NCBI GenBank assembly: GCA_016218085.1
Contig: JACREY010000017.1
Span: 1-64,000 of the forward strand
Length of the DNA stretch: 64,000 nt
Reading direction: 5' to 3'
Source of the DNA: Ignavibacteriota bacterium
GTDB taxonomy: Bacteria > Bacteroidota > Ignavibacteria > Tepidaquicellales > Tepidaquicellaceae
Positions 1-64,000 of this stretch are shown in pieces. Within the stretch, counting starts at the first letter, position 1; each line of letters begins with the position of its first letter. The notes under the pieces are model-generated. The model was given only the letters and a program-made list of their open reading frames with translations, was not told where the DNA came from and searched no databases. Both the position numbers and the translations under genes were made by a program.

Positions 1-110
1 AAAAATCCCGTAGGGGTTTCCTGTTGAGCTTTTTGGGCAACCCCTACGGGGTTGTAATTTATTTTGTTGTTTTTCTATTAACAGGAAACCCGCTCTGCGG
101 GTTTAGAGCC
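1..110. repeat. Palindromic mosaic repeat at left edge
   Basis: The segment carries short G+C-rich palindromes in A+T-rich surroundings: CCCGTAGGGG near 7-17, CCCCTACGGGG at about 41-51, and CCCGCTCTGCGGG at about 88-100. Between them is TTTCTATTAACAGG (about 71-84), the same linker that recurs near 9975, 10125, 10195 and 11985. It is a member of the family clustered at 9.9-12.1 kb. No coding sequence is seen here. Confidence 0.7.
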
Positions 111-513
111 TTTATTTTTTTGATGCGGCTAAAGCCGGGATTTGATAACGAGAGGTTGGGAGAGCAATTATGAATTATGAATGCTGAATGATAAGAGCAA
201 GAGCGTATTGGGCGTTACCAAGCTGGAGCTTGGTAACGAGAGGTTGTAAGAGCAATTATGAATTATGAATGCTGAATTCTGAATTATGAATGATAAGTGC
301 AAGAGCTAAACAACGATACCAAGCCGAAAAACCCTGTCCCGCATTACTAAAAATTTATTTTACTTGCATACAAAATATTTTACTGTTATTTTAATGAAAA
401 AATAAACAACAAACTTATCGAATAGTCATTTCTACTCCGTTTTTCGTGGAATTCATTTTACGTTTAGATTTTATATAAAATATTATATTTTGCTTTATTA
501 AAGCGATTAACTT
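111..513. repeat. Non-coding gap with heptad repeats and a perfect palindrome
   Basis: Two 43-bp direct repeats (147-189 and 235-277, two mismatches) contain heptanucleotide tandem units of the type AATTATG. Between them is a perfect 10-bp-stem hairpin, GTTACCAAGC at 214-223 pairing with 228-237 around TGGA. A diverged version of this hairpin occurs at the right end of the window (about 63914-63936). From about 345 to 513 the sequence is plain A+T-rich and probably holds the promoter of the sugar transferase, but I could not pick a convincing one. No gene is seen. Confidence 0.7.
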
Positions 514-1923
514 TTGGGAAAAAAGCAATTTAAGACAGAGTTGTACATTCCGCTCCTGACAATTTTTTTCGATGTGGCGGCGATTATTTCCTCATTCATT
601 ATTTCATACTGGATAAGGTTTTATTCTCCTTTCACAAAAATCTTTCCCGTTACAAGCGGCATTCCAGGCATAGAGGGTTATTTGTATTTTATAATAGCCA
701 CTGTTCCCGTGTGGTTAATCGTTTTCCAGTCATTCAAGCTTTACAGGATTAACCGAGTGGTATTCATAATGGATGAGTTTTTTGTGATTATGAAAGGGGT
801 GACCACGTCCATTATTTTTGCGATTGGCATAATATTCTTTTTCAGGGAATTCCCCTATTCACGTCTGGTTTTTTTGCTAATATGGTTTAATGCTATAGTT
901 TTAATCACTGTTTCCAGATACATCCTGCTTAAATTCGAAAAGACTTTATACAATCACGAAATTGGGCTGAAAAACGTTGCAGTCATCGGCGAGAATGAAA
1001 TGGCAGATAAGATTTACGATAAATTTACAAAAGACAAATACGCAGGAATGAAAGTAGCGGGATATTTCTCGGAAAAATTTCCTGCGGATAATAAAAAAAT
1101 CTATCTCGGCAATTACGATTCCCTGCCGGCAAAAATCAGGGAACTGAACCTGAACAAAATTATTATTTCTCTTCCGGCGGCAGCGCACGATGACTTATAT
1201 AAAATTTTAAGATTATGTGAAGGGATAAATGTGGAGTTCATGCTCACGCCAGATTTCATCGAAGTGATGACAAGCAAGCTGAGGGTGGAGGAGGTAAACG
1301 GGATACCGTTTATGAAGATAAAATCCCTGCCGATGAACATCTGGAACAGGATGGTGAAAAGGATTTTCGATATAATATTTTCTTTTGTTTTTTTGTTGCT
1401 TACTTCGCCTTTGATGCTTATTTTAACGGTATTAGTCAAGGTTACTTCGAAGGGGCCTTTGTTCTATTCACAGGAGCGCATTGGGCTGGACGGAAAGAAA
1501 TTCAACATACTGAAATTCCGCTCAATGAAAATTGATGCTGAATCATCGGGTCCGCAGTTCGTATCAGTTAACGATGACAGGTACACTAAAATCGGTAAGC
1601 TGCTCAGGAAATTCAGTCTGGACGAACTGCCGCAGTTTTTAAACGTGCTGATAGGCGATATGAGCATAGTGGGACCGAGGCCTGAGAGGGAGTTTTTTAT
1701 AAACCAGATGAAGGATTCGATAGACAAGTATCTTGAGAGGCACCGCGTGAAGTGCGGAATTACGGGCTGGGCTCAGGTAAACGGGCTGAGGGGACCGCAG
1801 ACGCCGATTCAGACAAGAATAGATTACGATGTATATTATATTGAAAACTGGTCTCTGAGCTTTGATTTAAAAATTATCTTCAAGACATTTAAAGAACTGT
1901 TTTTTTCAAAGACTGCAATGTAG
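514..1923 (+). CDS. Undecaprenyl-phosphate sugar phosphotransferase (WcaJ/EpsE type)
   Basis: Polyisoprenyl-phosphate hexose-1-phosphate transferase, which transfers a sugar phosphate from a UDP-sugar to undecaprenyl phosphate as the first membrane step of surface polysaccharide synthesis. The N-terminal part has about four hydrophobic segments and a cytoplasmic CoA_binding_3-like domain (about residues 60-240). The C-terminal bacterial sugar transferase domain starts near residue 278 with a membrane-entry helix. It carries GPLFYSQERIG, ILKFRSM, SLDELPQFLNVL and DMSIVGPRPER, all hallmarks of the family. Length (469 aa) is usual. The start is TTG with no ATG alternative that keeps the first helix. 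The next two genes follow on the same strand with a 31-bp gap and then an overlap, so they are probably co-transcribed. The sugar donor cannot be told from sequence. Confidence 0.93.
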   Translation: MGKKQFKTELYIPLLTIFFDVAAIISSFIISYWIRFYSPFTKIFPVTSGIPGIEGYLYFIIATVPVWLIVFQSFKLYRINRVVFIMDEFFVIMKGVTTSIIFAIGIIFFFREFPYSRLVFLLIWFNAIVLITVSRYILLKFEKTLYNHEIGLKNVAVIGENEMADKIYDKFTKDKYAGMKVAGYFSEKFPADNKKIYLGNYDSLPAKIRELNLNKIIISLPAAAHDDLYKILRLCEGINVEFMLTPDFIEVMTSKLRVEEVNGIPFMKIKSLPMNIWNRMVKRIFDIIFSFVFLLLTSPLMLILTVLVKVTSKGPLFYSQERIGLDGKKFNILKFRSMKIDAESSGPQFVSVNDDRYTKIGKLLRKFSLDELPQFLNVLIGDMSIVGPRPEREFFINQMKDSIDKYLERHRVKCGITGWAQVNGLRGPQTPIQTRIDYDVYYIENWSLSFDLKIIFKTFKELFFSKTAM

Positions 1924-1954
1924 TTTTTGGAAACGACAAAAATAAAATAATATT

Positions 1955-2314
1955 TTGATAGCAGTAATTATTTTCTATTTGCATTTGATTTTTGCATGTT
2001 ATGTATTTGTAAAGACATTCCAGAGCGACGGAGTTGTTCTGGCTTTTCTGAACGTAGCTTTTGTTGTTGTAATGTTCACTGTTGGCTGGACAATTTCAGA
2101 CCTTGCAGTCGGTCTTTTCGTATCTGATGAGGGATACAGGATACTGATGCCACAGGGAAAAGCCCTGCTGACGATGATTAAGCTGACCGGATTTTACAGA
2201 CCGGAATCAGCCGAATACGCAAAGCTGCTTCCGAAAGATGCTATAGCGCTGGTATTCCTGAGCACAATTGAAATATTTTTTTACAGATTTTTCTTCAGAG
2301 AAGTTAAACATTGA
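1955..2314 (+). CDS. Small membrane protein of unknown function
   Basis: A 119-residue protein with three or four hydrophobic segments (about residues 1-20, 27-52 and 93-112) and a short polar stretch in the middle. I do not recognise a family. The start is TTG and the stop overlaps the next start by four bases (TTGA), which suggests translational coupling to the T9SS protein downstream. Its position between a polysaccharide-priming enzyme and a T9SS cargo hints at an envelope role, but that is inference only. Confidence 0.65.
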   Translation: MIAVIIFYLHLIFACYVFVKTFQSDGVVLAFLNVAFVVVMFTVGWTISDLAVGLFVSDEGYRILMPQGKALLTMIKLTGFYRPESAEYAKLLPKDAIALVFLSTIEIFFYRFFFREVKH

Positions 2315-4350
2315 TAAAAAGGTTAATATATTTCGCAGTCCTGATTGCCGCAGTGTCGGCGGCGCTTTCATTTTATCTTATGAAGCCGAAACAATCTTAC
2401 AACATAATACTTCAGTTCGTAGCGAGAAACGGATACGGCAACAATCTTTACATAGACAACATAAACTTCGGCAGGCGGGCTGAAAACGACCTTGCTGTAA
2501 CCTCAATTAATAATATTCCTAAGGACACGACATTTCTGAACAGTCTTTATGTATATAAAATCGCACCCAGGGTAAACGTCACAAACCTCGGATACACAGC
2601 GATAGCAAATGACACAATAATCATGACCGTGAATTCGGTTTCTTATACGAGCAAGGACACGGTAGGAGCAATAGCACCGGGCGAAACAAAGGTAATTGAA
2701 TTTGACAGCCTTACAATTACTCCCGGTATTTCATACGATATTATGGTATATGTAAATTCGATTGACTCGACTTCGAGAAACGATACTCTTAAACAGACAT
2801 CACTGTTTCTTGCAGGCGCATACAGGAATATACTTGTGGAGGAATTCACAAGCACTACTTCCCCTTCTTGCGCGGGAAATAATCCTTACCTTGATGCTTA
2901 TCTAAACGCCAACTTCCAGTATGTGTGCCCGGTGAAATATCATCTCGGTATTCCATATCCTGCGCTGGACTCGATGTTTTTTGCAGATTCGGTTCATCAG
3001 AAGCAGAGGGCAAATTATTATTTCGTATATGCAGTACCGAGCACATTTCTTGACGGAAAATCGAGACTGTCGCTTCCTTATTCGAATGACTCTAATATTT
3101 CGATTCCGTTTAATGAAAGATTCCTGACAGGTTCGCCTCTATCGGTTCAGGTAAGTGATGCAAGGCTTCCCGGGGACACTATACAGGCAACTATAACGGT
3201 GAATCTGCTGCACAATATTTCCTCGAATAATCTAAGGCTTCGAGTGTATGCTATCGAGAGATATAAGAAATACACAACGGCACCCGGCACTAACGGAGAA
3301 AAGGATTTTTACGATATATTCAGGGGAATGTACCCCGATTCGGCAGGAACGACGGTTAGCAATACTGCAGGAAGCTATACATACACATTCAAATACCACA
3401 GGGATTCGACCTGGACAGATTCATTGATTTACACTCTTGCATTCGTGCAGGATGATAACTCAAAGGAAGTCCTGAACTGCGGCAAGGGCAGGCAATATGC
3501 GGGATTAACGAAGAATTTAACTTTAGCAAAACCAAATACAGAAATACTCAGAAAAGCAGACATAGGAAAAAATAATTTCATACAACATTCCGGAAAGCCG
3601 TACAGGAATTCCGATACTCTAATAACGGGAAATTTTATTCTGGAAGGATTCGAGGGACCTTTCCCCCCGGCAGGCTGGACTATACTGAATCCCGATGTAG
3701 GATTTACATTTGAAAAGCTGCACGGATACAACGGACCGACATACGGCGGACTGAACTGCATAAAGATTCCCTTTTATGACTATCCGAATATCGGGGAGAA
3801 AGACACGCTGGTATCGGTAGAGCTTCAGGGTATAACTCCGGAAGACACGCTTTGGTTTGACTACGCATATGCACAGTACTTATCTAATTATGTGGACAGC
3901 CTGATAGTAAGTATTTCCACCGACGGCGGAACTGATTTCTACACAATATTTGCAGAAGGCGGGCATTACCTTGCGACTTCGCAGGCAACAACCCTATCTT
4001 TTGCACCGTCTTCATCTTCTCAATGGGTAACGGTTTATTATCCGATGAGTGCCATACTGCCGTCAAATCCCTTGCTGTCCGTACCGTCTTCATATAAGCT
4101 GTTCCAGAATTATCCGAATCCTTTCAATCCGAAGACGACAATAAAATTCGATTTGCCTCACAATGTATTTGTCACGATAAAAATCTACGACCTGCTGGGC
4201 AGGGAAATAAAAACTCTTGTAAACAGGCATATGACCGCAGGGCAGAAGACGGTAGATTTCCAGCCGGAAAGTCTTGCTTCGGGGATTTACTTCTACAGAA
4301 TAATTGCAGGTGATTTTAAGGAAGTAAAAAGAATGGTGTATATAAAATAA
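2311..4350 (+). CDS. T9SS-sorted Omp28-like surface protein
   Basis: A secreted 679-residue protein. It has an N-terminal hydrophobic signal segment (residues 4-24), then Ig-like beta strands. An Omp28-like thioredoxin-fold domain begins at about residue 172 (ILVEEFTSTTSPSCAG), followed by a choice-of-anchor J-like region with EGFEGPFPPAGWT (about residues 449-461). The C-terminus is a type A T9SS sorting domain with FQNYPNPFNPKT, YDLLGREI and SGIYFYR. In the Omp28-like domain only one Cys is present where relatives often have two, so a redox role is doubtful. The start is TTG inside the previous stop (coupled). The stop lies 2 bp from the stop of the convergent MarR gene. Expected at the cell surface or released. 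Confidence 0.85.
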   Translation: MIKRLIYFAVLIAAVSAALSFYLMKPKQSYNIILQFVARNGYGNNLYIDNINFGRRAENDLAVTSINNIPKDTTFLNSLYVYKIAPRVNVTNLGYTAIANDTIIMTVNSVSYTSKDTVGAIAPGETKVIEFDSLTITPGISYDIMVYVNSIDSTSRNDTLKQTSLFLAGAYRNILVEEFTSTTSPSCAGNNPYLDAYLNANFQYVCPVKYHLGIPYPALDSMFFADSVHQKQRANYYFVYAVPSTFLDGKSRLSLPYSNDSNISIPFNERFLTGSPLSVQVSDARLPGDTIQATITVNLLHNISSNNLRLRVYAIERYKKYTTAPGTNGEKDFYDIFRGMYPDSAGTTVSNTAGSYTYTFKYHRDSTWTDSLIYTLAFVQDDNSKEVLNCGKGRQYAGLTKNLTLAKPNTEILRKADIGKNNFIQHSGKPYRNSDTLITGNFILEGFEGPFPPAGWTILNPDVGFTFEKLHGYNGPTYGGLNCIKIPFYDYPNIGEKDTLVSVELQGITPEDTLWFDYAYAQYLSNYVDSLIVSISTDGGTDFYTIFAEGGHYLATSQATTLSFAPSSSSQWVTVYYPMSAILPSNPLLSVPSSYKLFQNYPNPFNPKTTIKFDLPHNVFVTIKIYDLLGREIKTLVNRHMTAGQKTVDFQPESLASGIYFYRIIAGDFKEVKRMVYIK

Positions 4351-4352
4351 GT

Positions 4353-4766
4353 TTACCCTAAAACTTCATTCACTTTAATCAAAGACGATATCAATGTTTC
4401 AAGTTCGGTTTTGGAAAGATTCTTTAATATTTTATGCTCGCATTCCTGAAGACTTTTATTGATTTTTTTGTGCGCTGTGATTCCTTTTTTTGAAAGTGTA
4501 ATATTCGTCACTCTTCTGTCGCCGCCTGTTTTCACTTCATCCAAAAAGCCGCTCTTCATCAGTTTTTCAATCACCCTGCTTCCTCGCGATACTGAAAGTC
4601 CCATTTTCCGGGATAACACTTTGCACGGGACAATTACGCCGGGCTCTATAGAAATCAATCCTTTAAATTCGGCGGGAGAGATATTAAGTTCTTCCCTGAT
4701 TTTTTCTTCCCTGGAGCAACAATTCGATTTGAGATTAAATATTACATCAATTAAATTTTTATTCAT
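4353..4766 (-). CDS. MarR-family transcriptional regulator
   Basis: A 137-residue winged-helix DNA-binding regulator. The recognition region is at about residues 50-95 (VLSRKMGLSVSRGSRVIEKL, then GDRRVTNITLSKKG, the wing and beta hairpin typical of MarR proteins). A vicinal Cys pair lies near residue 17 (NCCSREE), which could act as a redox or metal sensor but is not diagnostic. The ligand is unknown. An inverted repeat TTGTTA-T-TAACAA sits 19 bp upstream of the start and is a likely autoregulatory operator. It is convergent with the T9SS gene (2-bp gap) and runs in the same direction as the metallophosphoesterase upstream. Confidence 0.88.
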   Translation of the reverse strand: MNKNLIDVIFNLKSNCCSREEKIREELNISPAEFKGLISIEPGVIVPCKVLSRKMGLSVSRGSRVIEKLMKSGFLDEVKTGGDRRVTNITLSKKGITAHKKINKSLQECEHKILKNLSKTELETLISSLIKVNEVLG

Positions 4767-4784
4767 GCCTGTTATTTTTATTAC

Positions 4785-4797
4785 TTGTTATTAACAA
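4785..4797. promoter_or_regulatory. Candidate MarR operator
   Basis: Perfect inverted repeat TTGTTA-T-TAACAA, centred about 25 bp upstream of the MarR start codon. MarR-family proteins usually bind short palindromes that overlap their own promoters, so autoregulation is a reasonable inference. No binding data. Confidence 0.4.
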
Positions 4798-4846
4798 CTT
4801 ATCAGAAAAAAATAATTTTAGCAATATAATTATTTTTCAATTACGT

Positions 4847-6115
4847 TTAAACCAGCCTGATTTGTGTAATTTCGGGAGGGCAGTTCAGCCGCATCGGGAA
4901 TCCTACCGTGCCAATCCCTCTTGACACATACATATTGGTATCACCACCGGTGTAAACTCCGCTAATGTAATTGCTTATGGATGCCGCTATTGAGAGATTC
5001 ACATTTCCGAATTTAGCAAATACAATCTGTCCGCCGTGAGTATGTCCGCTTAGCACAAGGTCTATTTTTTTATCCAGTATTCTGTCAAATACATAAGGCT
5101 TATGGCAAAGAAGTATTTTCGGAAGTCTGTTAAATCTATAATCTGTTTTTTCAATTGTTTCATTAAGGTAATTAACAATAATATTATTCTTTTTTGCACC
5201 GCTGTCAGGAATATCTTCAAGACCCATCAGGCAGATTTCCTTTTCTTTTATTTTAATGAAAGCAGATTCATTGCGAAGCATTTTAATCGGACTTTCATTA
5301 GCAAGGGCTTTGTAAATATATTCGTAGTCGTGAAAATAATCGTGATTTCCAAGAGTGCTGTAAACTCCGTACTTTGCTTTTAAGTCTCTGAATGCATTTG
5401 TGAAAGGATGTATTTCGGATTTAAGGGAATTTGTCAGGTCACCAGGTATTAATATCAAATCCGAATTCAGGCTGTTAACAACTTGGCAATATTCTTTCAT
5501 CATATCCTCATCCATGAACGGTCCGCTGTGAATATCGCTGAAAAGCGTGATGGTGGTTCCTTTAAGCTCATCAGGCAGGTTGTATATTTTGATATCGGAA
5601 TAAGTTATTTCGTACCTGTCCTTGCCGATTACTCCCATTCCCGCGCCGATAAATGCATAGCCCGATACGACTGCGGCACTTGTGGTTAAGAATGCCCTTC
5701 TGGATTTATCGTACTGTATAACTGATTTCTTCGTTTTCAGACTTGCGATTTTTTCCCTGACTGTTTTAAACCTTTTCAGGACAAAAACGGGGATATTTAT
5801 TATAAGCTTAATGACTTTTCCCGCAAGTATATAGATGCTGATAAAAAATACAGAGCTCTGAAAAACAAAAAACGGGAGGATGTAAATATTAAAGAGCCAT
5901 TTAGGCATAAGGGAAAAATCTATCTGGCGGAATATCATCCAGACAAAGGGAATATTAAAAACAACAAAAGGTATGATTGTTATAAGGTTTGTGAAAGCTT
6001 TCTTCACACTTCTTTTCTTTAAAAACCTCCTGAACTGGTAAAAAGACAGCGACTGCAGTGCGAAAATCACCGAAAATACGATTAAGAAGAATTTTATCCT
6101 TTCAAAGGAATTCAT
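4847..6115 (-). CDS. Membrane-anchored metallophosphoesterase (YkuE-like)
   Basis: A 422-residue protein. About four hydrophobic segments in the first 115 residues are followed by a basic linker and a twin-arginine-like stretch (SRRAFLTTSAAVVSG, about residues 137-152). The C-terminal calcineurin-like phosphoesterase domain has all metal-binding motifs: FSDIHSG, PGDLTNS, GNHDYF, CHKPY and GHTHGGQI. Relatives are predicted exported phosphohydrolases (YkuE/YaeI group), some acting on lipid pyrophosphates, but the substrate here is unknown. The combination of membrane segments with an internal Tat-like motif is common in this subgroup. It is divergent from uvrA with 88 bp between them. Confidence 0.9.
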   Translation of the reverse strand: MNSFERIKFFLIVFSVIFALQSLSFYQFRRFLKKRSVKKAFTNLITIIPFVVFNIPFVWMIFRQIDFSLMPKWLFNIYILPFFVFQSSVFFISIYILAGKVIKLIINIPVFVLKRFKTVREKIASLKTKKSVIQYDKSRRAFLTTSAAVVSGYAFIGAGMGVIGKDRYEITYSDIKIYNLPDELKGTTITLFSDIHSGPFMDEDMMKEYCQVVNSLNSDLILIPGDLTNSLKSEIHPFTNAFRDLKAKYGVYSTLGNHDYFHDYEYIYKALANESPIKMLRNESAFIKIKEKEICLMGLEDIPDSGAKKNNIIVNYLNETIEKTDYRFNRLPKILLCHKPYVFDRILDKKIDLVLSGHTHGGQIVFAKFGNVNLSIAASISNYISGVYTGGDTNMYVSRGIGTVGFPMRLNCPPEITQIRLV

Positions 6116-6203
6116 TAAATAAGATTTCTTTTAAACTTCAAATTATTGGTTATAATGTTTAACTTAAATGTTAAAATTTTTATATCTGTAATTCATAACA
6201 AAA

Positions 6204-9050
6204 TTGGGAAGAAAAAAGTCAAATACAAGCCCTGACCCGAGAGATTACATAGTAATACGCGGAGCCAGGGTGAATAACCTGAAAAATATCGACCTTGATA
6301 TACCAAAATACAAGCTTGTTGTTTTCACGGGAGTAAGCGGTTCGGGAAAATCTTCAATTGTTTTCGACACAATTTATGCTGAAGGTCAGCGAAGGTATGT
6401 GGAGAGTTTGTCATCATATGCGAGGCAGTTTCTGGAAAGAATGAACAAGCCGGATGTTGAATTTATGTCAGGGCTTGCTCCCTCGATGGCAATCGAGCAG
6501 AAGGCGGTTGCCAAGACAGGGCGCTCGACTGTCGGAACATCGACTGAAATTTATGATTACCTCAGACTGCTTTATGCAAGAATCGGAGATACATACTCCC
6601 CCGTCAGCAATAAATTAGTTAAAAAAGATTATCCTGCATCCATCATAAAAGAACTTGCATTGAAGCAAGCAGGAAAGCTTTATATTTACTGCACGCTCAG
6701 AATTCCGGTTGAGGAGAAGATTTCGAAGAAACTTGCAGAGCTGAAATCGAAGGGGTTTTATAAAATACTTATTAAAGACGAGGTCTTCGACCTGAACGAT
6801 ATCAGCGAAAAGGAAATCCAGAAAAAAATCGAAACTGAAAATGATATTTATATACTGAACTCAGTAATAGACCGCTTTACATTCGACGACTCTGACCCGG
6901 AATCAATCACGCGAATGAACGACTCGCTTGAGATGGCTTTCAAAGAAGGCGGAGGATACCTGACGGTAAGAGTTTACAAAGGTGACACTTTTGAAGATAC
7001 GTTATACAGCCGGCACTTCGAGCTGGACGGAATAAGATTCGAAGAGCCCGAGCCGAGATTTTTCTCATTCAATAATCCTTACGGCGCCTGTGAAAAATGC
7101 CAGGGTTTCGGCAAGACAATGGATATAGATATGGATATTGTGATACCGGATAAAAGAAAATCACTTGTGGAAAATGCGATAAATGTTTTTTCCACACCGA
7201 AGCACTCAAAGCACTATTCGGATTTAATCCGTGAAGCACCCGAAAACGGCGTGGATATTTATATTCCGTTTCAGGACTTAAGCGAGAAGGATAGGAATTT
7301 TGTATTCAACGGGAATAAAAGATACATCGGCATATATAAGTTTTTCAGATATATCGAAAAAGAGGCGTCCTACAAACTGCATTACAGGATACTGCTGAAC
7401 CGCTACAGGGCTTACACAACCTGCAGTTCCTGCGGCGGCTCGAGGCTGAGAAAAGAAGCGCTTTATGTAAAGATAAGCGATAAGAATATCTTCGAAGTAG
7501 TAAGGATGAAAATAGAAGAAGCTTATGAATTCTTTTTAAACCTGAAGCCCGATGATTACAAAAAGAAAATTTCGGAAAGGATACTCGAAGAAATTATTTC
7601 ACGCCTGAAATATCTTAACGATGTTGGCTTGACTTATCTGACACTGGACAGGATTTCGAATACGCTTTCGGGCGGTGAGGCGCAGAGGATTAACCTTTCT
7701 ACATCGCTGGGTTCATCGCTGGTGGGCTCGATATATGTACTCGATGAGCCGACAATCGGCTTGCATCCCCGCGATAATGAGAAGCTGATTAACATTATGA
7801 AATCACTTCGCGACATAGGAAACACAGTGCTAGTCGTAGAGCACGATGCTGAAATGATGAAGGAGGCGGATGAGATTATAGATATAGGTCCGCTCGCGGG
7901 AGAACAGGGCGGCAAGGTAATTTTTCAGGGAAGCTACAACCGGATTTTAAAACATAAAACTTCTTTAACGGGAAAATATTTAAGCGGAAGGGAGAAAATC
8001 TCCCCTCCTGAAGAAACAAGAACAATTACATCTGAAACAAAATTTGTAAATATATACGGAGCGCGTGAAAATAATCTCAAGAACGTAAATGTAAGTTTTC
8101 CTTTAAAACAATTCGTCTGCATTACAGGAGTGAGCGGCTCGGGAAAATCTACACTCGTGCAAAGCATTATATATGCGGGCTTAAAGAAAAAGCTGGACGG
8201 ATTTTACACGGGAAAAATCGGCGACTACAATAAAATAGAAGGTGCAGAGTATATAGACGCAGTGGAGCTTGTTGACCAGAGTCCGATTGGCAAGACATCC
8301 CGCAGCAATCCCGTAACATACATAAAGGCATTCGATGAAATCCGCGATACATTCGCTTCTACGAATTATGCAAAGCGGAAACATCTTTCAGGAGGATATT
8401 TTTCTTTCAATGTGCCCGGCGGAAGGTGCGAAACCTGCGAAGGCACGGGAGTGATAAAAGTCGAGATGCAGTTCATGGCAGATATTTATCTCGAGTGCGA
8501 GGTTTGCCGCGGCAAGAGATATAAAATGGAGACGCTCGAAGTAAACGTGAAAGGGGCAGACGGAACAGGCAAGAATATTTATGAGGTTCTTGAAATGACC
8601 GTAAACGAAGCTATACAATTTTTCAAGCCGTATCCGAAAATTATCAGAAAGCTGAAAGTGCTCGGTGATGTGGGGCTGGGATATATCAAGCTCGGGCAAT
8701 CCGGCACAACACTTTCAGGTGGTGAATCCCAGCGCGTGAAGCTTGCGTATTACCTTACGTTCCAATCGGAAAACAGCAACAAGCTTTTTATATTCGATGA
8801 GCCGACAACGGGACTGCATTATTACGACATATCGAAACTTCTTAAATGCTTCGATGCGCTGATTCAGAAGGGAAATTCGATAGTGGTAATCGAGCATAAC
8901 CTCGAAGTAATCAAGTGTGCGGATTACATAATTGATTTAGGTCCCGACTGCGGCGACAAAGGCGGCGAAGTGGTCGCCAGCGGCACCCCTGAGGAAATAA
9001 TAAAATCAGTAAGGTCGTTTACTGGGAAGTATTTGAAGGGGGTGAGGTAA
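6204..9050 (+). CDS. uvrA: Excinuclease ABC subunit A (UvrA)
   Basis: DNA damage-recognition ATPase of nucleotide excision repair, loading UvrB at lesions. The 948-residue length is standard. Two ABC modules are complete: Walker [10 protein letters not shown] (about residue 43) and GVSGSGKST (about 641); signatures LSGGEAQRI (about 487) and LSGGESQRV (about 836); Walker [11 protein letters not shown] and [10 protein letters not shown]. Zinc-binding cysteine pairs are seen at CEKCQG/CSSCGG and [14 protein letters not shown]. The start codon is TTG and no nearby ATG preserves the N-terminal strand ([13 protein letters not shown]). It is a single-gene unit. Its stop lies 2 bp from the stop of the convergent Gp37/Gp68-type gene. 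Confidence 0.97.
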
Positions 9051-9052
9051 GA

Positions 9053-9763
9053 TTACGCAACATTCGGCATTTCGTCGTAGGTTCTGCCGTTGAGTTCTCT
9101 GCCGTTTGCTTTTTTATTCATTCCGCCCCACTGTTTAAAGAAGAAAGCGACATTATTTTTTTCGCATTGTTTGTGAATATCTTCCACCCAGTCTTTTTCT
9201 ATTTTTCTGGATTTTCTTCCCGACTCACCGCCAACAATAACCCAATCGATTTTTTTCAGTTTTAATTTTGGTAAAGGACCAAGAAGAGGTTCGAGTGAAA
9301 GGAATTTTATTTTTGCATTTGTTTTGACAAGGTTATCTATTCTGTGTTGAACTTTTTCATCTTCCACAGAAACACCCATCCAGATATTATCTGTCCAGTT
9401 TAGAAATGGCGAAAGCTCTTCGAGCCTCTCCGCTCTTTTGGTAAGTACCTGAAAAATGTGCTGAGGACAATCGCTCATTACCTTAAAAACCTTTTGGATA
9501 AATTCCAGCGGAATTTTTTCGTGAAATAAATCGCTCATACTGTTTACAAATATCTTATGCGGTTTTCTGAGTCGTTTTGGAAAGTCGAGAACATCGGGAT
9601 GAAGAGTTAGCTTGAATCCGTTTTTGTATTTATCGATACCCATACCCTTTAATCTTTTCGAAAAAGATTCGGCATAGCAATTCTTGCATCCGGCAGAGAC
9701 TTTATTGCATCCCGTAGTCGGATTCCAGGTTACTTCAGTCCATTCGATTTTGGAGAGAGGCAT
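9053..9763 (-). CDS. Phage Gp37/Gp68 (DUF5131) family protein
   Basis: A 236-residue protein with the family hallmarks: IEWTEVTWNPTTGC at the N-terminus, a cysteine cluster C19-x6-C26-x2-C29, then KIFVNSMSDLFHEKIP, QVLTKRAERL, WMGVSVEDE, FLSLEPLLGP, WVIVGGESG and FFFKQWGG. The family was first named from phage proteins and is scattered through bacteria, archaea and mobile elements. The N-terminal cysteines and the predicted barrel resemble a radical-SAM-like fold, but the biochemical role is not established. The gene borders the repeat-rich accessory stretch on its right, which fits an acquired gene. It has an ATG start with no clear ribosome-binding site. Confidence 0.88.
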   Translation of the reverse strand: MPLSKIEWTEVTWNPTTGCNKVSAGCKNCYAESFSKRLKGMGIDKYKNGFKLTLHPDVLDFPKRLRKPHKIFVNSMSDLFHEKIPLEFIQKVFKVMSDCPQHIFQVLTKRAERLEELSPFLNWTDNIWMGVSVEDEKVQHRIDNLVKTNAKIKFLSLEPLLGPLPKLKLKKIDWVIVGGESGRKSRKIEKDWVEDIHKQCEKNNVAFFFKQWGGMNKKANGRELNGRTYDEMPNVA

Positions 9764-9883
9764 GTTATTTCATTTATACAAAAATATGAATAACAAAATG
9801 AATTTACAATAAAATATTTGATATTCGATTCTTGCTTCGACGGATGGGTCGGGTGGATGGAGGTGATTATTTTCTGCTACAAT

Positions 9884-9988
9884 CAGGTCGCTCCTACGGA
9901 GCTAAAATATTTATGAGGTTCACTTTGCTACAAACAGGCAACTCCTACGGAGTTGAAAAAGAAAAGAATTCTATTTCTATTAACAGGT
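9884..9988. repeat. 105-bp repeat unit, copy 1
   Basis: Starts at CAGGTCGCTCCTACGGAG and ends at TTTCTATTAACAGGT. It holds two 13-14 bp palindromes with TACGG cores. Copy 2 is at 10032-10136 and a partial copy is at 11890-11941. Confidence 0.85.
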
Positions 9989-10031
9989 TGCCCCGATGGG
10001 GCAAGAGCTGCGGGAAATATATTTTTCCAAA

Positions 10032-10136
10032 CAGGTCGCTCCTACGGAGCTAAAATATCTATGAGGTTCATTTTGCTACAAACAGGAGACTCCTACGGAG
10101 TTGAAAAAGAAAAGAATTCTATTTCTATTAACAGGT
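10032..10136. repeat. 105-bp repeat unit, copy 2
   Basis: Near-identical to the unit at 9884-9988. Its left flank (from about 9998, GGGGCAAGAGCTGCGGGAAA) also matches the flank of the partial copy near 11858, so the repeated block extends about 84 bp in that comparison with roughly six mismatches. Confidence 0.85.
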
Positions 10137-10381
10137 AGCCCCCGCCACGGCGGGTCTATGACCTCCGGGGCGGAAAAGCTTTACGGGGTTTCCTTTCTAT
10201 AAACAGGCTACCTCCGGGGCAGAGAGAGGGGACTATTTCTATTTGCTACAATCAGATATTCGACACCCTATCACATTTGATTATCTTTCTCTTTTTGAAT
10301 TTGAATCTATTAATGTTATTTACTAAATTAATCGTAAAACAACTTTACGTTATTCTATTTTTCCTGAATATCGAAGTGAAA

Positions 10382-11242
10382 ATGAAATCAATCATAACTA
10401 AATTGAGTAATAATAAGCAAAAAAAATTCGAGAGATATTTAAGATTATTGGGTATTTCAAAAAGAAAACCAAGTATCAACTATTTAAGAAAGATTGTTCG
10501 AGCGCATATGATGCGAATTCCTTTTGAAAATATTTCTAAATTATTTTATTGGAAAACTATAAGTCAAAATAAATTATTAAGTCTAAGGATGTTTCTCGAT
10601 GGAATTGAAAAGTATAATTTTGGCGGGACCTGTTATGTGAATAATTATTATTTCAATCAGTTACTTAATTATCTCGGTTTCAAAGTAAAACTTTGCGGTG
10701 CGGATATGGATAATCCAAATGTGCATATTGTAAATATTGTGACAATTGGGAAAAAAGAATTCCTTATCGATGTTGGTTACATTGCACCATTCTTTGAACC
10801 AATTCCAGGAAATCTTGCCAAAGATTATACTGTTTCACTTGGAGCAGATAAATTTGTACTAAAACCAAAAGATAAAAGAAATCGCTCAAGGCTGATAATG
10901 TACAGGAATGGAAAACAAGTGCACGGATACCTGGTAAATCCGGAGCTAAAGAAAATTAAAGATTTTTCAGAAGTAATTAGAAGTTCTTTTAGAAAAGATG
11001 CTTTGTTTTTAAATTCAGTTTTAGTAGTCAGGTATGTTTCCGATATTTCAATGGTAATACACAATTTATCATATGTTGAATCGAAAGGAAAGACTTCTAA
11101 GAAAAGTAAATTAAAATCCTTAAAAGATTTAATTTTTAGAATAGAAAAATCGACAGGGATTCCTTCTGAAATTTCAAGCATAGCATTGAGAGGAGTACCT
11201 ATATTTAGTAAGGTAAGATTAGGAACTCAAGCTGAAATGTAA
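10382..11242 (+). CDS. Arylamine N-acetyltransferase family protein
   Basis: An acetyl-CoA-dependent (or acyl-CoA-dependent) N-acetyltransferase of the NAT family. From the chosen start it is 286 residues. The Cys-His-Asp triad is visible: C84 in NFGGTCYVNN, H115 in NVHIVNIV and D130 in FLIDVGYIAPF. IPFENIS near residue 46 is the other hallmark. The ATG at 10382 was chosen because an in-frame TTG extension to 10277 would add an unrelated hydrophobic 35-residue stretch that relatives lack. The gene is noticeably A+T-rich with many AAT, TTA and AAA codons compared with neighbours, and is flanked on both sides by mosaic repeats, so recent acquisition is plausible. The substrate is unknown. Confidence 0.85.
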   Translation: MKSIITKLSNNKQKKFERYLRLLGISKRKPSINYLRKIVRAHMMRIPFENISKLFYWKTISQNKLLSLRMFLDGIEKYNFGGTCYVNNYYFNQLLNYLGFKVKLCGADMDNPNVHIVNIVTIGKKEFLIDVGYIAPFFEPIPGNLAKDYTVSLGADKFVLKPKDKRNRSRLIMYRNGKQVHGYLVNPELKKIKDFSEVIRSSFRKDALFLNSVLVVRYVSDISMVIHNLSYVESKGKTSKKSKLKSLKDLIFRIEKSTGIPSEISSIALRGVPIFSKVRLGTQAEM

Positions 11243-11254
11243 AACTGAGATTGA

Positions 11255-11318
11255 TATTCGACCTCCGCTACGGCGTACGCCACAGCGCATCGTTGAGATC
11301 TGCGACCTACGGGGTATA
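11255..11318. repeat. Mosaic repeat, GATCGTTGAGATC type
   Basis: Compound unit CCTCCGCTACGGCGTACGCC followed by CGCATCGTTGAGATCTGCG and ACCTACGGGGTA. The same order of modules occurs at about 11817-11862, 12000-12054 and, in shortened form, 12128-12158. Non-coding. Confidence 0.75.
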
Positions 11319-11386
11319 AAACTTTTGATTAAAATAATTAAAAAGAAAAATAATAAATTGGATATATAAGTCTATATAAAAATAAC

Positions 11387-11410
11387 AGAGCGGATTCCTC
11401 CGCTCTTTTT
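11387..11410 (+). terminator. Rho-independent terminator
   Basis: Perfect 8-bp stem AGAGCGGA (387-394) pairing with TCCGCTCT (399-406) around TTCC, followed by five T. It would end rightward transcription from the acetyltransferase gene. Confidence 0.8.
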
Positions 11411-11451
11411 GCACGCCAACGACGTAAAAATTACTAATTAATATTTATTAA

Positions 11452-11745
11452 TTATTTTATTGCTTTTAAAACATCCCACGAGTATATCCCCGTGTCGTGG
11501 CCGTCTTTCCATTTGATTTGCACGGCGTAGTTGCCTACCGCTTCGATTTTATCTATTTCATAAAATCCCGCCGGCTTGAAAGGGGTTTTAATCGGAATGT
11601 AGCTTTCGAATAGCACGGTTTCGCCCTTACAGTTCACGCAGGGACAACCGTCGCGGAGCTGCTGGAGCGTGATTTCCTGCGATTCGTCATTGCTCCATTT
11701 GATAATGAGTTTGTTGTCTTCTTTTTTTATTTGTGTTGGGTACAT
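11452..11745 (-). CDS. DUF971 (GBBH-like N-terminal domain) protein
   Basis: A 97-residue stand-alone DUF971 domain, related to the N-terminal domain of gamma-butyrobetaine hydroxylase. It has the conserved CPCVNC cysteine cluster (about residues 34-39) that binds metal in relatives, then KPAGFYEIDKIEAVGNYAVQI and WKDGHDTGIYSWDVL. In many bacteria such proteins lie next to Mrp-type Fe-S carrier genes. Here mrp is 36 kb away. The function is not established. An iron-sulfur or metal-related role is only suggested by that association in other genomes. Repeats lie on both sides. Confidence 0.88.
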   Translation of the reverse strand: MYPTQIKKEDNKLIIKWSNDESQEITLQQLRDGCPCVNCKGETVLFESYIPIKTPFKPAGFYEIDKIEAVGNYAVQIKWKDGHDTGIYSWDVLKAIK

Positions 11746-12188
11746 GATATTTTTATATTTTTTATATCACCACTAAGTGGTTCTTTTTGTCTAACGTCTT
11801 TATTCTACCAAAATTTCACCTCCGCCACGGCGGATCGTTGAGATCTTCGACCTTCGGGGCAAGGGTTGCGGGAAATATATTTCTCCGAACAGGTCGCTCC
11901 TACGGAGCTAAAATATTTATGAGGTTCATTTTGCTACAAACATACCGCCCCCGCTGGGGCGGAAAAGCTTAATGGGATTTCCCTTCTATTAACAGGCTGC
12001 CACCACCACGGCGCACGCCACGGCGCATCGTTGAGATCTTCGACCTTCGGGGTTTAACTTCTAAATATTTATTTTCAATTATATAATTAATCTTAATAAT
12101 TAATCTTACCCCCGGATTTATATCTCTATGCATCTTCGAGATCTTCACCTTCGGGGTTAAACATCTTCAAATTTAATAAACAAAATAT
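11746..12188. repeat. Mosaic palindromic repeat cluster 2
   Basis: Non-coding. It holds CCGCCACGGCGGATCGTTGA plus TTCGACCTTCGGGG at about 11821-11860, then a partial copy of the 105-bp unit (11890-11941, with CTCCTACGGAG), then CCGCCCCCGCTGGGGCGG at about 11945-11962, TTCTATTAACAGGCTGC (about 11984-12000), and another GATCGTTGAGATC module (about 12000-12054). A last short GAGATCTTCACCTTCGGGG lies at about 12139-12157. The modules recur in different orders, as in a mosaic element. Confidence 0.8.
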
Positions 12189-12530
12189 TTATCTAAACAT
12201 TCCCACGAATTTACTGCCTTTATTCCATTTTGCCTGATAGTCGTATTTGCAGAAATACACTTTCAGGTCTGCCTGATAGTCATAGTCGGTGAAATAGACC
12301 TTAGCATTTGCCTGATAGTCATATTTGCAGAAAAACCAGATATAATCCTTTCCGTTCGCCTGATAGTCATAGTCGCAGACATACACAATAAGGTCTGCCT
12401 GATAGTCGTAGTCGCAGGCAAATATTTTCACATCAGCCTGATAGTCATATTTAGTCCTGTAGATGCTGCCTGCATTTGCGAGACCTGCAGTAAAGATTAA
12501 CAAAACAAGTAAAAATGCTAATTTTTTCAT
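12189..12530 (-). CDS. Secreted 7(1) septoil-knot (DUF6150) protein, six YDYQA repeats
   Basis: A 113-residue protein with a clear signal peptide (residues 1-20, cleavage after LANA). The mature part is six repeats, each with YDYQA at residues 28, 41, 54, 70, 83 and 96. The spacing is 13, 13, 16, 13, 13, so two triplets are separated by a centre with NGKDYIWFFCK. From memory this layout (short beta-strand repeats with a central NGKD..W segment) matches the family formerly called DUF6150, now named for its predicted 7(1) torus knot. Four cysteines occur in the strand parts. At DNA level the 11-bp core GCCTGATAGTC is identical in all six repeats (starts 12232, 12271, 12310, 12358, 12397, 12436). 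The function is unknown; it is expected to be periplasmic or extracellular. Confidence 0.78.
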   Translation of the reverse strand: MKKLAFLLVLLIFTAGLANAGSIYRTKYDYQADVKIFACDYDYQADLIVYVCDYDYQANGKDYIWFFCKYDYQANAKVYFTDYDYQADLKVYFCKYDYQAKWNKGSKFVGMFR

Positions 12531-12698
12531 ATTTTTTAGGATTTTATATTTTCTATATAACTTTATAGTAATTTTTCAACGCAATTGTTTCATAAAAATA
12601 ATAATACATTTATGATTTAAAATAGTAAAAATAATTATGTAGTTTAATTCAAAATTAACTTATATTTTAAACGTTATTATTTTCAAAAAAACGATTGC

Positions 12699-14789
12699 AT
12701 GCACGAAATTTTAAACCAATTAAACGAATTATCATATAATTTATACTGGACCTGGAACAATGATTTCAGAGCAATTTTCAACGAAATAAATCGTGACTAC
12801 TGGAAATGGAGCCAGAAAAATCCCGTCAAATTTCTCCGGTCTATAAACGATAACTACCTCTTCGATATAATCGAAAGGAAAAATTTAAAAGATAAAATTC
12901 ACAAAGTTTACCGCGAGTACAGGGAATACATAAACCGCGATACTTTTTTCGGAAAAGGAAAGCTCGACGAAAACACTCCGAAAATATGCTACCTCTCCGC
13001 TGAATACGGCATAACAAAATGCCTGAAGTTTTATTCGGGCGGTCTCGGTACTCTTTCCGGTGACCATTTGAAATCCGCTTCCGACCTCGGAGTTCCGCTC
13101 GTGGGTGTAGGGCTGGCGTATTCTTACGGATATTTCAGGCAGTACATCAATGCACAAAACAGGCAGTCAGAGCTTTACGAAAAAAATGATTTCGATACAT
13201 TACCGATGAGCCTTGTGCTGGATGAAGATTACAGGCCTGTAAAGATTTCAATCAATCTTCCGGGAAGAAAAGTATTTGCACAGATTTGGAAACTGAACGT
13301 GGGAAGAATAAAGCTTTACCTGCTGGATACGCTGGTTGATGAAAACAACGTAGAAGACAAGAGAATAACAGATATACTTTACGGCGGAGAAGAAGAGAAA
13401 AGGATATTGCAGGAAATACTGCTCGGAATAGGCGGAATGAGGGCGATAGATGCGCTCGGTATAAACGTTAAGGGCAATCACATAAATGAAGGACATTCGG
13501 CATTCCTGATTTTCGAAAAAATCAGGGTTGCAATGAAGAAGCATAACATTTCGTTTAAGGAAGCGCAGGAGATGTGCTATTACTCGAATATATTCACTAC
13601 ACACACGCCTGTTCCAGCGGGAATAGATATTTTCCCGAAATGGATGATAGAAAAATATTTCAGGGGATACGCCGAGAATGAGCTGGGGATAAGCTTCGAG
13701 CAGCTCTTCGAAGAAGGCGACCTGACAAGGAACCAGGCAAACAATGACCATTTTAATATGGCTTATCTCGCTATTAACAATTCGAATTTCGTGAATGGTG
13801 TAAGCAAGCTGCACGGAAAGATTGCAAGAAAGATGTGGGCACTGCCGCAGGACAGGAGCCAGATTGTTTCCATCACAAACGGAGTTCACCTGAAAACTTA
13901 CCTTGCAATAGAATCGGAAAAACTTTACAGGAAGAATTTCGGAAATGACTGGCTGTACAAGCCGGGAGTTTGGGAAAGCATTAGCGAGCTTCCCGATAAA
14001 GATATATGGAAGATGAGAAATCAAAACCGAGATATACTGATTAGCTATGTAAGGGAAAGAGCAGTTGACAGAATAAGAGCAAATCACGAAAGCGAAGACA
14101 GGATTTCAGACGTTCAGAACCTGCTGGACAAAGATGTGCTGACAATCGGCTTTGCAAGGAGGTTTGCCACATACAAGAGAGGAACTCTGATATTCAGGAA
14201 TTTAGAAAGACTGAAAAAGATTCTTGCAAATGATAAGTTGAAAGTGCAGTTTGTATTTTCAGGCAAGGCACATCCGAAGGATGAAGGCGGGAAATACCTT
14301 ATATCGGAAATTTTAAGATATTCGGAAACCGAAGAGTTCAGGAACAAGATTGTATTCCTCGATAACTACGATATTGACGTTGCAAAGCAGCTCGTGAGAG
14401 GCTGCGACGTATGGCTGAACAATCCGCGCAAGCCGCTGGAAGCATCGGGCACGAGCGGAATGAAGGTGATAGCAAACGGCGGGCTGAACTTCAGCATTCT
14501 CGACGGATGGTGGATAGAAGGATATACGCCCGAAACAGGCTGGGCAATCGAGACGCCGGAAAATTACGAAACAATGCCTGAGAACGAAGTGGACAACTTT
14601 GAATCAGAATCATTATACAATACGCTGGAAAATGAAATCATTCCTTTATATTACAAAAGGGACGAGAATAATATACCGGTTGACTGGGTAAAGAAAATCA
14701 AGGGTTCGATAAAAGACCTTGCAGGACAATTCAATACCGAAAGAATGGTAAAGGAATATTATGAAATGTTTTATTCAAAAGTAAAATAG
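12699..14789 (+). CDS. glgP: Alpha-glucan phosphorylase
   Basis: GT35 family enzyme that releases glucose-1-phosphate from glycogen or maltodextrin. The 696-residue length fits the short bacterial/archaeal subgroup. The N-terminus has a DUF3417-like segment (LSYNLYWTWN). The catalytic part shows YLSAEYGI, YSGGLGTLSGDHLKSASDLG, EGHSAFLIFE, TTHTPVPAGID, and the PLP-lysine region EASGTSGMKVIANGGLN near residue 586. It has an ATG start. It is probably a single transcription unit, since the next gene starts 57 bp on with a short GCGGA/TCCGC hairpin between that lacks a T-run. It acts in the cytoplasm in storage-glucan turnover. No glgB, glgA or glgC is nearby. Confidence 0.95.
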   Translation: MHEILNQLNELSYNLYWTWNNDFRAIFNEINRDYWKWSQKNPVKFLRSINDNYLFDIIERKNLKDKIHKVYREYREYINRDTFFGKGKLDENTPKICYLSAEYGITKCLKFYSGGLGTLSGDHLKSASDLGVPLVGVGLAYSYGYFRQYINAQNRQSELYEKNDFDTLPMSLVLDEDYRPVKISINLPGRKVFAQIWKLNVGRIKLYLLDTLVDENNVEDKRITDILYGGEEEKRILQEILLGIGGMRAIDALGINVKGNHINEGHSAFLIFEKIRVAMKKHNISFKEAQEMCYYSNIFTTHTPVPAGIDIFPKWMIEKYFRGYAENELGISFEQLFEEGDLTRNQANNDHFNMAYLAINNSNFVNGVSKLHGKIARKMWALPQDRSQIVSITNGVHLKTYLAIESEKLYRKNFGNDWLYKPGVWESISELPDKDIWKMRNQNRDILISYVRERAVDRIRANHESEDRISDVQNLLDKDVLTIGFARRFATYKRGTLIFRNLERLKKILANDKLKVQFVFSGKAHPKDEGGKYLISEILRYSETEEFRNKIVFLDNYDIDVAKQLVRGCDVWLNNPRKPLEASGTSGMKVIANGGLNFSILDGWWIEGYTPETGWAIETPENYETMPENEVDNFESESLYNTLENEIIPLYYKRDENNIPVDWVKKIKGSIKDLAGQFNTERMVKEYYEMFYSKVK

Positions 14790-14846
14790 AAAATCTCAAA
14801 TAATACGCGGAGAAAGGAAATCCGCCGAAAAAATTAAATTACAGTT

Positions 14847-15797
14847 ATGGATAAAATTCTAATCATCGGAGCATCGGGGCAGATCGGCTCCGAGCTTACA
14901 CTCGCATTACGTAAAGTTTACGGGAATGAAAATGTTTTTGCAACAGATATAAAACAGGCACCTGCAGACGTAGTGGAATCGGGACCTTTCCAGATTCTGG
15001 ATGCTTTGAACGACAAGGCATTAATTCATTTTGTTATCAGAAATAAGATTACGCAGGTTTACCACCTGGCGGCAGTGCTTTCGGGCAATGCAGAGAAGCT
15101 TCCGCTTCAGGCGTGGGAAATAAACATGAAGGGATTATTGAATTTGCTCGACCTTGCAAAGGAAGTCGGGCTTAAAAAAGTTTTCTGGCCGAGCTCGATA
15201 GCGGTTTTCGGAAGAACGACTCCGAGGGTAAACACTCCCCAGCTTACTGTAACAGAGCCGAACACTGTTTACGGCATAAGCAAGCTTGCAGGCGAAAGAT
15301 GGTGCGAATATTACTTCAACAGGTACGGAGTTGACGTGAGGAGCATACGTTATCCGGGTCTAATCAGCCACAAGACTGAAGCGGGCGGCGGCACGACGGA
15401 CTATGCTGTGGAAATATTTTATGACGCTATAAAAGAAAAAAAATACGAATGTTTCCTGAAAGAAGATGCAGCGCTTCCGATGATGTTTATGGATGATGCA
15501 ATTAATTGCACGATTCAGCTTATGGAAGCGGATGCGAGCAAGATTTCGATTCGTTCGAGTTATAATCTCGGCGGAATAAGTTTCGACCCGAAAGAAATAG
15601 CTGCGGAAATAAAGAAGCACATTCCTGAATTTGAAATCACATACAAACCGGACTTCAGGCAGCAGATAGCCGAATCATGGCCAAAGAGCATAGAAGACAC
15701 AGTTGCAAGAAAAGACTGGGGATGCGAATACGTTTACGACCTGCCGAAGATGACAAAGCTGATGCTGGAAGAGATAAAGAAGAAATTAAGCAAATAA
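14847..15797 (+). CDS. SDR-type L-threonine 3-dehydrogenase
   Basis: An NAD-dependent epimerase/dehydratase-fold enzyme of 316 residues. It has the Rossmann motif GASGQIG at the N-terminus and the catalytic YGISKLAGE (YxxxK). The stretch YPGLISHKTEAGGGTTDYA is characteristic of the SDR L-threonine 3-dehydrogenases (oxidation of threonine to 2-amino-3-ketobutyrate), not of sugar epimerases. The expected partner, 2-amino-3-ketobutyrate CoA ligase (kbl), is not in the window. The stop codon TAA lies inside a heptanucleotide repeat (AAATAAC units, 15792-15819). Confidence 0.85.
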   Translation: MDKILIIGASGQIGSELTLALRKVYGNENVFATDIKQAPADVVESGPFQILDALNDKALIHFVIRNKITQVYHLAAVLSGNAEKLPLQAWEINMKGLLNLLDLAKEVGLKKVFWPSSIAVFGRTTPRVNTPQLTVTEPNTVYGISKLAGERWCEYYFNRYGVDVRSIRYPGLISHKTEAGGGTTDYAVEIFYDAIKEKKYECFLKEDAALPMMFMDDAINCTIQLMEADASKISIRSSYNLGGISFDPKEIAAEIKKHIPEFEITYKPDFRQQIAESWPKSIEDTVARKDWGCEYVYDLPKMTKLMLEEIKKKLSK

Positions 15798-15819
15798 CAA
15801 ATAGCAGATAACAAATAAC
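15792..15819. repeat. Heptanucleotide tandem repeat at a stop codon
   Basis: Four head-to-tail 7-bp units: AAATAAC, AAATAGC, AGATAAC, AAATAAC. The stop codon of the threonine dehydrogenase gene (15795-15797) is in the first unit. The same units occur at the ends of pgk and lpxC-fabZ. Confidence 0.8.
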
Positions 15820-15835
15820 ATAATGTTTATTCACT

Positions 15836-15882
15836 CGTTCCGAAGCCCCGGTCGAAGATCCGCCGTGGAGGGCTTCGGAACG
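15836..15882. terminator. Long hairpin, possible bidirectional terminator
   Basis: Perfect 13-bp stem CGTTCCGAAGCCC (15836-15848) pairing with 15870-15882. The 21-nt loop contains GTCGAAGATCCGCCGTGG, an inverted version of modules found in the mosaic repeats at 11.8-12.1 kb. It lies between convergent genes, with only a short TT-rich tail (TTATTTGTTTT), so a terminator role is plausible. Its origin looks like the repeat family. Confidence 0.5.
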
Positions 15883-15939
15883 TTATTTGTTTTAAATATT
15901 CTTATTTATATTTGAACAAATGAACCCTGTATCATAAAA

Positions 15940-16218
15940 TTAATTCCATTCTTTGAATAATCCCGCTAAAGTATCAGCCGCTGTATATCCGATTTTTACA
16001 ACATAAAAAACTTTATCTTTGTGCTTTAGCCTTGCAATTTCAACCGCTTCTGCGCTTGTTTTTCCAAGATAAACCTGTTCGCTTTCGATTTCTATTGCCA
16101 GAAATTCCCCGTTATGTTCCGGTTCATATTTAATTTTAATCTTATCATAAATCTTCTGACCCTCTTTAGCGATTTTATCTATATTGGCGTTTTTAATTAA
16201 ATCTTCTCTGTCAGGCAT
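15940..16218 (-). CDS. Small hypothetical protein
   Basis: A 92-residue soluble protein with a charged helical N-terminus and a beta-rich centre (FLAIEIESEQVYLGKTSAEAV). I do not recognise a named family with confidence. The pattern of a short strand pair plus a helix resembles small DUF5678-like proteins and some antitoxin-like proteins in bacteria and archaea, but no toxin gene is adjacent. It has an ATG start and is a single gene between repeats on both sides. Confidence 0.6.
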   Translation of the reverse strand: MPDREDLIKNANIDKIAKEGQKIYDKIKIKYEPEHNGEFLAIEIESEQVYLGKTSAEAVEIARLKHKDKVFYVVKIGYTAADTLAGLFKEWN

Positions 16219-16439
16219 AATTTTGTGTTATATTATTTCAAATAAAGTAATATAATTTCACCCCTTCGGGGTTTTGTTTTATTTAAATTTTTTTCTATAA
16301 TAATTTCATTCCTTCGGAATTGCAAAATAATTTACATTAAAAATAGTCAGATTACAAATACCAATCTTACAAATCTTATGAATTTATCTTACACTTCAAT
16401 TAATTTTTATTTTAATTATTTTACAACAAATAAAAACGA
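16219..16439. repeat. Intergenic region with twin short hairpins
   Basis: Two related units lie about 50 bp apart: ATAATTTCACCCCTTCGGGG near 16252 and TAATTTCATTCCTTCGGAAT near 16300. Each is the same leader followed by a small palindrome (CCCCTTCGGGG, ATTCCTTCGGAAT) with compensating arms. The rest is A+T-rich, probably the promoter of the transporter gene. Confidence 0.55.
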
Positions 16440-17312
16440 TTGTTAAGTAAACTCCCACATCATAGAAAAGGATTAATTTTAATTTCGCTCACGGCATTTC
16501 TTTGGAGCTCGAGCGGATTATTTATTAAAATACTTTCAATCGACGCATTCCAGATTTTATTTTACAGGTCTTCGATAGCGGCACTTACAATTTTCATTGT
16601 ATCGGTAATCAGGAAAAAAGAATTGAAGTTCGAAAAGGATTTGATTTCGAATTTATGTGCGATTTCATTTGCGGGTATATTAATATTATTTGTAACAGCA
16701 AACAAGCTTACCACGTCTGCCAATGCGATTTTCCTGCAGTTTACAGTACCGATTTATCTACTTTTTCTCGAGCCGGTATTCCTCAAAACAAAATTCGACA
16801 AAAAGAGTTTAGTCACAGTTGCAATCTGTATTGCAGGGATGGTTTTATTCTTTTTCGGCAAGCTGGAAATCGGAAATATCTGGGGAAACATAATCGCGAT
16901 ACTTTCCGGAATCAGCTTTGCATTTTTCTCGCTTTTCCTGAAATGGAAAAAACAACTTCACGGAAAAGAAAACACGATTAACAATATCATAATTGGCAAT
17001 ATAATTGTGGCATTTTTCTGCTTTCCGTTTATATATAATAAACTTGCTATAACGCAGACTGAGACATGGATTCTGCTATATATGGGTGTGATACAAATAG
17101 GAATCAGTTATTTGATTTTCAATGAAGGAATAAAATATGTCAGCGCAACTGAGTCAATGATAATTGCAACACTTGAAGCTATTTTCAATCCGATATGGGT
17201 TTTTATCGGAGTGGGTGAAACGCCGTCTGTGTATGCAGTTACAGGCGGGGTAATAATTTTAGCGGCAATATTATTCCATAATTTCGTACTTAATAAGACT
17301 AAAAAAGTTTAA
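16440..17312 (+). CDS. EamA/DMT-superfamily transporter
   Basis: A 290-residue inner-membrane protein with ten predicted transmembrane segments arranged as two EamA repeats (about residues 12-140 and 150-285). Typical features are ISLTAFLWSSSGLFIK at the start, ANAIFLQFTVPIYLLFL in repeat 1, and SYLIFNEGIKYVSATES then LEAIFNPIWVFIGVGE in repeat 2. The substrate of drug/metabolite exporters of this type cannot be predicted. The start is TTG; the next in-frame ATG would lose most of repeat 1. It is convergent with the PEGA-domain gene, with a decayed repeat between them. Confidence 0.9.
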   Translation: MLSKLPHHRKGLILISLTAFLWSSSGLFIKILSIDAFQILFYRSSIAALTIFIVSVIRKKELKFEKDLISNLCAISFAGILILFVTANKLTTSANAIFLQFTVPIYLLFLEPVFLKTKFDKKSLVTVAICIAGMVLFFFGKLEIGNIWGNIIAILSGISFAFFSLFLKWKKQLHGKENTINNIIIGNIIVAFFCFPFIYNKLAITQTETWILLYMGVIQIGISYLIFNEGIKYVSATESMIIATLEAIFNPIWVFIGVGETPSVYAVTGGVIILAAILFHNFVLNKTKKV

Positions 17313-17352
17313 CCGCGAAGAGGGCGTTAAGGGATTCGCAAAGAGCGCAAAT
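17313..17352. repeat. Decayed GCAAAGAGCGCAAA-type repeat
   Basis: The short gap after the transporter stop reads AACCGCGAAGAGGGCGTT then TTCGCAAAGAGCGCAAA. This resembles the GCAAAGAGCGCG module found at about 48414-48427 and, inverted, at about 59852-59866. No terminator hairpin is seen. Confidence 0.5.
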
Positions 17353-17366
17353 GTAAGCGAAATTAA

Positions 17367-17969
17367 TTATTCAAGAAATAAAAAGTATATCAGACCTGCC
17401 ACCGAAACCTGCATAACTGCGAGTGAAATGCCGAAATAGACATCAAACTTTTTAGACTTATCGAGGTTATTCGTGTTTCCGCTGTTTACATACTGGCTGT
17501 AGAAATCATTTGCCTTTTCCTTGAAGTTAAAGGACAATGTGCCGGTAGTAACAGCAAGCAGGCTTGCTGCAATTATTCCCGGCAGGTTTCTTTTTTTTAC
17601 GAACTGGGTTGTTTTATTTTTGAAAACGGTTTTTTCTTCTGTTCCCGTCAAAGATTTCAGGAATATCATCTTTCCTGTTTTATGGTTGTAATCTGATAAA
17701 TCAAACTCCTCATTTGCGTAGCCGTTTTTTTTAACGGTCACTTTTCCCGACAGTTTTTCGTCGGAGAAAAATCTTACGGGGGTGAGTCCGAGAAGGGTAT
17801 CGCGGTAAAACACTTCCGCGTTAAAAGGGGTTGAGTTAATATAATAAAAGTATTTTTCCCTGATAGTATCACCGGTTTGCGCATAAGAATCCTCTGCCCT
17901 AAAAGAGCAAGTTAAAATCACAATCATCAGCAATATTTTACTGAAAGCAATATATGCTTTTATCATCAT
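17367..17969 (-). CDS. PEGA-like exported protein
   Basis: From the start chosen here it is about 201 residues: a signal peptide (MMIKAYIAFSKILLMIVILT and onward to about SYAQ), a PEGA-like beta domain (NAEVFYRDTLLGLTPVRF, then KNGYANEEFDLSD), and two C-terminal hydrophobic segments. A longer in-frame extension to 18113 is rejected because it runs in the coding region of the upstream gene and hides the signal peptide. The start overlaps the end of the PQQ-propeller lipoprotein gene by 32 bp, so the two are probably coupled. PEGA domains are associated with surface structures. The specific role is unknown. Confidence 0.7.
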   Translation of the reverse strand: MMIKAYIAFSKILLMIVILTCSFRAEDSYAQTGDTIREKYFYYINSTPFNAEVFYRDTLLGLTPVRFFSDEKLSGKVTVKKNGYANEEFDLSDYNHKTGKMIFLKSLTGTEEKTVFKNKTTQFVKKRNLPGIIAASLLAVTTGTLSFNFKEKANDFYSQYVNSGNTNNLDKSKKFDVYFGISLAVMQVSVAGLIYFLFLE

Positions 17970-19068
17970 TGGCAACCAGAATAAATTTTTTCCAGATAAC
18001 AGCGGTAGTTCTGATTCTGTCTTCGAGATTATATTTCCATAGCACTCTCCCGTTTTTTGCATCCAAGCAATAGAAGTGCATATCGAAAGAACCGATGAAG
18101 ATTTTATCGTCATTCACGACAGGTGAAGCCGAAAAAGCCCCACCGGTCTGCACCTCCCAGGATGTTTCTCCGGAGATGATATTCAGCGAATAAATTTTAC
18201 CGTTAACGCCTGCGGTAATAACATTATCAGAATAAAAAGAGCAGGACGAGAGAAACTTCGTAGAAAGATTTTTTTTCCAGACGAGGCTCCCGGCAGAATC
18301 CAGGCAGTAAAAAAATCCGTCGTCGGAACCGAAGAAATACCGGTTATTCCGGAACGAGACATCGGAATAAATACCTCCGCCGGTTTTAAAAGTCCAGGCG
18401 GAATTTTCATTGATTATATCTACAGCAGTCAGAATTCCTTTTGAATCCCCCGTTACAAGAAGACCGCCGCATAAAACCGGGGAGGTGAAAAAGGGATTTT
18501 CATTTTTGTAAATTCTCTTCTTCTCACCGGTTTCGGCATTAACGGAATAAACACCACCCTTTGTATCCGCATAATAAACCAATTCATTCTTAATGACAGG
18601 AGAAGACATTATTCTGTCAGTCGAAGTTTTCCATTTGAAGACACCCTTTTTAAAATCGTATCCGGTAATGAAATTCTCTTCCCCGTCTCCGAAAGCAAGA
18701 ACGATAATATTTTTTAAAATAAGCGGATTGGAATAGCAGGATTTGCTTTTTGTGCTTGCCTTCCCGATTCCTGAGCCGTTTTTCAGGTTCACCGCCTGCA
18801 CGCTTCCACTGAGGCATCCGGCAAAGAGCACTCCGTCGCTTACGGCAAGAGAGTTTTTCGGAAATCCGCTTTCAGCATTATAGGACCAGATTAGTTTAAA
18901 CGGAGGATTCAGTTTTATTTCCGAAGATGATATATTTGTATTGCCTTCACCTCTCCCCGAGCCGAGCCAGTCGGCTTTTTCGTCAATTCTGAGCCCTTCC
19001 CTGAGTGTTATAGTTGAGCAGGAGCTGAAAAGAAAGGAAAATATTAATAAAGAATAAATTTTATTCAC
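17938..19068 (-). CDS. PQQ-like beta-propeller lipoprotein
   Basis: A 376-residue lipoprotein with signal peptide and lipobox (LLIFSFLFSSC, Cys 17). Six to seven beta-propeller blades of the PQQ/BamB type follow, with repeated WKTSTDRIMSSPV, TSPVLCGGLLVTGDSKG, WTFKTGGGIYSDV, WEVQTGGAFSASPV and LWKYNLEDRIRTTAV. It is similar in layout to BamB, an outer-membrane assembly factor, but such propellers are common and PQQ binding is not implied. It is coupled to the PEGA gene downstream. Expected tethered in the periplasm at the outer membrane. Confidence 0.85.
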   Translation of the reverse strand: MNKIYSLLIFSFLFSSCSTITLREGLRIDEKADWLGSGRGEGNTNISSSEIKLNPPFKLIWSYNAESGFPKNSLAVSDGVLFAGCLSGSVQAVNLKNGSGIGKASTKSKSCYSNPLILKNIIVLAFGDGEENFITGYDFKKGVFKWKTSTDRIMSSPVIKNELVYYADTKGGVYSVNAETGEKKRIYKNENPFFTSPVLCGGLLVTGDSKGILTAVDIINENSAWTFKTGGGIYSDVSFRNNRYFFGSDDGFFYCLDSAGSLVWKKNLSTKFLSSCSFYSDNVITAGVNGKIYSLNIISGETSWEVQTGGAFSASPVVNDDKIFIGSFDMHFYCLDAKNGRVLWKYNLEDRIRTTAVIWKKFILVANDDKSIYCFQ

Positions 19069-19164
19069 GTCAAAGAAATTATAATTTAAAATATGATTTT
19101 CTTAAAAACAATATATATTTCAGATACAAAAATGTCCAAAAATTTATCCCTCATTTGTTATTAC

Positions 19165-19194
19165 TTGACTTATACTTTTACATTTTCTAATTTG
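19165..19194 (+). promoter_or_regulatory. Candidate promoter of the TPR gene
   Basis: TTGACT (19165-19170) and TAATTTG (19188-19194) are separated by 17 bp. This is close to the Bacteroidota pattern TTG-n-TAnnTTTG, with one base missing in the -7 box. An unusually good ribosome-binding site (AAAGGAGA at about 19210) precedes the TTG start at 19221. Confidence 0.4.
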
Positions 19195-19220
19195 ATTTTG
19201 TAATAACTAAAGGAGATAAA

Positions 19221-20636
19221 TTGAATAATTTTGACGACCTGGATTTTTTAAACGACTATGAAGATAATCTTAACGAAGATAATCCGGGTAAAAATATAGA
19301 AGACAGGATTAACAAAGATTCCGACAAATTTGAGAATATAAAGCTCGATTCGGACAACCTTGAATCAATAGTAAATTTCTACTACGACGAATTCCAGTAC
19401 GATAAAGCTTTAAAGTATATAGACATTTTACTTCAGCATTTCCCTTATTCATCCGAAGGTTACCATAAAAAAGCTCTGATACTTGACGGGCTCGGGAAGT
19501 ACGAAGAAGCTCTCGGCTGTTTTGAGAATGCACTAATTCTCAATCCAAAAGATTCCGAAATTTTCATTAACCAGGGAATTACATACGATAACAGCGGCAG
19601 GTACAGGCTTGCAATCGAATCTTACAAGAGCGCGCTCGAGCTGGAGCCGGACAATGCTGACGCATTGTTTAATCTCGGCTTATCGCTTGAGAAGATTGAA
19701 AGTTTTTCCGAAGCTGTTGAATGTTTCAGGGAAGTGATAAATCTTGACCCGAATTACAAGGATGCATATTACGAGCTGGGATACAGCTATGATTTTCTGG
19801 ATATGCTGAACGATTCCGTAGAAGCATACGACATGCACCTGAAACTCTCGCCGATGAATTACAATGCCTGGTATAACAAGGGCATAGTTCTGAACAGGCA
19901 GGGAAAATTCCTGAAAGCTGTGGACTGTTACGAAACGTGCCTTGCCATAAAGGACAATTTTTCACCTGCGTGGTACAACTGCGGCAACGCCTATGCGGCA
20001 GCAGGCAGGCTGCACAAGGCAATTGACTGCTATGAGAATTCCCTGAAGCACAAGAAGGGTGATTCTTATTCGTATCACAATATCGGGAATGCATTCGAAG
20101 AGCTGGGTGAATATGAAAATGCAATTACAAATTTCACAAAAGCAATCGAATCGGAGCCGAATAATTACGACTCATATTACGGTAGAGGAAACTGCTATTA
20201 CAACCTGCACAGGTATAATGAAGCGCTCGAAGATTTCAATTCCGCCCTTGTTCTCTGCAGGGATTATTCGGAAATCTGGTATTCGAAGGCAGACACGGAA
20301 ATCGCACTGCACAAGTTCGAAGAAGCTTTGAAAAGCTACGAAATGGTAGTAAAGCTCGAGCCGAAGGATGCGGATGCGTGGTACGATTACGGATACGCAC
20401 TGCTTAACCTGAAAAAAAATCACGAAGCCCTAAAGGCATTCGACAATGCCGCAGAAAACAACAGCAGCTGGGTAGAGCCGTATTATGAAAAAGCAAAAAT
20501 CTATTTCCTGCTTGGTGAGCTTGAAAGCGGAGTTGAAATGCTGAATAAAGCTTTTGATTTGAATCCTTCGGAGAGGTTTGAATTCGATTTTAATAAAGAC
20601 TGGAAAAAGATACTTGAGTTTTTAATGAAGAGGTAG
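19221..20636 (+). CDS. Tetratricopeptide repeat protein
   Basis: A 471-residue soluble protein. The first 30 or so residues are very acidic (FDDLDFLNDYEDNLNEDN). The rest is about eleven or twelve TPR units, recognisable by recurring GNAF/GxxY, A at helix B, and ALxLxP endings, such as YYNLHRYNEALEDFNSALVL and YALLNLKKNHEALKAFDNAA. TPR arrays are protein-binding scaffolds and the partner is not evident. The start is TTG at 19221, supported by AAAGGAG seven bases upstream. It is followed by a terminator. It is widely conserved in Ignavibacteria-type genomes as I recall, but of unknown function. Confidence 0.85.
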   Translation: MNNFDDLDFLNDYEDNLNEDNPGKNIEDRINKDSDKFENIKLDSDNLESIVNFYYDEFQYDKALKYIDILLQHFPYSSEGYHKKALILDGLGKYEEALGCFENALILNPKDSEIFINQGITYDNSGRYRLAIESYKSALELEPDNADALFNLGLSLEKIESFSEAVECFREVINLDPNYKDAYYELGYSYDFLDMLNDSVEAYDMHLKLSPMNYNAWYNKGIVLNRQGKFLKAVDCYETCLAIKDNFSPAWYNCGNAYAAAGRLHKAIDCYENSLKHKKGDSYSYHNIGNAFEELGEYENAITNFTKAIESEPNNYDSYYGRGNCYYNLHRYNEALEDFNSALVLCRDYSEIWYSKADTEIALHKFEEALKSYEMVVKLEPKDADAWYDYGYALLNLKKNHEALKAFDNAAENNSSWVEPYYEKAKIYFLLGELESGVEMLNKAFDLNPSERFEFDFNKDWKKILEFLMKR

Positions 20637-20662
20637 AGTATTATAAAGCAGTAAAATATTAT

Positions 20663-20690
20663 AGGCAGGTAAATATTATCTGCCTTTTTT
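20663..20690 (+). terminator. Rho-independent terminator
   Basis: AGGCAG (20663-20668) pairs with CTGCCT (20680-20685) around an A+T-rich loop, followed by TTTTTTATTTT. It follows the TPR gene. Confidence 0.7.
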
Positions 20691-20717
20691 ATTTTCCGTA
20701 AATTAGAATTACAGAAA

Positions 20718-21386
20718 TTACACTTTAACCCTCACGTCGAAGGCTTTATGGTCTTTAATCTGGAGGATTCTTTTGTCGCTGAATCTTTTTACGATTTCGA
20801 AGTTATGAGTGGCTACGAGAACGGTTGTGCCCTGAACATTTATATCAATCAGAAGCTTGATAATTTCATTTGAAATGAATGGGTCGAGATTGCCCGTCGG
20901 CTCATCTGCAATCAGAAGTACCGGGTCATTTACAATTGCCCTTGCAATTGCAACTCTCTGCTGTTCCCCTCCCGATAAATCGTAAGGCATTTCTTTCAGG
21001 TAATTAATAAGTCCGAGCTTGGAGGCAATATCATAAACTTTTTTCTTGATTGATTCATTCTTGTTGAGAGTGATATACAGCGGCACTGCGATATTTTCGA
21101 ATACGTTCCTGTCGTTGAGAAGTTTGAAATCCTGAAATACTATGCCGATTTTCCTGCGGAGCTCGGGAATTTCCTTTTTATCAATTGTCGTGGAATCATA
21201 AATACTGAATTTGACATAGCCGGATTTAGGAAGAAGGTCGAAATACAGGAGTTTTAGGAAAGTTGACTTGCCTATCCCGCTTTCACCGACAAGGAAGCAG
21301 AAATCCTCCTTCATTATTTCAAGATTAAGGTTATCGAAGATTACCTTATTATCGTATGAAAATTTTACATTTTTAAATTCAATCAT
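20718..21386 (-). CDS. ftsE: FtsE-like ABC transporter ATPase
   Basis: A 222-residue ABC ATPase with Walker A GESGIGKST, Q-loop QDFKLL, signature LSGGEQQRV, Walker B LLIADEPTGNLD and switch His ATHNFEIV. Size and sequence fit FtsE/LolD-type ATPases, and FtsE is the best guess: FtsEX couples divisome signals to peptidoglycan hydrolases. No ftsX lies next to it, which is unusual, so the partner permease must be elsewhere or the gene belongs to a related system. It is the last gene of the leftward cluster lytR_C-rsfS-pdxA-ftsE, starting 9 bp after the pdxA stop. Confidence 0.8.
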   Translation of the reverse strand: MIEFKNVKFSYDNKVIFDNLNLEIMKEDFCFLVGESGIGKSTFLKLLYFDLLPKSGYVKFSIYDSTTIDKKEIPELRRKIGIVFQDFKLLNDRNVFENIAVPLYITLNKNESIKKKVYDIASKLGLINYLKEMPYDLSGGEQQRVAIARAIVNDPVLLIADEPTGNLDPFISNEIIKLLIDINVQGTTVLVATHNFEIVKRFSDKRILQIKDHKAFDVRVKV

Positions 21387-21395
21387 GATAGAATT

Positions 21396-22346
21396 TTAAT
21401 TTTTTTCGGCAAGAAAGCCCGCCAGTTTTACTGCTTCAACCGAACTTGTTACATCGGCATTTCCTCTTCCTGCAATATCGAATGCTGTTCCGTGTGCCGG
21501 AGATGTCCTGATGATTTTCAGTCCACCTGTATAGTTCACACCTTTATCTCCCGATAATATTTTAAAGGGAATCATTGCCTGGTCGTGATACATTGCAATT
21601 ACAACATCGAACTTTTTGTTCATTTCACTGCCGAAAAATCCGTCTGAAGAAAATGGTCCGTTAATATTAAATCCCATGCCTGAAAGTAATTTCACCGCAG
21701 GGAAAATTATTTTTTTCTCTTCGCCGCCTATAATACCTCCGTCCCCGCTGTGGGGATTAAGAGACAGAATTGCAATTTTCGGCTTTCTGATTTTAAAAGT
21801 CTTTACAAGGTTATTGTTAACAGAAATTACCAAATCCATTATTGTGCTTTTGGATATTGATACAGGCACTTTTTTAAGCGGGATATGAATTGTCAGGGGA
21901 ACAATTTTCAGATTTTTGGAATACATCATCATAAAAGTATTTTTCGATGAAGTAAGGTGAGCGAGCATTTCAGTATGTCCGCGGTAATTATATCCTGCCA
22001 GATTAAGCGATTTCTTATTCAGCGGCAGTGTAACCAGTGCATCGAAATAATTTTTCATGCACAAATCCACACCGAGTTTTACGGCATCACCTGCTATTCT
22101 TCCCGCTGTTTCATTTGTTTCAGAGGGCTTCGGTTCAAAATTGCCGTGATAAGTGAGATTGAGGATTTGAGTATCGGGGATTGCCTTTATTTTAAGGCGT
22201 TTCGAATAAAAACCGAATATTTTTTCAGGTCCGATTATTTTCATTTCAAACTTTTCCGTTAATTCCTTAACGCGGAAAAGTTTTAGTCCGAGTTCGGGTC
22301 CGATTCCGTTTGCATCGCCGCAGGTTATTAATATCCTTTTTTTCAA
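21396..22346 (-). CDS. pdxA: 4-hydroxythreonine-4-phosphate dehydrogenase (PdxA)
   Basis: NAD-dependent enzyme of the DXP-dependent pyridoxal phosphate pathway. The 316-residue length is standard. Conserved segments are ITCGDANGIGPEL, the metal-binding histidines in GHTEMLAHL, AMYHDQAMIPFK and SPAHGTAFDIAG, and ILSLNPHSGDGG. It starts 19 bp after rsfS and lies 9 bp ahead of ftsE, so it is in one operon with them. The partner pdxJ is not in the window. Confidence 0.95.
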   Translation of the reverse strand: MKKRILITCGDANGIGPELGLKLFRVKELTEKFEMKIIGPEKIFGFYSKRLKIKAIPDTQILNLTYHGNFEPKPSETNETAGRIAGDAVKLGVDLCMKNYFDALVTLPLNKKSLNLAGYNYRGHTEMLAHLTSSKNTFMMMYSKNLKIVPLTIHIPLKKVPVSISKSTIMDLVISVNNNLVKTFKIRKPKIAILSLNPHSGDGGIIGGEEKKIIFPAVKLLSGMGFNINGPFSSDGFFGSEMNKKFDVVIAMYHDQAMIPFKILSGDKGVNYTGGLKIIRTSPAHGTAFDIAGRGNADVTSSVEAVKLAGFLAEKN

Positions 22347-22365
22347 AATTGGGAAATAAAATATA

Positions 22366-22710
22366 TTAATCGCTTATAATTTTTATACTGGCATCCCCCC
22401 AGAGTCCTTCGAGGTTATAAAACCTTCTTGATTCATTAAGAAATATATGCACAACAACATCAACAAAATCCAGAAGTACCCAGCTCAGGTTTCCGTATCC
22501 TTCGTTATGCCAAGGCTTCTGTCCGAGTTTTTTTGATTCTTCCACAATAAAATCAGCAATCGCCTTATTCTGTACATCCGAAGGTGAAGAGCAAATCACG
22601 AAAAAGTCCGTAACCGTAGTAAGTTTTCTCAAATCCATAATCTTAATATCCTCGCCTTTTTTCTGAAGCATCAGGTCTGCAATTTTAGCTGCTAATTTTT
22701 TTGATTCCAT
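22366..22710 (-). CDS. rsfS: Ribosome silencing factor RsfS
   Basis: A 114-residue RsfS/Iojap protein that binds ribosomal protein uL14 and blocks subunit joining under starvation. Recognised by KKGEDIKIMDLRKLTTVTDFFVICS (written here as two parts: KKGEDIKIMDL and TTVTDFFVICS), PWHNEGYGNLSWVLLDF and VVVHIFLNESRRFYNLEGLW. It lies 16 bp after the LytR_C gene and 19 bp before pdxA, in the same direction. Confidence 0.95.
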   Translation of the reverse strand: MESKKLAAKIADLMLQKKGEDIKIMDLRKLTTVTDFFVICSSPSDVQNKAIADFIVEESKKLGQKPWHNEGYGNLSWVLLDFVDVVVHIFLNESRRFYNLEGLWGDASIKIISD

Positions 22711-22726
22711 TTTATAATATTATTTT

Positions 22727-23215
22727 TTATTTGCCTTTTTCCGTATAAGGTTTAAGTTCGGTATAGTCTTTTCCGATAACGATAGTGGCATCGAGGTACA
22801 GGTCTCTGTTAATCTGCTGAATAATATTCCTGCCGCTCACCCCCAGCACTTCGGCAATTCTCTGTGCTTTCCGCGTATCGCCAGTTCTGTCTATGATGAT
22901 AGTTCTTTCGACATCACTGCTTTTATAATTATCGAGGTTCACAACATCGTATCCTTTTTTCTTCAGGTAGTCCCTGAAAATCGCTCCAATTCTGTTTTCG
23001 CCCGTGCCGTTCTGAACATCGACCTGGATTGAAAGATTCGGCTGGTGCGTGACTGTAGTTTTGGAGCTGTCCATTGCATTTTTATCGGATTTTCCTTTAT
23101 TCAGGAAAGTATTTGTAACAAGCGAAAAGACGAGGTAAATACAGACTGCTCCCAGCACAATGATGGTGATATTGAGAATATAGTTAAGTATTGATTTTCC
23201 TGTTTCCTGCTTCAT
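22727..23215 (-). CDS. LytR C-terminal-domain membrane protein
   Basis: A 162-residue protein with a single N-terminal transmembrane helix (about residues 9-33) and a periplasmic LytR_C domain (about residues 58-155), recognised by VDVQNGTGENRIG, YLKKKGYDVVN and DATIVIGKDY. The LytR_C domain occurs in wall-polymer ligases but here it stands alone, as is usual next to rsfS in this group. The role is not established; a cell-envelope function is inferred. It is the first gene of the cluster running to ftsE. Confidence 0.85.
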   Translation of the reverse strand: MKQETGKSILNYILNITIIVLGAVCIYLVFSLVTNTFLNKGKSDKNAMDSSKTTVTHQPNLSIQVDVQNGTGENRIGAIFRDYLKKKGYDVVNLDNYKSSDVERTIIIDRTGDTRKAQRIAEVLGVSGRNIIQQINRDLYLDATIVIGKDYTELKPYTEKGK

Positions 23216-23230
23216 AAATCTGCATTAAAA

Positions 23231-23260
23231 ATAAAAAACCGAAAGAAAATTCTTTCGGTT
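23231..23260 (-). terminator. Rho-independent terminator (leftward)
   Basis: AACCGAAAGA pairs with TCTTTCGGTT (about 23237-23260). Read leftward it is followed by TTTTATTTTT. It would end transcription of the secreted-protein gene at 23327-23806, before the lytR_C operon begins. Confidence 0.75.
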
Positions 23261-23326
23261 TTATTCGATATTTAAAATTTTTGTTTTTAAAAATGATGAC
23301 ATCATTCTGTCAATATTTCGTCTTCT

Positions 23327-23806
23327 TTACCTTAAAATCTCGTCGTTGTTTAACAGCGGGTTATACATGCCGTTATAGTATGAACCGTCGTTCAGGTTTC
23401 TGTATTCGAATTTAATGAACGAATTTTCAGAAAGCTTATAGTCCATCGATACTCTCGACAGGAAAATGCCCGACATATCGTTCTGCATATTTTTGGCAAA
23501 CTGGCTTCCGAAAATCGAGCTTGAATAAGGAGAATACTGAAGTTTCACATCTGCACTGACGGACAATTTATCCGAAAATTTATAATTCATTGAATTCACT
23601 AAAGAAGTAAGCGTGTTGCTTCCGTATTTTGAGCTCAGCATAGAAACCTGGAAGCTTTGCTTCATAGAAAAATTTTTCGGATTGAAGATGCCCAAAATCA
23701 GGTTATTTGTACTTTTATTAAGCTTATTATCGTTTTTCTTATACTGGGAAAAAGCCGAAGAAAACGACAGAATGCAAAGTATAATTATTAATGTATTTTT
23801 AATCAT
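23327..23806 (-). CDS. Exported protein of unknown function, barrel-like strands
   Basis: A 159-residue protein with signal peptide (residues 1-20, IIILCILSFSSAFSQ). The mature part alternates short hydrophobic/polar strands (FQVSMLSSKYG, LSVSADVKLQYSP, FLSRVSMDYKL, FIKFEYRNL), like the strands of a small outer-membrane barrel. I do not recognise the family. It is a single-gene unit with its own terminator. A perfect -7 box on the opposite strand (CAAAAATA at 23821-23828, read as TATTTTTG) with TTG 19 bp further up may be its promoter. Confidence 0.6.
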   Translation of the reverse strand: MIKNTLIIILCILSFSSAFSQYKKNDNKLNKSTNNLILGIFNPKNFSMKQSFQVSMLSSKYGSNTLTSLVNSMNYKFSDKLSVSADVKLQYSPYSSSIFGSQFAKNMQNDMSGIFLSRVSMDYKLSENSFIKFEYRNLNDGSYYNGMYNPLLNNDEILR

Positions 23807-23820
23807 AATGTTATTTAACG

Positions 23821-23853
23821 CAAAAATATATGTATTTTTTTATTAAAATACAA
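23821..23853 (-). promoter_or_regulatory. Candidate promoter, leftward
   Basis: On the minus strand TTGTAT (23848-23853), a 19-bp spacer and TATTTTTG (23821-23828) match the Bacteroidota consensus TTG-n17-19-TAnnTTTG. It is close to the start codon at 23806, implying a very short leader, so confidence is limited. Confidence 0.35.
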
Positions 23854-24005
23854 TGTCAGACTCATTTTAGGGCATTAAATTTTTATTATATAAATACCGT
23901 TTTTTGAGTTGCAAATTAAATTTTAATTTCATTATCTTATACAAATTATTCGAAAAAATAATTTTAAATAAACCACTTATTAAAACTCTTAAAAGGGAGA
24001 AAAAA

Positions 24006-26318
24006 ATGATGAAAAGATTCTTTTCAGTTTTCTCGTTAGTACTTCTTGCAGTAATGTTCTTTTCTGCAAGCCCAAGCTATTCACAGTTTGACGTTCCATC
24101 ATTCGGACCGGCTCCTGTAACAGATTACAAGATGTCGCCGACTGTTAGCAGTGACAATTTACTCAATGCTAACAACCGCGGATTTGTTTACATTTCCGGA
24201 ACTTCGAGCCATCAGCTCAACAAGCAGTTCATGGGCAACGTATCGGTAACACCGGTAGGTTCACCGTTTACGGGTGCGGGCTGGATTGGAGCTATCGCAA
24301 GAAATACAACTACAGGTGTATTGTATGTATGCAACCAGGCATCACCATTCAACATCTGGAGCATAGATACAACAACAGGTGTTCTCACACAGGTAGTAGC
24401 ATCCTGTACCGGTCTTCCACAGACAAACTTCACAGGATTCGTGTATGACCATACAACAGGCAACTATTATGGTCTTTCATCCAGCTTGACCGTTTCACAG
24501 ATTTTCACAGTTAATATGTCAACAGGTGTTTGTACACCTATCGGATCCGCATCAGCAGTTTGCGCAGGCGGTATTACACTTGTTTGCGCACCGAACGGAT
24601 CACTCTTCGTGGTTGATATAGTAGCTGACAATTTATACAGAGTTGACAAAACATCAGGTACTTTTACAATGGTTGGTCCTTTAGGATTCGCAGCAAACTA
24701 TGGTCAGGACGGAGCTTTTGACCTTAGCGACGGTATGCTTTATCTTGCATCAGCGGGTCCGGGAAACATTTTAAGAACTTGCGATACAACAACAGGTAGT
24801 GCAACAAACGTAATCGGAACATATGCAGGTCAGCCTTCATGTCTTGCTATTATAGCAAATGCAGGTCCTTCTATCACGCATACCCCGCTTCCGAATACAC
24901 AGAACCTTGCAGGTCCTTATGTAGTCAATGCAGTAGTAACACCCACGGGTTCACCGATTTCTTCATCAAAGGTTTATTGGTCAAGAAACAACCCGACAGT
25001 AACAGACTCAGTAACAATGACAAATTCAGGCGGTAACAACTGGACAGGCAATATCCCCGGCAACGGAACCGCAGCAATCTACAGATACTATATTAAAGCA
25101 ATAGACGGTCTTGGCAGAGTAGCAACCCATCCGGGAGGCGCTCCGGCAAGTCTTAACCAGTTCCAGGCACTTGCAACAGACACAGCAAAACCCGTAATAG
25201 TCCACACACCTATCGGCGCAACACCACAGTCGTTATGGCCGATAAACTGCGGAGCATCAGTAACAGATAACATTGGTGTTGACTCCGTATGGGTAAGGTG
25301 GTACAAGAACACACCGACAACAGTAAAACAGTTCAAACTTTTACCGACATCGGGTACAAACTATGCAGCACTGTTCAATTCAGTAAACGGTGATGTAGCG
25401 GCCGGCGACGTAATTTATTACAGAATCATTGCTCAGGACGCATCAGCACAGCACCTTAAAGATTCAACTGCACTTTACAACTTCAACATTATTGCACTTG
25501 TAAATGCTTGCATCGGAACAGGTACAGTATCATCCAACTATCCGTTTACAACATACTGGATGGACGGAAGAACCCAGATGCTCTTCACCGCGGCGGAAAT
25601 ATTAGCTGCAGGCGGAACAGCAGGAAAAGTAATTTCACAGATCGGATTCAATGTTATAACAGCAGATCCTGCTCCAATGAACGGATTCAGCGTTAAATTC
25701 CAGCATACATCAGCCACTTCATTAACAGGATGGGTAACAACCGGTTGGACGACAGCCTACACAGGTTCATATACAGTTCCCGGAACCGGCTGGAGGTACA
25801 TTGCATTACAGACACCATATTTCCAGTGGAACGGAACAAGCAACCTCTTAGTTGAAGTATGCTATGATAACTCTGCTTATACACAGTATTCACCGGTCAA
25901 TTCAAGTCCGATGGCAGGTATGACCTGGGGATATTACACTGATAACCAGACCGGTTGTACAATGACAAGCGGTGCCGCGCAGGCAAACAGACCGAACACC
26001 TGCTTCACAATGATTCCTCCTTCAGGAACAGGAACAATCGGTGCAAACACTCCGACACAGTACTCATTGAACCAGAACTATCCGAACCCCTTCAACCCGG
26101 TAACCAGAATTAATTTCGCAATTCCGAAACAGGGACTCGTAACTCTGAAAGTATATGATGTACTTGGAAGAGAAGTAAAAACTCTCGTAAACGAAGTAAA
26201 AACCCCGGGCAATTATTCAGTTGACTTCAACGGAACAGAATTGTCAAGCGGCGTGTACTTCTATAAATTAGAATCAAATCAGTTCTCGGATATCAAGAGA
26301 ATGATTCTCATTAAATAA
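24006..26318 (+). CDS. T9SS-sorted propeller/Ig surface protein, paralog A
   Basis: A secreted protein of about 770 residues from the chosen start. It has a signal peptide (MMKRFFSVFSLVLLAVMFFS), an N-terminal beta-propeller-like part (repeated TTGVLYVCN, TTGVLTQV, STGVCTPIG, TSGTFTMVG), two Ig/FN3-like domains (ITHTPLPNTQN and VIVHTPIGATP starts), then a beta domain beginning GTGTVSSNYPFTTYWMDGRT. The C-terminus is a type A T9SS sorting domain (LNQNYPNPFNPVT, SSGVYFYKLE). The ATG at 24006 is preceded by AGGGAGA; an upstream TTG at 23904 is rejected since it would bury the signal peptide. Codons are C-rich, as in a well-expressed gene. Its neighbour at 26466 is a close tandem paralog. Confidence 0.88.
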   Translation: MMKRFFSVFSLVLLAVMFFSASPSYSQFDVPSFGPAPVTDYKMSPTVSSDNLLNANNRGFVYISGTSSHQLNKQFMGNVSVTPVGSPFTGAGWIGAIARNTTTGVLYVCNQASPFNIWSIDTTTGVLTQVVASCTGLPQTNFTGFVYDHTTGNYYGLSSSLTVSQIFTVNMSTGVCTPIGSASAVCAGGITLVCAPNGSLFVVDIVADNLYRVDKTSGTFTMVGPLGFAANYGQDGAFDLSDGMLYLASAGPGNILRTCDTTTGSATNVIGTYAGQPSCLAIIANAGPSITHTPLPNTQNLAGPYVVNAVVTPTGSPISSSKVYWSRNNPTVTDSVTMTNSGGNNWTGNIPGNGTAAIYRYYIKAIDGLGRVATHPGGAPASLNQFQALATDTAKPVIVHTPIGATPQSLWPINCGASVTDNIGVDSVWVRWYKNTPTTVKQFKLLPTSGTNYAALFNSVNGDVAAGDVIYYRIIAQDASAQHLKDSTALYNFNIIALVNACIGTGTVSSNYPFTTYWMDGRTQMLFTAAEILAAGGTAGKVISQIGFNVITADPAPMNGFSVKFQHTSATSLTGWVTTGWTTAYTGSYTVPGTGWRYIALQTPYFQWNGTSNLLVEVCYDNSAYTQYSPVNSSPMAGMTWGYYTDNQTGCTMTSGAAQANRPNTCFTMIPPSGTGTIGANTPTQYSLNQNYPNPFNPVTRINFAIPKQGLVTLKVYDVLGREVKTLVNEVKTPGNYSVDFNGTELSSGVYFYKLESNQFSDIKRMILIK

Positions 26319-26338
26319 TTTAAGTTTTTTCTTGATTT

Positions 26339-26375
26339 AAAGGTTGTCCCGGAAACGGGACAACCTTTTTTTTTA
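26339..26375 (+). terminator. Strong rho-independent terminator
   Basis: AAAGGTTGTCCCG pairs with CGGGACAACCTTT around a GAAA tetraloop, followed by a T-run. It ends paralog A ahead of paralog B, so the two tandem genes are separate units. Confidence 0.9.
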
Positions 26376-26465
26376 TTTATATTGATTTTATCAATCACTA
26401 TAAATAAATTAAATGAAAAGTAATACTTTCGGATGCATTTTAAATCTCTTCGGAGGGGGAATAAA

Positions 26466-28772
26466 ATGGCGAAAAAACACTTATCATTTTTCACAACAAT
26501 TCTGTTAACATTAGTCTTTTCTGTAAACGGATTAAGTCAGGAAAGGCATTCATTGGCATCTGCTCCGCTTTCAGAAATATTATTGCAGAGCAATTTTAGC
26601 ACCGAAAACCCATTAAATGCAAACAGCCGCTGTTTTGTATATTTAGGAGGAACATCAAACTCCCAGTTGTACAAGCATTTTTTGGGGAATATGAATCTTA
26701 CGCCCATCGGCTCACCTTTTTATGCAGCAGGCTGGTTAGGCGGCATGGCAAGAGATATATCAACAGGAATGCTTTATATCAACAATCAGTCCTATCCTTT
26801 CCAGATATGGAGACCTGACACAGTAACCGGTATTTGCACGCAGATAATTGCCACATGCACCGGAATACCGCACGCAAATTTTACAGGATTGGTATTAGAC
26901 CATATAACGGGAAATTACTACGGCTTGTCGACCGACCTCACCGCATCTTCAATATTTACTATTAATATGACAACGGGAGTCTGCACACCTATAGGTACAC
27001 CTTCGACAGTATGCGCAGGAGGAATAGCAATTGCATGTTCTCCGTGCGGGTCCTTATTCGCAGTTGATATTGTCGAAGATAACTTATACAAAGTAAACAA
27101 GACAACAGGGGTATTCACGCTTGTAGGTCCGCTGGGATTTTCTGCTAATTTCGGTCAGGATGCGGCTTTTGATTTAAGCGACGGAATTCTTTACCTTGCG
27201 TCTTCGGGTCCCGGAAATTATCTGAGAATATGCGATACGACAACGGGAAGCGCATCGGTAATTGTACTGACATATCCGAGTCAGCCATTATGTTTGGCTA
27301 TAGTTGGAAGCCCGGGACCGGGCATACAACACACACCGCTCCCGAATACCCAGAACCTGGCGGGTCCTTATGTTGTCAACGCCGTAATTACGGCTTCAGG
27401 TTCACCAATTTCATCATCAAAGATTTTCTGGTCAAGAAACAATCCGGCTATAACAGACTCAGTAACAATGGCAAATACAAGCGGAAACAACTGGACGGGA
27501 AACATTCCCGGAAACAGTTCCGTTGCAACGTACAGATATTATCTGAGAGTAAAAGACAGTATCGGAAGGACAGGGTATCATCCGGTTGGAGCTCCTATAA
27601 TTTTACATTCTTTTCAGGCAATGTTATCCGATACGGTTAAACCCGTTATCACTCATACTCCAATAAGCAATGTTCCGAAGGCGCTATGGCCTGTTGCCGT
27701 AAGTGCTTCTGTTACGGATAACATAGGAATTGACTCTGTCTGGGTCAGGTGGTACAAGAATTCACCTTCAAACGGATATAAGCAATTTAAACTGAATAAT
27801 ACAGGCGGGAGCAATTATAGTGCAGTTTTCAACTCTATAAACAGCGAAGTAAATATTGGGGACAATATTTTCTACAGAATAATTGCACAGGATAATTCCA
27901 CAAGCCACAACAGGGATTCAACGCCGGTTTACTCATTTATGATTACTGTACCTATCAACATCTGCATTGGCACCGGCACTTCACCGTCGAATTATCCTTT
28001 TACAACATACTGGATGGACGGACAGACACTGATGCTTTTTACTGCAGCTGAACTGGCTGCAGCTGGAGCATATACAAACTCCCCTATAACAAAAATCGGT
28101 TTCAATGTAATTTCAGCGTCACAACAGACTATGTTAGGATTCCATATACATATCCAACATACATCTATTACAACCGTAACAGGATTTGTAACAACAGGCT
28201 GGACACATGCATATGCGGGATCATATACAGTTCCGGGAACGGGCTGGCAATATATTGATTTGATGCCGCCATATTTTATTTACAACGGCACAAGCAACCT
28301 GCTTGTTGAAGTATGCTATGATAACAACTCTTATACAACTTACTCAATTGTAAATGCAACTTCTGCTCCGGGAATGACCTGGGGTTATTACACTGATAAT
28401 ATGACCGGATGCTTATTGACGGGAGGAGCTTCTCAGCCAATCAGACCGAATATCTGCTTTTACATGAATCCGATTATCGGAACAGGAAGCAATTCCAACA
28501 ATATACCTGAACAATACTCATTGAGCCAGAACTATCCGAATCCGTTCAATCCTGTAACAAGGATTAATTTTGATTTACCGAAACAGGGTCTGACAACTCT
28601 GAAAGTATATGACATACTTGGAAGAGAAATAAGAACACTTGTAAACGAAGTAAAAGCTCCGGGCAGTTATTCAATAGATTTCAATGGTAATGAATTTTCC
28701 AGCGGTGTGTACTTCTATAAATTGGAATCGAATCAGTTTTCAGATATAAAGAGAATGATTCTTGTAAAGTAA
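26466..28772 (+). CDS. T9SS-sorted propeller/Ig surface protein, paralog B
   Basis: A secreted protein of 768 residues from the ATG at 26466 (GGAGGGGGA just upstream), with signal peptide MAKKHLSFFTTILLTLVFSV. The domain order is the same as in paralog A: propeller-like repeats, two Ig-like domains (IQHTPLPNTQN and VITHTPISNVP starts), SNYPFTTYWMDGQT domain, and T9SS sorting domain (LSQNYPNPFNPVT, SSGVYFYKLE). Most of the length aligns without gaps to paralog A, with the main differences in the first 40 residues and in codon choice, so the duplication is not very recent. It probably has its own promoter, given the strong terminator upstream. The ligand or structure it builds is unknown. Confidence 0.88.
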   Translation: MAKKHLSFFTTILLTLVFSVNGLSQERHSLASAPLSEILLQSNFSTENPLNANSRCFVYLGGTSNSQLYKHFLGNMNLTPIGSPFYAAGWLGGMARDISTGMLYINNQSYPFQIWRPDTVTGICTQIIATCTGIPHANFTGLVLDHITGNYYGLSTDLTASSIFTINMTTGVCTPIGTPSTVCAGGIAIACSPCGSLFAVDIVEDNLYKVNKTTGVFTLVGPLGFSANFGQDAAFDLSDGILYLASSGPGNYLRICDTTTGSASVIVLTYPSQPLCLAIVGSPGPGIQHTPLPNTQNLAGPYVVNAVITASGSPISSSKIFWSRNNPAITDSVTMANTSGNNWTGNIPGNSSVATYRYYLRVKDSIGRTGYHPVGAPIILHSFQAMLSDTVKPVITHTPISNVPKALWPVAVSASVTDNIGIDSVWVRWYKNSPSNGYKQFKLNNTGGSNYSAVFNSINSEVNIGDNIFYRIIAQDNSTSHNRDSTPVYSFMITVPINICIGTGTSPSNYPFTTYWMDGQTLMLFTAAELAAAGAYTNSPITKIGFNVISASQQTMLGFHIHIQHTSITTVTGFVTTGWTHAYAGSYTVPGTGWQYIDLMPPYFIYNGTSNLLVEVCYDNNSYTTYSIVNATSAPGMTWGYYTDNMTGCLLTGGASQPIRPNICFYMNPIIGTGSNSNNIPEQYSLSQNYPNPFNPVTRINFDLPKQGLTTLKVYDILGREIRTLVNEVKAPGSYSIDFNGNEFSSGVYFYKLESNQFSDIKRMILVK

Positions 28773-28836
28773 AAAGCACTATATTTTCAATTAATTTGAA
28801 ATTGCATAAGGACGGGAGAATTATATCCTGATTAAT

Positions 28837-28864
28837 AGGGTTTTTACCATAACCCTGTTTTAAT
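28837..28864 (+). terminator. Probable weak terminator
   Basis: AGGGTT (28837-28842) pairs with AACCCT (28851-28856), followed by GTTTTAATATT. It lies 65 bp after paralog B. Confidence 0.45.
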
Positions 28865-28931
28865 ATTACATTATTGGAATATTTTTATTAATTTATTTCA
28901 ATAAACATCATTCAACTATAGGGGAAATGTT

Positions 28932-29843
28932 ATGAAAAAAAATATCTTTTTATTATTTTTTTTATTCGGTTCTATATTCTGCACAGCCCAGCAGATTAAC
29001 ATCAAGCTAAACGAAGGATTTGAATCTACTGCATTTCCCCCGGCAGGGTGGAAAAGATACAATGTGATGGGAGCTAACATCTGGCAGAGACTTACGGCTC
29101 CGATGCCGGTCGAAATAAACCAGCCGCCCATACAGGGAAGTTCGGTGGCAAGAATCAATTACGAAGAAACAGGAGGCAACGACTGGCTGGTTACAAGAAA
29201 AATCGAGCAGATATCGAACGGCGATTCGCTTACATTTTTTTTAATAAAGCAATATGCACAGGGACCTTTTCCGCCAGATTCACTGATGGTAAAGATTTCG
29301 ACGACTGATTCCCTGATGACCAGCTTCGGAGCATCGGTATTAACAATAAACATTGCTGCTCTGCCTACGGGAACGCAGGTCTGGCGGAAGTACACAGTAA
29401 ACCTTTCGCAGTATGCAGGAAGCAACATTTTCATAGCATTCCAGCACAGGAATTTCAACGGACATGGATGTGCGCTGGACAGTGTTATGGTTTATAATCA
29501 AAGTAATATCGGAATCAGGCAAGTCAGTTCGGGAATCCCCGATAAAATAAAATTATTTCAGAATTATCCAAATCCGTTCAATCCGGAAACAAAAATCAGA
29601 TTTGAGATTAGAAGGAATAATTCTTTAGTCAGGCTTGCGATATACGGAATAACCGGTATCGAGACAGCTGTGCTTGTTAATCAATCACTGAGCGCGGGAA
29701 TTTACGAAGCAGTATTCAATTTAAACAGTGACCGTTCGAAAGTTCATTCAAGCGGTGTATATTTCTACAGGCTCGAAGTAACCGAAATCGGAGCATACAG
29801 CAATTACAAATGCATATCTAAATCGATGATACTGTTGAAATAG
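28932..29843 (+). CDS. T9SS-sorted choice-of-anchor J protein
   Basis: A 303-residue secreted protein. Signal peptide MKKNIFLLFFLFGSIFCTAQ; then a cleaved-adhesin/choice-of-anchor J jelly-roll domain (LNEGFESTAFPPAGWKRYN to about residue 190) with FIAFQHRNFNGHGCALDSV as its typical last strand; then a T9SS sorting domain (LFQNYPNPFNPET, SSGVYFYRLE). The jelly-roll domain often binds carbohydrate or acts as an adhesion module. It has an ATG start preceded by AGGGGAAA. It is the third cargo in the cluster. Confidence 0.85.
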   Translation: MKKNIFLLFFLFGSIFCTAQQINIKLNEGFESTAFPPAGWKRYNVMGANIWQRLTAPMPVEINQPPIQGSSVARINYEETGGNDWLVTRKIEQISNGDSLTFFLIKQYAQGPFPPDSLMVKISTTDSLMTSFGASVLTINIAALPTGTQVWRKYTVNLSQYAGSNIFIAFQHRNFNGHGCALDSVMVYNQSNIGIRQVSSGIPDKIKLFQNYPNPFNPETKIRFEIRRNNSLVRLAIYGITGIETAVLVNQSLSAGIYEAVFNLNSDRSKVHSSGVYFYRLEVTEIGAYSNYKCISKSMILLK

Positions 29844-29966
29844 TTTTGTTAAATTGCAGATTTTTAATATGTTAACAATATAACGATATTCAGGAAGCAA
29901 ATTAACGGAGTTTTGAGAAACAAAGAATATACTAATAACAGTTCAAATTTTCAAAAAATTATTTAA

Positions 29967-29997
29967 TTGACATTTCAAGGGAATTGAATTAAATTTA
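29967..29997 (+). promoter_or_regulatory. Bacteroidota-type promoter
   Basis: TTGACA (29967-29972), 17-bp spacer, TAAATTTA (29990-29997), which is seven of eight to the -7 consensus TAnnTTTG. It lies about 50 bp ahead of the GTG start of the Ycf48-like gene, which itself has AGGGAG just upstream. Confidence 0.55.
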
Positions 29998-30046
29998 GCT
30001 ATAAATTTTTCAAAAATAAAATAACTCAAACAGAAGGGAGTGTTTT

Positions 30047-32140
30047 GTGAAAAAATTGATATTCTCAGTCCTTGTACTAGTAATATTTGCATTAAATACA
30101 AACGCACAGGACTATAAAGTAAACGTAGTCAATGAAATTAACCCCGGCAGTTTAAGTCTCGCTCCGTACGCAACGGAAAGGGATTACGTGTCAGCAATCG
30201 GTGACCTGCTAAGGAACCACAACGTTGATTCTTTATTAGGTTCGGTTTATGGATACGGAGTATGCTGGACAGGTTCATATTATGTAACCAGCAGATTCAG
30301 CACGGTTAACAGATTCAACAGAATGGATTTCAACTGGAACAGAGTTGATTCATTCCCTGCTACCGGTGCCGGAACGGGTTTTTTCAGAGACTTAGCATTT
30401 GCTAACGGAAAGATCTGGGGATCACCGTTATCAAATACTATATACGGAATAAATCAGAGCACAGGCGTAATGGAAAAAACCATTACAACCTCGTATGCTT
30501 CCATCAGGGCTTGTACCTGGGACCCGGTAAGAAAAGGTTTCTGGATAGGAACGAACAGTTTTACCGGTCCATTGGTTTGTGTTGATACAAACGGTGTATT
30601 AATCCCCGGTTGTACAATTACAATGCCCGCATCAGGTTGTTACGGTGTTGGATATGATGATGACCCGGCAGGTCCGTTCTTATGGGTCAGCACAGACCAG
30701 ACACCAACCTCAACAACAGGAACAGCATTCCTGAAATACAACGCAACAACACTTACTCAGGTAGGAACACCTCTTAACGTAACAGTTCCGTTAACATCGG
30801 GAGCGCCTCTTTCATCAGGCGGTTGCGAAGTAGTTACAAACTGCGTACCCGGTAAGAGAACCATAGTATCGATGGTACAGGGAACACCTGACAGAGTAAT
30901 AGTAACAGAAATCGGAAATGCAGGCCCGACAATTCCTACAGGAACCTGGACTGAACAGGTATCGGGATTAACAACCGTATTGTATTCAGTATCGGCAGTT
31001 AACGATGACGTAGCGTGGGTATGCGGCGCCAGCGGTAAAGTATTAAGAACCATCAATAAAGGTTTACTCTGGTCAAACGTTAGCGGAAACCTTCCGACCA
31101 CATATGCACTTTACAACATTTTTGCATATGATGCAAACGTTGCAATAGTAACAGGCGTATCAGGTTCCACAACAGCAATCTACCAGACCTCCAACGGCGG
31201 AGTTAACTGGACAACAGCCAATTCACATGCAGGATTCGGTGATGACCTCTGGATGTCAAACGCTTCAACCGGATTCTTCATCGGCGACCCGATAGCCGGT
31301 AACTGGGATTTATTAAAGAGCACTAATGCAGGTCTTAACTGGTCAACCTGGGCAACAGTCCCGACAACAAACACAAGCGGAACATACAACAATGCTGCCT
31401 GTTTCGACGGCAACAACGTATGGTTCCAGTCAGTAGGATTAAGCACAATTCATTATTCAACTAACCTTGGTGTTAACTGGACAACCCAATCAGAATCACT
31501 TGCAGAAATTACTGCAATCAGCTTCAACAGTTCAGCAACAGGTCTTGCAGGCGGTTCATCAACTTCACCGGGCTTATTAAAATCAACAAACTCAGGTGCA
31601 AACTGGACAGCACTTACCAGCCCGTATCCGACAAACTCGATTTCGGGAATAGTCGGTGCACAGTCAACATGGTGGGTATCACAGCAGGGAACAGGCATCA
31701 GCATTTCCACGAATGACGGTGCAAACTGGTCAACTGCTTACACAGCCCCGGCAGGAAGCTTCTATCACATGACAAAGTCACGTGCAGGCGCAACAATCTG
31801 GGCAGTAAGAAGCAACGGTGGTATTTCAAGGTATGGATTAATCACAGGAATCAGCAACACTTCGACTGAAGTGCCTGCAACATTCTCACTCAGCCAGAAC
31901 TATCCGAACCCGTTCAACCCGACAACAAAGATTAACTTTGCATTACCGAAATCAGGACTTGTAACACTTAAAGTCTATGATGTACTCGGTAAAGAAGTCG
32001 CAACACTTGTAAACGAAGTCAAGAATGCAGGAACATACAATTTCGAATTCGACGCATCGAATCTTACAAGCGGTGTTTACTTCTACAAGATCGAAGCAAA
32101 CGGATTCACAGATGTCAAGAAAATGATGTTAGTAAAATAA
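30047..32140 (+). CDS. T9SS-sorted Ycf48-like propeller protein
   Basis: A 697-residue secreted protein. Signal peptide MKKLIFSVLVLVIFALNTNAQ; an N-terminal propeller-like half (about 25-300, with WTGSYYVTSRFSTVNRF); a second propeller of Ycf48/BNR type (about 305-605) with repeated VLRTINKGLLWSNVSG, TSNGGVNWTT, STNAGLNWS, STNLGVNWTT and STNSGANWTA; then a T9SS sorting domain (LSQNYPNPFNPTT, TSGVYFYKIE). The start codon is GTG, supported by AGGGAG. Codon use is rich in GTC, AAC and ACA, like paralog A, and the promoter is good, so it is probably a well-expressed surface protein. The function is unknown. Confidence 0.88.
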   Translation: MKKLIFSVLVLVIFALNTNAQDYKVNVVNEINPGSLSLAPYATERDYVSAIGDLLRNHNVDSLLGSVYGYGVCWTGSYYVTSRFSTVNRFNRMDFNWNRVDSFPATGAGTGFFRDLAFANGKIWGSPLSNTIYGINQSTGVMEKTITTSYASIRACTWDPVRKGFWIGTNSFTGPLVCVDTNGVLIPGCTITMPASGCYGVGYDDDPAGPFLWVSTDQTPTSTTGTAFLKYNATTLTQVGTPLNVTVPLTSGAPLSSGGCEVVTNCVPGKRTIVSMVQGTPDRVIVTEIGNAGPTIPTGTWTEQVSGLTTVLYSVSAVNDDVAWVCGASGKVLRTINKGLLWSNVSGNLPTTYALYNIFAYDANVAIVTGVSGSTTAIYQTSNGGVNWTTANSHAGFGDDLWMSNASTGFFIGDPIAGNWDLLKSTNAGLNWSTWATVPTTNTSGTYNNAACFDGNNVWFQSVGLSTIHYSTNLGVNWTTQSESLAEITAISFNSSATGLAGGSSTSPGLLKSTNSGANWTALTSPYPTNSISGIVGAQSTWWVSQQGTGISISTNDGANWSTAYTAPAGSFYHMTKSRAGATIWAVRSNGGISRYGLITGISNTSTEVPATFSLSQNYPNPFNPTTKINFALPKSGLVTLKVYDVLGKEVATLVNEVKNAGTYNFEFDASNLTSGVYFYKIEANGFTDVKKMMLVK

Positions 32141-32222
32141 TATCACTGATCGTATTGATTTCGCTGATTACTCTGATTTTCAGATAATCCGGAATCGAAC
32201 TAACTATCAGACTTATTTTTTA

Positions 32223-32258
32223 AAACCCTTTGATTGAAGAAATCAAAGGGTTTTTTTA
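32223..32258 (+). terminator. Strong rho-independent terminator
   Basis: Perfect 13-bp stem AAACCCTTTGATT (32223-32235) and 32241-32253 around GAAGA, followed by TTTTATTTTATT. It ends the Ycf48-like gene, and overlaps an in-frame upstream extension of pgk, which is one reason to reject that extension. Confidence 0.9.
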
Positions 32259-32329
32259 TTTTATTAAAATGTCCTTTATCTACATTTATTTTTATTTTTC
32301 ATATTCCTATTTTTACAATAAAACAAACC

Positions 32330-33550
32330 ATGAGAAAATTATCAATCGAAGATTTATTGAAGCAGAACCTGATTAAGGGAAATAACGTGCTTGTCCGCGT
32401 GGATTTCAATGTGCCGCTGGATGCAGACAGGAATATCACAGACGTGAAAAGAATTGTAGAATCCGTTCCTACCATTAATGCCATAATAAGAAACGGCGGG
32501 AAGTGCATATTAATGAGCCATCTCGGCAGGCCAAAGGGAGAAAAAAATCCAAAATATTCCCTGAATGTAGTAGCAGAATTTCTTTCGAAATACCTCGACT
32601 GCAGAGTGCTCTTTTCAGACGACTGCATAAGTCCGGATAACATAGAAGTAATAAAGAATATGAATGAAGGGGATGTGCTTCTTCTTGAAAACCTGAGATT
32701 TTACAAAGATGAGGAGAAGAATAATCCCGAGTTCGCTCGGAAGCTAGCTGCATACGGCGACGTATATGTGAACGATGCATTCGGAACGGCACACAGGGCG
32801 CACGCTTCAACTGAAGGTGTAACCCATTTTATTAAAACGTGTGCAGCGGGATACCTGATTGAAAAAGAACTTAAATACCTTGCAGGTGCTATTAATGACC
32901 CAAAACGCCCGCTGACGGCCATTCTCGGTGGTTCAAAGATTTCAGGAAAGATAGATGTTCTCGATAATCTTCTGAAAATTGCCGATAAGATTTTGATAGG
33001 CGGCGGAATGATGTTCACTTTTTACAAGGCAATGGGACTGAACATCGGCAAATCAATACTCGAAGAAGATAAAATTGAACTCGCAAAAGAAGTTCTTGCA
33101 AAGGCAAAAAGTCTGAACAAGGAGCTTATTCTTCCGGTTGATGTAATGATAGCCGATAAATTCGAAAACTCTGCAAGTATCAGGACTATTGATTTTGATA
33201 AAATGACAGAAGACCTGAACGATTGGATGGGAATGGACATAGGTGAAAAGACTATAGATAAATTCAGAAATGAAATACTGAATTCAAAGACAATAGTATG
33301 GAACGGACCGATGGGTGTATTTGAGATGGATAACTTTTCAAAGGGAACGTTCGAGATAGCAAAAGCACTTGCAGAATCAACATCAAAAGGAGCAGTTACC
33401 ATTATAGGAGGAGGTGACTCCGCTGCGGCAATAGCTAAAGCAGAGCTGGAAGAGAAAGTATCGCACGTCTCGACAGGCGGCGGTGCATCGCTTGAATTCC
33501 TCGAAGGAAAAGTTCTTCCGGGCATAAATGCCCTTTCAAATAACAGATAA
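32330..33550 (+). CDS. pgk: Phosphoglycerate kinase
   Basis: Glycolytic enzyme converting 1,3-bisphosphoglycerate and ADP to 3-phosphoglycerate and ATP. It is 406 residues from the ATG at 32330. All conserved motifs are present: VRVDFNVPLD, MSHLGRPKG, LENLRFYKDEE, YVNDAFGTAHRAHAS, GGSKISGKIDVL, WNGPMGVFE, IGGGDSAAAIAK and VSTGGGASLEFLEGK. An in-frame ATG at 32234 is rejected because it lies inside the terminator of the preceding gene and would add an unrelated hydrophobic stretch. The stop codon is inside a heptanucleotide repeat (33538-33558). Confidence 0.97.
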   Translation: MRKLSIEDLLKQNLIKGNNVLVRVDFNVPLDADRNITDVKRIVESVPTINAIIRNGGKCILMSHLGRPKGEKNPKYSLNVVAEFLSKYLDCRVLFSDDCISPDNIEVIKNMNEGDVLLLENLRFYKDEEKNNPEFARKLAAYGDVYVNDAFGTAHRAHASTEGVTHFIKTCAAGYLIEKELKYLAGAINDPKRPLTAILGGSKISGKIDVLDNLLKIADKILIGGGMMFTFYKAMGLNIGKSILEEDKIELAKEVLAKAKSLNKELILPVDVMIADKFENSASIRTIDFDKMTEDLNDWMGMDIGEKTIDKFRNEILNSKTIVWNGPMGVFEMDNFSKGTFEIAKALAESTSKGAVTIIGGGDSAAAIAKAELEEKVSHVSTGGGASLEFLEGKVLPGINALSNNR

Positions 33551-33558
33551 CAAATAAC
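33538..33558. repeat. Heptanucleotide tandem repeat at pgk stop
   Basis: Three exact 7-bp steps: AAATAAC, AGATAAC, AAATAAC. They encode the last residues of Pgk (N-N-R) and the stop codon (33548-33550, in unit two), and run past it. Confidence 0.8.
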
Positions 33559-33573
33559 AAAAAAAAGTTGTTG

Positions 33574-33605
33574 AATGGCATATTTTAATATGCCATTTTT
33601 TATTT
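33574..33605. terminator. Rho-independent terminator after pgk
   Basis: Perfect 11-bp stem AATGGCATATT (33574-33584) with 33587-33597 and a tiny TT loop, then a T-run. A shorter A-run on the left side means it might also serve the leftward S23 gene. Confidence 0.75.
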
Positions 33606-33965
33606 ATTCTTGATTCGAGTAGTTTTAATAATTGAGAAAAGAATTTTATTTAATTCTTCACAATCCGAAAAAAGGGATTCAAACATTTCTTTATCGATAT
33701 ATTCAGTTTCGTGGAGTAATCTTAGCCAATATTTAGTTTCCTTTCCTTCTTTATATGCTATTGATATTTTATTCGAAAAATCAGGTGTGGAAATTCCGCC
33801 GTGTGCCTCTTCCACATTTGCTCCAATTGAGGTACCGCTCTTAAGAATTTGTTTAGAAAGTACAAATTCTTTTTTGTTTTCAACCAAAAACTTATATAGT
33901 TTAACAATTCTAACAGCAAATCCGAATGATTTTTCCAAAATTATACCATGTTTATCATCATCCAT
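33600..33965 (-). CDS. Four-helix-bundle (S23) protein
   Basis: A 121-residue all-helical protein of the 23S rRNA intervening-sequence (S23) family, recognised by FAVRIVKLYKFLVENKKEF, LKSGTSIGANVEEAHGG and FSNKISIAYKEGKETKYWLRLL. Members were first found inside insertions of 23S rRNA genes and are also common as stand-alone genes in Bacteroidota. The function is unknown; they form pentameric helical bundles in known structures. It sits between pgk and lpxC-fabZ, where lpxA would be expected, and heptad repeats lie on both sides in inverted orientation. Confidence 0.88.
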   Translation of the reverse strand: MDDDKHGIILEKSFGFAVRIVKLYKFLVENKKEFVLSKQILKSGTSIGANVEEAHGGISTPDFSNKISIAYKEGKETKYWLRLLHETEYIDKEMFESLFSDCEELNKILFSIIKTTRIKNK

Positions 33966-34020
33966 TATATGATAATTGGATTTAGAATTTTATAAAAAAT
34001 TATATCCTAATTCTGAAAAT

Positions 34021-34056
34021 ATCTGCTATCTGTTATTTGTTATTTGTTATTTGTTA
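34021..34056. repeat. Heptanucleotide tandem repeat at lpxC-fabZ stop
   Basis: Read on the minus strand: three AAATAAC units followed by AGATAGC and AGAT. The lpxC-fabZ stop codon (34047-34049) is in the first unit. The units are the same as at the pgk and threonine dehydrogenase stops. Confidence 0.8.
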
Positions 34057-35456
34057 ACAACTGCCACGCTGAATTCCCCTTCACAAGCAACTTCGCCGCC
34101 TATATAGCCTTTATAAGCTTTTCCTTTCATTTTGCAGAAACCTCTCCTGAAAGAAAGTATCTGCATTTCAAAAATCAGCTGGTCACCGGGAATAACCTGT
34201 TTTTTGAATTTCACGTTGTCCATTGTGGTAAAGAATGCAAGTTTGCTTTCGGCATCTTCAAGCGTCTGCATCAGCAATATTCCGCCGCATTGCGCCATAG
34301 CTTCGACAATCAGTACGCCTGGCATAATCGGTTTTTCCGGAAAATGCCCCTGGAAAAACGGCTCATTGAATGTTACGTTTTTCATTCCGACTATTCTCTG
34401 CGTATCCATTTCAATTTCAAGAATCCTGTCAACGAGCAGGAAGGGATATCTGTGGGGTAAAATCTTCATTATTGCCTCAACATCCAGAACTCCATTTGTT
34501 GATTTCAGCATCTGGTATTTTTTCACCACTTTTCTCTGCAAATACAATTTCCTGAGCATTTTAGTAAACTCAATATTTGATTTATGACCGGGTCTTGCGG
34601 CGAGTATCTGGCCTTTTATCGGTGCTCCGATTAGCGCAAGGTCGCCAATCATATCAAGCACTTTATGGCGGGCAGGTTCGTTTTTAAACCTGAGAGGTGT
34701 ATCATCGAGTATTCCGCTTGTGCCGATTTTAATTTTATCGTTTAACTCAAGTTTATTCTTGTATGTATCGAATTCGGAATCAGTAAACTGCCTGTCAACT
34801 ATTACAATTGCATTTCCTATATCACCTCCTTTTATCAGTCCCTGCTCTTTAAGCATTTCAATTTCCTTCAGAAAGCAGAATGTTCTTGCAGGCGCAAACT
34901 CTGTTGCGAATTCATTCTCCATATCGAACAATCCACTGTGCTGCACGCCCAGTGCCGGATTTGCGAAGTCAATCATCAGGGAAATTCTGAAATCATTTTT
35001 CAAAGGCAGGGCAACTATATCAACTTTATCGGTATCGCTGTGATAATGCACGGTGTCTTCGATGATAAGATAGTCCCTCATCGCTTCCTGTTCAGAAAAT
35101 CCCGCCTTCACAAGCGTATGAACGTAATCTATTGCACTGCCGTCCATAATGGGGGGTTCGTTGCTGTCCAGTTCAACTATGATATTATCGATTTCACATC
35201 CTCTTATCGCCGCAAGCACGTGCTCGACAGTGTGAACTTTAGCATTGCCCATTGCAATTGTGGTTCCCCTCGATATATCAACCACGTGGTCGATATCGGC
35301 AGGAATTTCCGGTGAGTTTTCCAGGTCAATTCTTCTGAACCTGATTCCGTAATTTTCAGGAGCAGGCTTAAAAGTCATCACAGACCTGTTTCCTGTGTGA
35401 AGTCCAACTCCGGACAGCGAAGCGCTTTTTAAAATTGTTCTTTGTTTCTCTAGCAT
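34047..35456 (-). CDS. lpxC-fabZ: LpxC-FabZ fusion: lipid A deacetylase / 3-hydroxyacyl-ACP dehydratase
   Basis: A bifunctional 469-residue protein typical of Bacteroidota and Chlorobiota. Residues 1-315 are LpxC, the zinc-dependent UDP-3-O-acyl-N-acetylglucosamine deacetylase committing step of lipid A synthesis (TLKSASLSGVGLHTG-like start, zinc His in VHTVEHVLAAIRG, and HKVLDMIGDLALIG plus GHKSN). Residues from about 326 are FabZ (ILPHRYPFLLVDRI; catalytic His in FFQGHFPEKPIMPG and Glu in VEAMAQ) for fatty acid elongation. The fusion ties phospholipid and lipid A synthesis at protein level. It is the last gene of the ddl-to-lpxC leftward operon, 15 bp after lpxD. Confidence 0.96.
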   Translation of the reverse strand: MLEKQRTILKSASLSGVGLHTGNRSVMTFKPAPENYGIRFRRIDLENSPEIPADIDHVVDISRGTTIAMGNAKVHTVEHVLAAIRGCEIDNIIVELDSNEPPIMDGSAIDYVHTLVKAGFSEQEAMRDYLIIEDTVHYHSDTDKVDIVALPLKNDFRISLMIDFANPALGVQHSGLFDMENEFATEFAPARTFCFLKEIEMLKEQGLIKGGDIGNAIVIVDRQFTDSEFDTYKNKLELNDKIKIGTSGILDDTPLRFKNEPARHKVLDMIGDLALIGAPIKGQILAARPGHKSNIEFTKMLRKLYLQRKVVKKYQMLKSTNGVLDVEAIMKILPHRYPFLLVDRILEIEMDTQRIVGMKNVTFNEPFFQGHFPEKPIMPGVLIVEAMAQCGGILLMQTLEDAESKLAFFTTMDNVKFKKQVIPGDQLIFEMQILSFRRGFCKMKGKAYKGYIGGEVACEGEFSVAVVNK

Positions 35457-35471
35457 TTAATTAAATTTGTT

Positions 35472-36485
35472 TTACTTTGTTAATAATTTTTTTATTTCTT
35501 CCCTGAGCTGTTCGATATATTTAATCGAAGCTTCCTGTTTCAGTTCTTCCCTGAACGGCTTAGCCCTGTAGCCCGTATACATACCGGGTTTTGTTATTGA
35601 TTTAGAAACGCCGACAGCCGCACCGATTATAACGTCATCGCAGATTGTTATATGTCCTACAATCCCCGCCTGACCTCCTATCATACAGCGTTTCCCTATT
35701 TTTGTGGTTCCTGCAATGCCAACCTGTGCCGCAATCACAGTATCTTCGTCTATGAAAACATTATGCGCAATCTGTATCTGGTTATCCAGTTTCACTCCCC
35801 TGCAAATTCTTGTCTCGCCGATTGTTGCCCTGTCAACGGTACAGCTGCTGCCAATTTCCACATCATCTTCTATTACGACAATTCCGGTCTGAAGAATTTT
35901 TTTAAAGCTGCCGTCCTGCTGTTTTGCAAAGCCAAATCCGTCGCTTCCTATAACAGTATCGGAATGTATGCTGACGTTATTTCCTATCCTGCATTCTTTA
36001 TGAACAACCGTATTATGGCCAATCGTGCATCCGCTTCCGATTATAACGCCGTTTTGAATCACTGCCCCTGAAAGGATTCTGGTCCCCTCTCCGATTTCGC
36101 AGTTATCACCGATTTTAACAAAATCATCTATAAAGATTCTATCAGGTAATCTGCTGTTATTGCCGATTACGCAGTTTCCGGAGACTCCATATTTGTCTTT
36201 GGCTTCATCCCTGTTAAAGACTTCCAGCAGACTCACAAATGCAAGGTAAGGGTCCTGCACTTTTATGACTGCAATATCTTTCCGCTCTTCTTTAATTTCG
36301 AATGATTTTGATACAAGCACGGCTCCTGCGCCGGTGGTAAGAAAATATTTTTCATATAAAGGATTGGAAATAAACGTGATTTCATTTTTGCCTGCAGTTT
36401 CGATTTTCCCGACATTTAAAATCTCAGTTTCGGGGTTTCCCGAAATTTCTCCGTTTACATATTCTGCGATTTCCTTTATTTTCAT
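35472..36485 (-). CDS. lpxD: UDP-3-O-acylglucosamine N-acyltransferase (LpxD)
   Basis: Third enzyme of lipid A synthesis, adding the N-linked 3-hydroxyacyl chain. The 337-residue length is standard. It has an N-terminal uridine-binding LpxD domain (about 1-100), then a left-handed beta helix of hexapeptide repeats (IGDNCEIGEG, VIIGSGCTIGHNTVVHKECRIG, CMIGGQAGIVGH). The catalytic His is in IQIAHNVFI. A C-terminal helix with EELKQEASIKYIEQLREEI ends the protein. It starts 9 bp after the second ompH gene. Confidence 0.96.
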   Translation of the reverse strand: MKIKEIAEYVNGEISGNPETEILNVGKIETAGKNEITFISNPLYEKYFLTTGAGAVLVSKSFEIKEERKDIAVIKVQDPYLAFVSLLEVFNRDEAKDKYGVSGNCVIGNNSRLPDRIFIDDFVKIGDNCEIGEGTRILSGAVIQNGVIIGSGCTIGHNTVVHKECRIGNNVSIHSDTVIGSDGFGFAKQQDGSFKKILQTGIVVIEDDVEIGSSCTVDRATIGETRICRGVKLDNQIQIAHNVFIDEDTVIAAQVGIAGTTKIGKRCMIGGQAGIVGHITICDDVIIGAAVGVSKSITKPGMYTGYRAKPFREELKQEASIKYIEQLREEIKKLLTK

Positions 36486-36494
36486 TTTATTATT

Positions 36495-37019
36495 CTATTT
36501 GCCTTCTATTACTTTCTGAACCTTTGCAGTCAAATCATATTTTTCGTTTACAAACAGGAGCAGTAAATCGCTGTTCCTGTCGAAGACGTAATCATAATCC
36601 TCTTTTTTTGCTACAGTTTCGATAGCTTTGAATATTCTGTCCTGGACGGGTTTCATAAACTCCGTCTGTTTCTGGAAATACTCGCCTCCTTCGCCGAATT
36701 TCTGGGTTTTAAAACTTGTAATGGAGGTTTCCAGGTCTTTTATTTCTTTTTCAACTTGTGCTTTCATCTGGTCGGATAAAATCAATTTCTTTTTATCGAA
36801 GTCGTCTTTTATTTTTTTCAGGCTGTCCTGAAGCTGGCCGAGTTCCTTTTGCCAGTCGCTCACGAGATTATCGAGTTTCTGCTTGGCGTCTTTTGCCTCC
36901 TGCATATTATCGATAATTTTCTTTGAATCAATATATCCGACTTTTGTCTGAGAGAGAGCAAAACCGCTAAAGATAAAAGACAATAAAATGCCTAATGCAA
37001 GGCTATTTATCTTATTCAA
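36495..37019 (-). CDS. OmpH/Skp-family periplasmic chaperone, copy 2
   Basis: A 174-residue exported coiled-coil protein. Signal peptide (residues 1-23, ends FALSQ), then KVGYIDSKKII, the usual first strand of OmpH proteins, followed by a long charged helix hairpin (about 35-125), and VFDRNSDLLLLFVNEKYDLT at the end. Skp-type proteins hold unfolded outer-membrane proteins on their way to BamA. It lies 26 bp after the first ompH copy, between it and lpxD, so it is in the operon. Confidence 0.9.
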   Translation of the reverse strand: MNKINSLALGILLSFIFSGFALSQTKVGYIDSKKIIDNMQEAKDAKQKLDNLVSDWQKELGQLQDSLKKIKDDFDKKKLILSDQMKAQVEKEIKDLETSITSFKTQKFGEGGEYFQKQTEFMKPVQDRIFKAIETVAKKEDYDYVFDRNSDLLLLFVNEKYDLTAKVQKVIEGK

Positions 37020-37045
37020 TTTTATTAAGTTAAAATTAGCTGAAA

Positions 37046-37606
37046 CTATTTTAATTTATCGAGCACCTTGAAAGTAATATCAGCTTCCTTATCACCGTAA
37101 ATCAAATCTTCCGTTTTATTGAAAACAAAATTTATTTTTAATTCTTTTGCAACCGCTTCCACGGTTTTCGACATTTTTTCCACAAGTGGTTTTAAAAGTT
37201 CGCCCTGCCTTTGAAGAAGTTCATTCTGCGCTTTCTGCTTATACCCGGTTAAAGCATCGTCGAGAACCTGAAGCTCTTTCTGCAGTTCGGAAATTTCATC
37301 GCTCAGTTTTTTCAGTTCCGTATCGGATTTCACCTGACCTGATTCAACAAGCTTCTGAGCATCTTCATATCTCTTTTTAAAAGATTCTGCTTTGGTTTTA
37401 AGTTCGTTTTCTTTTGCCTGAAGTGTATCGGCATATAATTTTGCATAGGCCTGATATTCGTCTTCAACTTTTTTATAGTCCGGCATCTGTTTTATGATAC
37501 CATCCCTGTCAACATATCCGATTTTTATCTGCGAAAAAGAAAAAGCAGACACGCAGAATATAAATCCGAGCAGAAATGCTAAAAATCTTACGTTAAGTAC
37601 TTTCAA
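37046..37606 (-). CDS. OmpH/Skp-family periplasmic chaperone, copy 1
   Basis: A 186-residue protein with signal peptide (residues 1-25), IKIGYVDRDGIIKQMPDY, a coiled-coil hairpin (about 45-130), and the end strand NFVFNKTEDLIYGDKEADIT. It is paralogous to the following gene. Two skp copies after bamA are common in Bacteroidota. It starts 48 bp downstream of the bamA stop. Confidence 0.9.
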   Translation of the reverse strand: MKVLNVRFLAFLLGFIFCVSAFSFSQIKIGYVDRDGIIKQMPDYKKVEDEYQAYAKLYADTLQAKENELKTKAESFKKRYEDAQKLVESGQVKSDTELKKLSDEISELQKELQVLDDALTGYKQKAQNELLQRQGELLKPLVEKMSKTVEAVAKELKINFVFNKTEDLIYGDKEADITFKVLDKLK

Positions 37607-37654
37607 GAAATTATCTCCTTATTTAAATTATTTGTCTAAAATTTTTTAATCAGA

Positions 37655-40033
37655 TTAAAATCCTCTTCCGAACTGGAAGTGGAATAAAAGCTTAGGGCTG
37701 TCCCTGTCCTCGATTTTCCTGTCAAACCCATAACCGAAGTCGAAGCCGACAAGACCGACAGCCGGCAGATAAAGCCTGGTACCGAAGCCTACGGACCTTC
37801 TCAGGTTAAAAGGATCGGTTTTGGAAATATCAGCCCATACATTTCCCGCCTCGGCAAAAACAAGTGCAAATATCGGGAACGGGTCGAGGGAAAGGGGATA
37901 CCTGAGTTCAAGCCCGTATTTGATGGCAACCTTTCCGCCGATAGGATTGAAGTAGGTCTGGTTGTCTTTCGGACCGACATTCCTGTCGTCGTAACCACGC
38001 AGTGCAATTGTATTGTATGCAAGTCCGTTACCGCCCATATAGAATAATTCAGTTGGCGGAATATACTTTTCCTTGCCGATAGCATTTACAAAATAAAAAT
38101 TGAAATTCGAGTACAGAACAAATTTTTGATTTTTTATCAGCGGGGTATATGTTTCCGCAGTAAAAATATTTTTTATAAACTCTATATTACCGGGGAGGAA
38201 AGGTCCGCCTGAAAGCTCTGTCGAGTTTGCAATTCTTGTACCGGTCAAAGGGAACATCGGGTCGAATACGGTCGAACGGCTGATAGTTTGTTTGATGCTG
38301 AACTGGTCTCTAACTCCTGTCAGGTAATACGAACCGCCGTCGATGACATCCGTTCTCTGAATCTTTATAGCCCAGTCACCCCTGAAGTAATCATCGGGAA
38401 ATTTGAATCTTCTTCCGAAATTCAGAATACCGCCCGTTTCGCGTATATCATAATAGTACCTTGTCCTGGTATCGAACAGACTGAATCCGAGAAGTGTAGG
38501 TGTATTTAAAAACCACGGTTCCTGAAACCCAATTGAAAATGTCCTGTAATTTCCGGCTTCTCCAAACTGCCAGCTGAAATTCAGCACCTGGCCTGCACCG
38601 CCTGAAAACGGCCTCGAAATATCGAAGTTATTGAAAGTAAGGCCGAGCGCGCCGGTCATTCCGAAGCTTCCGCTGTATCCGACCGAAGCATTGAACTGGT
38701 CGGAAGAGCGTTCCTGAACAACATATTTTATATTTACAACGGAATCATTCTCGAGCGAAATATCCGGATTTAGTTTTTCAGGATTAAAATAATTCAGAGC
38801 ATTGAGCTGCTGGAGGCTTCTCTTTACATCGCTCCTGTTGAAATAGTCTCCCGGGATTGAATACATTTCCCTTCTGAGAACTTTGTCCTGAGTCTTGTCG
38901 TTTCCTTCGAAACTGATATGTCCCAGCCTGAACTGATTATTTTCAGTTATCTTAATATTCAGGTCAAGCTTATTGTTGTTGATTACTTTTTCTTCTATAT
39001 CTGCATTGAAAGAAAGGTATCCGTTGTCCATATACAGAGTACTGATGTCGTTTTCACTTTCGCCGCTTCCATAGAGGTTGTAAGAGAGCTTTTTAAAGTT
39101 ATATACATCGCCTTTTTTGAAATCCAGCTTTGCATAGAGAATCGAATCGGGATACATTTTATTGCCTTCGAACCTGATATTATTGATATAATATTTCTTT
39201 CCTTCTTCGATTTTTATTTTTAAATACAAATCTTCCTTATCGGGTGAAAGGTTCAATTCTTCTCCGGTTATTTCCGCATCCTTATATCCGTTTTCCTTGC
39301 AGAAAAATATAATGGATTTCTTGTCTTCCTCGAATTTATTCCTGTCGAAAGTAGCGCCATCCCAGATTTTCCACCAAATTTTTTCAGATGTATTTTCCAT
39401 CGACTTTTTCAGCTCTTTTTCCTTCAGTCCTTTATTTCCTTCAAATTTGATTTCCTGAACGGTAAGCTTACTGCCTTCTTTTACTTTAATTCTGATTCTT
39501 GCTTCGTTATTTGTGGATATGAGCTTATCGGTTTTTACCTCGGCAAGCGAATAGCCCTCTTCGATATAATATTTCGTAAGGTTATATTCAAGGTCCCTTA
39601 TTTTCTGGTCCTGCACAACCTCACCAACAGTCAGGCCGATTCTCTCTTTCAGGTCGCTTGTTGAAATTTTCTTGTTACCTGAAATCTCTATGCCTTCGAC
39701 ACGCGGAAGCTCCTGCACCTGAATAACAAGGTAAACGTCTTTCCCGAATTTTTTATCCACATAAAGGGCAATATTGGAAAATAATCCCAGGCTCCATAGT
39801 TTTTTTATTGCATCCCTTGTCTCATCTGAGGGAATTGCAATTTCCATATTCTCTTTTATCCCGGAGTAATTCACTATTGTTTTTGAATCATAGAACTTAT
39901 TTCCCTTTACGCTGATGCTTGCAACCCTGTATAGGGGAATCTGGTCGTCCTGAGCCGATGTATAGTCTGTATTAAAAAACAGAATGGCAAGGATTGCCGG
40001 TATTAATATTTTTGAAATTCCTTTAAAACTCAT
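37655..40033 (-). CDS. bamA: Outer-membrane protein assembly factor BamA
   Basis: Central channel protein that folds beta-barrel proteins into the outer membrane. A 792-residue protein: signal peptide (1-28), five POTRA domains (about 32-435, e.g. VASISVKGNKFYDSKTIVNY, RVEGIEISGNKKISTSDLKE, YYINNIRFEGNKMYPDSI), then a 16-strand barrel. The L6 loop motif is present as ALRGYDDRNVGP and the chain ends in Phe (FHFQFGRGF), as expected for a barrel beta-signal. It sits in the operon 11 bp after uppS and 48 bp before ompH. Confidence 0.96.
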   Translation of the reverse strand: MSFKGISKILIPAILAILFFNTDYTSAQDDQIPLYRVASISVKGNKFYDSKTIVNYSGIKENMEIAIPSDETRDAIKKLWSLGLFSNIALYVDKKFGKDVYLVIQVQELPRVEGIEISGNKKISTSDLKERIGLTVGEVVQDQKIRDLEYNLTKYYIEEGYSLAEVKTDKLISTNNEARIRIKVKEGSKLTVQEIKFEGNKGLKEKELKKSMENTSEKIWWKIWDGATFDRNKFEEDKKSIIFFCKENGYKDAEITGEELNLSPDKEDLYLKIKIEEGKKYYINNIRFEGNKMYPDSILYAKLDFKKGDVYNFKKLSYNLYGSGESENDISTLYMDNGYLSFNADIEEKVINNNKLDLNIKITENNQFRLGHISFEGNDKTQDKVLRREMYSIPGDYFNRSDVKRSLQQLNALNYFNPEKLNPDISLENDSVVNIKYVVQERSSDQFNASVGYSGSFGMTGALGLTFNNFDISRPFSGGAGQVLNFSWQFGEAGNYRTFSIGFQEPWFLNTPTLLGFSLFDTRTRYYYDIRETGGILNFGRRFKFPDDYFRGDWAIKIQRTDVIDGGSYYLTGVRDQFSIKQTISRSTVFDPMFPLTGTRIANSTELSGGPFLPGNIEFIKNIFTAETYTPLIKNQKFVLYSNFNFYFVNAIGKEKYIPPTELFYMGGNGLAYNTIALRGYDDRNVGPKDNQTYFNPIGGKVAIKYGLELRYPLSLDPFPIFALVFAEAGNVWADISKTDPFNLRRSVGFGTRLYLPAVGLVGFDFGYGFDRKIEDRDSPKLLFHFQFGRGF

Positions 40034-40044
40034 TTGTCAGTTGT

Positions 40045-40827
40045 TTACTTTTTTTTGTTTTTATTTAATTGTTCACTAACAAGCCCGAACCTTCGCTCGC
40101 GCTTCTGGTATTCCCTAATTGCTTCGTACAGGTGCTCCCGCCTGAATTCAGGCCAGAAAACCTTATCAATATAAATTTCCGTATAGGCAAGCTCCCACAG
40201 CAGAAAATTGCTTATTCTGAATTCGCTTCCGGTCCTTATGAGCAAATCAGGGTCGGGTATGTTTTTTGTTGTCAAATATTCGGAGAACAGCTTTTCATTA
40301 ATCTGTTCAGGATTTATTGAGGATTTCCTGATGTCATCAGATATATTTTTTACCGCATTAATAATATCCCATCTGCCGCTGTAGCTGATTGCAAGGGAAA
40401 GTGTCATTAGCTTGTTATTCTTTGTCTTTTCCATTGCATCGGTCAGTTCTGTTCTAACTTTATCCGGCAGTGTGCTCAAGTCACCGATGGCATGTAACCT
40501 GACATTATTTTCGTGGAGCCTGTCTGTTTCATCTTTGAGCGCCTTGATTAAAAGCTTCATAAGTATGGAGACTTCAGTCTTCGGTCTTTTCCAGTTTTCG
40601 GTTGAGAAAGTATAAAGTGTGAGGTATTTCACACCTATCTGTCCGCAGCATTCAACAATATCCCTGACGGACGCAACCCCCTGCCTGTGGCCGAAAATCC
40701 TTGACTGGTTTCTCATCTTTGCCCATCTGCCGTTGCCGTCCATAATCACGGCAATGTGACCGGGAATTTCTCCTGACTCTTTCAGTCTGTCCTGTATTGC
40801 CTTGTCTTTTTTTTCGGGTTCTATCAA
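40045..40827 (-). CDS. uppS: Isoprenyl transferase (undecaprenyl diphosphate synthase)
   Basis: Cis-prenyltransferase making the C55 lipid carrier used for peptidoglycan and O-antigen. A 260-residue protein with HIAVIMDGNGRWA (catalytic Asp), GHRQGVASVRDIV, LTLYTFSTENWKRP, LAISYSGRWDI, and PDPDLLIRTGSEFRISNFLLW (split as PDLLIRTGSE and RISNFLLW). It is in the envelope operon, 21 bp after trpS and 11 bp before bamA. Confidence 0.96.
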   Translation of the reverse strand: MIEPEKKDKAIQDRLKESGEIPGHIAVIMDGNGRWAKMRNQSRIFGHRQGVASVRDIVECCGQIGVKYLTLYTFSTENWKRPKTEVSILMKLLIKALKDETDRLHENNVRLHAIGDLSTLPDKVRTELTDAMEKTKNNKLMTLSLAISYSGRWDIINAVKNISDDIRKSSINPEQINEKLFSEYLTTKNIPDPDLLIRTGSEFRISNFLLWELAYTEIYIDKVFWPEFRREHLYEAIREYQKRERRFGLVSEQLNKNKKK

Positions 40828-40848
40828 ATTAAATTATTATTTTAATAT

Positions 40849-41847
40849 TTATCCAAGTTTCATAGCTTCGCGGACTTCGCTCATTGTTTTTTCCGCAACA
40901 TCTTTTGCTTTCTTTTCACCGTCCCTCAGGACGTCTTTAATATAATCAAGATTATTTTCTAATTCACTTCTTTTATTATGTACCGGAGTAAAAAAGTCGT
41001 TAATTTTATTCGCTATATTCATTTTACAGTCAAAACAGCCTAAAGTTCCGCTCGTGCATCCTTCCCTGATTTCGCTGACCTGTGAAGGGTTGAATTTGTT
41101 GTGATATGTGAAAATAAGGCAGATATCCGGATTTCCCTTATCTCCTTTTCTCAATTTATTAGGGTCGGTAAAGGCTTTTTTAACTTTATTCTTAATTTCA
41201 TCAATTCCGTCAGAGATCAAAATAGTATTTCCCAGAGACTTGCTCATTTTTGCTTTGCCGTCAAGTCCGGGAAGTCTTGCAAATTTTGTTATTTTTGGTT
41301 CAGGAATCGGGAATATTTTTTTATCACCGGGAAGCGAGTATTTCTCGTTGAAAAATCCTGCAATCTGTCTTGTAATCTCCACGTGCGGTACCTGGTCTTC
41401 GCCTACCGGAACGAGGTCGCCTTTATAAAGCAGAATATCGGCAGCCTGCAAGACGGGGTATCCGAGATGTCCGTATGTAATGCTTTGCAGATTCATATCC
41501 CTGACCTGATCTTTTAGAGTGGGATTTTTTTCCAGTCTTGCCTTTGTAATAAGCATAGAGAAAATCAGAAACAGTTCCGTATGTTCTTTTACCTGCGACT
41601 GCCTGAAAATCGGAGATGATTCAGGGTCAATTCCGCTTGCAATCCAGTCTACGACCATATCGATTGTATCGTCGTAAACATTCGAAGTATCCAGACTCGT
41701 GGTCAGAGTATGGTAATCCGCTATCAGGTGGTAATTCTTATACGAATCCTGAAGATGCACCCAGTTCTCGAGAGCTCCGACATAGTGTCCGATGTGGAGT
41801 TTGCCGGTTGGTCTCATTCCCGATAATATAATTTTTTTCTTTTCCAT
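40849..41847 (-). CDS. trpS: Tryptophanyl-tRNA synthetase
   Basis: Class I aminoacyl-tRNA synthetase charging tRNA-Trp. A 332-residue protein with the HIGH motif (TGKLHIGHYVGA, about residue 17) and KMSKS motif (KAKMSKSLGN, about 199). GEDQVPHVEITRQIA is typical of bacterial TrpS. Its place in an envelope operon is unrelated to its function but the spacing (6 bp from ftsB and 21 bp to uppS) implies co-transcription. Confidence 0.97.
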   Translation of the reverse strand: MEKKKIILSGMRPTGKLHIGHYVGALENWVHLQDSYKNYHLIADYHTLTTSLDTSNVYDDTIDMVVDWIASGIDPESSPIFRQSQVKEHTELFLIFSMLITKARLEKNPTLKDQVRDMNLQSITYGHLGYPVLQAADILLYKGDLVPVGEDQVPHVEITRQIAGFFNEKYSLPGDKKIFPIPEPKITKFARLPGLDGKAKMSKSLGNTILISDGIDEIKNKVKKAFTDPNKLRKGDKGNPDICLIFTYHNKFNPSQVSEIREGCTSGTLGCFDCKMNIANKINDFFTPVHNKRSELENNLDYIKDVLRDGEKKAKDVAEKTMSEVREAMKLG

Positions 41848-41853
41848 TAAATA

Positions 41854-42201
41854 TTATTTCGTACTGTCAACTTTAATTTTAATAATTTTTTCCCCGTCCT
41901 TGGTCATTCCGTATTTTTCTCTTGCAACTTTTTCAATTTTTCTGTCAGAGGTGTTAAGTTCCTTTATTTCAAGTTTAAGCGAATCTGTTTTTTTGAGTTC
42001 ATCGTTTAGCATTTTTTCATACTGTTTTTTTTCAGATTCGAGCTTCAGCCTTGTCATCAGGCCTTTGCTGCCGAACAGTGCTATACCGGACTGAAAAAAA
42101 ATCACTATAATAAAAATAAGAGCAAGTTTATTGTATTTAAAAAACCTGATTGTTTTTTTTAAAATGCTTTCCCTAATCTCATCCTTATCTTCTTCAAACA
42201 T
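41854..42201 (-). CDS. FtsB/DivIC-type septum formation initiator
   Basis: A 115-residue bitopic membrane protein: cytoplasmic N-terminus, one transmembrane helix (about 27-44, KLALIFIIVIFFQSGIALF), and a coiled coil (about 53-88), ending KVAREKYGMTKDGEKII, the usual FtsB/DivIC closing motif. It would act in the divisome with FtsL and FtsQ homologues. It starts 1 bp after the ddl stop and ends 6 bp ahead of trpS. Confidence 0.9.
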   Translation of the reverse strand: MFEEDKDEIRESILKKTIRFFKYNKLALIFIIVIFFQSGIALFGSKGLMTRLKLESEKKQYEKMLNDELKKTDSLKLEIKELNTSDRKIEKVAREKYGMTKDGEKIIKIKVDSTK

Positions 42202-42202
42202 T

Positions 42203-43222
42203 TTAATACTTTTTTAAGGATAATGCGATAATATTTTCAATGAGCATATTAAAATCCATTCCTGTAACTCCGACAGCTTTCGGAACAAGCGACAAAGCCG
42301 TCATTCCGGGAAGGGTATTCACTTCAAGGCAGAACAGTTCTTCTGAATCCGTCAGGAGGAAATCCACCCTTGAATATACGGAGCAGCCCAGGGAATGATA
42401 CGCTTTAAGCGCCAGTTCCTGAGCTTTTTTTGCAATATCTTCGTTTATTTCAGCAGGACAGATATATTCCGTCATACCCTTTGTATATTTATGATGATAA
42501 TCATAAAAGCCCTCTTTTGGCTTTATTTCTATGAGAGGGTAAGCCTTATCCCCTAAAATTGAAACCGTTAATTCCCTTCCTTTCACATATTTTTCAATCA
42601 TAATACTGTCAGTATAGCTGAATCCGAGTTCAACAGCGTCTTTTATTCCGGATTTTTCCTTTACAATCGTCAAGCCCACGGTACTTCCCTCGTCATTGGG
42701 TTTGACGACAAAAGGAAGAGAAATCCTGCGGACAATATCTTCAGTATTTATTTCATCTTTTTTAGAAAGAACAATCCAGTCTGCAGTCAGTATGCCGCAA
42801 TTTCGGAAAATCATTTTAGTCACATTTTTATTCATTGCAACAGCGGAAGAAAGTATATCCGAGCCTGTATATTTAATCCCGCGCAATTCAAGCAGGGTCT
42901 GTATTCTCCCGTCCTCACCGTATTTGCCGTGAAGGCCCAAAAAAGCAAGCCCGACATCATCAAACAAATCGGAATTAACGCATTCAATCACTTTTTTCCT
43001 GGATTCCTTTAGCAGCTTATCCATAATTTCTTTTGACGGATATTCTTTGGAAACAAGGTCCTTGAAAATTATCTCTTCGCTTATTTTTTCAGCACCAAAA
43101 ACAGGGTCAATAACCTTAACTTCATGCCCGTTTTCCCTTAATGCCATTAAAATTGCACGGGCTGAAGCAAGGGAAACCTCCCTTTCAGATGATATTCCGC
43201 CGGCTAATAAAGCAATTTTCAT
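42203..43222 (-). CDS. ddl: D-alanine-D-alanine ligase
   Basis: ATP-grasp ligase making the D-Ala-D-Ala dipeptide for peptidoglycan. A 339-residue protein with LLAGGISSEREVSLAS, FLGLHGKYGEDGRIQ, KYTGSDILSSAVAMNK, VKPNDEGSTVGL, IEIKPKEGFYDYHHKYT, RVDFLLTDSEELFCLEVNT and LPGMTALSLVPKAV. It is the first gene of the leftward envelope operon. No clear promoter in the 118-bp gap before the divergent PHP gene. Confidence 0.95.
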   Translation of the reverse strand: MKIALLAGGISSEREVSLASARAILMALRENGHEVKVIDPVFGAEKISEEIIFKDLVSKEYPSKEIMDKLLKESRKKVIECVNSDLFDDVGLAFLGLHGKYGEDGRIQTLLELRGIKYTGSDILSSAVAMNKNVTKMIFRNCGILTADWIVLSKKDEINTEDIVRRISLPFVVKPNDEGSTVGLTIVKEKSGIKDAVELGFSYTDSIMIEKYVKGRELTVSILGDKAYPLIEIKPKEGFYDYHHKYTKGMTEYICPAEINEDIAKKAQELALKAYHSLGCSVYSRVDFLLTDSEELFCLEVNTLPGMTALSLVPKAVGVTGMDFNMLIENIIALSLKKY

Positions 43223-43394
43223 ATAATTCGCTAAATCTTTTAATATAATGATTTTAAATATCTATTAAAATAATGAATTTAATCATAAAAACTGCGTTAA
43301 AAGCACCATATTTTTTGTTTATTTAAACTTTTTTCAAAAATTGAAATTTTATGACTTTAATCAAAGAAATATAAAAATTATCTTTAAAATTACG

Positions 43395-44234
43395 ATGACC
43401 GGAACTAAAAAAAATATAAAAGCTGACCTGCACATACATTCGAATTTTTCCGACGGAAAGTTTTCTCCTGCGGAATTAATCCAAAAAGCAAAGGTGAAAG
43501 GATTTTCTGCAATCAGCATTACAGATCACGATAATATTAATGCAATAGACGAAGCAAAGATGGAAAGTGAAAAGTATGAAATCGAGGTGATACCCGGAAT
43601 TGAATTCAGCACGGATTATATAGGAAAAGAAGTTCATGTACTCGCATATTTTATCGATTATAAGGATACAGCTCTCATAGATTTCATAAAAAAAATCAGA
43701 AACTCAAGAATTGAAAGACTAAGGCAGATGATACACAGACTTGCAGGTCTGAACTGCCTGATAGATGTTAACAGGTTTTTCGATAAATTCCCGTCGAATA
43801 TAACTCTCGGCAGGCCGCATCTGGCACTTGAGATGGTGCAGAATAAATTCGTCAAGAACTATGTCGAGGCATTCATAAAATTTATAGGCGACGGAAAACC
43901 TGCTTATGTAAAAAAACCGAATCCTGAAATTAAGACCGTTTTAGGAATAATATCCGACCTTGGCGGGCTTTCGTTTATAGCTCACCCGGGAAAGAATTTC
44001 AAGAACAACCAGATTCAGGAGATTATCGACGAGGGAGTGGACGGGATAGAGATAATTCACCCTTCTCATACTTATACGGATACAAATTTCTTCCAGAAAG
44101 TTTCTGCGCAAAACTACCTTCTCGAAAGCGGCGGCTCTGATTTTCACGGCATAGTGAAAACGGATTTTGAAAATTTCGGAAGCTACTATGTGACCGATAA
44201 AGAAATAATTAATATGAAAAGAAGACTTTATTAA
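43395..44234 (+). CDS. PHP-domain phosphoesterase
   Basis: A 279-residue predicted metal-dependent phosphoesterase of the YciV/RnaAM type. PHP motifs: ADLHIHSNFSDG, SITDHDNINAI, VIPGIEFSTDY, VHVLAYFID, FIAHPGK and GGSDFHG. Relatives hydrolyse 3',5'-nucleoside bisphosphate or trim RNA 5' ends. The exact substrate is not certain. The ATG at 43395 is preferred to a TTG at 43341, which would add an unrelated 18 residues. It is 12 bp ahead of ribH, so probably co-transcribed. Confidence 0.9.
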   Translation: MTGTKKNIKADLHIHSNFSDGKFSPAELIQKAKVKGFSAISITDHDNINAIDEAKMESEKYEIEVIPGIEFSTDYIGKEVHVLAYFIDYKDTALIDFIKKIRNSRIERLRQMIHRLAGLNCLIDVNRFFDKFPSNITLGRPHLALEMVQNKFVKNYVEAFIKFIGDGKPAYVKKPNPEIKTVLGIISDLGGLSFIAHPGKNFKNNQIQEIIDEGVDGIEIIHPSHTYTDTNFFQKVSAQNYLLESGGSDFHGIVKTDFENFGSYYVTDKEIINMKRRLY

Positions 44235-44246
44235 ATTTATTTCAAA

Positions 44247-44708
44247 ATGAAGGCAATCAATTTAAAAATAGGAATAGTAGTAAGCAAATTCAACGAAGTC
44301 GTAACTTCGAATTTGTTAAACGGAGCAAAGGAAGCACTCAGGCAGCAAGGTTTACCTGAAAAGAATATCAAAGTTTTTTATGCTCCCGGTGCATTCGAAA
44401 TTCCTCTCATACTGAAAAAACTCTGCAAGAAGAAAGGCAAGGATAGATTCAGCGGACTGATTGCCCTCGGCTGCGTGATAAAAGGAGAAACCGCCCACTT
44501 CGAATATATTTCAAACGAAGTTTCACACAGCATTGCACAATTGAATCTCGAATACGAAATTCCGGTTGCCTTCGGAGTACTCACCTGTTACACTCCCGAA
44601 CAGGCATTTGCCAGATGCGAAATGGAACCCTGCAATGAAGATACGAACAAGGGATATGAATCGGGACTTGCAGTAATGGAAATGATAAAACTCCTCAGGA
44701 CATTTTAA
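44247..44708 (+). CDS. ribH: 6,7-dimethyl-8-ribityllumazine synthase
   Basis: Penultimate enzyme of riboflavin synthesis. A 153-residue protein with IGIVVSKFNEVVTSNLL, VFYAPGAFEIPL, LIALGCVIKGETAHFEYI, VAFGVLTCYTPEQA, and the catalytic His in KGETAHF. No other rib gene is nearby. Its stop codon overlaps that of the convergent IMPase gene (shared TTAA at 44705-44708). Confidence 0.96.
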   Translation: MKAINLKIGIVVSKFNEVVTSNLLNGAKEALRQQGLPEKNIKVFYAPGAFEIPLILKKLCKKKGKDRFSGLIALGCVIKGETAHFEYISNEVSHSIAQLNLEYEIPVAFGVLTCYTPEQAFARCEMEPCNEDTNKGYESGLAVMEMIKLLRTF

Positions 44709-45472
44709 AGGTTCATCAGCACTTTCAGCATTTCGTTGTGAATTAATCCGTTTGTGGCAAGTATTTCTTTTTCGTAAATCGAAAATTTTCCGTTTTTAAA
44801 ATCCGTAACTTTTCCGCCTGCTTCGGTCATTATAAGATAGCCTGCCGCAACATCCCACGGATTTAAGTTATATTCCCAGAAGCCGTCGAACCTGCCAAGC
44901 GCAGTCCAGCACAAATCAAGCGCGGCGGAGCCGAGCCTCCTTATAGGAATATCCAGATCTATGAATCTCTTGAATGACTCAACGGGTTTATAAGGACAGT
45001 TTTTCGATACATACGGAAAACCCGTTACCAGCAGTGACTTTCTGAGATTATTTTCTTTTGTTACCGATATTCTTTTTTCGTTCAGGTATGCGCCTTTTCC
45101 TTTTTCGGCATAGAATAGTTCTTCCGACATCGGGTTGTAAACGAGGCCGTAAATTATCTCGCCTTCTTTTTCCACGCCGATTGAAATGCAGCAAATCGGA
45201 ATTCCGTGTGCAAAATTTATTGTGCCGTCTATCGGGTCAATCACCCATTTATATTCCGAATCAGTTTCGAGAGCTCCGATTTCTTCCGATAAAATATTGT
45301 GCTCCGGAAAATCCGCTTTGATAATTTCAATGATTTTTGATTCGGATTTTTTGTCAACTTCGGTTACGATATTAGATATAATATCCTTGCTTTCGATTTT
45401 AAATGTCCCAGCAAAATATTCCTTTATAATCTTGCCTGCTTCGAATGCCGCTTTGTGTAGTGTGTTTTTCAT
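44705..45472 (-). CDS. Inositol-monophosphatase family enzyme
   Basis: A 255-residue Mg-dependent phosphatase of the SuhB/IMPase family. Metal-binding motifs: LSEEIG, WVIDPIDGTINFAHG and NPWDVAAGYLIMTEAGG. The substrate could be inositol-1-phosphate, fructose-bisphosphate or PAP, and is not resolvable by eye. It is the last gene of a leftward cluster with overlapping or almost touching genes (2 bp after the MBL gene). Confidence 0.92.
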   Translation of the reverse strand: MKNTLHKAAFEAGKIIKEYFAGTFKIESKDIISNIVTEVDKKSESKIIEIIKADFPEHNILSEEIGALETDSEYKWVIDPIDGTINFAHGIPICCISIGVEKEGEIIYGLVYNPMSEELFYAEKGKGAYLNEKRISVTKENNLRKSLLVTGFPYVSKNCPYKPVESFKRFIDLDIPIRRLGSAALDLCWTALGRFDGFWEYNLNPWDVAAGYLIMTEAGGKVTDFKNGKFSIYEKEILATNGLIHNEMLKVLMNL

Positions 45473-45474
45473 TA

Positions 45475-46239
45475 TTAAATTTCGATTGTTAATCCGTCAT
45501 ACCCAAGTTCGATATTTTCAGGAAGCTCTGAATTGATTTTGTCGTGCATCATATCGTGGGTTATGTGAGTAAAATATGTTTTCCTTGCTTTTAGTCTTAG
45601 TGCAATTTCCGTTGCCTGTTCGAGATTAAAATGAGTCGGATGCGGAGCACGCCTTAAAGCGTTTAAAATCAATACATCCAGCCCTTCGAGCTTTTCCATT
45701 TCTCTGTCAGGAATTTTGCTTGCATCGGTGATGTATGCTAAATTTCCAATCCTGTATCCGTAAATTTTTATTTTTCCGTGATAGACTTCGACGGGAAGGA
45801 CTTCAATCCCCCTGATTTTAAATGCTTTATTTTCCGTATAGTGAAAATTCACAAGCGGTACAGCCCAGTAGCTTTTCAGTTCTTCGTCGAGAGCATAGCG
45901 GAATGAAATTTTTATTTCATCGAGTGTAAGTTTGTTGCCGTATATATCTATATATTTTCTGTGGCGCTGGTTAATCTGCCTTAAATCATCCATGCCGAGT
46001 ATGTGGTCAACGTGATGATGTGTAAATAAAACCGCATCCAAATCAGAAATATTTGCCCTGAGCATCTGTTGCCTGAAATCGATTGAAGTATCGATTAAGA
46101 TTTTAAGTCCACCGGTTTCAACATAAGCCGAAGCCCTCAGTCTTTTATCTTTGGGATTATCCGAGAGGCAGGTTTCGCACTTGCAGCCGATATTAGGCAC
46201 GCCCTGAGAGGTTCCTGAACCGACTAATATTATTTTCAT
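45475..46239 (-). CDS. PhnP-like MBL-fold metallohydrolase
   Basis: A 254-residue metallo-beta-lactamase-fold hydrolase. It starts LVGSGTSQGVPNIGCKCETC (zinc-binding Cys cluster of PhnP/YcbX-like proteins), then the metal site FTHHHVDHILG, VYHGKIKIYGY and YFTHITHDM. PhnP is a cyclic phosphodiesterase of phosphonate metabolism, but no phn genes are here, and many such proteins have housekeeping roles. It overlaps the upstream 98-residue gene by 4 bp. Confidence 0.9.
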   Translation of the reverse strand: MKIILVGSGTSQGVPNIGCKCETCLSDNPKDKRLRASAYVETGGLKILIDTSIDFRQQMLRANISDLDAVLFTHHHVDHILGMDDLRQINQRHRKYIDIYGNKLTLDEIKISFRYALDEELKSYWAVPLVNFHYTENKAFKIRGIEVLPVEVYHGKIKIYGYRIGNLAYITDASKIPDREMEKLEGLDVLILNALRRAPHPTHFNLEQATEIALRLKARKTYFTHITHDMMHDKINSELPENIELGYDGLTIEI

Positions 46240-46532
46240 TTAACGGACTCTCTCTCTATAATTTCCCTGAGTTCGGGTTTTATGAATATATCCTCGACAC
46301 CGATTTCGGAAAGGTTTTTTGCAAGGAAGTTTATTTTTTTTACGGGTTCGATGTTTCTATTAAGCAAGAATAATTTCTGTTCCCTCAAAAGACAGAAACC
46401 GCCCTTAAAACTTCCTTTCTCAACTCTCACATCATATCCGATACTCTTGTAAACTTCAATCAGCTCGTTTATAATAATTTCCTGTTTTTCGTCAGTCTGC
46501 TTTACTGCAGCTTTTTTTATAACCTTGCTCAT
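46236..46532 (-). CDS. Small conserved hypothetical protein
   Basis: A 98-residue soluble protein: Lys/Glu-rich N-terminus, then strands YDVRVEKGSFKGGFCLLREQ and KLFLLNRNIEPVKKINFLA. No family recognised with a name. It overlaps both neighbours by 4 bp (ATGA junctions), a sign of tight translational coupling with the membrane protein before and the MBL hydrolase after it. Confidence 0.75.
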   Translation of the reverse strand: MSKVIKKAAVKQTDEKQEIIINELIEVYKSIGYDVRVEKGSFKGGFCLLREQKLFLLNRNIEPVKKINFLAKNLSEIGVEDIFIKPELREIIERESVK

Positions 46533-47137
46533 TGATTTTCCTTTGTTATAATATCGAGGTCGTCGTCTTCGTGCATATGATATTTATATGAATATTCTTT
46601 TTCCTTTTTTTTCTCTTCCTCGAGTTGGGTTTTCGTTTTATGAAGAGGCCTGAATACTGCAATTAAGATTATCGTGTAATAGCTGAGCACTGCAATGTAG
46701 GGAACACCTTTCAAGAATCCTATTCTCTCTCCGAAAATTTTCAGAAGCCCGTCGTGATTCGGAGGATTCTGAAGGTAAAGGAGATAGAATTTTATATCGA
46801 GATAGTAAGTATATATTTCTACAGGAACGAAAGCAAAAAACAAAATAGCGCACATCAGAAGCCAGGCGTTTTCCTTAATATTTAATTTGGAACTTTTCAA
46901 AAATACTATTGCGGATAAAAGTACAACAGCATATGATGACATTATAAATAACGATGAAAATGACAACAGCCTGAATATCCAGTTCTCTTCATCGGGCGGA
47001 ATTCCGGTTCGGAAGCTGAATTCGTCGTAATTCAACAAATCATTTCCGATTATTGCCCTGATATTAATTCCCCCAAGCCAAAAAATTGCGGATACTATTA
47101 ATAAAAACAGCCAGAATTTCGCAGTTTTACTCAACAA
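46529..47137 (-). CDS. Four-helix membrane protein, unknown
   Basis: A 202-residue inner-membrane protein with four transmembrane segments (about residues 7-27, 57-80, 93-112 and 147-165) and a charged cytoplasmic tail with His and Asp clusters (KYHMHEDDDLD). I do not recognise the family. It is the first gene of the four-gene leftward cluster ending in the IMPase gene. Confidence 0.7.
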   Translation of the reverse strand: MLSKTAKFWLFLLIVSAIFWLGGINIRAIIGNDLLNYDEFSFRTGIPPDEENWIFRLLSFSSLFIMSSYAVVLLSAIVFLKSSKLNIKENAWLLMCAILFFAFVPVEIYTYYLDIKFYLLYLQNPPNHDGLLKIFGERIGFLKGVPYIAVLSYYTIILIAVFRPLHKTKTQLEEEKKKEKEYSYKYHMHEDDDLDIITKENQ

Positions 47138-47310
47138 TATTAAATTAGTTATTTAAAAACAAAATTATCTAATTAGAAAGAGAAATTCAATTTAATTAGA
47201 ATGGATAGTGATTTTATGAAAATTTTCGAATTAAGATAAATATCTAACTTTTTAAAAAAATTTATTGTTATTATTTTTAACAAATAAACCACTAAATGTA
47301 AAAAAACCAT

Positions 47311-48393
47311 ATGATTACAGAAAAGCAAATACTGGATGTTCTTGGAAAAATAAAAGAACCGGTTTTAAACAAAGACTTTGTAACGCTTGATTTTATAAAA
47401 AGATTATCATTAAACGGGAATAATCTTCAGATAACGCTCGGTATTACCGATGTAGAATACAATGATTTTCCCGGGTTAAAAAATTCAATACTCTGGCATT
47501 TCAAAGAAGCATATCCCGAACTCGAAGTTTCGAGAGTTGATTTCATACTCGGAGTTGTAAATCACGCAGATAAGCAAAAAGACAAGCTGATGCCCGGAGT
47601 GAAAAACACAATTGCGGTCGCCTCAGGAAAAGGCGGCGTGGGCAAATCCACAGTTGCCGCAAACCTTGCCGCTTCGCTTGCATTGCAGGGAGCGAAAGTC
47701 GGACTCATCGACGCGGATATTTACGGACCTTCGATACCGCTTATGTTCGGAGTGAATGAAAGGCCAAAAGTAATCGGCTCGAACGGAAAAAATAAATTAA
47801 TGCCAGTTACCAAATACGATATTAAACTAATGTCAATCGGATTCCTGATGGAAGATAATACCGCAGTCGTATGGCGCGGACCAATGGCTTCCAGCGCGCT
47901 GAAACAGTTTATGACTGAAGTGCAGTGGGAAAATCTTGATTATCTCGTATTCGATATGCCTCCCGGAACGGGCGATATACAGCTCACGCTTAGCCAGACT
48001 ATTCCGCTAACGGGAGCGGTTATCGTTTCCACTCCCCAGGATATATCACTCGCAGATGCGAGAAAAGGATATTTAATGTTTGAAAAAGTAAACGTGCCCA
48101 CACTCGGATTCATAGAAAATATGAGCTACTATATGAACGCAGAAGGCGAAAAGGATTATATATTCGGACAGGGCGGCGGAAAAAAATTAAGTGAGGAATA
48201 CAAAACCGCACTGCTCGGTGAAATTCCGATTGTCACAAAAATCCGCGAAGCCGGAGACAAGGGAAAGCCGATAGTGATAGACAGTCCCGATTCTGAAGTA
48301 TCGCAGATTTACAAAAGCATTGCAAGGAATTTAATAGTGGAAATAAATAAGAAAAATCTACTTGCACCGCAGGCACCGGAGATAATTATTTAA
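47311..48393 (+). CDS. Mrp/NBP35-type Fe-S carrier ATPase
   Basis: A 360-residue ATPase of Fe-S cluster carriage. The N-terminal MIP18/DUF59 domain (about 1-85) is followed by the deviant Walker A ASGKGGVGKST (about residue 104), DADIYGPSIP, VFDMPPGTGDIQLTLSQ and VSTPQDISLADARKG. The CxxC that binds the bridging Fe-S cluster in many Mrp/ApbC proteins is absent: the site reads ENMSYYMNAEGEKDYIFG. As I recall this is usual for Bacteroidota Mrp proteins. Its own terminator follows at 48441. Confidence 0.92.
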   Translation: MITEKQILDVLGKIKEPVLNKDFVTLDFIKRLSLNGNNLQITLGITDVEYNDFPGLKNSILWHFKEAYPELEVSRVDFILGVVNHADKQKDKLMPGVKNTIAVASGKGGVGKSTVAANLAASLALQGAKVGLIDADIYGPSIPLMFGVNERPKVIGSNGKNKLMPVTKYDIKLMSIGFLMEDNTAVVWRGPMASSALKQFMTEVQWENLDYLVFDMPPGTGDIQLTLSQTIPLTGAVIVSTPQDISLADARKGYLMFEKVNVPTLGFIENMSYYMNAEGEKDYIFGQGGGKKLSEEYKTALLGEIPIVTKIREAGDKGKPIVIDSPDSEVSQIYKSIARNLIVEINKKNLLAPQAPEIII

Positions 48394-48400
48394 TTCGTAA

Positions 48401-48428
48401 TCCGCCACGGCGGACGCAAAGAGCGCGG
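48401..48428. repeat. CCGCCACGGCGG-GCAAAGAGCGCG repeat
   Basis: A perfect 12-bp palindrome CCGCCACGGCGG variant followed by ACGCAAAGAGCGCGG. An inverted, diverged copy lies near 59852-59880. The palindrome core also occurs in the mosaic clusters and inside murB. Confidence 0.65.
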
Positions 48429-48440
48429 ATTTGTAATAAA

Positions 48441-48475
48441 AAGCCATTCTGATTTTTCAGGATGGCTTTTTTTAT
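48441..48475 (+). terminator. Rho-independent terminator
   Basis: AAGCCATTCTGA pairs with TCAGGATGGCTT (one internal mismatch) around TTT, followed by TTTTTATTTATT. It ends mrp. Confidence 0.8.
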
Positions 48476-48547
48476 TTATTTCTTTTGTGTTATTAATTTA
48501 GAATTCATAATTTGCGCTTTTAGCATCCCGACTTGTCGGGATAAAAC

Positions 48548-49642
48548 TCAAATCACTTCCGGTTCTCTGATTAACTTCACTCTGAATTTTTCAAATACTT
48601 TTTCCTGTATTTCCTTCGCAAGTTTCAGTAAATCTGCAGTTGTTCCTCCGCGATTGACCAATGCAAGCGAATGTTTAGCTGAAATGCCCGCGCCGTTTTT
48701 TGTGTATCCTTTTTTGAAACCTGCATTTTCAATCAGCCACGCCGCAGATAGCTTAACACCATCTGATGTTTTATAAAAAGGAATAGAATGCTTTTCACTA
48801 TTTTCCGTTTTTGCGTTGTTTGCACCTGCCACGGCGGGCCATTTTCCGTTTTCAATCTGTTCATAGAAATTTTGGAATTCCGTTTCCGAAAGAACGAGAT
48901 TTACAAAAAAACTTCCGCAGGAAACAGAATCGGGTTCGGATTCATCCACAACCATTGCTTTCTTTTTTCTGAGTTCGATTACAACATTGCGGACAATTGA
49001 AAGCGATAAATCGCTTTTATATTTTTCGTTTAATTTCTTTTCGAGTTCGGGATATTTAATTTCGGGATTGCCGTCTTTTTTCAATTTGAATAAAACTTCG
49101 GTAACGATATATTTTTCTTTGTCTATGTTTTTGAACCTGCTGGTCCTGTATCCGAAAAGGCAGTCTTCGTTTGCAAACATAACAGACTTGCAGGTTTTTC
49201 TGTCCAAAGCTTTTACAAATATTATTGTGTCTTTAACCTCCTGCCCGTAGGCTCCGATATTCTGAATCGGAGAAGCTCCTGCGCTGCCGGGAATGCCCGA
49301 CAGGCACTCGACTCCTGAGTATTTATTTTCGACGCAGTACTTTACAAAATCGTCCCATTCTTCTCCTGCTGACACTTTAATAATCACATTATCCTTGAAA
49401 TCATTATGAAGTTCGATTCCCTTCATTCCCGTTTTAATCACGAGTCCGTCGAATCCGCTATCGGAAAAAACTGTATTGCTTCCGCCGCCGAGAATGTGAG
49501 TCTTCAGTTGCTTTTCATCGGCAAGCTTCAGGCAATCGACGAGTTCTTTTTCAGTTTTACATTCGCAGAAATATTTTGCAGTACCGCCGAGCTTAATCGT
49601 GGTATAATTTGCGAGAATAACATTTTCTTTAAAATTGTGCAT
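48548..49642 (-). CDS. murB: UDP-N-acetylmuramate dehydrogenase (MurB)
   Basis: FAD enzyme reducing UDP-GlcNAc-enolpyruvate to UDP-MurNAc. It is 364 residues from the ATG at 49642 (a TTG at 49660 is less likely). Motifs: TTIKLGGTAKYF, ILGGGSNTVFSD, SGIPGSAGASPIQNIGAYGQE, FGYRTSRFK, CGSFFVNL (catalytic Ser) and IREPEV (catalytic Glu), so it is of type I with the YRTSRF motif. Between the FFVN strand and KLSAAWLIENAG there is an extra stretch (about GKWPAVAGANNAKTENSEKH) compared with relatives. At DNA level it holds a CCTGCCACGGCGGG palindrome flanked by 12-bp direct repeats, suggesting a repeat insertion in the gene. Confidence 0.95.
   Translation of the reverse strand: MHNFKENVILANYTTIKLGGTAKYFCECKTEKELVDCLKLADEKQLKTHILGGGSNTVFSDSGFDGLVIKTGMKGIELHNDFKDNVIIKVSAGEEWDDFVKYCVENKYSGVECLSGIPGSAGASPIQNIGAYGQEVKDTIIFVKALDRKTCKSVMFANEDCLFGYRTSRFKNIDKEKYIVTEVLFKLKKDGNPEIKYPELEKKLNEKYKSDLSLSIVRNVVIELRKKKAMVVDESEPDSVSCGSFFVNLVLSETEFQNFYEQIENGKWPAVAGANNAKTENSEKHSIPFYKTSDGVKLSAAWLIENAGFKKGYTKNGAGISAKHSLALVNRGGTTADLLKLAKEIQEKVFEKFRVKLIREPEVI
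48800..48852. repeat. Repeat element inside murB
   Basis: ATTTTCCGTTTT occurs at 48800-48811 and again at 48841-48852, flanking a 29-bp stretch with CCTGCCACGGCGGG, the palindrome of the intergenic repeats. The two direct copies are in different reading frames, so a simple in-frame insertion does not explain it without a compensating change. Confidence 0.5.
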
Positions 49643-49811
49643 ATATCGTAAAATAATCAAATCAAATGACTCTAAAAAGATAAACTTAGCTCTCTTTCGG
49701 CTACTACTTTGTGCAATTCTGCGAAAAAATATTTTACAAATTTTGTTCTTATAAAAAATACAAATTTCCTATATATTGAAAAAAACATTTTCAACTATTT
49801 AATAATTATTT

Positions 49812-50774
49812 ATGGCAGACACAAAAGAATTAACAAATGCATCACACAAAGCCCTGAAAGATTACATGGGTCTTAAGCCCGAAGAAACTCTTCTCATTAT
49901 AACAGACGAAACAGAAAGGGAAATTGCTTATTCACTTCTCGAAGAAGGAAAGAAACTTTGCAAGGAAGCATTCCTTGTCGAGATGAAATCACGCGAAATA
50001 AACGGACAGGAGCCGCCCCAGCAGATAGCAGACCTGATGAAAACGGTTGACGTTGTTATCTGTCCGACACAAAAATCGCTTACCCATACGGATGCAAGGC
50101 GCGAAGCAGTAACATACGGCGTACGCGTAGCTACAATGCCCGGAATAAAGGTGGAAACGATGGTGCGCTGCCTGAACGCAGATGCTGACAAGGTAATAGA
50201 GCTTACAAAGAAAATTGCAGAAGCATTGAGAAAAACATCCGAAATAAAAGTTGTAACGGAAAAAGGAACGAATATTACAATGCCTATGAAGGACAGGAGT
50301 GTGCTCGAGAGCACAGGAGTTTTAAGGGTAAGGGGTGAAAGCGGTAACCTTCCTTCGGGAGAGGTTTATCTTGCACCTTGGGAAGACAAGTCAAACGGAA
50401 CAATAGTTATTGACGGTTCGATGGCCGGAATAGGAATGCTGTCCGAACCGATTAAAGTTGAAGTGCTAAACGGCTATGCAGAAAAAATCACCGGCGGAAA
50501 AGATGCGGAAAAGCTCAATGCAATGCTGGATAAAGCAGGCCGTGAAGCAAGAGCGGTAGCCGAATTCGGAATAGGCACGAATTACAAAGCTGAGTTAATC
50601 GGCGAAATACTCGAAGATGAAAAAGTTTACGGCACGATTCATATTGCCTTCGGAAACAATAAATCGATGGGCGGAATAATCTCGGTTGGAAGCCACCTTG
50701 ACGGACTTATCAAACAGCCCGATGTCTATTTCGACGGCAAGCCGGTTATGGAAAAAGGAAAACTCCTGCTGTAA
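49812..50774 (+). CDS. M29-type aminopeptidase
   Basis: A 320-residue metallo-aminopeptidase related to thermophilic aminopeptidase T (COG2309). It has VVICPTQKSLTHTDAR, GNLPSGEVYLAP (metal Glu), AEFGIGTN (Glu) and GTIHIAFGNNKSMGG (His), and an Asp near the end in QPDVYFDG. It is shorter than the classic 400-residue M29 enzymes, as in the widespread short form. It would trim peptides in the cytoplasm. It is followed 80 bp on by another peptidase gene (pepP), an apparent peptide-degradation pair. Confidence 0.88.
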   Translation: MADTKELTNASHKALKDYMGLKPEETLLIITDETEREIAYSLLEEGKKLCKEAFLVEMKSREINGQEPPQQIADLMKTVDVVICPTQKSLTHTDARREAVTYGVRVATMPGIKVETMVRCLNADADKVIELTKKIAEALRKTSEIKVVTEKGTNITMPMKDRSVLESTGVLRVRGESGNLPSGEVYLAPWEDKSNGTIVIDGSMAGIGMLSEPIKVEVLNGYAEKITGGKDAEKLNAMLDKAGREARAVAEFGIGTNYKAELIGEILEDEKVYGTIHIAFGNNKSMGGIISVGSHLDGLIKQPDVYFDGKPVMEKGKLLL

Positions 50775-50854
50775 CTTATTTATTAGTATCAAATATTACA
50801 GGAAATTGCTAAATTTCGGAATTGAAAAAAAATCAATAAATTAAATTCAAATAT

Positions 50855-52144
50855 ATGAAACAGGTAAAAATCGACAGCAAGCTTTTTATCGAGAACAGAA
50901 AAAAGCTTGTGAAACAATTAAAACCGAATTCGATGGTCGTTGTTCAGGCAAATGATGTTATGCCGACCAATGCTGACGGCACAATGTTCTTCAAACAAAA
51001 TTCGGATTTATTCTGGCTCACAGGTGTAAACCAGGAAGAATCGATTCTTGTACTGTATCCCGATGCACCAGACCCGGCTTTCAGGGAAGTTCTCTTTCTT
51101 ACCGAAACAAGCCCGCTCATCGAAGTCTGGTACGGCAGGAAACTCTCGAAAAGCGAAGCAACCGAAGTGACAGGAATACAGAATATCGTGTGGCTCTCTA
51201 ATTTCAACCAGATTTTCAGAAACCTCGTGACAGATGCTGATAATATTTATGTAAATACAAACGAGCACAAACGTGCAGATGTAATTGTGCAGTCGAAAAG
51301 CTTCAAGTTCATTGACTGGTGTAAAGAAAATTATCCGCTTCATAACTACTGCAGACTTGCTCCGGTAATAAACAGACTGAGAATGATAAAATCCCCTCAG
51401 GAAATTGAATTAATGCAAAAAGCTTGCGACCTTACGGAGAAAGCATTCCGCCGCGTTCTGAAATTCGTGAAACCCGGTGTAATGGAATACGAAATTCAGG
51501 CGGAATTTGCACACGAATTCCTTCGCAACGGTTCAACTTTTGCCGATTACTATCCGATAATTGCATCAGGTCCCGGGGCTTGCGTTCTCCACTACATTAA
51601 AAATGATGAGCCGTGCAAAGACGGAGACCTGATATTGATCGATACAGGCGCTTCATATTCAAACTACAATGCAGATATGACCCGCTGCATTCCCGTAAAC
51701 GGAAAATTCACAAAAAGGCAGAAACAGGTTTATAATGCGTGCTTAAGGGTTATGAAAAATACAATTGCATTGGTGAAAAAAGGCGGCATCTGGAAGGAAA
51801 TCCAGAAAGCAACCGAAATGGATATGGAAAAAGAACTAATCGGACTTAAACTGCTCAAGCTCCGCGACATCAAGAATCAGGACCCTGCCTGGCCGGCATT
51901 CAAGAAGTATTTTATGCATAATGTATCTCACTTCCTCGGACTGGATGTGCACGATGTCGGTTACTTCCAGACTCCATATAAGCCCGGAATGGTATTCACT
52001 GTTGAGCCGGGTATTTATATTCAGGAAGAAGGAATAGGAATCAGACTCGAAAATAATATAGTAGTGAAGGAAAACGGAAACTTCGACCTGATGAGAAATA
52101 TCCCCCTCGAAATAGAGGAAATCGAAGAAATAATGAACAGCTAA
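50855..52144 (+). CDS. pepP: Xaa-Pro aminopeptidase (M24B)
   Basis: A 429-residue aminopeptidase P releasing N-terminal residues next to proline. The N-terminal creatinase-like domain (about 1-165, with FKQNSDLFWLTGVNQEE) is followed by the pita-bread catalytic domain. Its five metal ligands are visible in LILIDTGASYSNYNADMTR (two Asp), HNVSHFLGLDVHDVG (His), TVEPGIYI (Glu) and GIRLENNIVV (Glu). ATG start. A strong terminator follows. Confidence 0.95.
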   Translation: MKQVKIDSKLFIENRKKLVKQLKPNSMVVVQANDVMPTNADGTMFFKQNSDLFWLTGVNQEESILVLYPDAPDPAFREVLFLTETSPLIEVWYGRKLSKSEATEVTGIQNIVWLSNFNQIFRNLVTDADNIYVNTNEHKRADVIVQSKSFKFIDWCKENYPLHNYCRLAPVINRLRMIKSPQEIELMQKACDLTEKAFRRVLKFVKPGVMEYEIQAEFAHEFLRNGSTFADYYPIIASGPGACVLHYIKNDEPCKDGDLILIDTGASYSNYNADMTRCIPVNGKFTKRQKQVYNACLRVMKNTIALVKKGGIWKEIQKATEMDMEKELIGLKLLKLRDIKNQDPAWPAFKKYFMHNVSHFLGLDVHDVGYFQTPYKPGMVFTVEPGIYIQEEGIGIRLENNIVVKENGNFDLMRNIPLEIEEIEEIMNS

Positions 52145-52157
52145 TATTTTTTTTGAA

Positions 52158-52188
52158 GGCGGTAAAGATTTTTACCGCCGTTTTTTTT
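52158..52188 (+). terminator. Strong rho-independent terminator
   Basis: Perfect 9-bp stem GGCGGTAAA (52158-52166) and 52171-52179 around GATT, followed by G and eight T. It ends pepP. Confidence 0.9.
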
Positions 52189-52241
52189 ATGAAACAAGCG
52201 GAACCGGAAAACGTATTTATAAGTAAATAAATTATACGATT

Positions 52242-52478
52242 ATGAATAATAAAAGCAATATTATACTGATTTTAATCGGAACATTGCTTTCTGCGCATCT
52301 TCCGTTTGTTAAGGTCTTCACTTTTTTTATTCCGCATTTTTCATTTTTCGGGCATCATCATCACTTTATCGACGGTCCTTCGGGATTTACTTCTTTCGTG
52401 GGATTGATTTTAATTGGGCTGGGACTTTATAATATCTATAAGGAAAACAAAGTAAAAAGCAACAGCGAAACAAAATAA
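52242..52478 (+). CDS. Small His-rich membrane protein
   Basis: A 78-residue protein with two hydrophobic segments (about 8-28 and 48-66) and a loop with GHHHHFIDGPSGF. No family is recognised. Four adjacent histidines between two membrane segments could bind metal but nothing else supports it. It is 10 bp ahead of the next gene, probably one unit. Confidence 0.6.
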   Translation: MNNKSNIILILIGTLLSAHLPFVKVFTFFIPHFSFFGHHHHFIDGPSGFTSFVGLILIGLGLYNIYKENKVKSNSETK

Positions 52479-52488
52479 CAATTTTCAC

Positions 52489-52962
52489 ATGAAAAAATTT
52501 CTTCTCTTCTCACTCCTAACAGCAATTGCTTTTTTATTTTCTGTAAAATCTTATGCACAGATTCCCCAGGGAATATATAAAATTATCGGAGTCTGGGAAA
52601 CGGTTTCTGAAGGCATGACAAATTACGAGCGCTGGTATATCAATCCCGACAGCTCTCTAAGCGGATTCGATTTTGTAATCGGCTCGAAGGGCGATACCGC
52701 TGTTTTCGAAAAATTGGAAATTCTAAAAAAAGGTGAAAATGTATATTACGTTGCTACCGTGGAAGGACAAAACGGCGGCAAGGCAATTTATTTTCAAATG
52801 ATTGAATGGACAAGGAATGTATTCGTATTCGAAAACAAAGAGCACGATTTCCCGCAGAGAATAATGTATTACATTAAAAACGACAATCAGTTCAATGCAG
52901 TGATAGAAGGACCCGACAAGGATAAAATAAAATCAATTGAGTTTATTTTTTTCAGAAAATAA
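52489..52962 (+). CDS. Exported DUF6265-like protein
   Basis: A 157-residue protein with signal peptide (residues 1-23, ends KSYAQ) and a lipocalin-like small beta domain: GVWETVSEGMTNYERWY, FEKLEILKKGENVYYVATVE, VFVFENKEHDFPQRIMYYI. The NKEHDFPQRI motif is what I associate with DUF6265 proteins, exported and of unknown function. The stop abuts the stop of the convergent PhzF gene with no gap (TAATTA). Confidence 0.75.
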   Translation: MKKFLLFSLLTAIAFLFSVKSYAQIPQGIYKIIGVWETVSEGMTNYERWYINPDSSLSGFDFVIGSKGDTAVFEKLEILKKGENVYYVATVEGQNGGKAIYFQMIEWTRNVFVFENKEHDFPQRIMYYIKNDNQFNAVIEGPDKDKIKSIEFIFFRK

Positions 52963-53745
52963 TTATAGTTTTATACTGCCTTCCAGATACGTTACAGCAT
53001 TACCTGCAATTTCCACTCTACCGTTTATCAGTTTGCAAAAAAGTTTTCCTTTTCTTTTGGAAAGCTGCATTGCAGTGAGTTCTTTTTTCCCGAGCTTCTC
53101 AGCCCAGTAAGGTATAAGCGTGGTATGCGCCGAGCCAGTTACAGGGTCTTCATTCACTCCGACAAGCGGAGCAAAAAATCTGGACACAAAATCAACTTCA
53201 TTTCCTTTTGCAGTGACCATCACACCCCTCGCACCTGATTTTTCTATTAAATTAAAATCAGGAATTATTTCTTCTATATCCTTTTGCGTCTCATAAACAA
53301 GCATATAATCGGTCTTGCCCTTGAACATCTCCAGAGGTTTCTTCCCTAATGCACTGTAAAGTTCTTCTGACATTTCAATTTTCCTCGTATTATCAGCAGG
53401 GAAATTCAGCACGAGCAAATCATCTTTCTGCCTGACGGTAAGCTCTCCACTCCTTGAGTGAAATACAATCTTTTCCCGGCTGTAGTTCAGGTGGTTAAAA
53501 ATTACGTGAGCGGTTGCAAGTGTTGCGTGTCCGCATAAATCTACTTCCGCAAGCGGTGTGAACCATTTTAGTTCATAATCAGCTCCGTTTGGAATAAAGA
53601 ATGCTGTTTCGGCAAGATTGTTTTCGAATGCAATGCTCTGCATTACATCTTCGGGCAGCCATTCCTCCAGAGGGCAAACTCCTGCGGGATTTCCGCCGAA
53701 CAATTTATCGCTGAACGCATCTACCTGATAGAACTTAATTTTCAT
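52963..53745 (-). CDS. PhzF-family isomerase
   Basis: A 260-residue protein of the PhzF/diaminopimelate-epimerase fold. Family motifs: YQVDAFSDKLFGGNPAGVC, the catalytic Glu in ENNLAETAFF, EVDLCGHATLATAHV, SRFFAPLVGVNEDPVTGSAH. Stand-alone PhzF-like proteins are common and usually not involved in phenazine synthesis; the substrate is unknown. It is a single gene. Confidence 0.92.
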   Translation of the reverse strand: MKIKFYQVDAFSDKLFGGNPAGVCPLEEWLPEDVMQSIAFENNLAETAFFIPNGADYELKWFTPLAEVDLCGHATLATAHVIFNHLNYSREKIVFHSRSGELTVRQKDDLLVLNFPADNTRKIEMSEELYSALGKKPLEMFKGKTDYMLVYETQKDIEEIIPDFNLIEKSGARGVMVTAKGNEVDFVSRFFAPLVGVNEDPVTGSAHTTLIPYWAEKLGKKELTAMQLSKRKGKLFCKLINGRVEIAGNAVTYLEGSIKL

Positions 53746-53890
53746 TTTTATATTTAATTATAGTTTTTATTCCGTTATTTCGAATTTGCATATTCCTTAA
53801 ATTTATGTCAAGGGACGTATTAATATATTGCTAAGATATACTCCGATAAAAAATATGCTATTAAATATAACAGAATTTCAGTCATTAAAA

Positions 53891-55108
53891 TTATTGTTTT
53901 GTTGCTGTTTTTCTTTTTTCGTCCGTCCATTTTGTTATTCCACCGAGCATATTATATACTTTATCAAATCCTTTTGAGTTCATCACCTCCATTGCCTTTG
54001 AACTCCTTCCACCTTTTTTGCAGTAAACAAGATAAGTTTTATTCCTGTCGAGTTTATCCAGTCTTTCTGTAAAATCAGGTGATTTAATATCAATATTCTC
54101 GGCTCCTTCGATATAGCTGACTGCATACTCTTCCTGTGTTCTGACATCAAGCAAAACAAATCCGGAGTTTCCCCTGTTATCATTAATCAATTTCTCGGCC
54201 GCACCGGTTTTAATATCGCGGATAATTTCATTCAGGAACATCCTGACAGTTTCATTAAACTCATCCGGGAATTCCATATTAACCATATGCGCAGCACCTT
54301 TTATTTCCACTTTTCTTGAACCGATGATTTCATTTTCTATCCTGCCGGCAATGTTTTTTATTCCCTGCATATCCAGATTACCAAATATAGTAAGAACAGG
54401 TGCTTTTATTTCAGATAATCTGCCGTTCGCCGGAGGATTGAGTTTCCCGGGTATTCTCATCGTATCGGGTTTATCGAATGTGCTTTTCAGCATTATCCTT
54501 ACATTCTCCCTTACTTTCGAGTCAACCTGTTCAGGAGTTCTGTCAGGTCCATCAGTCCATGCTTTCAGCATGCAATCAATTGCACCTTTAACGTTGCTTT
54601 TAGTAAATTCGATATTAATATTCCTATCAAACTCCTTCCAGCCGTCATCTTTTTTGTCAAAACCCGATAAGCCGGTTGAAACGGGAATCAATGCAATTAC
54701 TTTTTCGGGATGGGCTAACGCAAAATCAATCGTAATCAATCCGCCCATGGATAATCCCATTACAACTGCTTTATTAATTTTGAGTGAATCCATCAGGGCA
54801 TTTAAATCATCATAATTCGTAAAATTATCCGCTCCGCTTGTTGTCAGTCCGTGATTCCGTACATCAAACCTGATTACCCTGTAATAATTAGAAAAATAAT
54901 CGAACTGCCCGTCCCACATACGCCTGTCGAGAAAGCCGCCGTGTATCATAATTAACGGCACTCCGTCACCTTTTTCTTCGTAATAAATCTTTGCGTTTCC
55001 TACTTCAGCATAACCTGTTTTCAAATCTCCGGGATTTGAATTCTGTGCGCGCCCGAAGGCACTGCACAGAATTATAATCAAAAGAACTTTTGATGCGATT
55101 TTCATCAT
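53891..55108 (-). CDS. Exported alpha/beta hydrolase fused to rhodanese domain
   Basis: A 405-residue exported protein. Signal peptide (about 1-21); alpha/beta hydrolase domain (about 30-290) with oxyanion HGGFLDRRMWDGQ, nucleophile S120 in VVMGLSMGGLI, acid Asp in FGNLDMQG, and His in GAAHMVNMEFP. The C-terminal rhodanese domain (about 295-395) has FVLLDVRTQEEY and the active-site loop CKKGGRS, with Cys at about 363, so it may be catalytically competent. The natural substrate is unknown. Pairing of an ester hydrolase with a sulfur-transfer domain in the periplasm is unusual. It lies 6 bp after the S46 peptidase gene in the same direction, so likely co-transcribed. Confidence 0.88.
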   Translation of the reverse strand: MMKIASKVLLIIILCSAFGRAQNSNPGDLKTGYAEVGNAKIYYEEKGDGVPLIMIHGGFLDRRMWDGQFDYFSNYYRVIRFDVRNHGLTTSGADNFTNYDDLNALMDSLKINKAVVMGLSMGGLITIDFALAHPEKVIALIPVSTGLSGFDKKDDGWKEFDRNINIEFTKSNVKGAIDCMLKAWTDGPDRTPEQVDSKVRENVRIMLKSTFDKPDTMRIPGKLNPPANGRLSEIKAPVLTIFGNLDMQGIKNIAGRIENEIIGSRKVEIKGAAHMVNMEFPDEFNETVRMFLNEIIRDIKTGAAEKLINDNRGNSGFVLLDVRTQEEYAVSYIEGAENIDIKSPDFTERLDKLDRNKTYLVYCKKGGRSSKAMEVMNSKGFDKVYNMLGGITKWTDEKRKTATKQ

Positions 55109-55114
55109 TATAGT

Positions 55115-57268
55115 TTATTTTACAATTTTCATTTCGGAAATAAGATTTTTAGCACCTGCAAACTTATCTATAATCAGAAGTACATACCTGATATCGACAT
55201 TTATGCATCTCTGAAGTGCAGGATCGAAATGCAAATCGCTGCTCATTGCTTCGGAATTCCCGTCGAATGCTATGCCGATAAGTTCCCCGTCTGCATTGAT
55301 TACAGGACTTCCGGAATTCCCTCCCGTTATATCATTGTCGGTCAGGAAGCAAACGGGCATTTTTTTCCCGATGCCGTACATTCCGAAATCCTTGTTCGCA
55401 AAAATCGACTTTAACTTATCCGGCACAATGAATTCCTCATTGGTTGCGTCTTCCTTTTCCAGTATTCCTTCCATCGTGGTTGCGTAATCGTAATGCACCG
55501 CATCCCTTGGGTCATAGGGTATCACTTTGCCGAACGTTATTCTCATCGAGCTGTTTGCGTCAGGATAAAAATCTTTTTCATTCTTTAACTCCCTTAAACC
55601 GGCTATATACATTCTCTTTGCCCTTACAAGCCTCTGGTTGAATGAGGAATATTTTGCAAGAACTTTCTGGTTGTTTTCAAGCATAGAATAATATGTCAGT
55701 ATAGCCGGGTCCTTTTCAATTTTATTCCTGTCAGGATTTTTTATAAATTCAAACAGTTTTTCCTTTGTCGAGAACACCGAATTTTCATAAACATATTCGG
55801 CATATTTATTAAAATCACCGCCAAATTCCTCCTCCACTTTTTTGAAGATGCCGGGATGAAATTCTTTAGGAATGTCATCGTAAAAATATTTAAGCAGCTT
55901 TGCAAATATTTTTTTATCTATAGTGTAGTCATAATCCTTGTAAAACTGCTCTGCATTTAATTTTACCGATTCCGTTAATTCCGCGGATAAGTTTCCCTGC
56001 TTCACCGAATCGGCAATGTATCCGTAATTCTGAATGAAATTCATCAGCTCACATCCGTTTGAATATGCAATTTCAAAGAAGTAGAAATTTACCAGAGTAT
56101 ATTTTGTATCCGTTCTTTCCTTGTAAATTTCCTCGAATTCATTTATCACATTTCCGTATTTCTGTGATAAGACAGGGTCCTTTTTGACTTTTGAATTAAA
56201 ATCCTGCTCGGTTTTCCTTTTATCTTCAACTACCTTAAGCTTTCTTATTGCCTTTGTTTCTTCGAGGTCTTTTTTCCAGAAGTTGGCAAGATAAGCATAT
56301 TTATCCGCGTACTTAATTCTGATACCGGCATCCGTGTCCATGTATTCCTTCATTATTTTCATCTTTGCATTTTTCAGCTTTACCGAAGCCGCATTAGTAT
56401 AATCGGACTTGAATTTTACCCCGCTTGAAGGCAGGTATCTGTCTGTGAATCCCGGATAACCCCATATCATTGCAAAATCATTTTCATTATACCCTTTCAA
56501 TGAAATCGGGAGAAAGTGTTTCGGCTTTAACGGGATATTATTTACTGAATAATCAGCCGGCTTGCCGTCCGGTCCCGAATAAATCCTGAAAATTGTAAAG
56601 TCACCCGTATGCCTCGGCCACATCCAGTTATCGGTATCTCCGCCGAACTTTCCGATTGAAGAAGGAGGAGCGCCTACCAGCCTTACATCCCTGTATGTTT
56701 CATAAACATATAAATAATATTCATTGCCGTTTAACATTGAATATACATTTGCTTCGTATCCGTTTCCCCCGGTTGCATCTTCAACTATCCTTTGAATAGC
56801 TTCATTAATTTTAGCGTTTCTTTCCCTGTCGGGTGCATCGAACGGCACACCCTGCAATACTTTATCTGTTACTTTTTCAATGCGAACAAGAAGCGATGCC
56901 GTTTTACCCAGACAGGGCAGTTCTTCAGCTTTGCTTTTCGCCCAGAATCCATCTTTTAAATAATCGTGCTCAACAGTCGAATGAGACTGAATATTTCCGT
57001 ACCCGCAATGGTGGTTTGTCAGGAGCAAGCCTTCGTGTGAAATAAGTTCAGCGGTGCACTGACCGTAGTCGAGCATTACTATGGCATCTTTCAGACTCGG
57101 CTTGTTCAGATTATACATCCGGTCGATGCTCAGATTCAATCCGAGCCTTTGCATTTCAGGATAAATTTTATCCAGGCCTGACGGTATCCACATTCCCTCA
57201 TCAGCAATAGAGGAGAAATATGAACCCGTTACAAAGATAATTGCAAAAAGAAATGTTTTGAATTTCAT
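55115..57268 (-). CDS. S46 dipeptidyl-peptidase (DPP7/DPP11 family)
   Basis: A 717-residue periplasmic serine peptidase that releases dipeptides from peptide N-termini. Signal peptide 1-22; catalytic His in LLLTNHHCGYGN (about 86), Asp in GGDTDNWMWPRHTGD, Ser at about 652 in TGGNSGSPV. The residue 18 positions after the Ser is Gly (IAFDGN). In the family Gly here goes with hydrophobic-specific DPP7 and Arg with acidic-specific DPP11, so DPP7-like specificity is inferred. It feeds amino acid use by asaccharolytic Bacteroidota. It is the first gene of a pair with the hydrolase-rhodanese gene. Confidence 0.93.
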   Translation of the reverse strand: MKFKTFLFAIIFVTGSYFSSIADEGMWIPSGLDKIYPEMQRLGLNLSIDRMYNLNKPSLKDAIVMLDYGQCTAELISHEGLLLTNHHCGYGNIQSHSTVEHDYLKDGFWAKSKAEELPCLGKTASLLVRIEKVTDKVLQGVPFDAPDRERNAKINEAIQRIVEDATGGNGYEANVYSMLNGNEYYLYVYETYRDVRLVGAPPSSIGKFGGDTDNWMWPRHTGDFTIFRIYSGPDGKPADYSVNNIPLKPKHFLPISLKGYNENDFAMIWGYPGFTDRYLPSSGVKFKSDYTNAASVKLKNAKMKIMKEYMDTDAGIRIKYADKYAYLANFWKKDLEETKAIRKLKVVEDKRKTEQDFNSKVKKDPVLSQKYGNVINEFEEIYKERTDTKYTLVNFYFFEIAYSNGCELMNFIQNYGYIADSVKQGNLSAELTESVKLNAEQFYKDYDYTIDKKIFAKLLKYFYDDIPKEFHPGIFKKVEEEFGGDFNKYAEYVYENSVFSTKEKLFEFIKNPDRNKIEKDPAILTYYSMLENNQKVLAKYSSFNQRLVRAKRMYIAGLRELKNEKDFYPDANSSMRITFGKVIPYDPRDAVHYDYATTMEGILEKEDATNEEFIVPDKLKSIFANKDFGMYGIGKKMPVCFLTDNDITGGNSGSPVINADGELIGIAFDGNSEAMSSDLHFDPALQRCINVDIRYVLLIIDKFAGAKNLISEMKIVK

Positions 57269-57507
57269 AAATTTATTTTTTGGTTTAAAATGATTGAAAA
57301 ATATGATTGGTATAAATATTAAATTTTAATGAATAACAGTAATTATGCTTTAACAATATTTTTCCGGCAAAGACTTACAAGTATATTTACGACACAATAT
57401 AATGCAAGTTTCGGTTTATTTCTGAGTTTATTTCGGAATCCTGAAGTGAAAAATCGAATTGAATACGGCGTATTTCCCGGTGAAATACGCCGTGAATTTC
57501 AGTAGTT
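57269..57507. other. Intergenic region
   Basis: A+T-rich, no gene seen. It should contain the promoter of the S46 peptidase gene (leftward) and holds the terminator of the blaI-M56 operon at its right end. Confidence 0.5.
57465..57493 (-). terminator. Hairpin terminator of the blaI operon
   Basis: Perfect 12-bp stem ACGGCGTATTTC (57465-57476) with 57482-57493 around CCGGT, just after the M56 gene stop. The following T-run (leftward) is weak. Confidence 0.65.
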
Positions 57508-58722
57508 TTACTGCAGTTTAAAGTTAAATGGCAGGGACATCTTTACATCAACAAATTTCCCTTTAATCTGGCCGGGACTCCAGTCAGGCATTAAACCGAC
57601 AACACGCATCCCCTCTTTATCCATTTCGGGATGGGTACTGAGGGATACATTTATATTTTCTATCTTACCGCTTTTGGTAACAGTAAAATCAATAACGACC
57701 TTTCCCTGGATTTTATTCTCCCTGCATATTTCGGGATATTTTACATTTGAAATAATAAATTTCTGAAGAGCTTTTTCCCCTCCGGGAAACACAGGCATAA
57801 CATCCGGATTGACATAAACCGAATCCGAAATTATTAACACCGGAGTTTTTGAGGGTAAATCATTTATACCGAATAAAATCAAAGCTGTGAGGGCGAAGGG
57901 CAAAAGGAATGCATATTTCAGAGAAGATGAAATATTCGATTTTTCGCGATTCATCATGGTGAATCTCCTTTTAATTATTGATTTGTGAATATTGTTTGTT
58001 AAATCGTTGACCTGAATTCCAAGCGACATAGAAAGCAGAAGCTGCTGGTACCCTAATTTATCGAATCCCTTCAGCAATACTCCTTCATCTGCAAGGTATT
58101 CATGAATTGATTTTAAAGACTTTCTGTAGAGCCACGTGAACGGATTGAACCACTGTATTATGGTTAATAACTCAAGTAAAATTAAATCAACGCTGTGCCT
58201 CTGGTCGATATGAACTTTTTCGTGAATAACAATTTTTTCAATATCTTCTTCATTGAATTTGCTGTTTAGGAATATAAGCCCGAAAAAAGAAAACGGAGCG
58301 TAATTTGAATCCGTAAAAACTATCTTTATTCCCTCCCTTCTGGAAATACCGTATTTCCCTATAAGCCTGTAAATCTGCACAAGCTGAATAAGGAACCTGA
58401 TGGAAAAAATTGCAACGCCTGTCAGGTATATAACGGTTAGCACCTGAAAGACCGATAAATTGGATAAGAAAGCTGTCTGAAGCTCTTCTGGCTTTACCGT
58501 GATTGCGTCAAGAAATATCCTTGTGGATATGCTTCCGAATGATGTGATTGCAGAGAAATTAAAAGCCGGAAGTATAATTGAAAACAAAATTGATGCAAAC
58601 AGGTAATAGCGGTTTATCGTGAAGAATGTGTCCTTTCTCATAAATGCCCACCAGGCAAGATATAGTATTCCAAGACAGATGAATGAGCGTGCCAGATAAA
58701 TCAAAAGATTATCCATAATCAA
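57508..58722 (-). CDS. BlaR1-like M56 membrane peptidase with TonB C-terminal domain
   Basis: A 404-residue protein. Four transmembrane segments surround a cytoplasmic M56 zinc-peptidase domain with HEKVH at about 167-171 and a second ligand region LADEGVL near 212. After a fifth hydrophobic segment (about 268-285) the periplasmic C-terminus (about 314-404) is a TonB-type domain (VKYPEICRENKIQGKVVID, then DWSPGQIKGKFVDV) in place of the beta-lactam sensor of BlaR1. In BlaR/MecR systems the peptidase inactivates BlaI on signal. Here the sensed signal is not beta-lactam binding in the usual way. It overlaps blaI by 4 bp (ATGA). Confidence 0.9.
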   Translation of the reverse strand: MIMDNLLIYLARSFICLGILYLAWWAFMRKDTFFTINRYYLFASILFSIILPAFNFSAITSFGSISTRIFLDAITVKPEELQTAFLSNLSVFQVLTVIYLTGVAIFSIRFLIQLVQIYRLIGKYGISRREGIKIVFTDSNYAPFSFFGLIFLNSKFNEEDIEKIVIHEKVHIDQRHSVDLILLELLTIIQWFNPFTWLYRKSLKSIHEYLADEGVLLKGFDKLGYQQLLLSMSLGIQVNDLTNNIHKSIIKRRFTMMNREKSNISSSLKYAFLLPFALTALILFGINDLPSKTPVLIISDSVYVNPDVMPVFPGGEKALQKFIISNVKYPEICRENKIQGKVVIDFTVTKSGKIENINVSLSTHPEMDKEGMRVVGLMPDWSPGQIKGKFVDVKMSLPFNFKLQ

Positions 58723-59108
58723 TTCTCCGTTTTTTTCTTTTTTATTTCCCTCTCCATCAGCTTTTTGAGCTCTTCAAGTTCGGCAAGGGATAAATTATTC
58801 TGGTTTGTAAAAAAAGATACAAGGTGCTTGTATGAATTGCTGAAATAATCTTTCATGAAGCTTCCCATAAAATGCTTCGTGTATTCCGCCTTGCTAATGA
58901 GAGGATAGTATTCGTACGTCTTCCCGTAATCAGTGTGTCCGATGAATCCCTTTTTCTCGAGTATGCGGATTATAGTGGAAACCGTGTTGTATGCAGGCTT
59001 GCTCTTCGGAGGAAATTTTTCTATTACATCCTTTACAAATCCCTTTTCCAGCTCCCAAAGAACCTGCATCACCTGCTCTTCCGCCTTTGTTAAATGTGTG
59101 ATTTTCAT
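58719..59108 (-). CDS. BlaI/MecI/CopY-family repressor
   Basis: A 129-residue winged-helix repressor from the ATG at 59108. Motifs: KITHLTKAEEQVMQVLWEL, FPPKSKPAYNTVSTIIRIL (recognition helix), KKGFIGHTDYGKTYEYYPL. Residues N-T-V-S-T are the DNA-contacting part and the YNTVST-type segment is conserved. A TTG start at 59141 is ruled out because it lies inside the -7 box of the promoter. It would repress itself and the coupled M56 gene from three operator dyads at 59115-59186. Confidence 0.92.
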   Translation of the reverse strand: MKITHLTKAEEQVMQVLWELEKGFVKDVIEKFPPKSKPAYNTVSTIIRILEKKGFIGHTDYGKTYEYYPLISKAEYTKHFMGSFMKDYFSNSYKHLVSFFTNQNNLSLAELEELKKLMEREIKKKKTEN

Positions 59109-59114
59109 TTTATC

Positions 59115-59186
59115 AACTAAAGTTTTAGTTATTCTGTACAAATATATAACTAATAAATTAGTTTGTCAACTAAAAAATTAGTTGAC
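59115..59186. promoter_or_regulatory. Three BlaI-type operator dyads
   Basis: Three copies of AACTAA-N4-TTAGTT: O1 59115-59130, O2 59148-59163, O3 59168-59183 (O3 extends to GTCAACTAA/TTAGTTGAC at 59165-59186). O2 fills the promoter spacer, O3 covers the -35 box and O1 lies in the leader just before the start codon. Centre-to-centre spacings are 33 and 20 bp. BlaI-family dimers bind similar short dyads in other bacteria. Confidence 0.75.
59139..59169 (-). promoter_or_regulatory. Promoter of blaI operon
   Basis: On the minus strand: TTGACA (59164-59169), 17-bp spacer, TATATTTG (59139-59146), a perfect match to the Bacteroidota -7 consensus TAnnTTTG. It is about 30 bp upstream of the ATG at 59108. 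Confidence 0.8.
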
Positions 59187-59203
59187 AGAAAAATAATTCC
59201 GCA

Positions 59204-59228
59204 ATAAAAAACCCTGCCGGGGCAGGGT
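59204..59228 (-). terminator. Rho-independent terminator (leftward)
   Basis: ACCCTGCC (59211-59218) with GGCAGGGT (59221-59228), followed leftward by a T-run (A-run on the plus strand). It ends the DUF6530 gene ahead of the blaI promoter. Confidence 0.85.
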
Positions 59229-59255
59229 AAATTCAGAACCGGGATTAGGAATAAA

Positions 59256-59738
59256 TTAGATTATTTCTAATTCTTTTAAAATTCTTCCGAGAACTCTTAA
59301 CCTCTCACTGATAATTTCATCATCCTCGCGCAGACATTTGTCGAACAACTCGATGTCTTCAGTAATGTGTTCATTGTCAGTGCAGACAGATACATTCATA
59401 GCACCGCCCTGCACGCCAATCCTGTCGAGCAGCGGATAGTTCGGATAATCTTTTTCATTCTTGAAATATCTTTCCTTGAATACAAGCTTTGTCCTGCAAA
59501 TCAAAATCGCCAAATCAAGTGCGCGGTGAAGAGGCATTTCTTCTGATTGGCGGGACCATTTTTCTCCAGTGTGCCGCCATATCTTCGCTGAAATATCAAG
59601 TTTTCCCCTGTCATTCCACTGTGCTAATCCGAGCGAAAGCCCTTTTGCATCCGTATTTAATGCCAGTCTCCCGTCAACTTTTTCGTATTCTTCCGATACA
59701 ATTACCGGCTTATGCTTTAATTCTGTTGGTATTTTCAT
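59256..59738 (-). CDS. DUF6530-family protein
   Basis: A 160-residue soluble protein recognised by HKPVIVSEEYEKVDGRLA, DAKGLSLGLAQWNDRGK, ISAKIWRHTGEKWSRQSEE, PLHRALDLAILICRTKL and IGVQGGAMNVSVCTDNE. This matches, from memory, the conserved hypothetical family DUF6530, seen in diverse bacteria. The function is not known. It is a single gene with its own terminator and an inverted repeat just upstream of its start, so it is probably regulated. Confidence 0.75.
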   Translation of the reverse strand: MKIPTELKHKPVIVSEEYEKVDGRLALNTDAKGLSLGLAQWNDRGKLDISAKIWRHTGEKWSRQSEEMPLHRALDLAILICRTKLVFKERYFKNEKDYPNYPLLDRIGVQGGAMNVSVCTDNEHITEDIELFDKCLREDDEIISERLRVLGRILKELEII

Positions 59739-59750
59739 ATTTTTTTCTTT

Positions 59751-59781
59751 TTACTAATTTAGTAGTTTAGTAAATTAGTAA
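59751..59781. promoter_or_regulatory. Inverted repeat ahead of DUF6530 gene
   Basis: TTACTAATTTA (59751-59761) and its complement at 59771-59781 form a perfect 11-bp inverted repeat around GTAGTTTAG. The stretch also has TTAGTA three times with an 8-bp period. It lies 12-43 bp upstream of the start codon, where it would overlap a -7 box, and looks like an operator. It resembles but does not equal the BlaI dyad. Confidence 0.45.
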
Positions 59782-59801
59782 TAATTTTATGAAAAAGCAA
59801 T

Positions 59802-59828
59802 AAAAAAAGGGTGCCTGCTTGCACCCTT
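59802..59828 (-). terminator. Rho-independent terminator of hutU
   Basis: AAGGGTGC (59807-59814) with GCACCCTT (59821-59828) around CTGCTT. Leftward it is followed by seven T. Confidence 0.85.
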
Positions 59829-59849
59829 ATAATTTACTAATAATTCACG

Positions 59850-59913
59850 ATTGCACGCTCTTTGTGTCCGCTGTGGTGGAACTATTCACGACTCACGATT
59901 GACGATTGACGAT
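59850..59913. repeat. Repeat module plus heptad repeats after hutU
   Basis: 59852-59880 is an inverted, diverged copy of the repeat at 48401 (reverse complement TCCACCACAGCGGACACAAA then GAGCGTGC). 59886-59913 are four 7-bp units read leftward directly after the hutU stop: ATCGTCA, ATCGTCA, ATCGTGA, GTCGTGA. Confidence 0.7.
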
Positions 59914-61563
59914 TTAATCCAGCATCGGAATCTTAATTCCAAATTTCTTTTTATTCTCGATTGCCCTTTCGTAACCTGCGTCCGCGTGTCTGACAATTCC
60001 CATTCCCGGGTCATAGGTCAGGCATCTTTCGAGTCTGGCTTCGGCTTCGGGAGTGCCGTCCGCTACGATTACCATTCCAGCGTGAATGGAATTACCGATT
60101 CCCACTCCCCCTCCGTGATGCAGGGAAATCCAGCTTGCTCCGCCTATAGCATTCAAAGCAAAATTAAGCACCGGCCAGTCTGCTATTGCATCGGAACCGT
60201 CTTTCATTTTTTCCGTTTCACGGTTCGGCGATGCCACGCTTCCGCAGTCGAGATGGTCGCGACCTATTACAATCGGAGCTTTCACCTTTCCGGTTTTTAC
60301 TAAATCATTAAATACCTTCCCTGCCTTTGCCCTGTCTCCGTATCCCAGCCAGCAAATGCGCGAAGGCAATCCCTGGAAATGTATTTTTTCTTTTGCCGCT
60401 TTAAGCCATTTATGAAGGAGCGCATCATCAGGGAAAAGCTTCATTATAGCTTCATCAGTAGTAAAAATATCATTCGGGTCACCCGAGAGCGCAGCCCATC
60501 TGAAAGGTCCTTTGCCATCGCAGAATAGCGGACGTATATATTCGGGCACAAATCCCGGTATTTCAAACGCCTCTGCAAATCCGTTTGCCTCAGCTTCGCC
60601 TCTTAAGTTATTCCCGTAATCAAAAGTTATTGCGCCCTTCTTCATAAATTCCCACATTGTCTTGCAATGAACAACAGCAGTCTTCTTTGCAAGCTCCTGA
60701 TATTTTGCAGGATTCGATTTTCTTAACTCAACTGCATCTTCGAATTTCATTCCCATCGGCACGTAACCATTGAGCATATCGTGAGCGGAAGTTTGGTCGG
60801 TTAATACATCGGGAATAATTCCGCGTTTTAATATTTCAGGCAGAACTTCACCCGCATTACCCACAAGCCCGATAGACTTTGCTATCTTTTTTTCCTTTGC
60901 TTCAAGAACAAGTTTCAGAGCCTCATCTATGCTTTCAGTCATCACATCGCAGTATCCCGTATCGAGTCTTTTTTGTATTCTTGTTTTATCCACATCTATT
61001 CCGAGGAATGCTCCGCCATTCAGCGTTGCCGCAAGCGGCTGTGCGCCGCCCATTCCGCCGAGCCCGGCAGTAAGAACGAATTTTCCCGAAAGCGTTCCGC
61101 CGAAATGCTTTTTCGCTGCAGAAGCAAATGTTTCGTATGTTCCCTGAAGTATTCCCTGCGTACCGATATAAATCCATGAGCCTGCCGTCATCTGTCCGTA
61201 CATTGTAAGCCCGAGTCCTTCGAGTCTCCTGAATTCATCCCATGTTGCCCATTTCGGGACTATCTGCGAATTTGATATAATCACTCTCGGAGCATTTTTA
61301 TGTGTTTTAAAAACCGCAACGGGCTTGCCCGATTGTACGAGCATTGTTTCATCTCCTTCTAAAGTTTTTAGTGTCGCTACTATTGCATCGAAGCATTCCC
61401 AGTTTCTTGCCGCTTTTCCCGAGCCGCCGTAAACCACTAAATCCTGCGGACGCTCTGCCACATCGGGGTCCAGGTTATTCATAAGCATTCTCATTGCCGC
61501 TTCTGCCTGCCAGTTCTTGCAGGTCATCTTTGTTCCGGTTGGTGCTTTTACTGTTCTTGACAT
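59914..61563 (-). CDS. hutU: Urocanate hydratase
   Basis: Second enzyme of histidine degradation, turning urocanate into 4-imidazolone-5-propionate with tightly bound NAD. A 549-residue protein, usual length. Motifs: [53 protein letters not shown] (NAD site), [22 protein letters not shown] (conserved Cys), and [15 protein letters not shown]. hutH, hutI and hutG are not adjacent, so it is a lone hut gene here. Heptad repeats begin right after its stop. Confidence 0.96.
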
Positions 61564-61663
61564 ATTATTTATATAAAAATTTAATTTAAAACCGCTGATG
61601 TATTATATAATAATTTAAATATTTAAAATTTTAAAAAATATTTAGAAATATTTCTCCGTTTAA

Positions 61664-62692
61664 TTACTTATTGTCTTCTTTTGCATTGTTAAACGGATTC
61701 GAACCGAATCGATAGCTCATTGCAATAAACGGGTTAAAAATTCCCGTTTCTCTGTTAAGAGCATCCACATCTCCGGGTTTAATGGTCTGAAATTCCGTAA
61801 ACCTTCCCGAAGGTCGCAAATCCCATCTGAAAAGCACCCCGGCAATAAAATTCAAATTCCAGTTATATGTGAATGATATTCCGCCGAGAATTACAGGTCT
61901 GTTCAAATCAATTCCTATTCCACCGCAGGGACCAATACACCAGTTATCATTCTTCCTTTCCGATGAAATCCAGGAGAAAAATATCGCCGGCACAAAATCA
62001 CCTTCCGTTCTGCTCTTATCCGTTAAAGTCGCAATGCAGGAATCCGGCGTAATCTGCCTTAAATTAAAAACCCTTGACTGTAGAAAGACATTTGAAGCAA
62101 ATGCAAAACCGTAAGACGTCAACCACTCTCCTCTAGTGCCTGCATCATAAATTACTGTCCATTTTTTTCCGTCTTCACGTTCGATTGTTATTACTAATTT
62201 TTCCCCTTTCGATATTCCCTTTGCATAAGAAAAATCTTTTTTTGTATGATATACTAATTTATCCGCATAATTAATAATATCACTTGCTTGTGATTGGCAC
62301 GAATCATTTTTTAGTTTTTTTGTTAAATCGTTAATCTCATTGATATATTGAGACACTTCTTTTTCTTCTTTAACATTTGAAAGACTGTCACAAGCAGTTT
62401 TTAATTTGCTGAGTATAATTCCGCACATAGTTGTTTCGGGAACTCTAGTTGTTTCTAATATTTTATTATCTAATTTTTCAATCGGAGTAACTACTTTTAC
62501 CGCATTGACATAATAGCTTTTTGTCGGAATTAAATTAATTATTTTCGTTTTAAAAACAGAGCAAGGGTCAACACTTACCGTAACTATAGTTCCTGCATCA
62601 TTCGCCGCAAGGTTAATTATTCTTCCGTCCTGTGCATAAGTTACGCAGAAAATCAGAACCGTAAATATAATACAAAAAATTATTTTTTTCAT
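61664..62692 (-). CDS. Exported protein of unknown function
   Basis: A 342-residue protein with signal peptide (1-20, VLIFCVTYAQ). The middle (about 105-150) is helical and Lys/Asp-rich. The C-terminal half has beta strands with aromatic ends (FVPAIFFSWISSERK, GISFTYNWNLNFIAGVLFRWDL) and ends NPFIAMSYRFG plus a short tail, as in a small outer-membrane barrel. The family is not recognised. It is a single gene. Confidence 0.6.
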   Translation of the reverse strand: MKKIIFCIIFTVLIFCVTYAQDGRIINLAANDAGTIVTVSVDPCSVFKTKIINLIPTKSYYVNAVKVVTPIEKLDNKILETTRVPETTMCGIILSKLKTACDSLSNVKEEKEVSQYINEINDLTKKLKNDSCQSQASDIINYADKLVYHTKKDFSYAKGISKGEKLVITIEREDGKKWTVIYDAGTRGEWLTSYGFAFASNVFLQSRVFNLRQITPDSCIATLTDKSRTEGDFVPAIFFSWISSERKNDNWCIGPCGGIGIDLNRPVILGGISFTYNWNLNFIAGVLFRWDLRPSGRFTEFQTIKPGDVDALNRETGIFNPFIAMSYRFGSNPFNNAKEDNK

Positions 62693-63004
62693 ATTGTTTT
62701 ATTTTATGATTTAAGAAATCTGTTTTTTTAAGATTATTCTTAACCGGAGGCGTCGGATCCCGTATTTATTCCGCAAATAATTAGTAAATAATAAAAGTTT
62801 TTTCAGGCTCCTCCGCTTTTCCTGTTATCCGAATTGATTTTGTCAATATTTGTAATTTATTAAAGCGGGATTTCATAATCAAGATTTATTTTTATGTTTA
62901 AAACCGTTTTATTTCCTCGAAAACCGGCGAAATAAAGCGCTTTCCATAGAATTTTAATGATTCATTTCTTGTTTTTAAAAAGAAATTACAAAAAGGAGAA
63001 CAAA
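62693..63004. other. Intergenic region with one hairpin
   Basis: No gene. At about 62908-62932 TTTTATTTC and GAAATAAAG form a stem around TCGAAAACCGGC, 70 bp ahead of the TenA/CADD-like start. It may be a leader structure or a terminator for unknown upstream transcription. The rest is unstructured. Confidence 0.4.
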
Positions 63005-63562
63005 ATGAATTTAAAGCATAAACTGCTCGACCATCCGTTTTATCAGGCGTGGGAAAAAGGTGAAATCACAAAAGAACAGCTTTCATCATACGCAGCATCC
63101 TATAATGAATTTATCAAAATGATTCCCGAATTCTGGTCGGCTGTGATTTCCACATTCGATTCAAAAAGCGAAGAGGGCAAAAAAATAATCGGAGATGAAA
63201 CCGCTCACGTTAATCTCTGGAAAAAATGGTCTGATACTCTTCCCGGTTCGGAAAATTTCCCGTCAATGGATAGTGAAATTAATGCCTTCGCGGGTATGAA
63301 TCCGTCTGAACTGCTCGGCGCTATCCACGCATTCGAAATCCAGCAGCCCGATGTCGCGAGAACAAAAAAGGAAGGGCTGATGAAGCATTATGGTTTCAAT
63401 GAAAGCGATTTGATTTATTTTGACGAACATATGAATGAAGCAGAACATATCGGGTACGGAGATATGCTTGCAAAGAATTTTACAGACCGCAACGAATTCG
63501 AAAAAGGATTTGAAAAAGGCTCTCAGATAATTTATAACAGCCTCGATAAATTCATAAACTGA
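63005..63562 (+). CDS. TenA/PqqC/CADD-like haem-oxygenase-fold protein
   Basis: A 185-residue all-helical protein from the ATG at 63005, which has AAAGGAGA upstream; an ATG at 62957 is rejected as it adds an unrelated basic stretch. It is similar to the CADD group of the PqqC/TenA fold: HPFYQAWEKGEITKEQLSSY, GDETAHVNLWKKW, HAFEIQQPDVAR, YFDEHMNEAEH. Carboxylate and His residues E65, H68, E111, H142 and H148 could form a dimetal site, but spacing in the last motif (H-x5-H) differs from the H-x3-D-x2-H pattern I know from CADD. In Chlamydia, CADD takes part in para-aminobenzoate formation. A similar role here is a guess. Confidence 0.75.
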   Translation: MNLKHKLLDHPFYQAWEKGEITKEQLSSYAASYNEFIKMIPEFWSAVISTFDSKSEEGKKIIGDETAHVNLWKKWSDTLPGSENFPSMDSEINAFAGMNPSELLGAIHAFEIQQPDVARTKKEGLMKHYGFNESDLIYFDEHMNEAEHIGYGDMLAKNFTDRNEFEKGFEKGSQIIYNSLDKFIN

Positions 63563-63584
63563 TTGTTCCACAACTAATAAGGGA

Positions 63585-63630
63585 AAGGAATTCTTATAAA
63601 GTTTATTTTAAAAGGATTCCTTTTTATTTT
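63585..63630 (+). terminator. Probable terminator
   Basis: AAAGGAAT (about 63585-63592) pairs with ATTCCTTT (about 63616-63623) across a 23-nt A+T-rich loop, followed by a T-run. It ends the CADD-like gene. Confidence 0.6.
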
Positions 63631-63632
63631 TA

Positions 63633-63720
63633 CCATCCCGTCGCGGGTAGTCTCTCCGATGTTTTTTATCGGAGTCTAACCCGTCTCGGGGAGTCTCTTC
63701 GATGTTTTTTATCGGAGGAC
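63633..63720. repeat. Tandem 42-bp hairpin repeat
   Basis: Two copies of GTCTCTCCGATGTTTTTTAT followed by CGGAG (63650-63674 and 63692-63716; one mismatch), 42 bp apart. Each forms a CTCCGAT/ATCGGAG stem with a GTTTTTT loop. Flanking CCCGTCGCGGG and CCCGTCTCGGG palindromes alternate with them. Confidence 0.75.
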
Positions 63721-64000
63721 TCCCGAGAAAATTCTCTGCTAAATAATTATATAATTTAACTACTTCATCAATTATTAACAATTAATTCCGTTTGCCACTG
63801 ATGCACAGATTAATGGCTTAAATTTTACCGGCTAAAGCCATTTTTAATTGCAACTTTACCACGACCTAAAGGTCGTGGCTATTGAGCGAAAAGAAAAAAC
63901 AATACCTTAAAAACGTTACCACGCAGGAGCTTGGTAAAGAGATAAAGAAATTTCTTTTTTTGATTTTTTAATTAATATTTAAATCGCAAACTTGTAATGT
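63721..64000. repeat. Repeat-rich tail
   Basis: No gene. CCACGACC-TAAA-GGTCGTGG (63859-63878) is a perfect 8-bp stem. GGCTAAAGCC occurs at about 63829 and also at about 127 in the left end. GTTACCACGCAGGAGCTTGGTAA (about 63914-63936) is a decayed form of the hairpin at 214-237. Both window ends thus share repeat types. Confidence 0.65.

Follow-up and report, generated by a model that had tools for sequence, protein, structure and literature searches.

Six motifs of a bacterial DUF6150 protein probably change together because its fold requires matching copies

The Ureaplasma protein Q9PR55 was predicted to form a 7_1 knot (PMC9278004), and this topology has since been confirmed crystallographically (PDB 8IWA, 8IWB, 8JRM; PMC11223836, PMC13352647). 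A homologue of Q9PR55, the 112-residue protein P73136, is predicted to form a 5_1 knot (PMC9278004), and a β-solenoid with a 3_1 knot, the Knotted Solenoid fold, has been described in Caulobacteraceae and their relatives (PMC13123833). Predicted knots call for some caution: AlphaFold reportedly takes no account of topological barriers, and the knots it generates for tandem constructs are reported as probably false (PMC10672856). The repeat family DUF6150 may bear on the question of how complex knots originate and remain evolvable. Here, we analyze a member of this family encoded in a 64,000-nucleotide stretch of contig JACREY010000017.1 from an Ignavibacteriota bacterium (hereafter the window), with a specific focus on why its six motifs are identical. 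The features of the gene are as follows:

12189..12530, minus strand: DUF6150 (PF19647) gene, 113 aa plus stop (open reading frame; Pfam E 3.1e-18)
12471..12530, minus strand: putative signal peptide, residues 1-20 (MKKLAFLLVLLIFTAGLANA), assigned by inspection from its basic start, hydrophobic core and ANA|G
12435..12449, minus strand: repeat motif 1, YDYQA, residues 28-32, located in the sequence
12396..12410, minus strand: repeat motif 2, YDYQA, residues 41-45, located in the sequence
12357..12371, minus strand: repeat motif 3, YDYQA, residues 54-58, located in the sequence
12330..12356, minus strand: centre NGKDYIWFF, residues 59-67, with W65 invariant in the 104-sequence alignment
12309..12323, minus strand: repeat motif 4, YDYQA, residues 70-74, located in the sequence
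12270..12284, minus strand: repeat motif 5, YDYQA, residues 83-87, located in the sequence
12231..12245, minus strand: repeat motif 6, YDYQA, residues 96-100, located in the sequence

The N-terminus reads MKKLAFLLVLLIFTAGLANA|GS.. and, by inspection, resembles a signal peptide. The layout given by the initial annotation, with six YDYQA motifs starting at residues 28, 41, 54, 70, 83 and 96 (spacing 13, 13, 16, 13, 13) around the centre at residues 59-67, is correct, and so is its observation that an 11-bp core, GCCTGATAGTC, is the same in all six repeats: The only copies in the window lie at 12232, 12271, 12310, 12358, 12397 and 12436. This core encodes D-Y-Q-A as GAC TAT CAG GC; outside it the flanking tyrosine is written TAT four times and TAC twice, and the third base of the alanine codon is T, A, G, A, A and A. 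Four cysteines (C39, C52, C68, C94; window 12247-12416) each stand two residues ahead of a motif, in repeats 2, 3, 4 and 6. The same four occur in the nearest named relative, L052, an Ignavibacteriae metagenome-assembled genome whose mature protein shows 75% identity to ours; they could form disulfides or bind a metal.

The protein clearly belongs to the already known family DUF6150. The Pfam model PF19647, which the annotation had cited, matches residues 18-107 with 66 bits (cut-off 27) and covers profile positions 6-94 of 98; the copy of Pfam searched names it DUF6150 and not septoil knot. The six YxxxA units align in register with those of the family, the central tryptophan and the signal peptide are shared as well, and nothing essential differs, whereas the combination of YDYQA with four cysteines two residues before the motif is common to L052 and absent from most of PF19647. 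NCBIfam gave no match for the 113-aa protein, no relative was found in the viral contigs and plasmids searched, and the literature searched contains no paper that mentions DUF6150, PF19647 or septknot by name, nor did septoil yield one. Members occur in 31 of 44 genomes belonging to the order, in 20 of 395 genomes drawn from the phylum and in 0 of 14 control genomes. A scan of genome contigs retrieved stretches in which at least 487 relatives were confirmed; going by record title, the best 80 are mostly of Bacteroidota type (Bacteroidales, Flavobacteriales, Ignavibacteriae, Chlorobi), with some from Coatesbacteria, Fermentibacteria, Aminicenantes and Spirochaetes. Two neighboring genes, presumably a glucan phosphorylase and a DUF971-like gene judging from our own reading of their sequences, are kept in L052, L053, L054 and L139; among the neighborhoods compared, synteny is conserved inside clades and no functional partner was found across clades.

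The AlphaFold2 model of the protein, computed from 104 sequences (pLDDT 95.2, pTM 0.82), contains six strands, and after each of them the motif forms a one-turn helix of 3-4 residues. In a Foldseek search of this model against the PDB the best four matches are all Q9PR55 (E 0.02-0.17, rmsd about 10 Å), at a TM-score of 0.29-0.38, where the same overall fold would call for more than 0.5; this score is taken from Foldseek's own alignment, and a shifted repeat register could have lowered it. The fifth match has an E-value of 3.2. The model therein displays a specific local likeness to Q9PR55 without global superposition. Q9PR55 is similar in size, but it shares only 9-11% identity with the 113-aa protein and has no detectable sequence homology: Neither phmmer (E up to 1) nor the 104-sequence profile (E up to 10) retrieved it from all PDB chains, and the PDB sequence searches yielded chance-level matches only. 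P73136 is a small torus-knot candidate of similar length, and the Knotted Solenoid fold, a repeat-built, knotted bacterial protein, is absent among the matches. A viral fold library gave no match to the model. With a low TM-score, no sequence link to Q9PR55 found and AlphaFold's reported neglect of topological barriers, the 7_1 knot to which the annotation refers is not established for this protein by the predicted model; the topology of the six-unit fold is possibly that of a torus-type knot related to Q9PR55.

A signal that extends across the family is stronger than the one the annotation had seen, namely that the motif words are uniform within a protein and different between proteins. In a position-by-position comparison of the units of 121 aligned relatives, the within-protein match at motif positions 1-4 is 0.90, 0.78, 0.97 and 0.91, independent of repeat number, as against 0.76, 0.32, 0.45 and 0.68 between proteins. 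Strand positions -7, -5, -3, +5 and +6 show the reverse pattern, being specific to the repeat number and common between proteins. Mean within-protein motif identity amounts to 0.889, compared to 0.559 (sd 0.005) after shuffling of the words among proteins. The words found across the family include YESQ, YDYQ, YEYQ, YENQ, YKSE, WKSE, YESR, QSYN and AEYK, and twelve four-letter words reach five or more copies in a single protein. Of 199 proteins, 183 have one and the same middle residue throughout, and small and aromatic middle residues are mixed in just one (L165); all of these lockstep counts, like those of covariation, are inflated by relatedness. The 52 held-out genes reproduced both the behavior of the middle residue (0.94 vs 0.65) and the strand pattern; the weak uniformity seen at strand positions -6 and -2 did not recur in them. 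Lockstep is strict solely for the middle residue, since position 2 is only weakly uniform in these held-out genes (0.30 vs 0.20), which are mostly of flavobacterial type, and this mostly in one order with words of the YASQA/YESRA kind. Covariation between repeats in mixed proteins gave no clear neighbor map. On a tree built without the motif columns, tyrosine and small residues have switched at least nine times at support 80, five times at 90 and three times at 95, as compared to 27 switches under shuffled labels (9 vs 27); the number of independent switches is uncertain because the tree has 62 columns, is poorly resolved and carries few starred branches.

Identical words could be produced at the level of DNA, with short-tract gene conversion or replication slippage overwriting the repeats and the protein merely following, an explanation that we regard as unlikely while taking it seriously. 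In favor of it, the 11-bp core of our gene is the same six times: With the codon usage of the window (GAC 0.40, TAT 0.58, CAG 0.82), the chance of identical D, Y and Q codons in six repeats is 6.6e-4, and the Monte Carlo p for codon identity over the whole motif, with the window and about 79 kb more as codon reference, is 0.001. This value rises to 0.01-0.04 with the gene's own GAC/TAT preference outside the motif, so that the DNA identity is real but no more than mildly surprising, and the amino-acid identity is the strong signal. Across the 121 genes pooled, motif codons agree at 0.57 against 0.50 expected, and spacer codons at 0.53 against 0.51; the motif excess comes mostly from the middle position, largely serine, and from glutamine, while the first tyrosine contributes none. 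The serine codon box is shared within genes at 0.81 as opposed to 0.54 when shuffled across genes. Codon identity reaches p<0.05 in 30 of the 121 genes (about 6 expected) and p<0.001 in 5, the held-out genes show an excess in 7 of 59, and in the extreme case of L116 all 70 of 70 codon pairs match and the 15-bp word TAC GAG TCG CAA GCC recurs in 5 of 6 repeats. Given the excess in 30 of 121 genes and the 70 matching pairs of L116, homogenisation of DNA does occur at least sometimes. Several observations speak against it as the general cause: In L052, which also has six YDYQA motifs, codon identity is 40/75 where 40.0 is expected (p 0.51), and most other genes with six identical words likewise have codons at chance. 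In the same order, 11 genomes retain the serine boxes TTTATT repeat for repeat, which shows that repeat 4 has not been overwritten in any of them; rare uniform words are written with mixed codons (YESRA in L254 with AGG and CGN, and also L244); and strand positions only a few bases away remain repeat-specific. Of the ongoing homogenisation that the annotation proposed, the mild codon excess in this gene and the excess in a minority of genes stand, whereas the chance-level codons of L052 leave the claim weak at best, and the synonymous divergence of repeats in orthologues speaks largely against it. Occasional DNA homogenisation in some lineages, this gene possibly among them, is what the codons suggest, and identical protein repeats need not imply it. 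The annotation's alternative was a recent origin of the repeats; a 39-bp unit would then have been duplicated in tandem too short a time ago for its copies to diverge. This draws on the 39-bp spacing and the 51-79% unit identity, and we consider it highly improbable. Across several phyla the whole family, L052 included, has the same six units in register, with spacers particular to each repeat, and the spacers of our gene are closer to the same-number repeat of L052 (0.68) than to one another (0.49), so the repeats are not alike across their length. Since dN between the two genes is 0.20 and dS 2.4, with 30 of 30 motif residues identical, recent duplication is refuted for this gene; an ancient origin of the family by duplication is likely. 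The 15-bp motif alone reverses the spacer pattern, with 0.92 within our gene as against 0.88 to L052.

Uniformity might also be nothing but inheritance from an ancient uniform array that split early into a few conserved word types and switched rarely, which fits the low number of switches relative to shuffled labels, the clade-wide occurrence of many words and the grouping of most Lys-Ser-acid words in one supported clade. This is a doubtful account of the data, since adjacent paralogues of one genome differ in all six words: L061:5326-6339, the clearest single case, holds three tandem DUF6150 paralogues (YEYQA, YESQA and a mostly-YESGA copy), the first two of which have spacers that are 77% identical in DNA and yet carry six tyrosines versus six serines in their words, and at L084:5717-6333 tandem paralogues carry YEYQA versus YKSDA. 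Single genomes moreover have the idiosyncratic words QSYNA, AEYKA, YESRA and HxHQA, and conservation alone would still require selection because the silent sites are saturated. Selection could in turn act on binding, with the six motifs as equivalent sites, as in multivalent lectins, and the word as a specificity code in which a change of ligand drives all six; we think this improbable. The protein is small and secreted, each motif is a turn at a strand end, tandem paralogues differ in the word while keeping the scaffold, and nearly every site has at least one aromatic residue together with polar residues. However, neither the PDB nor the viral fold library revealed a lectin or other binding relative by fold, the complementarity of charge and size within the motif resembles packing, and the surroundings consist of housekeeping-type genes.

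Selection on the folded protein is favored because silent sites are near chance while the words stay uniform, and it is a simpler common cause of uniform words than a DNA mechanism. That protein-level selection in a closed pseudo-symmetric fold keeps the six words matched is the best explanation overall, and one that we hold to be somewhat better than an even bet; the six words thus probably change together since the folded protein needs the match, rather than through overwriting of DNA. The more specific proposal, that a closed, pseudo-symmetric and possibly knotted fold tolerates no turns but matching ones, leaving about a dozen interchangeable six-fold words and almost no mixtures of small and aromatic residues, is tentative, falling a little short of even. 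On the model, the secreted protein of about 10 kDa consists of six 13-residue units, each a β-strand plus a one-turn helix formed by YxxxA, and model confidence, size and residue pattern suggest that these units close into one compact pseudo-symmetric core. The strands would be position-specific because the winding order assigns a different place to each, whereas all six turns would lie in equivalent surroundings, where they may touch each other or a shared feature such that an odd turn is disfavored. Selection on the protein would then hold the six words identical and let them switch as a set, as the statistics show they do, with the contacts as the presumed mechanism. The residues within the motif fit what is expected for packed contacts: Positions 2 and 4 pair complementary or neutral charges (base-acid 108, acid-base 52, acid-acid 2, base-base 1), 880 of the 886 motifs with a small residue in the middle begin with an aromatic one, and 41 of 296 motifs with tyrosine in the middle have a first residue that is not aromatic. 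Taken with the strand pattern, these residues point to six equivalent turns packed around a core of uniquely placed strands. As to its role, we can only guess at a very stable extracytoplasmic protein that might present six copies of a small surface for multivalent binding. If the fold does require matching, DUF6150 would cleanly exemplify strong epistasis between distant sites and lend itself readily to tests of how symmetric, possibly knotted chains fold: The protein is small and easily made and comes in many natural six-fold variants, and its rare mixed forms and decayed paralogues serve as controls.

Such a decayed paralogue exists in the same genome, where a second copy (L002, C21:253858-254175) with 40% identity reads SESKA YENQA YENQS DENGA YENQA NESLA. 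Both L002 and L227 are second copies with non-uniform words and intact-looking strands and thus represent natural loss of uniformity. In L226, four words have turned into SFPD and two remain as KSEA/KSLA, whereas L172 has HxHQA in 6 of 6 repeats and therefore twelve histidines, so that a metal-binding variant is conceivable. L229:991-1707 and L230:1501-2151 have five repeats with YAYEA words and no signal peptide and appear cytoplasmic; behind their repeats come a low-complexity serine linker, then a membrane helix and lastly an SH3-like tail, and a fold prediction from just these two sequences reached a pLDDT of 35. Finally, a 21-bp sequence, TGAGATCTTCGACCTTCGGGG, adjoins the gene at window positions 11294, 11839 and 12032 and is absent elsewhere in the genome (≤2 mismatches); its copies are part of a longer repeat-rich intergenic stretch.
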